DNA of 38,391 nt from an uncultured Ruminococcus sp. (GTDB lineage: Bacteria; Bacillota; Clostridia; Oscillospirales; Ruminococcaceae). Positions 1-38,391 of the stretch are shown here, piece by piece. The notes below the pieces were generated by a model. It searched no databases. It was not told the origin of the DNA and saw only the letters and a program-made list of their open reading frames with translations. How positions within the stretch are numbered: the first letter of the stretch is position 1; the number at the start of each line of letters is the position of its first letter. Made by a program: the position numbers and the translations under genes. Location: positions 1 through 38,391 of the forward strand of contig CACZJT010000004.1 in the NCBI GenBank assembly GCA_902781565.1. The letters are read 5' to 3'.

Positions 1-18
1 TTGATATCGCCGATTTAA
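1..18. repeat. Copy of a dispersed 14-bp repeat (TATCGCCGATTTAA) at the left end
   Basis: TATCGCCGATTTAA lies at 5-18. The same 14-mer occurs at 38327-38340 and inverted at 38251-38264. The similarity around the left copy and the 38327 copy extends further: both begin TTG(A/G)TATCGCC and both have GCGGTTCTTGG a short way downstream. It is a dispersed intergenic repeat of unknown function. Confidence 0.6.
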
Positions 19-76
19 GCGGGCGGTTCGTGTGCGGTTCTTGGCGGGGATTTGTCTTGTCGGTACGTGTGCTTTT

Positions 77-164
77 TGCGCCTTCGGCGCAACGGGGGCG
101 CCGCCCCCACGCGCTACGCGCTCCCCTGCAAGGGAAAACCCTTCTGAAGAAGGGTTATTCCCTT
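77..164. repeat. Cluster of intergenic hairpins
   Basis: Three hairpins follow each other: TGCGCC-TTC-GGCGCA at 77-91, GGGGGC-GCC-GCCCCC at 94-108, and a longer one at 130-164. In the last, AAGGGAA plus AACCCTTC pairs with GAAGGGTT plus TTCCCTT around a TGAA loop, with one bulged A. No credible coding frame covers 1-332; the short ORFs there are built from these repeats. The cluster lies downstream of the gene ending at 333 (minus strand) and could act as its terminator, but there is no clear T-tract. It most resembles a dispersed extragenic repeat. Confidence 0.55.
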
Positions 165-332
165 GACTCTTTCCTAAGACTTTTGGTTTATGCTACAGAG
201 TGCCGCTTTCTTTATTTGTGCCTGCGGTCAATTTACACTTTGTCCGCCTATCTCTGTTACAATACGCTTTGCGTTGCTCTGCTAATTATGCTTTGTTGAT
301 CAGCAACACTAAAGTGTATTCCTGTATCGTCC

Positions 333-1022
333 TTACATCAGCGCAATGCTTAGTACAAATGCCCCTATCATCAGCGACGGTATACCTACGATAAACCCCC
401 ATACTTTGCGTGCGCGCTCCCTTCTGTAAATGTCCTCGGGATCGTTGGGGTTCACACAGATAAGGGTCAATGAACCTACCTGCGGCGGTCTGAATGTGTA
501 CCTCCGCTCCGCGACGCTCTGCTCCGCACCGCTGTGCCAAAAGCTCCACACGGGCGCATAGGAGTGCTCTCCTTTCCCGATGTACTTCTCGATGTGCATG
601 ATGCAGGTCGCCATGACCTCGTCGGTGCAGCGCTGCTTTTTCAGATGGTCGGTATACAGAGGGTAGGCTATCAGCACGGCTCCCGTCACCGCAAAGCATA
701 TTCCGCCAAACACCGCCACTGTCCGCATATTCTCATCATTGCCCGAACTTATAGGCAGTACATAGTTGAAAATGAGAGCCGCCGCCGTTATGACAAGCCC
801 CACAAGCAGGAATATCCCCGGCAGCAGCTTTTCTTCGGGGTAGCGGTCTTTCTTGTATATGACGATCATCAGCGATACCGCCGCCATTGTCAGCCCTATC
901 GACACATAGAACCACACCTTAGTTCCTATATAGTGCGTTATGAATGCCGCTATGATACCCGCCGTCAGTACCGTGAGCATGAGCACCGAAGCCTTTAAAC
1001 TGAGCTTGTTCTGATTCAGCAT
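333..1022 (-). CDS. Multi-pass membrane protein, DUF3592-like
   Basis: A 229-residue protein with about five predicted membrane segments (roughly residues 10-28, 36-56, 66-88, 101-121 and 205-227). Between the fourth and fifth lies a soluble stretch of about 80 residues that ends in the motif NPNDPEDIYRRER. A loop carrying a Tyr-rich beta region and an Asn-Pro-x-Asp-Pro-Glu motif, followed by a last helix, resembles DUF3592-type proteins, but I recognise it only loosely. It has its own promoter (1062-1090) and is a separate unit from the operon that terminates just upstream. The start ATG at 1022 is the first after the promoter; its ribosome binding site is weak. Function unknown. Confidence 0.6.
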   Translation of the reverse strand: MLNQNKLSLKASVLMLTVLTAGIIAAFITHYIGTKVWFYVSIGLTMAAVSLMIVIYKKDRYPEEKLLPGIFLLVGLVITAAALIFNYVLPISSGNDENMRTVAVFGGICFAVTGAVLIAYPLYTDHLKKQRCTDEVMATCIMHIEKYIGKGEHSYAPVWSFWHSGAEQSVAERRYTFRPPQVGSLTLICVNPNDPEDIYRRERARKVWGFIVGIPSLMIGAFVLSIALM

Positions 1023-1061
1023 GATGATTACCTGCCTTCCTAAATCGTTTTCACCGATACT

Positions 1062-1090
1062 ATCATATCACTTTATAAGGGCGCTGTCAA
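1062..1090 (-). promoter_or_regulatory. Sigma-70-type promoter for the gene at 333-1022
   Basis: On the minus strand, TTGACA (1085-1090) and TATGAT (1062-1067) are separated by exactly 17 bp. The -35 box sits directly downstream of the terminator hairpin at 1100-1137, so one unit ends and the next begins within about 40 bp. Confidence 0.7.
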
Positions 1091-1092
1091 GA

Positions 1093-1137
1093 AAACAAAT
1101 TCCCCGTCACGTGGTCTTGATACCTCATGACGGGGAA
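1093..1137 (-). terminator. Intrinsic terminator of the long minus-strand operon
   Basis: TTCCCCGTCA (1100-1109) pairs perfectly with TGACGGGGAA (1128-1137). On the minus strand the hairpin is followed by a T-rich tail (TTTGTTTTCTTG). It lies 6 bp after the stop codon of the DUF3267 gene, the last gene of the operon. Confidence 0.85.
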
Positions 1138-1142
1138 ACGAT

Positions 1143-1703
1143 TTACTTATTATACCAATAAGTATGCAGCCCGTTCATGTAGACGAGCGCACCCTTCGGC
1201 ACCTGAGTCAGGCAGTTGAAAATGTTGATGTAATCGCCCATTCCCGCTCCCAGCGAAACCGCGCCCAGCGCTCCGAGCAGGGTCAGGGAGGGTACGAACA
1301 TGAAGATCACAAAGGGTATCAGCCCGAAAACGATGTTCGGACACAGTGACATTATGACGAATCTCGCTTTTGTCATATCCTCCGTGCCGTAGACGAACAG
1401 CAGTCCCTGTGAAAGACCATTGTACATCGTCACGTCCTCCCTGAACCATATGGCGTGGAGAAACTCGTGAGGTACCATGCACACGAGGGCTAATATCATG
1501 CCGATAAGGCTGAAATCCGCACCATGACTGCGCAGTTTTACGAGTATCAGAAAGATCACCATTACGACCATAGCCAGCCCGTTCGCTATCATGGAGAACT
1601 TTTTCAAGTCCTGCGGCTCTCTGAAAGGCACAAAGCCTTCCGGGTCGGGTCTGCGCCCCAGCTGTGATTCGTCTGTGTATTTGCCTGCATAGCGGAATTT
1701 CAT
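1143..1703 (-). CDS. DUF3267 family membrane protein (putative zinc metalloprotease)
   Basis: A 186-residue membrane protein with helices near residues 38-57, 64-84, 110-135 and 140-158. The motif HEFLH (HExxH, in PHEFLHAIW) at about residue 79 is the zinc-protease-like signature of the DUF3267 family. The C-terminal GMGDYINIFNCL...PKGA and Tyr/Trp-containing end also fit that family. Substrate and role are unknown. It begins 5 bp after the transketolase C-terminal gene stops, so it is the last gene of that operon, and a strong terminator follows it. Assignment to the family rests on the motif layout; the catalytic role is inferred. Confidence 0.75.
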   Translation of the reverse strand: MKFRYAGKYTDESQLGRRPDPEGFVPFREPQDLKKFSMIANGLAMVVMVIFLILVKLRSHGADFSLIGMILALVCMVPHEFLHAIWFREDVTMYNGLSQGLLFVYGTEDMTKARFVIMSLCPNIVFGLIPFVIFMFVPSLTLLGALGAVSLGAGMGDYINIFNCLTQVPKGALVYMNGLHTYWYNK

Positions 1704-1708
1704 CTACA

Positions 1709-2644
1709 TCACATTGCCTTTGCGGTCTTTACGATGTTTTCAGCCGACAGCCCGAACTGCTTCAGCAGCTCGACAGCGGGACCCGAGTGACCGAATGTAT
1801 CGTTCACGCCTATCTTAACGACCTTGGTCGGACAGCACTCGCAGAGCACGTCACATACAGCCGAGCCCAGTCCGCCGATCACGCTGTGCTCCTCAACGGT
1901 CAGCACCTTGCCCGTCTTCTGAGCGGAAGCCGCGATGATCTCCTTGTCGATGGGCTTGATGGTGTGGATATTGATGACCTCGGCGTCAATGCCCTCGGCG
2001 GCGAGAGTTTCCGCAGCCGCAACCGCTTCTGCGACCATCAGACCGCTTGCGATTATCGTGATGTCCTTGCCGTCGCGGAGCTTGACGCCCTTGCCCAGCT
2101 CGAACTTGTATGTCGCGGGGTCGTTGATAACGGGAGCCGCAAGCCGTCCGAATCGCATATAAACGGGACCCTTGTAGAGTATAGCCGCTTCGACAGCCGC
2201 CCTCGCTTCGGTGTCGTCCGAGGGGTTGATAACGGTCATGCCGGGGATAGTCCTCATAAGAGCGATGTCCTCACAGCACTGGTGAGTAGCGCCGTCCTCA
2301 CCGACGGAAATGCCTGCATGGGTAGCGCCTATCTTCACATTAAGGTGAGGATAGCCTATGGAATTGCGCACGATCTCGAAGGCTCTGCCCGCCGCGAACA
2401 TCGCAAATGTCGAGGCAAAAGGGATCTTTCCGCAGGCGGCAAGACCCGCCGCAACGCCCATCATGTTCGCTTCCGCGATACCGCAGTCGAAGAACCTCTC
2501 GGGGAACTTCTTCTTGAAAATGCCCGTCTTTGTAGCCGCCGCAAGGTCGGCGTCGAGTACTACGAGATCCTTATATTTATCGCCCAGCTCCGCAAGGGCG
2601 TTGCCGTAGCTTTCTCTGGTCGCTATTTTCTTTACATCAGCCAT
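1709..2644 (-). CDS. Transketolase, C-terminal subunit
   Basis: Encodes 311 residues: the pyrimidine-binding and C-terminal domains of a split transketolase, which moves two-carbon units between sugar phosphates in the non-oxidative pentose phosphate pathway. It starts with the typical RESYGNAL...DADLAAATKT segment, carries the Glu-containing GIAEANMMGVAAGLA helix that activates thiamine diphosphate, and has the C-terminal VEEHSVIGGLGSAV region. ATG at 2644 is chosen because AAAGGA precedes it and because the upstream N-terminal gene stops at 2664; the longer in-frame ORF would overlap that gene. It must work together with the neighbouring N-terminal subunit. Confidence 0.93.
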   Translation of the reverse strand: MADVKKIATRESYGNALAELGDKYKDLVVLDADLAAATKTGIFKKKFPERFFDCGIAEANMMGVAAGLAACGKIPFASTFAMFAAGRAFEIVRNSIGYPHLNVKIGATHAGISVGEDGATHQCCEDIALMRTIPGMTVINPSDDTEARAAVEAAILYKGPVYMRFGRLAAPVINDPATYKFELGKGVKLRDGKDITIIASGLMVAEAVAAAETLAAEGIDAEVINIHTIKPIDKEIIAASAQKTGKVLTVEEHSVIGGLGSAVCDVLCECCPTKVVKIGVNDTFGHSGPAVELLKQFGLSAENIVKTAKAM

Positions 2645-2663
2645 GTTTTCCACCGTTCCTTTC

Positions 2664-3497
2664 TCATGCTTCAAGAGCCGCGAGCGCCGCTTCGAGCTCG
2701 CTCTTTGCCTGCTCGTACTGCTCCGCATTGGGGGCGGCACCGTGCCACGATACGTTGTCCTCCATGTAGGAAACGCCCTTGCCCTTGGTGCTCTTCTGAA
2801 CGATCACGGTGGGCTTGCCCTCCACGGTGCTTGCGAAAGCCTTTTCGAGGGAGTCGAAGTCGTGAGCGTCGGCTTCAACAACGTTCCAGCCGAAAGCCGC
2901 GAACTTGTCGGTGATCGGATAGGGCGACATAACGTCCGAGATACGTCCGTCTATCTGCAAGCCGTTGTTATCGACTACTGCAACGAGGTTGTCGAGCTTG
3001 TAGTGAGCCGCGAACATTGCAGCCTCCCAGACCTGACCCTCCTCGATCTCGCCGTCGCCGAGAACGGTGTATACCTTGTAAGCCTTGCCCGAGGTCTTTC
3101 CCGCGAGCGCCATACCGCAGGCAGCCGAGATGCCCTGACCCAGCGAGCCCGAGGACATATCCACGCCGGGGATAGTGATGCAGGGGTGACCCTGTAAGAG
3201 CGCACCGATGTGGCGCAGGCTCTTTAATTCCTCCGTGGAGAAGTAGCCCTTCTGCGCGAGGGTGGAATACAGTGCGGGAGCGGTGTGACCCTTTGACAGC
3301 ACGAACCTGTCGCGGTCAGGGTCGTCGGCTTTTTCGGGGCTAACGTTCATCTTGTCGAAGTAGAGATATGTGAGCGTGTCCGCGATAGAGAGCGAACCGC
3401 CCGGGTGTCCCGACTTGGCGTTGAACACGCCCTCGATTATCCCGAGCCTTACCTTACAGGCTGTGATTTCAAGAGCCTTTTTCTTTGCAGCATCCAT
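2664..3497 (-). CDS. Transketolase, N-terminal subunit
   Basis: Encodes 277 residues: the thiamine-diphosphate-binding half of a split transketolase. Visible signatures are GHPGGSLS near residue 34, DRFVLSKGH, and the GDGEIEEGQVWEA...DNNG motif that binds Mg2+ and the diphosphate. ATG at 3497 is preceded by TTTGGAGG, so the upstream in-frame TTG at 3512 is part of the ribosome binding site rather than a start. The partner subunit begins 19 bp downstream. The upstream beta-propeller-like gene stops 26 bp before this start, so it is probably co-transcribed from upstream. Confidence 0.93.
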   Translation of the reverse strand: MDAAKKKALEITACKVRLGIIEGVFNAKSGHPGGSLSIADTLTYLYFDKMNVSPEKADDPDRDRFVLSKGHTAPALYSTLAQKGYFSTEELKSLRHIGALLQGHPCITIPGVDMSSGSLGQGISAACGMALAGKTSGKAYKVYTVLGDGEIEEGQVWEAAMFAAHYKLDNLVAVVDNNGLQIDGRISDVMSPYPITDKFAAFGWNVVEADAHDFDSLEKAFASTVEGKPTVIVQKSTKGKGVSYMEDNVSWHGAAPNAEQYEQAKSELEAALAALEA

Positions 3498-3523
3498 GTT
3501 TTTTACCTCCAAATAAATATATG

Positions 3524-4219
3524 TTATGTCATGCTTTGGTATTTCTCAAACACTTCTTTTATGGTAACGGGTCTGAGCTCTTCCTTGCGGTTTTTCAGCC
3601 TAAAGTCATTCTCTCGCTTTTTTTGGCTGAGACCGTAGCTTTCCCACTTTTTGTATGCATTCAAGGGACCGCAGTCCGATACGGCGACATTGGTGAATAT
3701 TCTGCTCATGGTAAGCGTTTCGGTGTCGAACTCGGCAATCATGTTCCCCATGTTCCCGTGATGAAAGAAGCCCGTAAAATAGCAGGCAGAGTTTTCGGGG
3801 TCGAATTCTATGTATTCAAGCACCATATTCTCCTCGCCCTCAAACACCGTATGCACCTTTGTGAAGCTCTCCGCTTCGTATATCCCGAGCTGTGTCCGCG
3901 CCGAGTGACGTGGCTTTTCGATGTTGTAAAAATACTTCCCGTCGGGGGTGAAAGCAAAGCCCTCGTCCTGCGCTCCCAGCCTTGTAACAACTATCTTTTT
4001 GATGAGCGTCAGGCTGTCGAGGTCGTAGAACCCGAGATATCCCGCAGTCGATTTTACGGCAAGGATATTCGTTCCCGGCTTGAAAACCGCGCGGTAGGCA
4101 TAGGGAAAGTCCTTGAATTTCGCAAGCTCCGTCCCGTCCTTATCATAAATAAAAACGGTCGCACCGTTGCACCCGATAATAAACCTGTCGTTTCGCGCCT
4201 CGCCCCGGCATTTTCTCAT
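3524..4219 (-). CDS. Small WD40/beta-propeller-like protein, function unknown
   Basis: Encodes 231 residues with no signal peptide or membrane segment. Repeated beta-strand units such as NGATVFIYDKDGTELAKF, TAGYLGFYDLDSLTLIKK, TPDGKYFYNIEK and NMIAEFDTETLTMSRIF look like blades of a propeller, although the chain is short for a full seven-blade ring. The C-terminal about 45 residues are charged and helical. Its ATG overlaps the stop of the HAD phosphatase gene by 4 bp (ATGA), so translation is likely coupled. I do not recognise a specific family, and the position between a phosphatase and transketolase does not fix a role. Confidence 0.6.
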   Translation of the reverse strand: MRKCRGEARNDRFIIGCNGATVFIYDKDGTELAKFKDFPYAYRAVFKPGTNILAVKSTAGYLGFYDLDSLTLIKKIVVTRLGAQDEGFAFTPDGKYFYNIEKPRHSARTQLGIYEAESFTKVHTVFEGEENMVLEYIEFDPENSACYFTGFFHHGNMGNMIAEFDTETLTMSRIFTNVAVSDCGPLNAYKKWESYGLSQKKRENDFRLKNRKEELRPVTIKEVFEKYQSMT

Positions 4220-5052
4220 TTTGCTCCTACCCTCTCGAAAATGTACTCCGTCACCGCCGCTATCGCACTTTCCTCGCAGGAAACATCAAGAACCACGTCC
4301 GCGATGCGCTTCACGTCATCGGCGGCGTTTGAGGGGCATATCCCCACATCGGCGGCTTCGAGCATTTCGATGTCATTGTTGTAGTCCCCCACCGCGACTA
4401 TGGTGAAGTCCTCCATTCCGCAGGCTTTACGCAGTTCTTTAAGTGCCGAGCCCTTCGAGATGTTCTTCGGCAGCATTTCGTAATAGATAGGTGCGGAGAC
4501 AACAAGGTCTATATCGGGGTACTCGCAGCTTATGGAGTCGGCGTACTCAATGACCTCGTGAAGCCTGTCGGCGGTCTGCGCGAACAGCGCCTTGTACCAG
4601 TTCGGCGGTATCTCGTCCACGCCGCATAGCACGGGCGTTACCTTGCAGATGTTGCAGTGCTCCCGCTCCATTTGTGTCATCTGCGGCACGTAGACCCCCT
4701 CTATCGGCAGGCATTCGCAGCCGACGTCGGGGTTCGCGGCGAGTATTCTCTTCACCATCTCCCGCGCGGAGTCGGGCAGATAAACGTCATATATCTGCCG
4801 ATTTTCGTGCAGGTCGTAGACCATGCCGCCGTTGCACATGATTATCGGACAATTTACACGCACCTGCTCGAAATACTGCATGGAAGCCTGCAAGCTCCGC
4901 CCGGTGGCGATGGAGAATCTTCCTCCCGCCGCCATGAGCCGCTCCACCGCCGCGAGGTTTTCCGCGCTCGGTCTTTTGCTTGCGGGCAGGAAAGTACCGT
5001 CCATGTCGGTTATCAGCAGGACTTTGCTTATATCCTCAAACAAATGTATCAC
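4216..5052 (-). CDS. Cof-type HAD-IIB phosphatase
   Basis: A 278-residue haloacid-dehalogenase superfamily hydrolase. Motif I is DMDGTF at about residues 17-22 (nucleophile and acid/base Asp), the conserved Lys is in ISKGSAL, and motif IV is GDYNNDIEML, followed by AADVGICPSNA as in Cof/YbiV-like sugar-phosphate or cofactor phosphatases. A C2-type cap domain lies between. The exact substrate cannot be read from sequence. The likely start is the GTG at 5052, immediately after the stop of the pseudouridine synthase gene, because no ATG precedes motif I. The 3' end overlaps the next gene by 4 bp. Confidence 0.85.
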   Translation of the reverse strand: MIHLFEDISKVLLITDMDGTFLPASKRPSAENLAAVERLMAAGGRFSIATGRSLQASMQYFEQVRVNCPIIMCNGGMVYDLHENRQIYDVYLPDSAREMVKRILAANPDVGCECLPIEGVYVPQMTQMEREHCNICKVTPVLCGVDEIPPNWYKALFAQTADRLHEVIEYADSISCEYPDIDLVVSAPIYYEMLPKNISKGSALKELRKACGMEDFTIVAVGDYNNDIEMLEAADVGICPSNAADDVKRIADVVLDVSCEESAIAAVTEYIFERVGAK

Positions 5053-5964
5053 TCATTTTCTCATATCTTTAAGCACCTGCTCGAAGTAGTCGGGCAGGGG
5101 AGAGTCAAACTCCATGTACTCTCCGTTCGGGTGGACGAAGCCGACCTTCTTTGCGTGAAGGCACTGACCGTCCAGATTTTTGTACGCTCTCCCGTAGACC
5201 TCGTCCCCGAGGACGGGGTGTCCCTTGTATGCGCTGTGTACCCTTATCTGATGGGTGCGCCCCGTTTCGAGGGTGAACCTTACCAGCGAGTACCCCGCAT
5301 AGCGTTCAAGTGTTTCGTAGTGCGTCACTGCGGGCTTGGAGTTCTGCTCGGTAACGCACATCTTCTTGCGGTCGTATCTGCTCCGACCTATGGGCGCGTC
5401 AACAGTCCCGCTCGGCGGGTCGAAGGAACCGCATACCACCGCCCTGTACTCCCTCGTGAAGCTGTGGTCTTTTATCTGCGCTGCAAGACAGCGGTGCGCT
5501 TCATCGGTCTTTGCGACCATGAGCAGACCGCTCGTCAGCTTGTCTATGCGGTGGACTATCCCCGGGCGTATCACGCCGTTTATCGAAGAAAGCCGCCGCC
5601 CGCAGTGGAAAAGCAGGGCGTTTACGAGCGTCCCGTCGGGATTCCCCGGGGCGGGGTGTACGACCATGCCCTTGGGCTTGTTGACCACAAGAAGCTGTTC
5701 GTCCTCGTAGACTATCTCTATCGGGATATCCTGCGGCTTCACGTCAAGGGGCTCGGGTTCGGGAAGCTCGAAATGCACCGCGTCGCCCGCTTTGAGCCTG
5801 GCGCTTTTTTTGACAGCCCCTCCGTTCAGCAGAACTTTGCCCTCGGAGATGAGCGCTTCTATCCGCGAGCGCGAAAGCTCGGGAAGCTGTCCCGCAAGCC
5901 ATTTGTCGGCGCGGGTGCCCTCTGCGCTCTCCGAAACTATCAGCTCGAATACCTCCGCGCTCAT
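5053..5964 (-). CDS. RluD-family 23S rRNA pseudouridine synthase
   Basis: Encodes 303 residues. An N-terminal S4 RNA-binding domain (residues about 12-75, with SRSRIEALISEGKVLLNG) is followed by a pseudouridine synthase domain. The catalytic motif reads HRIDKLTSGLL, retaining the essential Asp; family members usually have HRLDKDTSG. The C-terminal GRTHQIRVH...GHPVLGDEVYG is also typical. It isomerises uridines in rRNA. Which sites it modifies is not readable, since RluD and RluC/YlyB/YtzG-type enzymes are similar. It overlaps the lspA stop by 4 bp (ATGA), the classic lspA-rluD pair of Firmicutes. Confidence 0.9.
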   Translation of the reverse strand: MSAEVFELIVSESAEGTRADKWLAGQLPELSRSRIEALISEGKVLLNGGAVKKSARLKAGDAVHFELPEPEPLDVKPQDIPIEIVYEDEQLLVVNKPKGMVVHPAPGNPDGTLVNALLFHCGRRLSSINGVIRPGIVHRIDKLTSGLLMVAKTDEAHRCLAAQIKDHSFTREYRAVVCGSFDPPSGTVDAPIGRSRYDRKKMCVTEQNSKPAVTHYETLERYAGYSLVRFTLETGRTHQIRVHSAYKGHPVLGDEVYGRAYKNLDGQCLHAKKVGFVHPNGEYMEFDSPLPDYFEQVLKDMRK

Positions 5965-6476
5965 TGTCCCGAAGCTCCGCTCGTATCCGTCTTATCGGAC
6001 TGCTTCTTTCTGCTGTCCTTTTTTGAGGACTCTTCAAAAAACATCATGTACACGCAGAACATTATCGCTCCGACCACCACGCAGATGTCCGCGAGGTTGA
6101 AGATCGGGAAATCGAACAGCTCGCACTTGATGTAGTCAATGACCTCGTGCATTCTCACGCGGTCGATGAGGTTCCCGATACCGCCCCCCATGACCAGCGC
6201 CAGCGACACCATCATGAGCTTAGAGCCGCCGCGGTGTCGGTACATATAAACGAGCGCAGCCGCTATGACGGCTATCGGCATGAGCACCAGGAACCAGGTC
6301 TTGCCCTCCATCATGCTCCAAGCCGCCCCCGCGTTGCGTATGTGAGTAAGGCTCACTACCCCGGGGATCACGTCAATGTGTTCGTTAAGGGCGATATTGC
6401 CGTCCACGATGAACTTGATGATCTGATCCGCGGTGACTGAGACTGCCGCTATCACCAGTGAGATAATAAACATCAT
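5961..6476 (-). CDS. lspA: Lipoprotein signal peptidase (signal peptidase II)
   Basis: A 171-residue membrane aspartyl protease that cleaves the signal peptide of prolipoproteins after lipid attachment to Cys. Four membrane helices are visible. The catalytic aspartates lie in the conserved boxes GNLIDRVRMHEVIDYI and FNLADICVVVG. The last 25 residues are a charged, Lys/Ser-rich cytoplasmic tail. It starts 6 bp after divIVA stops, with a poor ribosome binding site, and is probably translated by coupling. The next gene overlaps by 4 bp. Confidence 0.95.
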   Translation of the reverse strand: MMFIISLVIAAVSVTADQIIKFIVDGNIALNEHIDVIPGVVSLTHIRNAGAAWSMMEGKTWFLVLMPIAVIAAALVYMYRHRGGSKLMMVSLALVMGGGIGNLIDRVRMHEVIDYIKCELFDFPIFNLADICVVVGAIMFCVYMMFFEESSKKDSRKKQSDKTDTSGASGQ

Positions 6477-6482
6477 GGGGCG

Positions 6483-7271
6483 TTAATGTATGGTATTATT
6501 GCCGAATCGGAGTGTAGAGGGGTCTACCTTCGGGATTATCGGCTCGAAGGAATGGGTGTCGAGGGCGCGGTTTATGCGCTCCTCCTCGGCAGCCTGAGCC
6601 AGCTCCTCCTCGGTGGGCTCGTCCTCGTAATACTCCTCATCGTCATAGTATTCATCGTCATATTCCGCGTCGTCCTCGTAGTATTCGGCAGAGGCGTTGT
6701 CCTCGTACTCGCCAAGCTCCTCGTCGGACATCTGCGGCATTTCGAGAAGCAGAGCGAGCTGCTTCTGATAAAGGTCGATAAGGTCGCTCTTGAAGTATGT
6801 CACCTCGGCGCGGAGCTTATCGAGCTTCTCTTTTTCTTCTTCATAGGTGTCCTGAATGTTCGCGATCTCAGCCTGAGTGTCCTCGGTCTGCTGCTTGATG
6901 ATCTCGGCGCACTTGGTCTTGTGCTCCTCGACTATGCGCTTGCACTCCTCGGAGCTCTGCTCGCGGATACGTACTTCCTCGGTCTTGGCGGATTCTATCA
7001 TATCCCTCGCCTTAGCCTTGGCGTCACGCAGCAGCTTGTTGGACTCCTTCTGAGCGTAGACCATTGCCTGCTTGATGGCGTCCTCGTCGTCGCGGTACTG
7101 GTTGACTTTTTCGAGGAGCATTTTGAGCTTCTCCTCGTTCTCGGACTTCTCCGCAAGAAGTCCCTCCAGCTCATCGGCTATCTCTCCGAGGAATGCGGAT
7201 ACCTCCGAGGGATTGCACCCGTTCTTGACCGTTGCGAACCTTTTATTTCTTATTTTCTCCGGCTCTAACAT
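6483..7271 (-). CDS. divIVA: DivIVA-domain cell division / polar growth protein
   Basis: Encodes 262 residues. The N-terminus (residues 1-40, LEPEKIRNKRFATVKNGCNP..VSAFL) is the DivIVA membrane-curvature-binding domain, where the usual form is TPxDIxxKxFxxxxxGYDxxEVDxFL. A long coiled coil spans about residues 40-180. It is followed by a very acidic Tyr/Asp/Glu tail (DDAEYDDEYYDDEEYYEDEP) longer than in well-studied homologues. GGGAGG precedes the ATG. The position between ylmH and lspA is the standard Gram-positive arrangement. Confidence 0.9.
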   Translation of the reverse strand: MLEPEKIRNKRFATVKNGCNPSEVSAFLGEIADELEGLLAEKSENEEKLKMLLEKVNQYRDDEDAIKQAMVYAQKESNKLLRDAKAKARDMIESAKTEEVRIREQSSEECKRIVEEHKTKCAEIIKQQTEDTQAEIANIQDTYEEEKEKLDKLRAEVTYFKSDLIDLYQKQLALLLEMPQMSDEELGEYEDNASAEYYEDDAEYDDEYYDDEEYYEDEPTEEELAQAAEEERINRALDTHSFEPIIPKVDPSTLRFGNNTIH

Positions 7272-7306
7272 AACGCTATCCTCCCATAATAATATTATTT
7301 TTTACA

Positions 7307-8089
7307 CTAAACAAATTTCTTGATGTCAATGAATATCCTGTCTTTTTTTGTGCTCCCGCCTATCTTTTCGAGTACGAATTTCCCGTACCCGCGTGCGGAA
7401 AAGCTGTCACCCTCCGCAAGCTGTCGGGAGCCTTTCGTGACAGTCTGCCCTCTCACGGTCATGAGCCCCTGCGCTATCAGCTGTTCAGCTTTTGCGCGGG
7501 GTATCCTTGCCGCAAGCGAGAGCACGCAGTCCGCCCGAAGCGATGACACCGTCCCCGTTATCTTCTTGAACTCCTTTTCGGGAAGCTGTGTGAGGTCGGC
7601 ACCGAGGGCGGTCTTTACGCCCGTTCTGCCTATCTTCGTCAGCCCCCGAAGCACTTCCTCCGCGGCGGTGTCGGTCAGGAAGATGATACACTTGTCTTCG
7701 CCCACGAGTATATCCCCCACTGTTTCGCGGGCGATATCCAGTCCCATGAGGGAGCCCAGCACATCGCGGTGAGTTATCGCCGCTTGTCTGCCGCAGCTCA
7801 CGGTCAGCGCTCTTATGGGGAAGCTCTCCTCCGAGGGCTCATCATACTCCGAGAAGCACCCGAGCATGACCCGCTCCGCGCCCTCATATCCGCCCCAGAG
7901 CATAGCCCTTCCGAAGCCGAAAGCCCCGGCGACGCTCCTTGCGATACCTGCCTGACCCTCGGTCAGGAAGAAAGTGAAGCCCGTGCGGTATTTTTCCTCC
8001 GCGGCGCGTACCCTGTCGGCACAGCGGCGGGCAAAGAGCCTGTCCTCCTCCGAAAGCCCGTGAAGGAAATCGAGCGATACCTCGCTCAT
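7307..8089 (-). CDS. ylmH: YlmH-family S4-domain RNA-binding protein
   Basis: A 260-residue protein of the YlmH family. Residues about 1-85 and 90-170 form the mixed alpha/beta region typical of YlmH (FFLTEGQAGIA; THRDVLGSLMGLDIARETVGDI), and residues about 185-245 are an S4 RNA-binding domain (SLAARIPRAKAEQLIAQGLMTVRG). YlmH homologues bind ribosomal RNA and are linked to rescue of stalled nascent chains and to division-gene clusters. Its ATG overlaps the sepF stop by one base (TGATG), so translation is coupled. Confidence 0.88.
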   Translation of the reverse strand: MSEVSLDFLHGLSEEDRLFARRCADRVRAAEEKYRTGFTFFLTEGQAGIARSVAGAFGFGRAMLWGGYEGAERVMLGCFSEYDEPSEESFPIRALTVSCGRQAAITHRDVLGSLMGLDIARETVGDILVGEDKCIIFLTDTAAEEVLRGLTKIGRTGVKTALGADLTQLPEKEFKKITGTVSSLRADCVLSLAARIPRAKAEQLIAQGLMTVRGQTVTKGSRQLAEGDSFSARGYGKFVLEKIGGSTKKDRIFIDIKKFV

Positions 8090-8739
8090 CAGAAGCTGTA
8101 GCCGTTGTTCTCCAGCTCGCTCACAAGATCGACGCCCGAGAAGTTCACGCCCGAGGGGATAACGGCATAGGTCTTCTGCGCCATCATCTTGATCTCCGCC
8201 TCATTGGCGAAAGCCACGCCCCAGATGAAGTCCAGTATGCGGGTAGCGTCCTCCTGCTTTACCAGTTCGAGGTTCAGGATAACGGTCTTCTGCTGGTTGA
8301 TATCCTCGCCTATCTTCGAGACCTCCTTGAAATTATTCGGTCTTGCCAGCACAAGATCAATGGACGATGACTGTACGGTGGTCGTCATGCGAACATCACT
8401 CTCCCTTTCGTTATTTCTTGTTCTTGTATTATTATATCTTTCGGGCTGTCTTGAAGCAGGCGCTCTTGATTCGCTCCTGTCGCTTCTTTGGGTCCTGTCA
8501 TAGGCGGGAGGCTGTGCCTGCGCTCTCCGCTGCTGATTCTGTGTACGCCTTGCGGCAGAGGGCGGCTCTGCCTGAGCGGAGGCAGGCGTGTCTACAGGTC
8601 CCGGCTTCATGTCGGAAAGCCCGTCCTCCTTTTCTATATCGGGTATCGCGGGCGGCTTGGGGGTGTATGTGGAATACATTTCCTCCTCGATGTCCTCGTC
8701 CCCGATGAAAATACTTTTGAATCCCGAAAACAGACTCAT
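8089..8739 (-). CDS. sepF: Cell division protein SepF
   Basis: Encodes 216 residues. An N-terminal amphipathic membrane-binding helix (MSLFSGFKSIF) is followed by a long Pro/Gln/Arg-rich disordered linker (about residues 25-115). The C-terminal SepF fold follows, RPNNFKEVSKIGEDI...RILDFIWGVAFA...YAVIPSGVNF, which polymerises and binds FtsZ. SepF anchors the Z-ring to the membrane and shapes the septum. AGGAGGG precedes the ATG. It is followed directly by ylmH with one base of overlap. Confidence 0.93.
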   Translation of the reverse strand: MSLFSGFKSIFIGDEDIEEEMYSTYTPKPPAIPDIEKEDGLSDMKPGPVDTPASAQAEPPSAARRTQNQQRRAQAQPPAYDRTQRSDRSESRAPASRQPERYNNTRTRNNERESDVRMTTTVQSSSIDLVLARPNNFKEVSKIGEDINQQKTVILNLELVKQEDATRILDFIWGVAFANEAEIKMMAQKTYAVIPSGVNFSGVDLVSELENNGYSF

Positions 8740-8785
8740 TTTCTATATCCCTCCTGTGAAAGCTGTCGCTTTACCTTTTGTAGTT

Positions 8786-9520
8786 TTATTTATGCTGTGA
8801 GTAATCCCTTGCTCCGAACAGCGCCGAGCCTATGCGCACCAGCGTCGAGCCGTGCTTTACCGCGAGCTCATAATCTCCCGACATTCCCATAGAGAGGGTG
8901 TCGGTCAGGCTGTTTGGCAGAGCCTTGCCGCGGAGCTCTTCGTAAAGTTCCCTCATCTCGGCGTAGATATGCTCCTCCGCACCTATGGGCGGTATCGCCA
9001 TTAGCCCGCGCAGCCGCAGGTTTTCGAGCTCCGAGATCTGTTCTGCAAGACCAAGCATATCAGCCGCTTCTATCCCGCTCTTTGACAGCTCCTCGCCGAT
9101 GTTGACCTCTATCAGCACGTCCATGACCCGTCCGTGTTTCTTAGCCTGCCTGTCTATCTCGGCGGCGAGCTTAAAGCTGTCCACCGACTGTATCATCGTC
9201 ACGCTGTCGGCGATGTACTTGACCTTGTTAGTCTGCAAGTGTCCGATAAAATGTACCTCCGCCGAGCTGTCGTAGCTGTCCTTTTTGGAAAGATACTCCT
9301 GCACGCGGTTCTCGCCCAAAAGCGTCACGCCCTCGTCCACGGCGAAATTGATCTTATCGGGATCGACGGTCTTGGTGACCGCCATAAGCCGCACCGTGTC
9401 CTCGGGGGAGCGGTACTTACTCTTCGCTTCCGCTATCCCCGTCAGTATCCTCGTCAGATTCGTTTTTACCTCGGGGTAATTCTTCGAGCTGCTTCTTCTT
9501 TTCGTTTGCTGCTCTGACAT
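8786..9520 (-). CDS. yggS: YggS/PLPBP-family pyridoxal-phosphate homeostasis protein
   Basis: Encodes 244 residues. It is a single-domain alanine-racemase-fold PLP-binding protein: the PLP lysine is in LMAVTKTV, followed by LLGENRVQEY, FIGHLQTNK, EVNIGEELSKSG, LRGLMAIPP, LSMGMSGDYE and the phosphate-binding end GSTLVRIGSALFG. It buffers free PLP and affects amino-acid metabolism; no enzymatic activity is established for the family. ATG at 9520 (GAGG just upstream) is used because no start codon occurs later before the first conserved helix (NLTRILTGIAEA). This makes it overlap the upstream HlyD-like gene by 104 bp in a different frame. A GTG at 9529 is an alternative. Confidence 0.9.
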   Translation of the reverse strand: MSEQQTKRRSSSKNYPEVKTNLTRILTGIAEAKSKYRSPEDTVRLMAVTKTVDPDKINFAVDEGVTLLGENRVQEYLSKKDSYDSSAEVHFIGHLQTNKVKYIADSVTMIQSVDSFKLAAEIDRQAKKHGRVMDVLIEVNIGEELSKSGIEAADMLGLAEQISELENLRLRGLMAIPPIGAEEHIYAEMRELYEELRGKALPNSLTDTLSMGMSGDYELAVKHGSTLVRIGSALFGARDYSQHK

Positions 9521-10730
9521 CTTCCTCACTCACCACCTCAAGCAATATCTGGTCGTACAGTCTGAGATACTCGTCGTCCGAGGTATTCTCCGAAAGCACG
9601 AAATCGCTGCCCTCATAGACAACGTTTATTTTCTTGAACGTAATATCTTCGCCTAAGATAACATAAACGCCCTTTTCCTCGCCCTGAAAGCGTATAGCCG
9701 TCCTCGGCACCTTTATGCCGCTGTACTCGTCGAATATCAGCTGCATGGAATGTATGCGCGAGGAAGCAAGGCTCGTATCAAGGCTGTCGCAGGCGAGCAG
9801 CAGAACGCTCTTGCCGTCCCCCGCGTCGGTGCAGGAGATGACCGTCACGTCATACAATGTGTCCGAAAAATCGGACGATAGTTTCAGCCGCTGATCCTGC
9901 GTTACCCTCGGGTCGGTGTTTATGACCCCCGCGATGATCGACCTGTAGTCCGAGAACATCTTCCCCACATAGCTGTCGGGAACGCTTTTCTGTCTGTCGG
10001 CAGCCTCCGCTATCATTCGCTCTATGTCGGCTTTCGTAAGGCTTGCCGCGTCCGCCTGTTTCAGGGTATCCTCATACCCGTCGCAGTAGGAAACGAAATA
10101 ACCCGTGGAGGGAGCGGTTATCACCGCCTTGGCGCTCTCGGACTGCTGACGGAGCCTTGCGGCTTCCGCTTCGAGCTCTGCTATCCTCACATTGTAGTCG
10201 GTGACGCTCCCCGATATGATGTCGTAGATATCCATATCGAGCAGCAGCTCGTTCTTCTGCGCCTTTATATCTCCGTAATTCCCGTCGTTCACGGCAGAGA
10301 TCATCAGTTTGTAGGCGTCGTCTATCTTCCTGCTTATGGATTCGGGCTGAACGTAGGCAGTAGTGCCGGGGTTCTGCGCTTTCCGCAGGAGCTCGATATC
10401 CTGTTCTGTCTTTTCGAGCCTTCCCGAAGCCGAAGCGTTCTCCTCCGAGGAGAATATCTTCGCTATGGTGTCCCCCTTAGAGACCTTGCTCCCGTCCGCG
10501 TAGCTGTAGCTTATGATATCGGCGTTGTTATAGGTTATCACCGTTTCATCGCGTATTATCATCCCCTCGAAAGCTATGTCTTCGTTTATGGTCGATAGCA
10601 CGGCTTCCTTGGTGTCGTGGCGGTCGTTTATGTATCTGTAAACGTTGCCCCCTATCACGACGAACAGCAATCCCATAAGCAGCGCGGAAAGAACGCGGGT
10701 CGTTACATTATTAAATAGCCCCGATCTCAT
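9417..10730 (-). CDS. HlyD-like membrane-anchored periplasmic adaptor-type protein
   Basis: Encodes 437 residues. One N-terminal membrane anchor (about residues 11-32) is followed by a split barrel-sandwich (lipoyl-like) motif: IIRDETVITYNNADIISYSYADGSKVSKGD before, and AVITAPSTGYFVSYCDGYE after, a coiled-coil hairpin (about 100-205). A beta-barrel domain follows (IKVPRTAIRF...GVYVILGE), then a charged acidic tail. The architecture matches HlyD/membrane-fusion proteins, but no transporter gene is nearby. Genes like this sit next to yggS/sepF in related Firmicutes, so a role in envelope or division biology is a guess. Its last 104 bp are shared with yggS. Confidence 0.75.
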   Translation of the reverse strand: MRSGLFNNVTTRVLSALLMGLLFVVIGGNVYRYINDRHDTKEAVLSTINEDIAFEGMIIRDETVITYNNADIISYSYADGSKVSKGDTIAKIFSSEENASASGRLEKTEQDIELLRKAQNPGTTAYVQPESISRKIDDAYKLMISAVNDGNYGDIKAQKNELLLDMDIYDIISGSVTDYNVRIAELEAEAARLRQQSESAKAVITAPSTGYFVSYCDGYEDTLKQADAASLTKADIERMIAEAADRQKSVPDSYVGKMFSDYRSIIAGVINTDPRVTQDQRLKLSSDFSDTLYDVTVISCTDAGDGKSVLLLACDSLDTSLASSRIHSMQLIFDEYSGIKVPRTAIRFQGEEKGVYVILGEDITFKKINVVYEGSDFVLSENTSDDEYLRLYDQILLEVVSEEDVRAANEKKKQLEELPRGKNESDEDTDGDSGSEE

Positions 10731-10768
10731 TCCTTTTCACTCTTTTTTCCCATCAGTGTGTCTATGCG

Positions 10769-11008
10769 TTATTGATCCCTTTCGGCAGCGTCGAGAATGC
10801 TGACGGGTCTGCCGGGGACTATGGTAGAAATGGCGTGCTTGTACACGACGTTCTGCTTGCCCTCGCAGTCGAGAATGACCACATAGTTGTCAAAGCCCTT
10901 GACAACGCCCTTGAACTGGTAGCCGTTGACAAGTATCATCGTGACGAGCGTTTTCTCTTTTCTCGCCTGATTAAGAAACACGTCCTGCAAATTGAGATTT
11001 CTGTTCAT
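10769..11008 (-). CDS. hfq: RNA chaperone Hfq
   Basis: A 79-residue Sm-like protein. Sm1 ([40 protein letters not shown]) and Sm2 ([10 protein letters not shown]) motifs are complete, including the Gln, Phe, Tyr-Lys-His residues that line the proximal RNA-binding face. It forms a hexameric ring pairing small RNAs with mRNAs. TAAGGAG precedes the ATG. It follows miaA, the same miaA-hfq order found widely in bacteria. Confidence 0.95.
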
Positions 11009-11094
11009 TTTTGTACACTCTCCTTAAAACAAATCAGATAAAACGAAACAAAAGTTTGAAAATAAGCACGTAAAATGCTCCAATTTATATTATA

Positions 11095-12051
11095 TCACAA
11101 AATTTCCGATTTGGCTATAGCTTCAAGCACTTTTTTATAAAAAAATTTTTTATTTTCGGTCATTTCTTCCTTGGTGGTGTATACCCTCGCCGTGACGTCC
11201 ATTCTCCTGAACCATGTGAGCTGTCTTTTGGCGTATCTTCGGGTGCCGAGCTTTATGCGTTCCACGCAGTCCGAAAGCTCCGCCTCGCCCCGAAGGTATG
11301 GCACCAGCTCCTTGTAGCCTATCGCCTGATAAGCGGTGGCGGGGTCGCTGCCCTTGAATACTCTGCGGGCTTCCTCGACCATGCCCTCGCGGAGCATTTC
11401 GTCCACGCGGAGGTTTATCCGCTCGTAAAGCTCCGCGCGGTCAAAGAATCCCGTTTCTATGACGCAGGCGCGATATGGGCTCCCGCCTTTGAGGTTCATG
11501 CGGCGCTGTTCGCTGAACCTGCCCCCCGTGGTCTCGCAGACCTCGACAGCCCTCACCACGCGGATAAGATTGTTCTCGTGAATGTTAGCCGCCGCCTCGT
11601 GGTCGAGCTCTTTCAGCCGCTCCCAGAGGGCGTGCCTGCCGTTCTCGGCGGCGTAGCGTTCGAGAGCCCGCCTGCGTTCGGGGTCGGCACCCTTGTCCTC
11701 GAATACGATGTTGTCGAGCAGGGTGCTGATATACAGCCCCGTCCCCCCGCTAAGTATCGGAAGCTTTCCGCGGGTGTGTATGTCGGCAATGGTCTTTCTT
11801 GCGAGATCGGCGTATTCAGCCACCGAAAAGCTCTTCGAGAGCGGCAGGAATCCCGTCAGGTGGTGGGGCACGCCCTGCATCTCCTCCTCGGTGACGCGGG
11901 CAGTGATGATCTGCATATCCTCATACACCTGCATGGAGTCGGCGCTCACCACCTCGCCGTCCAGCGACTTTGCCAGCTCCACGGTCAGCGCGGTCTTCCC
12001 CGAAGCCGTGGGACCGCACACCACCAGCAGCGGGACTTTCTCATCGTTCAT
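11095..12051 (-). CDS. miaA: tRNA dimethylallyltransferase
   Basis: Encodes 318 residues. MiaA adds a dimethylallyl group to N6 of A37 in tRNAs that read UNN codons. Visible are the P-loop GPTASGKTALTVELA near the N-terminus, SADSMQVYEDMQI, HHLTGFLP, the GGTGLYISTLL box and the C-terminal GTRRYAKRQLTWFRR. ATG at 12051 is preceded by GGGGGTGAT at good spacing; the in-frame ATG at 12075 lacks one. It is in the same operon as miaB, which adds the methylthio group to its product. hfq follows after 86 bp. Confidence 0.95.
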   Translation of the reverse strand: MNDEKVPLLVVCGPTASGKTALTVELAKSLDGEVVSADSMQVYEDMQIITARVTEEEMQGVPHHLTGFLPLSKSFSVAEYADLARKTIADIHTRGKLPILSGGTGLYISTLLDNIVFEDKGADPERRRALERYAAENGRHALWERLKELDHEAAANIHENNLIRVVRAVEVCETTGGRFSEQRRMNLKGGSPYRACVIETGFFDRAELYERINLRVDEMLREGMVEEARRVFKGSDPATAYQAIGYKELVPYLRGEAELSDCVERIKLGTRRYAKRQLTWFRRMDVTARVYTTKEEMTENKKFFYKKVLEAIAKSEIL

Positions 12052-12085
12052 GTTATCACCCCCGACTTTGGTCATGATCCGCAGA

Positions 12086-14197
12086 TCAGACTATCCTGCG
12101 GAAGTGCTTCTCGATCTCTCGCTCGGTCATTTTCAGCACGATCGGTCTGCCGTGGGGACAGTAGCGCAGGTCCTCCTTGAACACCAGCTTCGCGAGCCGC
12201 AGGAGTTCCTCGGGAGTGTTGGTGTCGTGAGCCTTTATCGCCGCGCGGCACGACATTGATTTCAGTGCATCGTCGTACATCTCGGGCGCCGCCGTACCGT
12301 CCCCCGCCATCAGCTTCCCTGCGATCTCGGTGATGAGGTCTGTGGGGTCGTGTCCGCTTATTATCTCGGGAAGTCCCAGCACCGCTATAGAGGGCGCCAC
12401 GTCGGGCTCTATGATGAACCCCAGCTTAGCGAGCTTGTCTATGTTCGCCGAGATGACCTCGTACTCGTCGAAGGAAAGCACTATCATGAGGGGTTCGAGA
12501 AGCGTCTGCGAGGACAGCAGGCGCCTGCTGCTCTTTAAGCCCTCGTAGATGTGCCGCTCGTGTGCGGCGTGCTTATCTATGAGTATAAGACTGTCCCCGC
12601 GCTCTATGACAATGTAGGTCTTGAAAAGCTCGCCTATGAGCCTTATCGGTTCATCATCGCGGGGCTCATCGCCGCCGAAGCTCGGCGCTATCTTCACGGG
12701 GCGGCTCGTATCCACGAAAACGAACTGCTCCCCGCGCTTTTCCTCGGGAACGTTCTCCGAGGGCGCGGCACTGTTGGGAGCGCTCACTTCCGTCACGCTG
12801 TTCCCGCCATTATCCTGCGGTACTTCTGCGGGAATTTCCTCCATGCCCGCACCCGCGCCCTCAAAGCTCTCGCATAGCCTGATGAAGCTCTCGTCCGCAA
12901 GACCCTCCCCGCCTTTTGCGTCCTCGTCACGGGAGGGCGGCAGGGGCTCGGGTTCGGGAAGCTCGCCCCGCTCGGGCGCGAAGAATTTCCCCGCAGGTGT
13001 CTCCTCCATAGCCCTCGAAAGCGAGTTTAAGAACAGATCGGTCCCGTCCTCCTCCCGCGAGGGCATGAGCTCTTTTTCCTCGTCGGGGGCGGTGTTCATG
13101 CCCTTCACCGCGAACATCATCTGTTCGGCGGGCTTTTCGGCAGGCGGCGCGTAAAGCTCTCTGCTGTCGAAGTGCTTTCCGCTGTCTACCCGAAGCTCTA
13201 AAGGCTTGTCCTTTTCCTCAAGCCCCTGTCTGACCGCGAAGTACACCGAATCGTAGACATACCTGTTGTCCGAAAAGCGTATCTCGGTCTTGGCGGGGTG
13301 TACGTTCACATCGACTATCTCGGGGGCTACCGTGAGCTTCAGCACACAGCAGGGGAACTTGCCCACCATCATGATATTTCGATAGGCTTCTTCAAGCGCC
13401 TGCGAGCATACCTCCGAGCGCACGTAGCGGTCATTGACGTAGAATACTTGCAGCTTGCGGTTGGGTCGTGAGGCTATTGGCTTTGAAACGAAGCCCTCCG
13501 CCGCGAAGCCTTCCTTCTCGTAGCGGACGGGCAGGAGGGTATTCGCGAACTCCCTGCCGAACACCGAGTATATCGCCGAGAAGAGCTTGCCGTCCCCCGC
13601 CGCCGCGAAAACGGTCTTGTTGTCGCGTATGAGCTTGACGGCGATATCGGGGCGGGACACCGCAAGGCGGGTCATCAGCTCCTGAACGCGATTCGCTTCG
13701 GCGGCGTCCTTTTTGAGGAATTTGAGCCGCGCGGGGACGTTGTAGAAAAGGTCGCGCACGATGATGCTCGTCCCCGCGGGACAGCCCGATTCCTCGGTGA
13801 GCGCGGGCTCGCCGCCGTTCACAGCGTAGTGCGTACCCGTGTCCTCCTCGGCGGTGCGGGTGAACATCTCGGTCTTTGAGACCGCGCACACCGAAGCCAG
13901 CGCCTCGCCGCGGAAGCCCAGGGTCAATATCCGATCGAGGTCGTCCTTCGAGGACACCTTGCTCGTGGCGTGGCGCAGGAAGGCTTTCGGCACGTCCTCC
14001 CGCGAGATACCGCAGCCGTTGTCGGTGACGCGGATATACGTCCGCCCGCCGTTTTTGATCTCGACGGTGATCTGGGTCGCCCCCGCGTCCATTGAGTTTT
14101 CGATGAGCTCCTTGACGATCGAAGCGGGGCGTTCTATGACCTCGCCCGCGGCTATGAGTTCATATACCGATCTGTCAAGAATATTTATCTGCGGCAT
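12086..14197 (-). CDS. mutL: DNA mismatch repair protein MutL
   Basis: Encodes 703 residues. The GHKL ATPase domain shows ELIENSMDAGA, DNGCGI and GFRGEALASV. A variable, acidic Pro/Glu-rich linker spans about residues 330-490. The C-terminal dimerisation/endonuclease domain has LILIDKHAAHERHIYE (the DQHAxxE-type nuclease motif, here with Lys for Gln) and CPHGRP, as in the nicking MutL proteins of bacteria without MutH. ATG at 14197 has AAAGGA upstream; the longer reading frame to 14275 runs into a MITE-like element. An MNT/HEPN pair and that element separate it from mutS. Confidence 0.96.
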   Translation of the reverse strand: MPQINILDRSVYELIAAGEVIERPASIVKELIENSMDAGATQITVEIKNGGRTYIRVTDNGCGISREDVPKAFLRHATSKVSSKDDLDRILTLGFRGEALASVCAVSKTEMFTRTAEEDTGTHYAVNGGEPALTEESGCPAGTSIIVRDLFYNVPARLKFLKKDAAEANRVQELMTRLAVSRPDIAVKLIRDNKTVFAAAGDGKLFSAIYSVFGREFANTLLPVRYEKEGFAAEGFVSKPIASRPNRKLQVFYVNDRYVRSEVCSQALEEAYRNIMMVGKFPCCVLKLTVAPEIVDVNVHPAKTEIRFSDNRYVYDSVYFAVRQGLEEKDKPLELRVDSGKHFDSRELYAPPAEKPAEQMMFAVKGMNTAPDEEKELMPSREEDGTDLFLNSLSRAMEETPAGKFFAPERGELPEPEPLPPSRDEDAKGGEGLADESFIRLCESFEGAGAGMEEIPAEVPQDNGGNSVTEVSAPNSAAPSENVPEEKRGEQFVFVDTSRPVKIAPSFGGDEPRDDEPIRLIGELFKTYIVIERGDSLILIDKHAAHERHIYEGLKSSRRLLSSQTLLEPLMIVLSFDEYEVISANIDKLAKLGFIIEPDVAPSIAVLGLPEIISGHDPTDLITEIAGKLMAGDGTAAPEMYDDALKSMSCRAAIKAHDTNTPEELLRLAKLVFKEDLRYCPHGRPIVLKMTEREIEKHFRRIV

Positions 14198-14224
14198 GGT
14201 GTGTCCTTTCCGTTCATGTGAGCC

Positions 14225-14385
14225 TATAGCAATCCAAGAAAATAGCAGCATAAAGATTTCGAGAGAAAATTTCACAGTGCAAGGAAAACGACCGCAGCCG
14301 TGCTATCGCACTGCAAGGGAGTTTGACGCAGCAATGTGGAATTTTATCCGAAAGATTTGTGCTGCTATTTTCTTGGATTGCTATA
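14225..14385. mobile_element. MITE-like element with 26-bp perfect terminal inverted repeats
   Basis: A 26-bp sequence beginning TATAGCAATCCAAG (14225-14250) is repeated exactly in inverted orientation at 14360-14385. The inner sequence continues as an imperfect inverted repeat (AAAGATTTCG... on the left, CAAATCTTTCGG read from the right). The ends are flanked by TA, as expected for TA-targeting IS630/mariner-type transposition. It has no transposase, so it would be moved in trans. It fills the gap between mutL and the HEPN gene and supplies the last codons and stop of the latter. A 15-bp copy of its end is at 26866-26880. Confidence 0.8.
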
Positions 14386-14805
14386 TAATTTATCGTCCGG
14401 GTCAAGCTCCGTCAGTTTGTTTTCAAGCGTTTCTTTGAGCGCTTGAAAAGCGGGCAGATAGCTGTCCTTTATGAGCAGTATCAGCTCATCTGTCATGCTC
14501 TCGTCATATTCGTGCGCGGAAGCGTTTTGGTGTCTGAGCATAGAGAGCCATATCGTTTCATCGTTTATAAAGCCCATTTTGAATGCAAGCTGCAATATCT
14601 CTCTCGGAGAGCCTGTCCGCGCGGATTCGACACCGTGCGCGCGCAGCATTTCCTGCAAAGCCTTCCACGCGAGTTCAAAGGTCAGACTGAACTGAGCGGT
14701 GACGCCTGTTCTGTAAATATCGTCCTCTCCCGCTGCGGAGAAGTCGGCGCCTTGAAGTGTGGAAAGGCATTTGATGAAATTATCGAGTTTCCTGCTTGCC
14801 GTCAT
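14365..14805 (-). CDS. HEPN-like nucleotidyltransferase substrate-binding protein (HI0074 family), probable toxin of an MNT/HEPN pair
   Basis: Encodes 146 residues, all helical, of the HI0074/KNTase-C type. The C-terminal helix has LRHQNASAHEYD, matching the HEPN motif R-x4-6-H followed by x-Y, where the Tyr is the residue modified by the partner in MNT/HEPN (type VII) systems. Its ATG lies inside the 3' end of the nucleotidyltransferase gene (26-bp overlap). The last residues (about YSNPRK) and the TAG stop are encoded by the terminal repeat of the MITE-like element 14225-14385, so the original C-terminus may have been replaced. Toxin function is inferred from family and gene pairing. Confidence 0.8.
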   Translation of the reverse strand: MTASRKLDNFIKCLSTLQGADFSAAGEDDIYRTGVTAQFSLTFELAWKALQEMLRAHGVESARTGSPREILQLAFKMGFINDETIWLSMLRHQNASAHEYDESMTDELILLIKDSYLPAFQALKETLENKLTELDPDDKLYSNPRK

Positions 14806-15082
14806 ATATTACCACTCCGTCCCTTTCGATATCTTTTTTTAACTCGTCACCTATATCCCTGCCGAGATCGACCACATCAAAGGTAAGCAGTGTATTCGCC
14901 CTTTCGTTCAGATCGAGCTTGAAGCCGAGGGCGTCGCCGTCGGTCACGGCAAGGTCGATATCGCTTCGCGGGGTGTGAGTGCCCCTTGCCCGTGAGCCGA
15001 AAAGCGTCACGGTGCCTATGCCGTTTTCCTTCGCGAAACGCGCAATATCGCGAAGCACCCTGTCGGGAATATTATATCTCAT
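14780..15082 (-). CDS. Minimal nucleotidyltransferase (MNT), probable antitoxin partner
   Basis: Encodes 100 residues. The motif GSRARGTHTPRSDIDLAV (G-S-x9-10-D-x-D) is the polymerase-beta-like nucleotidyltransferase active site, with the third acidic residue probably in LLTFDVVDL. In MNT/HEPN modules this enzyme adds AMP to the HEPN toxin and silences it. It starts 44 bp after mutS ends, with AAAGG upstream of the ATG, and overlaps the HEPN gene. The pair interrupts the mutS-mutL order usual in this group of bacteria. Confidence 0.85.
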   Translation of the reverse strand: MRYNIPDRVLRDIARFAKENGIGTVTLFGSRARGTHTPRSDIDLAVTDGDALGFKLDLNERANTLLTFDVVDLGRDIGDELKKDIERDGVVIYDGKQETR

Positions 15083-15126
15083 ATCTGTCGCCGACCTTTA
15101 CTTTGATACCCGTTCTCGGGTCATTG

Positions 15127-17739
15127 TCAGAGGTATTTGTACAGCTCCGTAACGAATTCCCGAAGCTCCCCGTCGCTCATCTCGTCTATGTTCGTTTCGC
15201 GCATTTTCTGCTTGATGATAGAGTCGCCTATGTTATCGAAGGACATCTGCGCCTGCGTATCGGCGGGAGCCTTAGCCTGTGCCGCCTCGCTCTCCATCTC
15301 TTTCAGGAGCTGCTTTGCGCGGTTGATTATCTTTGGCGGCAGCCCCGCCAGCTTCGCTACCTCTATGCCGAAGCTGTCGTCCGCACCGCCGCGCACTATC
15401 TTTCGGAGGAAGCGTATATCGTCCCCCTTGCGGCTGACGGCTATGGAGCAGTTTCTCACTCCGCGTATCTGCCCCTCCAAGCCTATGAGCTCATGATAGT
15501 GGGTCGCAAAAAGCGTCTTGCACCCCAGCCCCTTAGACCCGCATATGTACTCGCAGACCGCCTGAGCTATGCTTATGCCGTCAAAGGTCGATGTGCCGCG
15601 CCCTACTTCGTCAAGGATAACAAGGCTCTGCTTTGTGGCGTGCTGTACTATCTCCGCCACTTCGCTCATCTCCACCATGAAGGTCGATTGACCCGATGTA
15701 AGGTCGTCCGAAGCGCCTATCCTCGTGAATATCCTGTCCACCACGGATATCTTAGCGTGCTCCGCGGGGACGAAGCTGCCTATCTGCGCCATGAGGGTTA
15801 TGAGCGCCGTCTGCCGCATATAGGTGGACTTTCCCGACATATTGGGTCCCGTGATTATCATCATGCGGTTATCGGTCAAATCGAGGTATGTGTCGTTCGG
15901 CACGAAAAGCTCCTCGGTCTGCATGAGCTCAACGACGGGGTGTCTGCCGCCCTTGATGTCGATTATGCCGTCTATGGCTATCTCGGGCTTGGTGTAGCCG
16001 TTCTGCACCGCTATGTTCGCAAATGAGCAAAGCACGTCTGCGGCGGCTATCGAGTTCGCGGTAGCCTGCACCAGTTCGAGCTGTAAGGACACCTGCCTGC
16101 GTATCTCGCCGAATATCTCCGCTTCGAGGGTGACGACTTTCTCGCTCGCCCCGAGGATAGAGTTCTCGGCGGTCTTTAGCTCCTCGGTGATGAATCGCTC
16201 GCAGTTCTTTAAGGTCTGCTTTTTGATGTAGCTGTCGGGCACGAGGGCGAGGTTCGTGCGCGTCACCTCTATGTAGTAGCCGAACACGCGGTTGTAGCTT
16301 ATCTTTAGGGTCTTTATGCCCGTCTTTTCCCGTTCACGGGCTTCGATGTCGCGTATGATATCCTCGCCGCCCGAGATGATGTTCCTGAGTCCGTCAAGCT
16401 CGTCATTGTAGCCGTCGCGGATAACTCCGCCGTCGGCGAGCTTCACGGGGGGCTCGTCCACAAGGGCATTCTCTATGAGGTTCGATATGGGCTCGAGGGT
16501 GGACATTCTCCGCGCGAGGTTCGAGATCAGCTTGCTCTCCACCCCCGAGAGCAGGCTTTTGAGCGTCGGGAGTTTGAGTGCCGTCAGCGAGAGGGATTTG
16601 AGGTCGCGGGGAGTAGCCGTGCCGTACATCACCCGCGTCATGAGCCGCTCGATGTCGTATATCCCCGCAAGCTCCGCGCTTATCTCGCCCAAGGCAACGG
16701 GGTCGTTCACAAGCGCTTCCACGGCGTTGAGCCTGTCGATTATCGCTCCGGGGTTCACAAGGGGCTGTTCGAGATACTTGCGTATGAGCCTGCGCCCCAT
16801 AGAAGTCTTTGTCTTGTCCAGTACCCAGAGCAGAGAGCCCTTTTTCTCCTTAGAGCGCAGAGTCTCGGTCAGTTCGAGGTTGCGGCGGGCGGTGAAGCCT
16901 ATGGTCATGGCGGGGTCGCCGCTGTCCTTGATGAGGGTCGTGAAGCGCTTCACGAGGGTGAGCTGTGTGGCGTGAATGTACCCGAAAAGCCCGCAGAGCG
17001 CATATGCCCCCGCCGACATCTCCTCCACGCCAAGCTCCTCGATAGCGCCGATGTCGAACTGCCGCACCACCTCATCTGCGTGCAGCTCGGGGAGAAAGCT
17101 GTCCTCGTCCATGAGCTGAACGGTGGGGCGCAGGGTCTTTCTCACGAAAGCATTGACCTCTTTGAGGGTCAGGAAGCCCTCGTTTATGAGCAGCTCCGAG
17201 GGCATGAACCGCGAAAGCTCGCTTATGGAGCGGTCGGTCATTTCCTTGCCCTTAAAGCTGTAGAGCCGCGCTTCGCCCGTGGAAACGTCCGCAAAGGCGA
17301 GGGCGCACTCGTCGCCCCTCGCGTAAAAGGAGCAGATGTAGTTGTTGGCGCTCTCGTCGAGAAGCTCCCCGTCGGTGATGGTGCCGGGGGTCAGCACCCT
17401 TACCACCTCGCGCTTTACGAGCCCCTTAGCCTGCGCGGGATCCTCGGTCTGCTCGCAGACAGCCACGAGAAAATTTCGGTCAACGAGCTTCTTGATGTAG
17501 ACGTCAGCCGCGTGGTGAGGTATGCCGCACATGGGGGCGCGTTCATCGAGCCCGCAGTCCTTGCCGGTCAGTACAAGCTGCAATTCGTTCGATACCGTCA
17601 CCGCGTCGTCGAAGAACATCTCGTAGAAGTCGCCTATGCGGTACAGGAGCACATGGTTAGGGTATTGCTTTTTCACCGCCAGCCATTGAAGCATTCCCGG
17701 CGAGAGCCGGCTCTCATCTATATTCGGTACCAAAACCAT
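15127..17739 (-). CDS. mutS: DNA mismatch repair protein MutS
   Basis: Encodes 870 residues. The N-terminal mismatch-recognition domain shows RIGDFYEMFFDDA, whose Phe-x-Glu contacts the mispair. The connector, lever and clamp domains follow. The ATPase has Walker A GPNMSGKST, Walker B LVILDEVGRGTST and FATHYHEL. A helix-turn-helix C-terminal tail follows. ATG at 17739 has AAAAGGAG just upstream and gives the usual short lead before SPGMLQWLAVKKQYP. The 19 extra codons of the longer frame (to 17796) lie within a MITE-like inverted-repeat element, so they are unlikely to be genuine. Confidence 0.95.
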   Translation of the reverse strand: MVLVPNIDESRLSPGMLQWLAVKKQYPNHVLLYRIGDFYEMFFDDAVTVSNELQLVLTGKDCGLDERAPMCGIPHHAADVYIKKLVDRNFLVAVCEQTEDPAQAKGLVKREVVRVLTPGTITDGELLDESANNYICSFYARGDECALAFADVSTGEARLYSFKGKEMTDRSISELSRFMPSELLINEGFLTLKEVNAFVRKTLRPTVQLMDEDSFLPELHADEVVRQFDIGAIEELGVEEMSAGAYALCGLFGYIHATQLTLVKRFTTLIKDSGDPAMTIGFTARRNLELTETLRSKEKKGSLLWVLDKTKTSMGRRLIRKYLEQPLVNPGAIIDRLNAVEALVNDPVALGEISAELAGIYDIERLMTRVMYGTATPRDLKSLSLTALKLPTLKSLLSGVESKLISNLARRMSTLEPISNLIENALVDEPPVKLADGGVIRDGYNDELDGLRNIISGGEDIIRDIEAREREKTGIKTLKISYNRVFGYYIEVTRTNLALVPDSYIKKQTLKNCERFITEELKTAENSILGASEKVVTLEAEIFGEIRRQVSLQLELVQATANSIAAADVLCSFANIAVQNGYTKPEIAIDGIIDIKGGRHPVVELMQTEELFVPNDTYLDLTDNRMMIITGPNMSGKSTYMRQTALITLMAQIGSFVPAEHAKISVVDRIFTRIGASDDLTSGQSTFMVEMSEVAEIVQHATKQSLVILDEVGRGTSTFDGISIAQAVCEYICGSKGLGCKTLFATHYHELIGLEGQIRGVRNCSIAVSRKGDDIRFLRKIVRGGADDSFGIEVAKLAGLPPKIINRAKQLLKEMESEAAQAKAPADTQAQMSFDNIGDSIIKQKMRETNIDEMSDGELREFVTELYKYL

Positions 17740-17758
17740 CTCTCCTTTTCTTTTTGGG

Positions 17759-17900
17759 ATTCGGTATTTTGAATACGGAAGTTCTGCACTCATCATGTCA
17801 AAGGCTCACGCGGAGCGAAGCGGGTACGAACAAGTTCGTACTGCATATACGCGGCAAAGCCGCTCCTTTAATTCCGCATTCCTAATTCATAATTCCGAAT
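17759..17900. mobile_element. MITE-like element with 22-bp imperfect inverted ends, upstream of mutS
   Basis: ATTCGGTATTTTGAATACGG (from 17759 to 17780 with two more bases) and, inverted, ATTCGGAATTATGAATTAGG (17879-17900) match at about 18 of 22 positions. Between them are two tight hairpins: GTACGAAC-AA-GTTCGTAC (17824-17841) and GCGGC-AAA-GCCGC (17851-17863). No protein is encoded. It fills almost all of the gap between mutS and the gene ending at 17909. A sequence like its end also follows nrdD (34978-34994). Confidence 0.6.
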
Positions 17901-17908
17901 TGCAAGTG

Positions 17909-18256
17909 TTATCCGTCGATGTTGAGGTATAGGAACTCGTCCAGCTCGCCGTCAAACTCCACCTCGATGATGTGGTCGTCATCGAGCTTGTGGTCGAGGT
18001 AGCTTATCGTGTTCGCGTCAAGGTCTATGACGGGCTTGCCGAGGGCTTTTTTCAGCCTGTCGGCAGTGAGCCCCTCGTACTCCTCGCCTATGCCCTCATC
18101 GAGCATGAAGTCTGTAAGCTCCCCGAAGCGCTCGCGATACGCCGCCGCGATAGCCTGTGCGCGGCTCTCGGTGTTCTTGTCCGCGTTCTCGCAGACGAAT
18201 CCTACTCCGTCAATGACAGCTTCATAGTCGCCTAAGTCGGTCTTTTTGAACAGCAT
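17909..18256 (-). CDS. Hypothetical protein, 115 residues
   Basis: A small soluble acidic protein without signal peptide or membrane segment. It mixes helix (residues about 28-70) and strand segments and ends with an Asp/Glu-rich beta portion (LDDDHIIEVEFDGELDEFLYLNIDG). I do not recognise its family; immunity-like or DUF2004-like small acidic proteins have similar composition. It starts 22 bp after ylbF stops and is probably co-transcribed. A MITE-like element separates it from mutS. Confidence 0.6.
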   Translation of the reverse strand: MLFKKTDLGDYEAVIDGVGFVCENADKNTESRAQAIAAAYRERFGELTDFMLDEGIGEEYEGLTADRLKKALGKPVIDLDANTISYLDHKLDDDHIIEVEFDGELDEFLYLNIDG

Positions 18257-18278
18257 GATACCGTCCTCCCGTCAGCCG

Positions 18279-18686
18279 TCAGCCGCAGCCGCCGCAGGTG
18301 GAGCAGCTTCCCGTGCAGGAGGGCGCCACCGATGGGCAGGTCATGGGGTCTTCGCCCTGTGCGGACTGCTGGAGTATATAGGTTATGCTCTGCACCAGCT
18401 TGTCGAACTGTTCCTTTTTGCGGTCGAATTCAGCCATCTCGGGCAGGTTCATTATCTCGTCGTAGAGGGCGCGTATGTCGGTATCAAGTGCGGTCATCTT
18501 GTCCGCGTCCTTCTCGCCCTTTTGCATCTCCACGTTCAGCTCGTGGCGGAGCATATTGAACTCGCCTATCTTCTTCTGAACGGCGGGGTCCTTGTCTACC
18601 TTCTCGGCAGCCGCCATGTAGTCCTTGTAGCGCTCCTCCTGCTGTAAAGCCTTTCCGAGCTCTCTTGCCTGTGCTATGATGTCCAT
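18279..18686 (-). CDS. ylbF: YlbF/YmcA-family regulator with a Cys-rich tail
   Basis: Encodes 135 residues. Residues about 1-110 form the helical YlbF/YmcA fold (IIAQARELGKALQQEERYKDY...KKIGEFNMLRHEL). In Bacillus this family forms a complex (YlbF-YmcA-YaaT) that affects RNase Y, biofilm and sporulation and carries iron-sulfur clusters. The end is unusual: the last about 15 residues contain five cysteines in a C-x3-C-x2-C-x2-C pattern preceded by another Cys, spaced by Gly/Ser (TGSCSTCGGCG). This suggests metal or Fe-S binding. AAGGAG precedes the ATG at 18686. In related genomes ylbF sits near miaB and mutS, as here. Confidence 0.85.
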   Translation of the reverse strand: MDIIAQARELGKALQQEERYKDYMAAAEKVDKDPAVQKKIGEFNMLRHELNVEMQKGEKDADKMTALDTDIRALYDEIMNLPEMAEFDRKKEQFDKLVQSITYILQQSAQGEDPMTCPSVAPSCTGSCSTCGGCG

Positions 18687-18708
18687 TTTAAACAACTCCT
18701 TGATCTGA

Positions 18709-19029
18709 TTATTGTATATTGATCTTTTTCGGGTCACGCCGAGCGTTGTATATCCTCAAAATATAGACTATACACCGTTTATCATCGGTATTGTAAAGCA
18801 CGCTGTAATTCTCCGCACTCAAAAATCGTATACCTTTGCCGCTGAATGGTGACTGCTCATATAGGGGACACATTTCGGGGAAATCTGATAATTCCTCGAT
18901 CTTATCATATATCTTGTCCGTAACTCTTACAGCAGTACCCGTTTCACCTGTCAGCTCCACAAGATCATTAAAAATGTCGGAAATATCTCTGTTTGCCAAG
19001 TCAGACAATATTATACTGTACCTTCCCAT
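18709..19029 (-). CDS. RelE/ParE-family toxin
   Basis: A 106-residue protein of the RelE/ParE fold: YSIILSDLANRDISDIFNDLVE at the N-terminus, a central DKIYDKIEELSDFPEMCPLYE helix-loop and a C-terminal YSVLYNTDDKRCIVYILRIYNARRDP strand region. The last includes the Tyr and Arg residues usual near the RNase/gyrase-inhibitor surface. It overlaps the antitoxin gene by 19 bp and is translated with it. Whether it cuts mRNA or blocks gyrase cannot be told. The pair lies between miaB/DUF554 and ylbF. Confidence 0.85.
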   Translation of the reverse strand: MGRYSIILSDLANRDISDIFNDLVELTGETGTAVRVTDKIYDKIEELSDFPEMCPLYEQSPFSGKGIRFLSAENYSVLYNTDDKRCIVYILRIYNARRDPKKINIQ

Positions 19030-19328
19030 GCTCTGCGTAACCTTTCAATATGCCGTTTTGATTCTTCTAACGTTACTACCCTTCCGGCTTCTATGTCGTC
19101 AAGACCCTTCTGTATCTCGGCGGCTATCTCCTCATCGGTCATGGTTTCGGGGTCTATCATGCGGTGCTCACGCTTTGCAAGGGGCGGGCACGATCCCGTT
19201 TCCGCAATGAATTTGAGTATGGCGTTCATGGTCTCCTCTATAGTAGAATCCTCTCGCATTAACGCCCGTTCGGCTTTTTTCATTATTTCAGTATCAACAG
19301 TGAGGGTCATTATCGTTGTTTCAGCCAT
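19011..19328 (-). CDS. RelB/DinJ-type ribbon-helix-helix antitoxin
   Basis: Encodes 105 residues. The N-terminus (TTIMTLTVDTEIMKKAERAL...STIEETMNAILKFI) is a ribbon-helix-helix DNA-binding and dimerisation domain of RelB/DinJ type. The C-terminus is a charged helix that would wrap the toxin. GGGAGG precedes the ATG. It precedes the RelE/ParE toxin gene, the usual order, and would repress the pair's own transcription. Confidence 0.82.
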   Translation of the reverse strand: MAETTIMTLTVDTEIMKKAERALMREDSTIEETMNAILKFIAETGSCPPLAKREHRMIDPETMTDEEIAAEIQKGLDDIEAGRVVTLEESKRHIERLRRAWEGTV

Positions 19329-19370
19329 TTGAGTACCTCCCTTTGTTCACGAAGTTTTTATCGTTTTATG

Positions 19371-20096
19371 TCAGAAATTCACGGGCAGATAAGCCGCTCC
19401 CACCGCCAGCACCACGGCGGGGAGCATATTCGCCGCGCGGAACTTCTTTCCGAACACAAGGTTTATCCCCACACAGAAAATCAGTACCGAGCCTATGAGC
19501 GAAAGGTATGCCGTCGCCGTGTCGGTCATGAGGGGGGCTATGAGCTTCGCGAGCAGCGTTATCGCGCCCTCTAATACGAGTACCGGTATCGCCGAGAAGA
19601 TACAGCCCTTCCCCATAGATGAGGTCATGACCGCCACGATTATGAGGTCGAGCACCGACTTCACCGCGAGGGTGGAATAGTCGCCGCTTATGCCGTCCTG
19701 TATCGCTCCGACTATCGCCATAGCGCCTATGCACACGGTCAGCGAAGCCGTCACAAAGGCGTTCACGAAGCCCGCGTCGCCGCTGTTGCCCGTCTTGCGT
19801 TTGAGCCACTCACCGAATACCTCGAAACCGTGTTCAATGCCCGCAAGCTCGCCTATGACAGTGCCTATCGCTATGCACAGCACCACGAGCATTGACTTGC
19901 CGCTCACGAGCCTGTCCCCGTCGATGTGGAGCATTCCCTGCATGGAGCCCGCTATCGCTATGAAAAGCACGCTTATCCCGCAGGCTTTGGTAAGTGAATC
20001 CTGCTGTTCCTCCTTAAAGAGCTTTCCCATAAGGCTCCCCGCCAGTCCTCCTCCGACTATCGCAGCGCCGTTGATGAGAGTTCCCAGACCTATCAT
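19371..20096 (-). CDS. DUF554 family membrane protein
   Basis: Encodes 241 residues with six or seven membrane segments, rich in Gly/Ala. The N-terminal GLGTLINGAAIVGGGLAGSLMGK and the central GAIQDGISGDYSTLAVKSVLDLI are hallmarks of DUF554 (YdfK/YqgA) proteins, probable transporters of unknown substrate. The gene follows miaB by 25 bp on the same strand and is likely read from the miaB promoter. It stops 42 bp before the antitoxin gene. Confidence 0.85.
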   Translation of the reverse strand: MIGLGTLINGAAIVGGGLAGSLMGKLFKEEQQDSLTKACGISVLFIAIAGSMQGMLHIDGDRLVSGKSMLVVLCIAIGTVIGELAGIEHGFEVFGEWLKRKTGNSGDAGFVNAFVTASLTVCIGAMAIVGAIQDGISGDYSTLAVKSVLDLIIVAVMTSSMGKGCIFSAIPVLVLEGAITLLAKLIAPLMTDTATAYLSLIGSVLIFCVGINLVFGKKFRAANMLPAVVLAVGAAYLPVNF

Positions 20097-20121
20097 TTGT
20101 TAATTATACACTTCCTATGGG

Positions 20122-21492
20122 TTATTTCCGAACTATCTCGCCTTTGAGCGCCCAGTTCATGCTGTCTGTTATCCGTACATCGGCGAACTCTCCGATAAGC
20201 TCTTTGCCGCCCTCGAGATTCACGATGATGTTCTCGTCGTTCTTTCCCGTGAGAGAGCCCTCGGTCTTGCCCTTGCCGTCGATGAGAACGCGGCAGGTGC
20301 GCCCGACGAAGCGCTTCATCCATTCGGTCGAGGTCTCGCGGTTCTCCAGAAGAAGCTCTCTGAGCCACAAGCCCTTCTGCTTGTCGGAGATATCATCGGG
20401 CAGCTCCGCTGCTTTGGTGCCCGTCCGCTTTGAATACACGAACGAGTATATGTTGTCGAACTTTATGCGCTTAATGAGCGCCTTTGTCTCGCAGAACTCC
20501 TCATATGTTTCCCCGGGGAAGCCCACAATGATATCTGTAGAGAATGAAAAATCGGGGCGTCTGCTCCGCGCGTAGTCAACTATCTTCATGAAGTCCTCGG
20601 CGGTGTAGCGGCGGTTCATGGCTTTAAGAATGCGGTCACAGCCCGATTGCAGGGCTAAGTGCAGGTGCTTGCAGACCTTTCCGCAGTCAAGTATGGCGTC
20701 TATGAGCTCGTGGGTGGCGTCCTTCGGGTGGCTCGACATGAAGCGTATGCGGAAGTCGCCCTCAATTGTGTCGAGCCTTCTCAGCAGGGCGGGGAAGCCG
20801 TAGCTGTAGGAATTGACGTTCTGCCCGAGGAGGAAGATCTCCCTGTAGCCCTCGCCGACAAGCCGCCGCACCTCGGCTTCGACAGCTTCGGGCTTTCTGC
20901 TCCGCTCACGTCCTCGGACGTAGGGGACTATGCAGTAGGTGCAGAAGTTGTTGCAGCCGTACATTATCGGAACGTATGCCGAGAAGCGGTTCGTGCGGTA
21001 CTGCACGAAGTCCTCGTCGATGTCAGCGTACTTCTCCTCGATGTTCATGACACGGCGGCGCTTGGTGATAAGCTCGGCGAGCATTTCGTAAAGCTCCCCG
21101 TAGGCAAAAGTACCGAACACCAGGTCCACCTGTCTGTAGGTGTTCATGAGCTTTTCGGCGGCGGACTTTTCCTGTGCCATACAGCCGCACACGCCGAGGA
21201 TAACATCGGGGTGCTGTTCCTTGAAGTGTTTGAGGTCGCCTATGACGCTGAACACCTTGTCCTCGGCGTTCTCGCGGACGGCGCAGGTGTTGAAAATGAT
21301 GATCTGTGCGTCATCGAGCTTATCTGCGGGCGCAAAGCCTGCGCGGATAAGCGCACCCATGAGTTTTTCGCCGTCGCTGACGTTCTGCTGACAGCCGAAA
21401 GAGTGTACGTAGCATTCGGGCGCTCTGCCCGTTCTTTTGCGGATATCCGCAGTATATGACGCAAGGTATTCAAGGCTCTTGCCCGTTATCAT
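20122..21492 (-). CDS. miaB: tRNA-2-methylthio-N6-dimethylallyladenosine synthase
   Basis: Encodes 456 residues. The MTTase N-terminal domain has its three cluster cysteines in HSFGCQQNVSD, FNTCAVRENAED and GVCGCMAQE. The radical-SAM CxxxCxxC motif is in GCNNFCTYCIVPYVRGRERSR. A C-terminal TRAM domain (about residues 375-450) binds tRNA. It methylthiolates i6A37 made by MiaA, whose gene is about 8 kb downstream in the same direction. ATG at 21492 is preceded by AAAGGGG; the longer in-frame start overlaps the promoter region. It heads the minus-strand housekeeping block. Confidence 0.95.
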   Translation of the reverse strand: MITGKSLEYLASYTADIRKRTGRAPECYVHSFGCQQNVSDGEKLMGALIRAGFAPADKLDDAQIIIFNTCAVRENAEDKVFSVIGDLKHFKEQHPDVILGVCGCMAQEKSAAEKLMNTYRQVDLVFGTFAYGELYEMLAELITKRRRVMNIEEKYADIDEDFVQYRTNRFSAYVPIMYGCNNFCTYCIVPYVRGRERSRKPEAVEAEVRRLVGEGYREIFLLGQNVNSYSYGFPALLRRLDTIEGDFRIRFMSSHPKDATHELIDAILDCGKVCKHLHLALQSGCDRILKAMNRRYTAEDFMKIVDYARSRRPDFSFSTDIIVGFPGETYEEFCETKALIKRIKFDNIYSFVYSKRTGTKAAELPDDISDKQKGLWLRELLLENRETSTEWMKRFVGRTCRVLIDGKGKTEGSLTGKNDENIIVNLEGGKELIGEFADVRITDSMNWALKGEIVRK

Positions 21493-21539
21493 GGCGTTTT
21501 CCCCTTTCACGCATTCGGAACGTGGTGACATTCTATATT

Positions 21540-21568
21540 ATTATACTACAAAACGAATGATTTGTCAA
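21540..21568 (-). promoter_or_regulatory. Consensus promoter for miaB and the minus-strand block
   Basis: On the minus strand TTGACA (21563-21568) and TATAAT (21540-21545) are separated by exactly 17 bp, a perfect sigma-70/sigma-A match. It lies about 48 bp upstream of the miaB ATG. Confidence 0.85.
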
Positions 21569-21682
21569 CTGTCCGATACGGAATTTTAGCGGATCGTGAA
21601 AGTGCAAAGGAAAGAACGGACAGCCTCATCGGCGCAAAAGGTCTCATATCGCCCACGACGTCGATAAATGCAGAGCCGAGCC

Positions 21683-21720
21683 GAAAAAACGGGAGCATCC
21701 CGTATATGAGATACTCCCGT
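21683..21720 (-). terminator. Intrinsic terminator of the surface-protein gene
   Basis: ACGGGAG (21689-21695) and CTCCCGT (21714-21720) form a stem, extended through ATC/GAT with one mismatch. On the minus strand it is followed by TTTTTT (21684-21689). It lies about 35 bp after the stop at 21754. The stretch 21569-21683 between here and the miaB promoter holds nothing I recognise. Confidence 0.85.
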
Positions 21721-21753
21721 TCGTGCTTTGGTAAGTTTTTGATATGCGCTTTA

Positions 21754-24564
21754 TCAGTCCTTGTTCTTCCTCTTTACGACCACGATAGCCGCACAGCTCA
21801 GAAGAAGCAGTGCGCCGCTTACGGTCTTGGCGCCCGCGCCCGTGTTGGCTACCGCAGAGCCGCCGCTTACGGAAGCATTGGCCGCTGCTGTGCTCGTGCT
21901 GCTGCCCGAGCTGCTCGAAGCGGAAGTCTCCACCGCCTTGTATTCGTAGGAGGAGGTGCTTCTCCTTGCCCTGTTGGGGTTCGCGTTCACGGGCAGAGCC
22001 GCATAGTCTGCATAGCCGTAGTCGATGGGGGAGGGAGCTTCGGAGGAGCTTTCGGCTTCGGAGGAGCTTTCGGATTCAGACACCGATGAGCTTTCGGGAA
22101 CGCTCGAGGACTCTGCGGCTTCCGAGGAGCTGTCCGGGGTGCTCGAGGACTCGGTCTCGCTCGAAGACCCGGCTTCGCTTGAAGACTCGGCTTCGCTCGA
22201 ACTGCTTTCGGGCTCTTCTTCCTTTGCGGTGTAGACCGTTTTCAGCTTGCCCAGGATGTAATTGTCGCAGGACAGCTCCACGGTGTATTCGGTGCCGTCA
22301 ACGGGCTCGCCGAATGTGGCTGTAGTGCCTGCGGCATTGGTAACACTTCCCGCAGCGATCGTTATAACTCCGTCCTTTACCTCAACGAAGATCGGGTCTA
22401 TGTCATCATCGGCGGGATCGACAACGAGGGGAGTGATGTAGGTGTACTCGGCGTTCCTGCCGCCCGTGGTGTAGTATACCTTCGCGGTGACGTTCTGTGC
22501 GTCCTCGGGCAGACCGCTCACCTTTACAGCTCCGCTCCCGTCAAACTCCGCGGACATCTCGCCCCTGTAGACCTGCGTGATGTCGAGGTCGGTCTTGTAT
22601 TCGTAAACATAATTCTTATATGCGGGAACTTCTCCGTCAGTGAGGTCTGTGTCCTTTTCGGAGCAGTAGTAGGTGATACCCGTCAGCTTCTTGCCGTCGA
22701 GACCGTCCGTGACCGCTACCTTCCATGCGATCTGGTTGAAAGCCCATATCTGGTCGAGGTGATACAGCCCGCGAACCGTTCCGTCTTCGGCGGTGAGGAT
22801 AACGGCGTTCACGATCTTGTCGGAGGCTGCCTCGGCTTCGCCGACGTTCAGCTGGACATCGCCCCAGTTGGTGCCGTAGGAAGCGGTAACATCAATGCTC
22901 TTCGATACCGCGGGCTTGCTCTCGCCGAGCTTCAGCTCGCCGTTTTCAAGCACAAGGTAATTGTCGGGAACGCTGTCGAGCAGATAGAAAGAATAGTCGG
23001 GGGCTTCGGTAAGTGTCTGATATCCCGCGAGGGTGTTGGAGCTTACCTTCCCGTGAGCCGCCGTTGCGGTGGTGAGCTTCGCACTGTCTATGACCTGAGT
23101 GCCACCCAGGGCTTCCACGGCTTCAATGCTGTCAGCCTTGACCGCCCAGATAACGCCTTTCAGCTTGGCGCCGTTCTCGCCGCCGACAGCCGTCAAAGCG
23201 CCCTCGGCGTTCGTGGCCGCCGTAACGCCCGAATGGAACGCGCCGCCAGCCTTGCCGTAGTTGCCGACCTTGTTGGTGGCGGAGGAAACCGCGTCAACGT
23301 CCGCGGATACCGCGCTGTTCACGGGATAGAACTTGTCGTAAGGAACGTTCATCAGCACATAGCCGTTGAACTGCTGAGCTTCGTCCGCGCTGTAAGTCAC
23401 GGTGAACTTGCTCAAGATATAGTTGTCGCAGGAAAGCTCCACGGTGTATACCGTGCCGTCAACTGGTGTGCCGTATTCGGCTGTGGTGCCCGCGGCGTTG
23501 GTGACGCTTCCCGCCGAAATAGCGATCTTGCCATTTGTCACCTCGACATTCACGGGGTCGATGTCATCATCCTTCGGATCGACCGCCAGGGGAGTGAGGT
23601 AGGTGAGGACCGCGTTCCTGCCGCCCGTGGTGTGGTATACCTTGGCGGTGACGTTCTCGGCGTCGGCGGGGATACCGTTCACTATGAGCGCCTTATCGTT
23701 CCTAAACTGACCGCTCACCTCGCCCTTATATACCTGCGTGATGTCGAGGTCTATGCTGTAATCATAGACGTAATTCTTATACTCGGGAACGGTGCTGTCG
23801 GAGAGGTCGGTGTCCTTCTCGGAGCAGTAGTAGCGTATACCCGTCAGCTTCTTGCCGTCAAGCCCCTGTGTCACCGCGACCTTCCAGGCGATCTGATTGA
23901 AAGCCCATATCTGGTCGAGGTGATACAGTCCGCGAACCGTTCCGTCTTCGGCGGTGAGGATAACGGCGTTCACGATCTTGTCGGAGGCTTCCTCGGCTTC
24001 GCCGACGTTCAGCTGAACATCGCCCCAGTTCGTGCCGTAGGCAGCCGAAACGTCTATTGAAGCGCTCTCGGCTGTCTCTGTTCCCGATGTCACCTTGCCG
24101 TCCTTGAGGGTCAGGTAATTGTCGGGAGCCTTGTCCAGCACATAGTAAGAATAAGCAGGGGCTTCGGTAAGGGTCTGATAGCCTCCGAGGGTGTTGGAGC
24201 TTACCTTCCCGTGAGCCGCCGTCGCGGTGGTGACAGCCGAGAGGTCTGTTATCTCATCGCCGCCCAGAGCCTTGATATCATCGAGGGAATCAGCCTTGAC
24301 CGCCCAGATAACGCCCTGAACCTTCGAGCCGTTCTCGCCGCCCACAGCCGTTACAGCGCCCTCGCTGTCCGTGCCTGCGGTCACGCCCGAGTGGAACGCA
24401 CCGCCCGCCTTGCCGTAGTTGCCCGTCTTGTTAGTGGCGGAGGAGACCGCGTCAACGTCGCCTATCTCCGCAGAGTTAGCGGAGTAGAACTCGCTGTAGG
24501 GAATGTTCAGCAGGACGTAGCTCCCGCCGTCGGTCTGCGCTCCGTCGTCAGCCAGTGCATTCAC
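21754..24564 (-). CDS. Surface-anchored protein with two Tp47-domain-C-like repeats; lacks a normal start codon
   Basis: 936 residues from a GTG at 24564. Two repeats of about 387 residues each start with YVL(L/M)N(I/V)PY..FY and contain VDAVSSATNK, GAFHSGVTA and AEDGTVRGLYHLDQIWAFN. They resemble the Tp47 (penicillin-binding) domain C of clostridial surface proteins. A Ser/Glu-rich spacer (SSSEAESSSE type) precedes a C-terminal membrane helix ending in KRKNKD. There is no LPxTG. Upstream in the same frame lies a clear signal-peptide core and cleavage site (ALALLTAASSLAVNALA, then DDG), but no ATG, GTG or TTG precedes it before the TAA at 24667-24669. The gene either starts at an unusual codon or is damaged. 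Function unknown. Confidence 0.75.
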   Translation of the reverse strand: MNALADDGAQTDGGSYVLLNIPYSEFYSANSAEIGDVDAVSSATNKTGNYGKAGGAFHSGVTAGTDSEGAVTAVGGENGSKVQGVIWAVKADSLDDIKALGGDEITDLSAVTTATAAHGKVSSNTLGGYQTLTEAPAYSYYVLDKAPDNYLTLKDGKVTSGTETAESASIDVSAAYGTNWGDVQLNVGEAEEASDKIVNAVILTAEDGTVRGLYHLDQIWAFNQIAWKVAVTQGLDGKKLTGIRYYCSEKDTDLSDSTVPEYKNYVYDYSIDLDITQVYKGEVSGQFRNDKALIVNGIPADAENVTAKVYHTTGGRNAVLTYLTPLAVDPKDDDIDPVNVEVTNGKIAISAGSVTNAAGTTAEYGTPVDGTVYTVELSCDNYILSKFTVTYSADEAQQFNGYVLMNVPYDKFYPVNSAVSADVDAVSSATNKVGNYGKAGGAFHSGVTAATNAEGALTAVGGENGAKLKGVIWAVKADSIEAVEALGGTQVIDSAKLTTATAAHGKVSSNTLAGYQTLTEAPDYSFYLLDSVPDNYLVLENGELKLGESKPAVSKSIDVTASYGTNWGDVQLNVGEAEAASDKIVNAVILTAEDGTVRGLYHLDQIWAFNQIAWKVAVTDGLDGKKLTGITYYCSEKDTDLTDGEVPAYKNYVYEYKTDLDITQVYRGEMSAEFDGSGAVKVSGLPEDAQNVTAKVYYTTGGRNAEYTYITPLVVDPADDDIDPIFVEVKDGVITIAAGSVTNAAGTTATFGEPVDGTEYTVELSCDNYILGKLKTVYTAKEEEPESSSSEAESSSEAGSSSETESSSTPDSSSEAAESSSVPESSSVSESESSSEAESSSEAPSPIDYGYADYAALPVNANPNRARRSTSSYEYKAVETSASSSSGSSTSTAAANASVSGGSAVANTGAGAKTVSGALLLLSCAAIVVVKRKNKD

Positions 24565-24635
24565 AGCCAGCGAGCTTGCCGCAGTCAGCAGTGCGAGCGC
24601 CGCCGCCGCATTTTGGAAAGCGGGTCTGCCAAATG

Positions 24636-24653
24636 GGTTAGCTTTAGCTAACC
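24636..24653. promoter_or_regulatory. Operator palindrome just downstream of the surface-protein promoter
   Basis: GGTTAGCT-TT-AGCTAACC is a perfect 8-bp-arm palindrome beginning 12 bp after the -10 box of the minus promoter (24666-24694), overlapping the start of transcription. A near-copy lies in the same position relative to the divergent promoter (24832-24851). This placement fits a repressor site. The GGTTAG/CTAACC arms recall the half-sites of DtxR/IdeR-type iron boxes, though the spacing here is larger. Confidence 0.7.
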
Positions 24654-24665
24654 ATAGATATAAAT

Positions 24666-24694
24666 ATTATACCGTTTTCCTATGGATTTGTCAA
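24666..24694 (-). promoter_or_regulatory. Consensus promoter for the surface-protein gene
   Basis: On the minus strand TTGACA (24689-24694), a 17-bp spacer and TATAAT (24666-24671). The transcript would start near 24659, only a few bases before the operator palindrome, and would have no visible ribosome binding site before the signal-peptide codons. A TTCACA-N9-TGTGAA palindrome (24704-24724) lies just upstream of the -35 box and could be a second regulator site. Confidence 0.8.
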
Positions 24695-24772
24695 TATATA
24701 TTTTTCACAAATCAAAACTGTGAATAATAGTCAAATCTATCACAAAATGCTCACACGGTATCGTCAATATTA

Positions 24773-24792
24773 ACCGAATGTAAAAATTCGGT
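24773..24792. promoter_or_regulatory. ACCGAAT/ATTCGGT inverted repeat between divergent promoters
   Basis: ACCGAAT (24773-24779) and ATTCGGT (24786-24792) form a 7-bp-arm inverted repeat with a 6-base loop, ending 8 bp upstream of the -35 box of the rightward promoter. It may be an activator site or a remnant of another element. The function is not determined. Confidence 0.35.
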
Positions 24793-24800
24793 GACGCCGA

Positions 24801-24829
24801 TTGACTTTTCAGATATTATTTGTTATACT
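24801..24829 (+). promoter_or_regulatory. Divergent promoter for the ferric-reductase-like remnant
   Basis: TTGACT (24801-24806), 17 bp, TATACT (24824-24829). The operator palindrome 24832-24851 follows directly. It drives the ORF at 24871, whose ATG has GGAGG 7 bp upstream. Confidence 0.75.
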
Positions 24830-24831
24830 AT

Positions 24832-24851
24832 CAGTTAGCTTTATCTAACTG
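24832..24851. promoter_or_regulatory. Operator palindrome of the rightward promoter
   Basis: CAGTTAGCT-TT-ATCTAACTG: nine-base arms with one mismatch, overlapping the expected transcription start. The core GTTAGCTTTATCTAAC differs from that of the leftward operator (GTTAGCTTTAGCTAAC, inside 24636-24653) at one position, so one regulator probably controls both divergent genes. Confidence 0.7.
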
Positions 24852-24870
24852 TATTTTGCGGAGGTATATC

Positions 24871-25095
24871 ATGCTGTTTATCATAGCTTTAGTCATCGCA
24901 GTCCTGTTCTCCCTGAGCTGTGCGGGGGCGCTCAGGAAACACCCGACACCCTTCTACATCGGCGGGGCTGTGCTTTCTGCGGCGGTCTATGCGCTGTCGC
25001 TTATGCACATAGAAACGCCATTTGTGCGGGAATACCTGCTCAATATCGTAACCCCGCCAAATAGTAACTCAACCCACCGCAGCCATATTCGATAA
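24871..25095 (+). pseudogene. 5' remnant of a ferric-reductase-like transmembrane gene
   Basis: 74 codons from an ATG with a strong GGAGG. The start (MLFIIALVIAVLFSLSCAG) is a membrane helix, followed by ALRKHPTPFYIGGAVLSAA, a second helix, and FVREYLLNIV. From memory of the family, this is how clostridial ferric-reductase-like membrane proteins begin; the next residues there run into further helices with haem-ligand His. Here it instead continues with an unrelated TPPNSNSTHRSHIR and stops. I read it as truncated near 25060 by the low-GC acetyltransferase cassette. The missing C-terminal part may be the FMN-binding ORF at 25808-26605. A genuine 74-residue membrane protein is the alternative. 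Confidence 0.55.
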
Positions 25096-25136
25096 AAAGC
25101 AAAGGTTCAGCGACCTATCAAAGCCGCTGAACCTTT
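25093..25136 (-). terminator. Terminator of the acetyltransferase gene
   Basis: AAAGGTTCAGCG (25101-25112) pairs perfectly with CGCTGAACCTTT (25125-25136). On the minus strand the hairpin is followed by GCTTTTTATC, the T-tract of an intrinsic terminator. It lies about 25 bp beyond the acetyltransferase stop codon and can also stop rightward transcription from 24829. Confidence 0.8.
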
Positions 25137-25160
25137 AACATTATGTAGAAGTAATAACAC

Positions 25161-25721
25161 TTAATTATGAGCTCTTTCCCATTCCTCTCTCAAAATAGCA
25201 TACTGATATTTATCACACCATTGATGATTTAATGCACTATTCCCTTGATATAACTTTACAAAATGTGCTTCTCTGCGCATTCCTATCTTTTCCATAATTC
25301 TGTATGATCCTATATTCAGCGTGTTGCAATCGGCTATAACTCTTCTAAGTTTGAGAACGTCAAAAGCAAGTCTCAATAAGGTATTTCCTATTTCAGTTCC
25401 ATATCCCTGCTCCCAATAGTTGCGATGCAATTCCCAAGCTAATCCAGCCGGATCTTTATCTGTAAAATACAGTTCGCAAGACCCAATCAGTTCGCTGGTG
25501 TCTTTCAGTTCAACAGCATATCTGAAATTGACACACGGATTTTCTTCGGCACATTTTATTGCCCAATCAAGATAATCGTGAGCTTCTTTTTCATTTTTGG
25601 GTTCACTTGAACGATACTTCATATTTTCAAGATTACTCAACCAATCGTAAACAACCGGAAAATCACCTTGTCTGAATTTTCTGAAATTCAGCCTTTCTGA
25701 TTGTAACTCAATGTATTCCAT
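25161..25721 (-). CDS. GNAT-family N-acetyltransferase (RimJ/RimL-like)
   Basis: Encodes 186 residues. The GNAT fold is visible: SERLNFRKFRQGDFPVVYDWL at the start, GSCELYF beta strand, the acetyl-CoA loop WEQGYGTEIGNTLLRLAF (Q/R-x-x-G-x-G/A) and CNTLNIGSYRIMEKIGM near the end. RimJ/RimL-like enzymes acetylate protein N-termini, drugs or small molecules, and the substrate here is unknown. The gene is clearly more AT-rich than its neighbours and has its own promoter (25772-25800), ribosome binding site (TAGGAG) and terminator (25101-25136), so it looks like a transferred self-contained cassette. Confidence 0.85.
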   Translation of the reverse strand: MEYIELQSERLNFRKFRQGDFPVVYDWLSNLENMKYRSSEPKNEKEAHDYLDWAIKCAEENPCVNFRYAVELKDTSELIGSCELYFTDKDPAGLAWELHRNYWEQGYGTEIGNTLLRLAFDVLKLRRVIADCNTLNIGSYRIMEKIGMRREAHFVKLYQGNSALNHQWCDKYQYAILREEWERAHN

Positions 25722-25771
25722 AATAATTCTCCTAGAAGATAATAAAACTACTAAGCCAAACCTTATGATAC

Positions 25772-25800
25772 ATTATAACATAGACAGCCGCGAAAGTCAA
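25772..25800 (-). promoter_or_regulatory. Promoter of the acetyltransferase gene
   Basis: On the minus strand TTGACT (25795-25800), 17 bp, TATAAT (25772-25777). It marks the right edge of the low-GC cassette; the Ser/Thr-rich FMN-binding reading frame opens within 10 bp to its right. Confidence 0.8.
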
Positions 25801-25807
25801 TTTATAA

Positions 25808-26605
25808 CAAACGTCATTTTACACAATATTATCATCGTCATCAACACCCCAAAACATCTCCACCGCCCCCGTTTCCTCACGCAGCGAGGACAGCTCCTCC
25901 CGCGAGCCTGCGGTAACGCCGATTTCATCATCGACAAGCAGCACCACTTCCGTGAGCAGGTCGGCTTCCTCCGTGCGGACAGACAGCTCGTCTTCATCGG
26001 CTGACAGCAGCTCTGTTTCCGACAGCAGCCGTTCGGACAGCAGCATCTCCGACACCTCATCTGCGGCGGAAACGACCACTTCCATCACCACAGCGACCGT
26101 TCCCGAAACGACCCCCGCGCCCGAGCAGACCTCGGTAGCCGCCGCGACGCAGCAGGAAGTTCAGACTGCCGCCCCCGAAACTCAGGCGGTGCAGACTGCC
26201 GCTCCCGAGACGACGCCTGCTCCGGAGACTACCACCGCTCCTCCCGAAACGACGACAACAACGACCACCACTACCACAGCTCCGCCTGCCGAGACTGCGA
26301 CCACTGCTATCGAGACCGAGCCCGAACCCGAAAAAATCTACAATGACGGTGAATACACCGATTCGGCTTATGGCTATGACGGCTATATCCATGTTACCAT
26401 TACCATAGAAAATGACAGGATAACGGGCTTCGAGGCTTACACAGACGAGGAGGAGCAGGAGTATTTCAACATGGCTTACGCCGAAATGGGTCAGGACATC
26501 ATCGACAGCAATTCTGCCGATGTGGACGCTGTTTCGGGGGCTACCTACAGCTCCGAGGCTATCAAGAAGGCAGTCGAGAAGTGCCTTGAACAGGCGAAAA
26601 GATAA
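25808..26605 (+). pseudogene. FMN-binding domain protein, N-terminus missing (3' remnant)
   Basis: The frame is open from just after a stop at 25805-25807 to 26605, but the first possible start is a GTG at 25952 with no ribosome binding site, already deep inside a low-complexity region. The translated sequence upstream of that GTG is equally Ser/Thr-rich, so the true protein began further left. After a Ser, then Thr/Pro/Ala-rich linker of about 170 residues, an FMN-binding domain follows: YTDSAYGYDGYIHVTITIE...SADVDAVSGATYSS, with the SGAT motif where FMN is covalently attached to Thr in NqrC/RnfG-type domains. No signal peptide or membrane anchor remains. The linker and domain fit the extracytoplasmic tail of a ferric-reductase-like membrane protein. 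Confidence 0.65.
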
Positions 26606-26764
26606 TACTAATCCCTAAAAGAACAGCAGACAAATCTCGGCACTGACGGCTCATCACTCGTCGTCAAGCTCCCTTGCGGGGCGACAGCCCAACTGCGGTC
26701 GCTTTCCTTGATTGCTGAGCCGTCAGCACCGATCTTTGTCTACTAACCTTTTAGGAATTAGTAT
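26605..26764. mobile_element. MITE-like element with about 48-bp inverted ends
   Basis: ATACTAATCCCTAAAAG (26605-26621) is inverted at 26748-26764 (one mismatch), and the inverted similarity continues inward for about 48 bp, including GACAAA, TCGG and CTGACGGCTCA. No protein is encoded in the roughly 60-bp centre. It begins at the stop codon of the FMN-binding ORF. As RNA it would form a very long hairpin, but it lacks a T-tract, so a mobile element fits better than a terminator. It belongs to a different family from the elements at 14225 and 17759. Confidence 0.65.
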
Positions 26765-26780
26765 CACATCCAACCAAGCT

Positions 26781-26818
26781 AAGTGCTGTCACGCGGTAAA
26801 CGTGACAGCACTTTTCGT
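26781..26818 (+). terminator. Strong intrinsic terminator
   Basis: AAGTGCTGTCACG (26781-26793) pairs perfectly with CGTGACAGCACTT (26801-26813), followed by TTTTCGTT. It isolates the galactoside operon from rightward transcription of the FMN-binding remnant. Confidence 0.85.
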
Positions 26819-26865
26819 TATGTGATGATCTCTCTTGCTTCGATGTATTTATCCCGTATTTATAT

Positions 26866-26880
26866 TATAGCAATCCAAGA
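26866..26880. repeat. Solo end of the 14225-type MITE
   Basis: TATAGCAATCCAAGA is identical to the first 15 bases of the element at 14225. No matching inverted end occurs nearby, so this is a partial copy or a remnant, about 50 bp upstream of the tetR-like promoter. Confidence 0.5.
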
Positions 26881-26929
26881 GCTTTGAAAAAACAAATGTG
26901 AACAGAAAGAAAACAATTTGTCAGACCTC

Positions 26930-26958
26930 TTGACAGGGGAAGAAAAAAGTGATAGACT
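26930..26958 (+). promoter_or_regulatory. Promoter of the TetR-galactoside operon
   Basis: TTGACA (26930-26935), 17 bp, TAGACT (26953-26958). The -10 box lies inside the first operator palindrome, so repressor binding would directly block polymerase. Confidence 0.75.
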
Positions 26959-27008
26959 ATCTATCAGGAGATAGTCATACTATCAAAAGATAGTTCGACT
27001 ATCGGTCG
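26951..27008. promoter_or_regulatory. Operator cluster of ACTATC/GATAGT half-sites
   Basis: Five half-sites alternate in orientation within about 50 bp: GACTATCT (26955-26962) with AGATAGTC (26969-26976), ACTATC (26979-26984) with GATAGT (26989-26994), and a further ACTATC at 26998-27003 inside CGAC-TATCG-GTCG (26996-27008). They span the -10 box and the leader before the regulator gene, which fits autorepression by the TetR-type protein encoded next. Confidence 0.75.
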
Positions 27009-27030
27009 AGTACCCGACGGGAGGGAGCTT

Positions 27031-27705
27031 ATGGAAAAGGATATACAGAACGAGTTCTCGGCGGAGAGCCTTAAAGCCAAGCGGATAAACAGCGCTCTCG
27101 CGGCAGGTGCGGAGCTTTTCCTCGAAAAGGGCATAGAGAGCGTCAAGATGACCGACATCGCCGAGGCGAGCGGTATTGGCGTGGCGACCCTTTACAGATA
27201 CTTCGGCACCAAGACCCGCATAGCCGCCGACGTGATGACCTTCCTCTGGAACGACCTCCGGAGCCTTTACGCGGGGGTGTTCGATTCGGAGGTCTTTAAG
27301 GCGCAGAGCGGTTTGAAACAGCTCTCCGACCTTATGCAGATGTTCGTGGTGCTGTACCGCAATCACAAGAGCTTCATGCGGCTTCTTGGGGAGTTTGACA
27401 GGTTCGTGATCTCCGAAGGCTTGCCGAAGGAGGAGCTTGCCGAGTACGAAAGCTCGGTGATAGACTTCTATCCCGTCCTCGAAAGGGCATACAAGACGGG
27501 CTGTGAGGACGGCTCGGTGCGCGGTGATGTGGACTTTCGGCTGTTCTATATGACTTTCGCCCACGCCCTTACCGAGATGTGCAAGAAGTTCATAAACGGC
27601 GAGATACTCCCCTCCGATGACTTCTCCTGTGCCGAACGGGAGCTGGAGCTTCTCATAGAAACAGCCGTTGCTTACGTCAAAAACAATAGGGATCGGGAGG
27701 TCTGA
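27031..27705 (+). CDS. TetR/AcrR-family transcriptional regulator
   Basis: Encodes 224 residues. The N-terminal helix-turn-helix reads INSALAAGAELFLEKGIESVKMTDIAEASGIGVATLYRYFGTKTRIA (about residues 18-64), the classic TetR DNA-binding domain. The remaining helices form the ligand-binding and dimer domain. GGGAGGGAG precedes the ATG. It starts the operon that continues with a sugar symporter and alpha-galactosidase and lies directly behind a palindromic operator cluster. It therefore probably represses this operon until a galactoside or metabolite binds. The ligand is inferred only. Confidence 0.88.
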   Translation: MEKDIQNEFSAESLKAKRINSALAAGAELFLEKGIESVKMTDIAEASGIGVATLYRYFGTKTRIAADVMTFLWNDLRSLYAGVFDSEVFKAQSGLKQLSDLMQMFVVLYRNHKSFMRLLGEFDRFVISEGLPKEELAEYESSVIDFYPVLERAYKTGCEDGSVRGDVDFRLFYMTFAHALTEMCKKFINGEILPSDDFSCAERELELLIETAVAYVKNNRDREV

Positions 27706-27708
27706 GAT

Positions 27709-29094
27709 ATGGAAAAGAAAGTTGCTTCAAACAAGGTTCTTTGGATATTCGCCATAGGTCAGCTGGGCTGGTCTATGCTTTCGGGCATAATCTCAAACTG
27801 GCTGGTATTCTTCTATCAGCCCAGCGCCGATGAGATCGCGAACGGTCAGACCGTGTTTATCCCCCAGGGGACGTTCATCGGGCTTACCGTCATAGGGCTC
27901 ATAACCGCCTTCGGACGCATTTTCGACGCGGTGACAGACCCGCTCATCGCGGGCAAGTCCGACGGCTTGAAGCACAGGCTCGGACGGCGCATACCCTTCA
28001 TGCGCGGCGCGGCTGTGCCCTTCGGCATCGTGACGGTGCTGATCTTCTGCTCTCCCGTTGCGGATACGAGCAGGACGAACGCGGTGGTGCTGTTCGTGTG
28101 CGCCATGATCTTCTACCTCTGCATGACCGCCTACTGTACTCCCTATAACGCCCTTATCCCCGAACTCGGCAGGACGCAGAACGCCCGCATAAACCTCTCC
28201 ACCTTCATCTCCGTGACCTACTTCTTCGGCACGGCGGCGGCGTACCTCGTCCCCAATATCGCGGGAGCCTTCTCCTCTATGGGCTATGCCGCGAGCTACA
28301 GAGTGACCATCGGCATACTCGCCTGCGTTGCGGTCGTATGTATGCTGGTGCCCGCGTTCCTCATCGACGAGAACGCCTATGCCGACACCACGCCCTCAAA
28401 GACCCCCGCTTTCAAGTCGCTGGCGGCTACCTTCAAAAACAAGGACTTCCGCCTGTTCGTGGCTTCGGATATACTCTACTGGATAGCACTGACCCTTTTC
28501 CAGACGGGGCTCTCATTCTACATCACGGTGCTCATGGGTCTTGAATCTAAGATGACCTTCCCGCTGTTTGCGATAATGACCGTCATGTCCCTCGTGTTCT
28601 ATGCCCCCGTGAACATCTTAGCCAAGCGGCTAGGCAAGAAGAAGCTCATCTCCTTTGCGTTCATGTTCTTCGCCGCGACCTTCCTCGTGACGGCTTTCGC
28701 GGGACTAACGCCCATACCCGGCTTTGCCTACGGCGTAATGATAGCGGTGCTGGCAGCTGTTCCCATGGCGATACTCGGCATACTGCCGCAGGCAGTCGTA
28801 GCCGATATCTCCGAAGCCGACAAGCTGGAAACGGGCGAGAGCAGGCAGGGTATGTTCTACGCCGCAAGGACTTTCGCATTCAAAATGGGACAGTCCGCGG
28901 CAATGCTCCTCTTTACGAGCATAGCCACCATAAACCGCGATATCCCGAGAGGGGAGTCGGGCTTCGGTCTCGGCTACAGGCTCACCGCTGTAATAGCGGC
29001 GGTGCTGTGCCTTGCGGGAGGACTGGTGTTCTTCGGCTACAATGAGAAAAAGGTCATCGCCCGCATAGGCGGCAATAACTCTGAGGAGGAATGA
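27709..29094 (+). CDS. GPH-family (MFS_2) sugar:cation symporter
   Basis: Encodes 461 residues with about 12 membrane helices. GRIFDAVTDPLIAGKSDGLKHRLGRRIPFM is the signature of the glycoside-pentoside-hexuronide:cation symporters (MelB/XynB-like), whose Asp residues bind the coupling cation and sugar. The gene starts 3 bp after the regulator stops, and the alpha-galactosidase ATG overlaps its stop by 4 bp, so the symporter most likely imports alpha-galactosides such as melibiose or short galacto-oligosaccharides. The substrate is inferred from context. Confidence 0.88.
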   Translation: MEKKVASNKVLWIFAIGQLGWSMLSGIISNWLVFFYQPSADEIANGQTVFIPQGTFIGLTVIGLITAFGRIFDAVTDPLIAGKSDGLKHRLGRRIPFMRGAAVPFGIVTVLIFCSPVADTSRTNAVVLFVCAMIFYLCMTAYCTPYNALIPELGRTQNARINLSTFISVTYFFGTAAAYLVPNIAGAFSSMGYAASYRVTIGILACVAVVCMLVPAFLIDENAYADTTPSKTPAFKSLAATFKNKDFRLFVASDILYWIALTLFQTGLSFYITVLMGLESKMTFPLFAIMTVMSLVFYAPVNILAKRLGKKKLISFAFMFFAATFLVTAFAGLTPIPGFAYGVMIAVLAAVPMAILGILPQAVVADISEADKLETGESRQGMFYAARTFAFKMGQSAAMLLFTSIATINRDIPRGESGFGLGYRLTAVIAAVLCLAGGLVFFGYNEKKVIARIGGNNSEEE

Positions 29095-30740
29095 ACGTGT
29101 TTGAGCTGAACAAAGTGAAGCTATCGTATAAGGCTGACGGGAGAGTGTATTCCGTGACGGCGGGGGAGAGCGTTTCAAACAGCAGAGTATCCCTCGATAT
29201 CAGCCGCGAGGGCGACAGGTTCACGGCTTCCGTGACTTCAAAGACTCCCATAGAGCTTTTGAAGCTCTCGACAGAGTTCGCCTGCGGATATCCTGCGGAC
29301 TGCCGCATTTTCTTAAACGGCTATCAGTCCTGGACGGACAGCACAGAGCATACCGCCGACGGCGTAATGACGGGTATAGACCGCATACCCTCGGCGCTCA
29401 ATGACAGGTACACCTTCTCGGCTTACGGGGACTATACATTCGTGAAGTACAGCCGCAGACGAGGCTGTATGCACGGCTTCTCCTACGGGTACATAAGACA
29501 CGGCATAGGGGAGTTCGCGCTCATCGGTTCCCTCAACGAGCGGGAGGGCTTCACGATAATTCGCACCGACACCGAAAAGGGCATCATCACCGCCGAGAAG
29601 GACTGTGCGGGGCTCGAGATGTCGGGCAGGTACGGGGGGATAGCTCTCTGCCTTGCGGAGGGCGGCGAGAACGAGGTCTTTGACAGGTACTTTGAGCTTA
29701 TGGGCATAGAGCCGCCGAAGGCTCAGCCCATACGAGGCTTCACGAGCTGGTACAGGCACTATCAGGACATCAGCGAAACGGTCATCATGAACGACCTGGA
29801 CGGGCTTATTGCTTCGGGGACGGCGGCGGACGTTTTTCAGATAGACGACGGCTACCAGACCGCCGTCGGGGACTGGCTCTCCGTCGATACAGAGAAGTTC
29901 CCCTCGGGAATGAAGACCGTTGCCGACAGCATAAAGGCTCACGGCATGAGAGCGGGCATATGGCTGGCACCCTTTGTATGCGAGGAGGATTCGGAGCTTT
30001 ACAGAAGTGAGCCCGATATGCTCCTGCGGGACGAGCAGGGCAGAGCCGTAAAATGCGGAAACAACTGGAGCGGATTCTATGCTCTCGATATCTATTCCCC
30101 CAAGGTCAGGGAATACGTGCGCAAAGTCATCGGCACGGCGGTGAACGAGTGGGGCTACAGTCTTCTGAAGCTCGATTTCCTTTACGCCGCCTGCGTTATC
30201 CCGCGGAGGGACAAGACCCGCGGACAGGTCATGGCGGAGGCTATGGAGCTTCTGCGGGAATGTGCGGGGAGCGCCGAGATACTGGGCTGCGGAGTGCCCC
30301 TCGCTTCGGCTTTCGGAATGGTGGGATACTGCCGCATAGGTACGGACGTGAGCCTTGACTGGGACGACAAGGCGTATATGCGCCTGCTCCACCGTGAGCG
30401 CCCCAGCACGCGGAACACCATACTCAATTCCGTGTTCCGCCGTCAGCTCTCGGGACGGGCGTTCTTAAACGACCCCGACGTGTACCTGCTCCGTGAGGAC
30501 GAGAACACCATGACCCCTGCGCAGCGGCGCTGTCTTGCGGAGATAAACGTGCTGACGGGCGGGGTGCTTTTCACCTCCGACGACATGGGGAAGTACGGCG
30601 AAGCCCAGCGGGAAATGCTCGCCGACATGGAAGCCCTCTCGGGCGCCGAGATAGCGGCGGCGGAGCTTCGGGGCAGTGAGCTTATCATAACGATAGAAAA
30701 GAATGGCAGGAGCGCCATACGGGTATACGATATGGGCTGA
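29091..30740 (+). CDS. GH36-type alpha-galactosidase (intracellular)
   Basis: Encodes 549 residues without a signal peptide. An N-terminal beta-sandwich (about 1-210) precedes a (beta/alpha)8 barrel. Barrel signatures are GFTSWYRHYQDISE, VFQIDDGYQ, GIWLAPF, the nucleophile Asp at about residue 362 in LLKLDFLYAA and the acid/base Asp at about 419 in CRIGTDVSLDW, as in clan GH-D. The family hydrolyses terminal alpha-1,6-galactosyl residues. It is short for GH36 (many are over 700), matching the compact subgroup. Together with the symporter it forms an import-then-hydrolyse pathway. GAGGAGGA precedes the ATG. Confidence 0.88.
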   Translation: MNVFELNKVKLSYKADGRVYSVTAGESVSNSRVSLDISREGDRFTASVTSKTPIELLKLSTEFACGYPADCRIFLNGYQSWTDSTEHTADGVMTGIDRIPSALNDRYTFSAYGDYTFVKYSRRRGCMHGFSYGYIRHGIGEFALIGSLNEREGFTIIRTDTEKGIITAEKDCAGLEMSGRYGGIALCLAEGGENEVFDRYFELMGIEPPKAQPIRGFTSWYRHYQDISETVIMNDLDGLIASGTAADVFQIDDGYQTAVGDWLSVDTEKFPSGMKTVADSIKAHGMRAGIWLAPFVCEEDSELYRSEPDMLLRDEQGRAVKCGNNWSGFYALDIYSPKVREYVRKVIGTAVNEWGYSLLKLDFLYAACVIPRRDKTRGQVMAEAMELLRECAGSAEILGCGVPLASAFGMVGYCRIGTDVSLDWDDKAYMRLLHRERPSTRNTILNSVFRRQLSGRAFLNDPDVYLLREDENTMTPAQRRCLAEINVLTGGVLFTSDDMGKYGEAQREMLADMEALSGAEIAAAELRGSELIITIEKNGRSAIRVYDMG

Positions 30741-30759
30741 TGATATGGAGGGTGATAAA

Positions 30760-32223
30760 ATGGACAGATCGAGCGTTATTTTCGGTAACAAGATGTCGGC
30801 TCGGGATATTGCGAAAGCCGAAGCCAACAAGAAGAGGTTCATAGACAAGTACGGCGACGATTCGGATAAGACATACCACCTCTCTGCCGCCGACACCCCC
30901 GCCATTGGCGATATCCTCGGGGTGAAGCAACTCGTTATCTCGGAGGAGAGCGGCGCGGAGTTTAACGATAAGAGCCTTGTGGTGGGGAATATCCGCATGG
31001 GCTTCGGGCATTACCGTATCTCTATGGCGATAGCTTCGGCGGCTAAGGCACTGGGCTACGAGCCCTACTGGTTCGACCTCTGTTCCTTCGGCGACACCAC
31101 CTGCGGCAAGGTCATAGCGGGGCAGAACGAGCTGTATTCGCTGGGCTCACGTATGTCCCAGAGCGTTCCGCTGTTCAACAAGCTGGTGTGGGAGCCGCTC
31201 AACAGTGAGGGTTTCCGTCAGCTGTCCTACAACTGCTCCGACCAGAAGGCGGCGGAGCTCATGACCCCCGTTTATGCGGATCTGCCGAAGGATATACCAT
31301 TCGTGGCGGCGCACGTATGGCCCTCGCAGGCGGCGGTACACGCGGGGCTCACCCATGTGGTGAACGCTATCCCCGACAACTGGGCTATGGCTCTGCACCT
31401 CTCCGAGGGAGCCCTCCACACGGTACAGACCCCCTCGGCGTACCTTGCCTACCGGGCACTCAGGGGCATGGACAAGGACAGACAGCTTTCCCCCATGCCC
31501 GAGGATTCCATCGAATATACGGGGCATTACGTGGATCATGAGCTGGTATCTAACATCGAAGCCGACTGCGAAGCCCGCTGCAAGAGAGCCGAAAAGGGCG
31601 GCACTCGGCGCTGGCTCATGTCCGTGGGCGGCGCGGGGGCGCAGAAGGAGATATTCGTGTCGGTCATAAGAAAGCTGCTGCCCTACATCGCAAGGAAGCA
31701 GGCGGCGCTGTTCGTGAACGTGGGCGACCACATGGACGTGTGGAAGGCTATACTCAAGGAGATACCCAAATTGGGGCGCTACACTATGGAGCATTTCAAC
31801 GACTTCGAGGAGACAAAGAGCTTCGTTGAAACGGCTCACAGGGCGAACATCTACGGCATACACGTATTCTGTCACTCGGACATCTTCGCGGCGGTCTACT
31901 CGACCAATCTGCTGATGAGGTGCTCGGACGTGCTGATAACCAAGCCCAGCGAGCTGTCTTTCTACCCCGTTCCCAAGCTGATGATAAAGCGCGTCGGCGG
32001 TCATGAAGCGTGGGGAGCGATACGCTCCGCGGAGGTGGGCGACGGTACATACGAATGCTCCACCCCCGCCGAGACCTGCGCCATGATAGACCTCATGCAG
32101 AACAGCGGCGACATCGTGAAGCGTATGTGCGGGAATATCCTTGCCGCCAAAGCCGCGGGCATATATGACGGCGCATACAAGGTAGTAAAGCTGGCGGCAG
32201 AGGGTCGCACTTTAGCGAAATGA
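30760..32223 (+). CDS. GT-B-like protein of unknown function (possible glycosyltransferase)
   Basis: Encodes 487 residues, soluble. Near residue 75 is NIRMGFGHYRISMAIASAAKALGY, a G-x-G-H-x-R/x-x loop like the N-terminal nucleotide/acceptor loop of MurG/GT28-type GT-B enzymes. Later come WLMSVGGAGAQKE and CSDVLITKPSELSFYPVPKLMIKRVGGHEAWGA, which recall the donor-binding C-terminal half of such enzymes. The overall match is partial and I do not recognise an exact family. GGAGGGTGAT precedes ATG at 30760; the in-frame upstream ATG overlaps the galactosidase. It is the last gene of the operon, so it may act on galactose-containing glycans or lipids. Confidence 0.6.
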   Translation: MDRSSVIFGNKMSARDIAKAEANKKRFIDKYGDDSDKTYHLSAADTPAIGDILGVKQLVISEESGAEFNDKSLVVGNIRMGFGHYRISMAIASAAKALGYEPYWFDLCSFGDTTCGKVIAGQNELYSLGSRMSQSVPLFNKLVWEPLNSEGFRQLSYNCSDQKAAELMTPVYADLPKDIPFVAAHVWPSQAAVHAGLTHVVNAIPDNWAMALHLSEGALHTVQTPSAYLAYRALRGMDKDRQLSPMPEDSIEYTGHYVDHELVSNIEADCEARCKRAEKGGTRRWLMSVGGAGAQKEIFVSVIRKLLPYIARKQAALFVNVGDHMDVWKAILKEIPKLGRYTMEHFNDFEETKSFVETAHRANIYGIHVFCHSDIFAAVYSTNLLMRCSDVLITKPSELSFYPVPKLMIKRVGGHEAWGAIRSAEVGDGTYECSTPAETCAMIDLMQNSGDIVKRMCGNILAAKAAGIYDGAYKVVKLAAEGRTLAK

Positions 32224-32243
32224 AAAAAATTTTTCCCGACCCC

Positions 32244-32272
32244 TTGAAATTCTCTCCGAATAATAGTATAAT
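32244..32272 (+). promoter_or_regulatory. Promoter of the small membrane protein gene
   Basis: TTGAAA (32244-32249), 17 bp, TATAAT (32267-32272), directly after the stop codon of the GT-B-like gene. GGGGGAG precedes the ATG at 32305. Confidence 0.75.
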
Positions 32273-32304
32273 ATAGTAAACGACATCTTTTGGGGGAGCA
32301 TTTT

Positions 32305-32481
32305 ATGGCGAACGGCGGAAAAAACAGGCACCGTATCAGGCTTTGGATAGTCCTGCTGATAGCGGCGGCGGCTATGCTTGTGACTTTCTGTGTCTATATG
32401 TCCGAGACCACCCTCGAGGACGTGCTGGAAAAGGAACGGGGCGAGGGCGTCATAATCACCCATACCGACAGCGAGGAATAG
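32305..32481 (+). CDS. Small single-pass membrane protein
   Basis: Encodes 58 residues: a basic N-terminus (NGGKNRHRIRL), one membrane helix (about residues 13-34, WIVLLIAAAAMLVTFCVYM) and an acidic tail. Orientation is probably N-in by the positive-inside rule. It has its own consensus promoter and a GGGGGAG ribosome binding site, so it is likely a real gene despite its size. I do not recognise a family. It lies between the galactoside operon and nrdD. Confidence 0.65.
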   Translation: MANGGKNRHRIRLWIVLLIAAAAMLVTFCVYMSETTLEDVLEKERGEGVIITHTDSEE

Positions 32482-32532
32482 CCTTTGTGCATAACGCCTA
32501 AATTTTCCATGCGGTATTGTATAAAACGCAGA

Positions 32533-32561
32533 TTGACAAAATCCGCAAAATACTATATACT
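32533..32561 (+). promoter_or_regulatory. Promoter of nrdD
   Basis: TTGACA (32533-32538), 17 bp, TATACT (32556-32561). The -10 box is inside the first NrdR-box-like site (32550-32565). Confidence 0.8.
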
Positions 32562-32597
32562 TGAATACAGCGACTAAGCGACCACTATATCTTGTGG
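32550..32597. promoter_or_regulatory. Two NrdR-box-like operators upstream of nrdD
   Basis: Compared with the NrdR-box consensus ACACTATATATTGTGT, site 2 (32582-32597, CCACTATATCTTGTGG) matches at 13 of 16 positions and site 1 (32550-32565, ATACTATATACTTGAA) at 10 of 16. The two sites start exactly 32 bp apart, three helical turns, as known for cooperative NrdR binding. They overlap the -10 box and the early transcript of nrdD. No nrdR gene is in the window. Confidence 0.75.
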
Positions 32598-32605
32598 TCG
32601 TTTTT
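32579..32605 (+). terminator. Hairpin plus T5 just after the nrdD transcription start
   Basis: CGACCAC (32579-32585) pairs with GTGGTCG (32594-32600) and TTTTT follows (32601-32605). It has the form of an intrinsic terminator only about 12-40 nt after the expected start of transcription, over 100 bp before the nrdD ATG. It coincides with NrdR site 2, so it may be only an operator palindrome, or may double as an attenuator. Confidence 0.5.
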
Positions 32606-32714
32606 CGCACAATTATGAATATGTTTGTTATACTCCCTTCTATACTAACTCCTATAATATCTTCGCACATAGTCGGATTTAGAATAAAGGCGAGTATATT
32701 CGGAGGTTTGACTG

Positions 32715-34961
32715 ATGATAGTAAAGATCAAAAAGCGCGACGGAAGGCTCGTGACGTTCAACATCGAGAAGATCGCAAACGCCATATTCAAGGCGGCTCA
32801 GTCGGTGGGCGGCGAGAATTACGAGGAATCCTTGCAGCTTGCGGGCAAGGTCGGCGACCTGCTCATGGAGCGCGGGCTCACTAACCCTACCGTCGAGGAG
32901 ATACAGGACTGCGTGGAAAAGGTGCTCATAGAAGAGGGTCACGCTTCCACCGCGAAATCCTATATACTCTACCGCTCCGAGCGCACCCGCGCAAGAGAGA
33001 TGAATACAAGGCTCATGAAGGTATACGAAGACCTCACCTTCAAGTCCGCCAAGGATAACGACCTGAAACGCGAGAACGCCAATATCGACGGAGATACCGC
33101 TATGGGCACCATGCTCAAATACGGCTCCGTGGGTGCTAAGGAGTTCTACGAGATGTACGTGCTGGACAAGAAGCACGCGCAGGCTCACGCAGACGGCTTT
33201 ATCCATATCCACGACCTCGACTTCTACACCCTCACCACCACCTGCACGCAGATAGACCTCACCAAGCTGTTCAACAAGGGCTTCTCGACGGGTCACGGCT
33301 ACCTCCGCACCCCGAACGATATCTCCAGCTACGCGGCGCTCGCCTGCATAGCGATACAGTCCAATCAGAACGACCAGCACGGCGGTCAGTCCATACCCAA
33401 GTTCGATTACGACATGGCTGAGGGCGTGAAAAAGACCTTCGCGCACCGCTACAGGGACAATATCCACCGCGCACTGGCGCTTATAGCGAACCTCTCCGAT
33501 TCACGCGAGATAAGCGCCAAGATAGAGGAGCGCATAAAGAAAGAGCTGGGCGTTCAGCCCACGCTCGCCAACGACAACGGCTACACCGAGGCGGAGCATG
33601 AGTACCTGCTCGCCTTCGCCGATGAAGCCACTGTCAATAAAATACAGCGCTTCGCCTACAAGACCTCCGTTGATGAGACCGACCGCGCCACCTATCAGGC
33701 TATGGAAGCCCTCGTCCACAACCTCAACACCATGAACTCCCGTGCGGGTGCCCAGACGCCGTTCTCCTCCATAAACTACGGCACCGATACCTCCATCGAG
33801 GGCAGAATGGTCATAAAGAACATACTGCTCGCCACCGAAGCGGGTCTCGGCAACGGCGAAACGCCCATATTCCCAATACATATCTTCAAGGTCAAGGAGG
33901 GCGTGAACTACAACATCGAGGACCCGAACTACGATCTGTTCAAGCTCGCCTGCCGCGTTTCGGCAAAGCGGCTGTTCCCGAACTTCTCCTTCATCGACGC
34001 ACCCTTCAACAAGCAGTATTACAAGGCGGGCGACCCCAACACCGAGATAGCCTACATGGGCTGCCGCACCCGCGTTATCGGCAACGTTTACGACCCCACC
34101 CGCGAGATCGTCACGGGGCGCGGAAATCTTTCCTTCACGACCATAAACCTCCCGAGACTCGGCATACTCGCGGAGCATGACATTAACAAATTCTACGGAC
34201 TGCTCGATAAGTACATGGACCTCTGCATAGACCAGCTCCTGCACCGCTTCAAGATACAGTCCGAGAAGCGCGTCCGCAATTTCCCCTTCCTCATGGGTCA
34301 GGGCATATGGATAGACAGCGATAAGCTCACCGCCGATGACACGGTTGGCGAGGTGCTTCGTCACGGCACGCTCTCGGTGGGCTTCATCGGGCTTGCGGAG
34401 TGTCTTGTGGCTCTTACGGGCAAGCACCACGGCGAGGACGAGGAGTCCCGCAAGCTGGGTCTTGAGATAATCGGCAGAATGAGAAAGCGCATGGACGAGG
34501 AGTCTCAGAAACGCACCCTCAATTTCTCGCTGCTTGCCACCCCCGCGGAGGGTCTTTCGGGACGCTTCGTGAAGATAGATAAGCAGAAATTCGGCGAGAT
34601 AAAGGGCGTCACCGACCGCGATTACTACACCAATTCCTTCCATATCCCCGTATATTTCCCTATAAACGCCTACAAGAAGATAGAGCTCGAAGCGCCCTAT
34701 CATGCCCTCACCAACGCGGGACACATCAGCTATGTTGAGCTTGACGGCGACCCGCTGAACAACCTCCCTGCCTTTGAGAAGATAATCCGCTTCATGAAGG
34801 AGCAGGGCATAGGCTACGGCTCGATAAACCACCCCGTAGACCGCGACCCTATCTGCGGCTACACGGGCATAATCGGCGACAAATGCCCCCGCTGCGGACG
34901 CACCGAAGCGGAGCACAACCGCGTCGCCCACGAACGCCTGCGCCGCATATGCTGCGACTGA
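32715..34961 (+). CDS. nrdD: Anaerobic (class III) ribonucleoside-triphosphate reductase, C-terminally truncated
   Basis: Encodes 748 residues. The N-terminal ATP-cone (KRDGRLVTFNIEKIANAIFKA, about 1-95) is the allosteric site. The large barrel domain follows with the usual HDLDFYTLTTTCTQID, NDQHGGQSIPKFDYDMA and GCRTRV. Near the C-terminus is the four-Cys zinc site (CGYTGIIGDKCPRCG). Normally a short spacer then leads to RRI(T/C)GYLVG... with the glycyl-radical Gly and about 20 more residues. Here the protein reads ...HERLRRICCD and stops, so the radical Gly is absent and no frame downstream restores it. As encoded it should not be active alone. No nrdG is nearby. GGAGG precedes the ATG. Confidence 0.88.
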   Translation: MIVKIKKRDGRLVTFNIEKIANAIFKAAQSVGGENYEESLQLAGKVGDLLMERGLTNPTVEEIQDCVEKVLIEEGHASTAKSYILYRSERTRAREMNTRLMKVYEDLTFKSAKDNDLKRENANIDGDTAMGTMLKYGSVGAKEFYEMYVLDKKHAQAHADGFIHIHDLDFYTLTTTCTQIDLTKLFNKGFSTGHGYLRTPNDISSYAALACIAIQSNQNDQHGGQSIPKFDYDMAEGVKKTFAHRYRDNIHRALALIANLSDSREISAKIEERIKKELGVQPTLANDNGYTEAEHEYLLAFADEATVNKIQRFAYKTSVDETDRATYQAMEALVHNLNTMNSRAGAQTPFSSINYGTDTSIEGRMVIKNILLATEAGLGNGETPIFPIHIFKVKEGVNYNIEDPNYDLFKLACRVSAKRLFPNFSFIDAPFNKQYYKAGDPNTEIAYMGCRTRVIGNVYDPTREIVTGRGNLSFTTINLPRLGILAEHDINKFYGLLDKYMDLCIDQLLHRFKIQSEKRVRNFPFLMGQGIWIDSDKLTADDTVGEVLRHGTLSVGFIGLAECLVALTGKHHGEDEESRKLGLEIIGRMRKRMDEESQKRTLNFSLLATPAEGLSGRFVKIDKQKFGEIKGVTDRDYYTNSFHIPVYFPINAYKKIELEAPYHALTNAGHISYVELDGDPLNNLPAFEKIIRFMKEQGIGYGSINHPVDRDPICGYTGIIGDKCPRCGRTEAEHNRVAHERLRRICCD

Positions 34962-34977
34962 CGCTCAATTGGGGAAT

Positions 34978-34994
34978 ATCGGAATGATGAATTA
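34978..34994. repeat. MITE-end-like sequence just after nrdD
   Basis: ATCGGAATGATGAATTA matches the right inner end of the element 17759-17900 (TTCGGAATTATGAATTA) at 15 of 17 positions. It starts 17 bp after the early nrdD stop. It may be a trace of the event that removed the nrdD 3' end. Confidence 0.4.
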
Positions 34995-35001
34995 AAAAAC
35001 G

Positions 35002-35031
35002 AAAGGGGCTGCCTTTGCGGGCAGCCCTTTT
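35002..35031. terminator. Bidirectional intrinsic terminator between nrdD and the secreted protein gene
   Basis: GGGCTGCC (35006-35013) pairs with GGCAGCCC (35020-35027), flanked by AAA on the left and TTTT on the right, so it can end transcription from both converging genes. The rest of 34962-35088 shows only AT-rich, MITE-end-like sequence. Confidence 0.85.
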
Positions 35032-35088
35032 ACTATGGAGAAAATTGAATAATGAAAATGAATGAGTTGTGAGCTTATTTTGTGAGGC

Positions 35089-37833
35089 TTATTTTGTGGT
35101 AAGGGTGTAGGTGCTGCTCCATGCGCCGTACTTTTTCAGTGTGCCCGTCTTGTTGCGTGAGTAGGCGCGTATGCGGAACTTGTAGGAGGTGCCGCTTTCA
35201 AGCCCCTTTACCGTCGCGTAGGTCGCGGAAGAACCTGCGGTCTTTACGGTCTCCCAGCTGTCGGTATCGGCATTGTACATCTGCACTTCGTAGCCCGTGC
35301 AGGTCACCTTGTCCCATGTCAGCTTGATGGCGCTCGACGATCTTGCGTACTTGGTAGCCTTGACTGTAAGCGGCTTGGTCAGACCCTTGCCCGCGTTCGA
35401 GGTCTCGCCCCAGATAACGGTATCGCCGTCTTTTCTGTATGCTCTCACCTTGTATTTGTATATGGTCGAAGCCTCAAGTCCCGTGTCGGTGAAGCTGAGT
35501 TCATCGGCGCTGACAGTGCCTACGGCGGTGTAATTGCCCGTGGACTTGTTGTAGCGGTATATCCTGTAGCCGTCCGCATTCTCGACCGCCTTCCAGCTTA
35601 TGCGCAGCTTGCTCGCCGAGGAAGCGTAGGTCGTGAGCGTTACCTTATCGGGCGCTGTGACTTCGGCTTCCGCCTGCTTTTCGAGGACGTTTATCGTCAC
35701 CTGTGCCGAAGCGCTCTTGTACTGCATGGACTCGGGAGCTGTGACGGTTATGGTAGCCGTTCCCGCGCCTACGATCGTAACTTTGCCCGTGCTGGAAACG
35801 CTTACCACATTGCTGTCCGAGGACTCGAACATATACCAGGTGTTCGCCGCAGTTGAGCTTACCGAGAGGTCGAAAGGCTCGTCGCCTACCGTCTTATCGG
35901 CGACTGCCGCGACCGTAACGGTCTGCTCCTGCTGTGTGAACTGCTGACGTCCGCCGCCCTGACCGCCGGGGAAGCCGCCCTGATTCATGGCGCCCTCTGT
36001 AAGCGTAGCCGTACCCGAAGCCGTGCCGTTAAGGTAGAGGGTGTATGTCTCGGAGCTGTCCAGCTTATCGGAAGCAAGCACGATGTGGTTCGCGCTCTTC
36101 ACGCCCGTTCCCGAATAAACGGTGTTGCCCTGACTGTCCTTTATCTCTATCTTTGTGCCTGCGGTGATGTTCACAGCCGAAGCGGTATTACCCGCGTTCA
36201 TCTGCTGAGCCTCGCCCTCGGGCATGGCGGGAGGTGTGCCGTCGGCATTCTGCTGAGCCTCGCCCTCGGGCATAGCGGGAGCTGTGCCGTCCGTGTTCTG
36301 TGCCGTACCGTCGGGAGGTGTGGGCTGAGTACCGTCGGCGTTCTGCTGACCTCCGTTAAAGCCGCCCATGCCGCCCTGACCGAAGGCGATGTAGCTCCCC
36401 GATGTGGGGGCGGTAGCCATCTGACCGTAGCCTATGCCTATGACGGTACCGCCCGTGTATGTGAAGGAATTGTTGCTGTCGCCGTAGTCAAGCGCCGCAT
36501 TGCCGCCGTTCGGAGCGCCGAACACCTCGGTATAGCCGCCGCTCACGGTCATGTTGCCGTTTGAATCAAGACCGTCGCCGTCCGCGTTCACGTACCAGTT
36601 CCCGCCAAGGACGTTCAGCTCGAAGGTGTAGTTGGAGAGGTCGCTGTTAGCGGCGTTCACGCCGTCCTCGGAGGTGCGGATATTGCCGCTTCCCGAGCAG
36701 AGGTTTATCTTTGCGCCCTCTATGCCCTCGACTGCGGTGGTCACGGTGATATCGGGGTCGGCTGTGCCGTCCTCGCTGCCGATGTTCAGCAGGTAGTCGG
36801 AGTGTATGCCGTCGTCGCCCGAGGATATATCGAGCTTACCGCCCGTGATGCTCACAGTCTCGGAGCCTTCTGTACCGTTGAGATGGATACCGTCATCTGC
36901 GGCGTCTATCTTGATATCGCCGCCCGAAATTGTGATGAAGCTGTCGGACTTTATGCCCTTTGCGGAGATGTCTGCGGCTTCTATGGTCTTGTTGTTCTTA
37001 TATCCGCCCGAGGTGGTGATATCAGCTGTACCGCCCGTCATGGTGAAGCCCTTGTCAGCCTGAATGCCGTCCTCGCCGCTGACGATATTGAGCGAGCCGC
37101 CGTTCACGGTGACAGTGCCTGCGGATTCGGTGTCGTCCTCATCGGGGGAGGCTTTCAGACCGTCCCCGTCGGAAGTCAGGTTCACAGTGCCGCCGTTTAC
37201 GGTAACGCTGCCGTCGCTCGAAAGGGCGTTGCTCGCAGCGCTCACATTAAGGGTAAGGCTGTCCGAAGCCGACTCTCCCACGATGATAGAAGCAGTCTCA
37301 CCGCCCTTGATACCGTTCTTGCAGGCGGAGCCGTCGGCGGTGAGAGTACCCGAGCCCGTGAAGGTCACGCTTGCCGCGCTCTTGACCTTGACCGCCGCGC
37401 CCTCGAAGGCGTCTGCTGTTGCTTCATCGGTCGAGCTTTCGTTTGCGGGGTCTTCCGCATCGGTGAGTACGTTAGTGCCTGTCACCGCAACGACAGCCGA
37501 AGTGCCCTTGCCCACGGTCAGCGGAGCGGTCTCCGAAGAGGTGAGCTTAATGTCGTTCAGGATGAGGGTCACGCCCTCGGTGCCTTTCTTTATAGTGATA
37601 CTGCCCTCGGCGCACTCGCCCGTGACGGTGTAGGTACCGGCTTCATTTATGGTAAGGGAAGTACCGTCTATCTTGTAGCCCGAGCCGTCGCTTGGGGCTG
37701 TGATACCATTGTCCGAGAATGTGAAAGTATTCGAGCTGTCCTCGTCAGCCGAAACGGTGAAGCTCACCGCACCCATGAGCATAACTGCCGCCGCCGCCGC
37801 GCTTACTGTCCTTGATACTATCCTTGCTTTCAT
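35089..37833 (-). CDS. Secreted Cthe_2159-type carbohydrate-binding beta-helix protein with Ig-like and two FN3 domains
   Basis: Encodes 914 residues. A signal peptide (SAAAAAVMLMGAVSFTVSADE) is followed by a long beta-helix region (about 40-480) with recurring turns such as GIKGGETASIIVG, DGDGLKASPDEDD, GEDGIQADKGFTMTGG and ADDGIHLNG; this matches the Cthe_2159 carbohydrate-binding, Ca2+-binding family. Then come a Gly/Gln/Pro-rich linker with 16-residue repeats (ADGTPPAMPEGEAQQ), a Big-type Ig-like domain (about 640-720) and two fibronectin type III domains to the end. No anchor is visible, so it is probably released or held by binding to polysaccharide. GGAGG precedes the ATG. Confidence 0.85.
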   Translation of the reverse strand: MKARIVSRTVSAAAAAVMLMGAVSFTVSADEDSSNTFTFSDNGITAPSDGSGYKIDGTSLTINEAGTYTVTGECAEGSITIKKGTEGVTLILNDIKLTSSETAPLTVGKGTSAVVAVTGTNVLTDAEDPANESSTDEATADAFEGAAVKVKSAASVTFTGSGTLTADGSACKNGIKGGETASIIVGESASDSLTLNVSAASNALSSDGSVTVNGGTVNLTSDGDGLKASPDEDDTESAGTVTVNGGSLNIVSGEDGIQADKGFTMTGGTADITTSGGYKNNKTIEAADISAKGIKSDSFITISGGDIKIDAADDGIHLNGTEGSETVSITGGKLDISSGDDGIHSDYLLNIGSEDGTADPDITVTTAVEGIEGAKINLCSGSGNIRTSEDGVNAANSDLSNYTFELNVLGGNWYVNADGDGLDSNGNMTVSGGYTEVFGAPNGGNAALDYGDSNNSFTYTGGTVIGIGYGQMATAPTSGSYIAFGQGGMGGFNGGQQNADGTQPTPPDGTAQNTDGTAPAMPEGEAQQNADGTPPAMPEGEAQQMNAGNTASAVNITAGTKIEIKDSQGNTVYSGTGVKSANHIVLASDKLDSSETYTLYLNGTASGTATLTEGAMNQGGFPGGQGGGRQQFTQQEQTVTVAAVADKTVGDEPFDLSVSSTAANTWYMFESSDSNVVSVSSTGKVTIVGAGTATITVTAPESMQYKSASAQVTINVLEKQAEAEVTAPDKVTLTTYASSASKLRISWKAVENADGYRIYRYNKSTGNYTAVGTVSADELSFTDTGLEASTIYKYKVRAYRKDGDTVIWGETSNAGKGLTKPLTVKATKYARSSSAIKLTWDKVTCTGYEVQMYNADTDSWETVKTAGSSATYATVKGLESGTSYKFRIRAYSRNKTGTLKKYGAWSSTYTLTTK
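36205..36348. repeat. 48-bp tandem repeat in the linker of the secreted protein
   Basis: CTGAGCCTCGCCCTCGGGCA begins at 36205 and again at 36253, exactly 48 bp (16 codons) later, with few differences. A third, diverged unit follows to about 36348. Each encodes a version of ADGTxPxMPEGEAQQN. The copy number may vary between strains. Confidence 0.7.
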
Positions 37834-37881
37834 ATGATATTCCTCCTTCGGAGTTTTGCTCCGTGTTTTGTTTTATCTTAC

Positions 37882-37943
37882 AAGTAATAGTATAAAGCCC
37901 TTTACTTAAACGTACTTTAAGTTATACCTAAAATTTACTTAAA
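37882..37943 (-). promoter_or_regulatory. Probable promoter and repeated TTTACTTAAA boxes upstream of the secreted protein gene
   Basis: On the minus strand TATACT (37888-37893) fits a -10 box, but no good -35 box lies 17 bp upstream. Instead the plus strand shows TTTACTTAAA at 37901-37910 and at 37934-37943, 33 bp apart, with the related CGTACTTTAAG between (37911-37921). A weak -35 next to evenly spaced repeats suggests activator-dependent transcription. Interpretation is tentative. Confidence 0.45.
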
Positions 37944-38033
37944 ATTTCGGGGAAAGTCCGACCTTTTTTGATATCTGATTTAATAATATGGATAAATCAT
38001 ATTTTGCAAGGCTGACCGTACTGCACAAACCGA

Positions 38034-38164
38034 TGTAGGGCGGGGGCTTGCTCCCGCCATTCGTCCCGCATGATTCGGTGTAGGGTCGGGGCTTGCCCCG
38101 ACCTCCTATATCGCACGTCCAATGTAGGGGCGAGCAAGTATTATCGAAGTTAATACCCTCGCCC
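38034..38164. repeat. Three consecutive TGTAGGG-type hairpin repeats
   Basis: Each unit starts with (A/G)TGTAGGG and forms a GC-rich hairpin: GGCGGG/CCCGCC (38039-38058), GGTCGGGGC-TT-GCCCCGACC (38084-38103), and GGGCGAG...CTCGCCC with inner GTATTA/TAATAC (38128-38164). They are dispersed extragenic palindromes, not a CRISPR array: units differ and spacers are irregular. The 103-codon minus-strand ORF across them is not credible. Nothing else is seen in 37944-38391 apart from the repeats listed next. Confidence 0.6.
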
Positions 38165-38194
38165 GTGATTACCTGCGGGTTCGGTAGGCTTATG

Positions 38195-38250
38195 CCTGCC
38201 TTGCGGCAGGTTTGGGGTTGTGCAATAATCGCGTTCGCTCTATTGCACAA
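38195..38250. repeat. Two further hairpins
   Basis: CCTGCC-TTGC-GGCAGG (38195-38210) and TTGTGCAATA (38218-38227) paired perfectly with TATTGCACAA (38241-38250). They continue the palindrome cluster up to the inverted 14-mer at 38251. Confidence 0.55.
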
Positions 38251-38340
38251 TTAAATCGGCGATACGTCTTGTTCACGGTACTTTGTGCGGGTCGGGACGT
38301 TTCTGCCCTTACTGCACATTTTTTGGTATCGCCGATTTAA
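38251..38340. repeat. Inverted pair of TATCGCCGATTTAA 14-mers
   Basis: TTAAATCGGCGATA (38251-38264) and TATCGCCGATTTAA (38327-38340) are perfect inverted copies enclosing 62 bp. The third copy is at 5-18 of the window. The 90-bp unit has the size and ends of a small non-autonomous element, but no target duplication is obvious. Confidence 0.5.
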
Positions 38341-38391
38341 CTTGGGCTTTCGGACTTGCGGTTCTTGGGGGCGCTTTGTGGTTTAGGTTCG

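Follow-up and report, generated by a model that had tools for sequence, protein, structure and literature searches.

The nrdD gene in the window, meaning the whole 38,391-nucleotide stretch of DNA from an uncultured Ruminococcus sp. that was analysed, very probably encodes the catalytic chain of a class III ribonucleotide reductase (RNR) that is split in two, with an NrdG-activated radical subunit that would be supplied in trans. Judging from sequence comparisons, a separate small protein almost certainly restores the missing radical piece in this Ruminococcus of the gut or rumen. The gene and its surroundings contain the following features:

32715 to 34961, plus strand: nrdD core gene, encoding the catalytic subunit (748 aa) of class III RNR minus its glycyl-radical segment
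32724 to 32987, plus strand: ATP-cone domain, aa 4-91 (Pfam PF03477, E=1.9e-23)
33072 to 34952, plus strand: NRDD catalytic domain, model positions 1-540 of 562
33243 to 33245, plus strand: Cys177, which corresponds to the second active-site cysteine (TTTC/SLTC/TNCC alignment)
34062 to 34064, plus strand: Cys450, the finger-loop cysteine (MGCR) for the thiyl radical; it aligns with the MGCR motifs of 8p23 and 1h78
34854 to 34895, plus strand: zinc-site cysteines 714, 724 and 727
34929 to 34949, plus strand: HERLRRI, aa 739-745, a segment kept in the truncated chain and present as PFQRIRRI in the small radical protein too
34959 to 34961, plus strand: natural stop codon
35006 to 35027, no strand assigned: GC-rich, terminator-like palindrome about 45 nt after the stop
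32533 to 32561, plus strand: sigma-70-like hexamers TTGACA-17-TATACT 5' of nrdD, weak and not above the shuffle background

The window NrdD is a class III RNR minus one defining feature, the in-chain glycine. It scores 631 bits against the Pfam NRDD model (PF13597), with a match that reaches position 540 of 562, and 1123 bits against NCBIfam PRK07111, with a match that reaches position 710 of 746; its C-terminal zinc site, CGYTGIIGDKCPRCG, is conserved as in fused relatives. The C-terminus reads CPRCGRTEAEHNRVAHERLRRICCD and then TGA, the last residues being HERLRRICCD. In a normal chain the HERLRRI-type segment leads directly into T-Gly-Tyr-Leu, and because fused relatives read FERIRRITGYLVGT at this segment, the window NrdD stops where T-Gly is expected. 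The glycyl-radical glycine is absent from the chain, which ends RRICCD, and no glycyl-radical motif occurs 3' of nrdD in any frame or elsewhere in the window. An earlier sequence-only reading had thus correctly described a frame intact through the zinc site and RRI that then reads CCD and stops, a glycine missing in all downstream frames, and a terminator-like element close behind. Its comparison of the sequence after the stop with a MITE-like element at 17759-17900 comes down to one 15/16-bp match (E about 0.2), which is chance level and leaves the hint of a mobile element unsupported.

The missing glycine would be the expected mark of a pseudogene that had recently lost its C-terminus and its activity, one of two alternatives offered by the sequence-only reading, and an assembly or sequencing error at 34945-34995 might be suspected in a draft genome of 236 contigs. 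Comparison within the genus makes the first most improbable and the second scarcely conceivable. Thirteen genomes were searched, six of them at least 92% complete; 12 hold a single NrdD core apiece, which in every case ends at model position 532-540, with tails (KRISCCD, KRIECC, RRIRLNTT, RRIDFNT and others) that conserve the end point and vary in the last few residues. The end is shared by independent assemblies of 11 other species and by both named Ruminococcus albus isolates searched, 8 and KH2T6, which carry an NrdD of the same truncated type and exclude a metagenome artefact; nor is there a radical motif downstream for a corrected assembly to restore. Core and small gene alike have a median pairwise dN/dS of about 0.09, to be taken as a sign of strong constraint rather than as a precise figure since many pairs are near synonymous saturation. 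Neither a class I or II RNR large subunit (PF02867) nor a second NrdD was found in the 13 genomes, and the truncated NrdD is therefore the only RNR detected in the genus. The window's own genome is 88% complete and likewise yielded no second nrdD, so that an unseen second RNR would be possible judging by that genome alone. The shared end, the low dN/dS and the lack of any other detected RNR together imply that the truncated NrdD must work, and the detached radical ORF that accompanies truncated cores across the family (see below) also contradicts decay. The window nrdD is not a pseudogene, and its early end is not an artefact of assembly.

Beside the truncated enzyme, R. albus 8 and KH2T6 (L282, L283) have a second, deep-branching, intact NrdD of the RRTCGYIG type. 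R. albus so possesses two different class III RNRs, and since some of its strains hold an intact enzyme of another kind, the split pair need not be essential there.

There is strong support for the other alternative of the sequence-only reading, in which the radical domain comes in trans: the window's genome (G000) has separate short ORFs, with the motif RRITGYLVG, that match exactly NRDD positions 533-562, the part missing from its NrdD. The intact chromosomal protein (G000:C141:2985-3248; L003:1339-1608) has 90 aa, MINVTVTGGQLSQAEINEYIIHGQREYPEKTISAIDLNVDGDYVDVDYHFSDVPFQRIRRITGYLVGTLDRFNNAKRSEVEDRVKHSVIS, and is preceded by a GGAGG Shine-Dalgarno sequence of its own (GGAGGAGA just upstream). 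An N-terminal domain of about 50 aa is followed by the NrdD radical segment RIRRITGYLVGTLDRFNNAKRSEVEDRVKH; the NrdD-type pattern is RRITGYLVGTLDRFNNAKR..E..DRVKH. A further intact copy lies on contig C21, and two pieces of a radical protein occur in different frames at G000:C138:1507-1712. The copy on contig C5 (G000:C5:33926-34184; L002), between prophage portal and minor-head genes with a terminase nearby, is frameshifted at a C6 run by either mutation or sequencing error, and was accordingly not counted as functional. At least one small radical ORF is present in 12 of the 13 genus genomes, the exception (G004) being 83% complete.

In an alignment of 55 small proteins, RRITGYLVG, R71, N73, K76, E79, R83, V84 and H86 are invariant. 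The profile aligns (E=1.8e-11) to the C-terminal radical segment of the Prevotella copri NrdD, in a stretch that includes its radical Gly711 (PMC11226230); the glycyl-radical segment of this separate small protein is a homologue of the NrdD C-terminus. Pfam, NCBIfam and PHROGs hold no dedicated model for it, its only matches there being to the ends of NrdD models, and it does not match the GrcA or Gly_radical (PF01228) models. AlphaFold2 models the N-terminal domain as beta-alpha-beta-beta (pLDDT about 80) and, in the monomer, the radical segment with low confidence (pLDDT 55-65). Fold searches with the N-terminal domain gave a best Foldseek E of 0.14 and VIA Z scores of at most 5 (ribosomal S3/HPF-like, ToxR), too low to assign a fold, and homology of this domain to the C-terminal region of NrdD was rejected (hhalign probability 0.6%). 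Five genomes (G312, G197, G392, G440 and G416; L347-L351) encode paralogues that share the N-terminal domain and the PF[DE]RI-R/W-RI segment and lack a glycyl-radical part. Four of these paralogues terminate in ..RAVNN; the group may represent docking domains without a radical.

Co-occurrence across 148 genomes of the family is that expected of a two-subunit enzyme. A detached radical ORF is found in 51 of the 52 genomes with a truncated NrdD, the exception (G028) being 55% complete, compared with 18 of the 84 that have only intact (fused) NrdD. Fisher's test gives p=9e-21 when relatedness is ignored, and an independent-pairs test on non-overlapping tree paths gives seven concordant and no discordant pairs (median p=0.016). 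Where the truncated NrdD is the only RNR detected (26 genomes), the small ORF is present in all but one. A tree of 91 NrdDs, in which the window NrdD belongs to a 16-member clade of truncated enzymes only, requires about 15 changes between fused and split forms, a rough number since the fused NrdDs in the tree are the top-scoring ones only. Across the phylum, at least ten families have related small ORFs.

The 18 genomes in which the small protein accompanies only intact NrdD, and the CC at the end of many truncated chains, could be taken to mean that the small protein is a repair part only and that truncated NrdD uses another radical site, such as its terminal cysteines. This is improbable: the terminal CC is not conserved (RRIRLNTT, RRIDFNT, KRICITENE), whereas the glycine motif of the small protein is invariant; the truncated core is practically never found without the small ORF; and in two genomes the small protein and NrdG form one fused protein. 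Trans supply of the radical glycine remains the preferred reading. In relatives with an intact NrdD the small protein is probably a spare part, by analogy with YfiD for pyruvate formate-lyase (PFL).

The pairs show two gene layouts. In about 37 family genomes a radical ORF of 48-60 aa, with a mostly AGGAGG-type Shine-Dalgarno sequence, lies directly 3' of nrdD, followed in several by nrdG; the cores of this layout have a different tail after the zinc site, and most of 17 loci show an nrdD-small gene operon with a strong Shine-Dalgarno sequence. In about 12 genomes, including those of the window's genus, the 90-aa form with the extra N-terminal domain is located elsewhere; core and small genes are unlinked in the genus, where the small gene has no conserved synteny. 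The L147 locus is intermediate, having the 90-aa form directly after a truncated nrdD. Among truncated NrdDs with the radical gene elsewhere, 22 of 24 keep RxxRI and end 1-20 residues past it. Oxygen cleaves class III RNR at the glycine, which RxxRI precedes (PMC3019208), and the analogous segment of PFL, residues 696-733, is a recognition element for YfiD (PMC8683613). That several truncated genes end almost where oxygen cuts the normal enzyme suggests how dependence on a separate radical protein evolves.

The activase needed by such an enzyme is present. The sequence-only reading had proposed looking for nrdG, and the window's genome encodes it (G000:C56:171-623; TIGR02491, E=4e-45), as do 12 of the 13 genus genomes at scores above the cut-off. 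Two genomes that belong to a single genus carry a natural fusion, one open frame encoding the small protein together with NrdG (L374:2352-3236 in G444 and L373:625-1734 in G420); NRDD positions 533-562 come first and the TIGR02491 match (E=8e-42 and 4e-41) after them. Phages also carry the parts: viral contigs yielded 366 relatives of the small protein, of which 80 were kept, nearly all with the N-terminal domain. The IMG/VR contig L236 encodes an nrdD core (613 aa, with neither ATP-cone nor glycine), a small gene that overlaps it by 4 nt, and nrdG; on three other IMG/VR contigs (L256, L258 and L259) a truncated nrdD without ATP-cone lies upstream of the small radical gene.

These associations also bear on whether the small proteins might serve PFL rather than NrdD, since the genus has a PFL that itself has a detached radical domain. 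PFL, however, has its own, different partner (RVSGYAV..., GrcA3 model), and the small protein matches NrdD models, not PFL models, co-occurs with truncated NrdD, and is found in nrdD-nrdG operons or fused to NrdG. A role with PFL is therefore very improbable.

The two genes and their conservation, the truncated chain, the co-occurrence, the operons, the fusion to NrdG and the lack of any other detected RNR are what the sequences show; a mechanism consistent with them would begin when NrdG places a radical on the small protein's glycine. That protein would dock, perhaps aided by its N-terminal domain, in the slot left by the missing NrdD C-terminus, with its glycine loop beside Cys450; the radical would pass to Cys450, and turnover would proceed as in ordinary NrdD. 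Oxygen would then destroy only a cheap, replaceable subunit of 10 kDa. The window's lineage looks to have come to depend on the small protein, the trans domain there appearing obligatory. More tentatively, and on balance doubtfully, many Clostridia might have an exchangeable radical subunit supplied by host or phage, such that a prophage protein could fire the chromosomal RNR and the radical-less paralogues (L347-L351) could act as plugs that close the slot. If that were so, the oxygen-sensitive part of the enzyme would be disposable, and RNR activity would be set by the supply of a 10-kDa subunit, not by synthesis of the whole enzyme.

Among known systems, the ATP-cone, the 10-stranded barrel with the MGCR radical cysteine, the zinc site and the NrdG partner are those of the P. 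copri NrdD (8p23; PMC11226230), in which, however, the radical glycine (Gly711) is in the same chain, whereas here it is on another polypeptide. The split class II enzyme NrdJa/NrdJb (PMC9669993) is likewise an RNR in two chains by gene splitting, but belongs to another class, and the part split off is an IscU-like/zinc-finger C-terminus rather than the radical-bearing segment. The GrcA spare parts (Escherichia coli YfiD and phage T4 Y06I; PMC8683613) are, like the protein described here, small autonomous proteins with a C-terminal half that duplicates the radical-carrying end of an enzyme; in both systems the segment that immediately precedes the cleavage point stays on the core, and phages carry versions of both. 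The present protein differs in its apparent service to class III RNR instead of PFL, in its NrdD-type motif (RITGYLVG), in its unrelated N-terminal domain, in its expected activase, NrdG, and in that it would replace a permanently missing domain in the window's lineage rather than repair damage. It may thus work like YfiD/GrcA, but its sequence does not place it in that family.

Spare-part radical proteins have been validated only for PFL (PMC8683613), the authors of that study finding it "tempting to speculate" that they are possible for other glycyl-radical enzymes. Neither a split NrdD nor a detached radical domain of NrdD is mentioned in PMC9669993, PMC9531940, PMC11226230, PMC8683613, PMC11528403, PMC4390871 or PMC3019208, and we found no report of a split class III RNR in the open-access papers searched; priority is not certain. 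The small proteins constitute a concrete, testable candidate family for RNR, an essential enzyme, with apparently obligatory lineages and phage carriers, and the split arrangement recurs in many related bacteria and in some of the viruses that infect them. Annotation pipelines could label such NrdDs as broken and miss the small ORFs.

GrcA3 (NCBIfam NF038360) with truncated PFL resembles the arrangement described here in having the radical domain as a separate small ORF; it differs in serving PFL and not RNR, in adjoining its enzyme, and in being a named family, the RNR counterpart having none in Pfam, NCBIfam or PHROGs. Across the family, truncated NrdD and truncated PFL both occur, with no clear joint excess by eye. 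On contig C58 of the window's genome (L377:3222-5354, minus strand), the PFL core ends before its glycine and is followed by an ORF of about 80 aa (2692-2970, minus strand; RVSGYAV, GrcA3) with its own Shine-Dalgarno sequence, a layout that is found also in most congeneric genomes.
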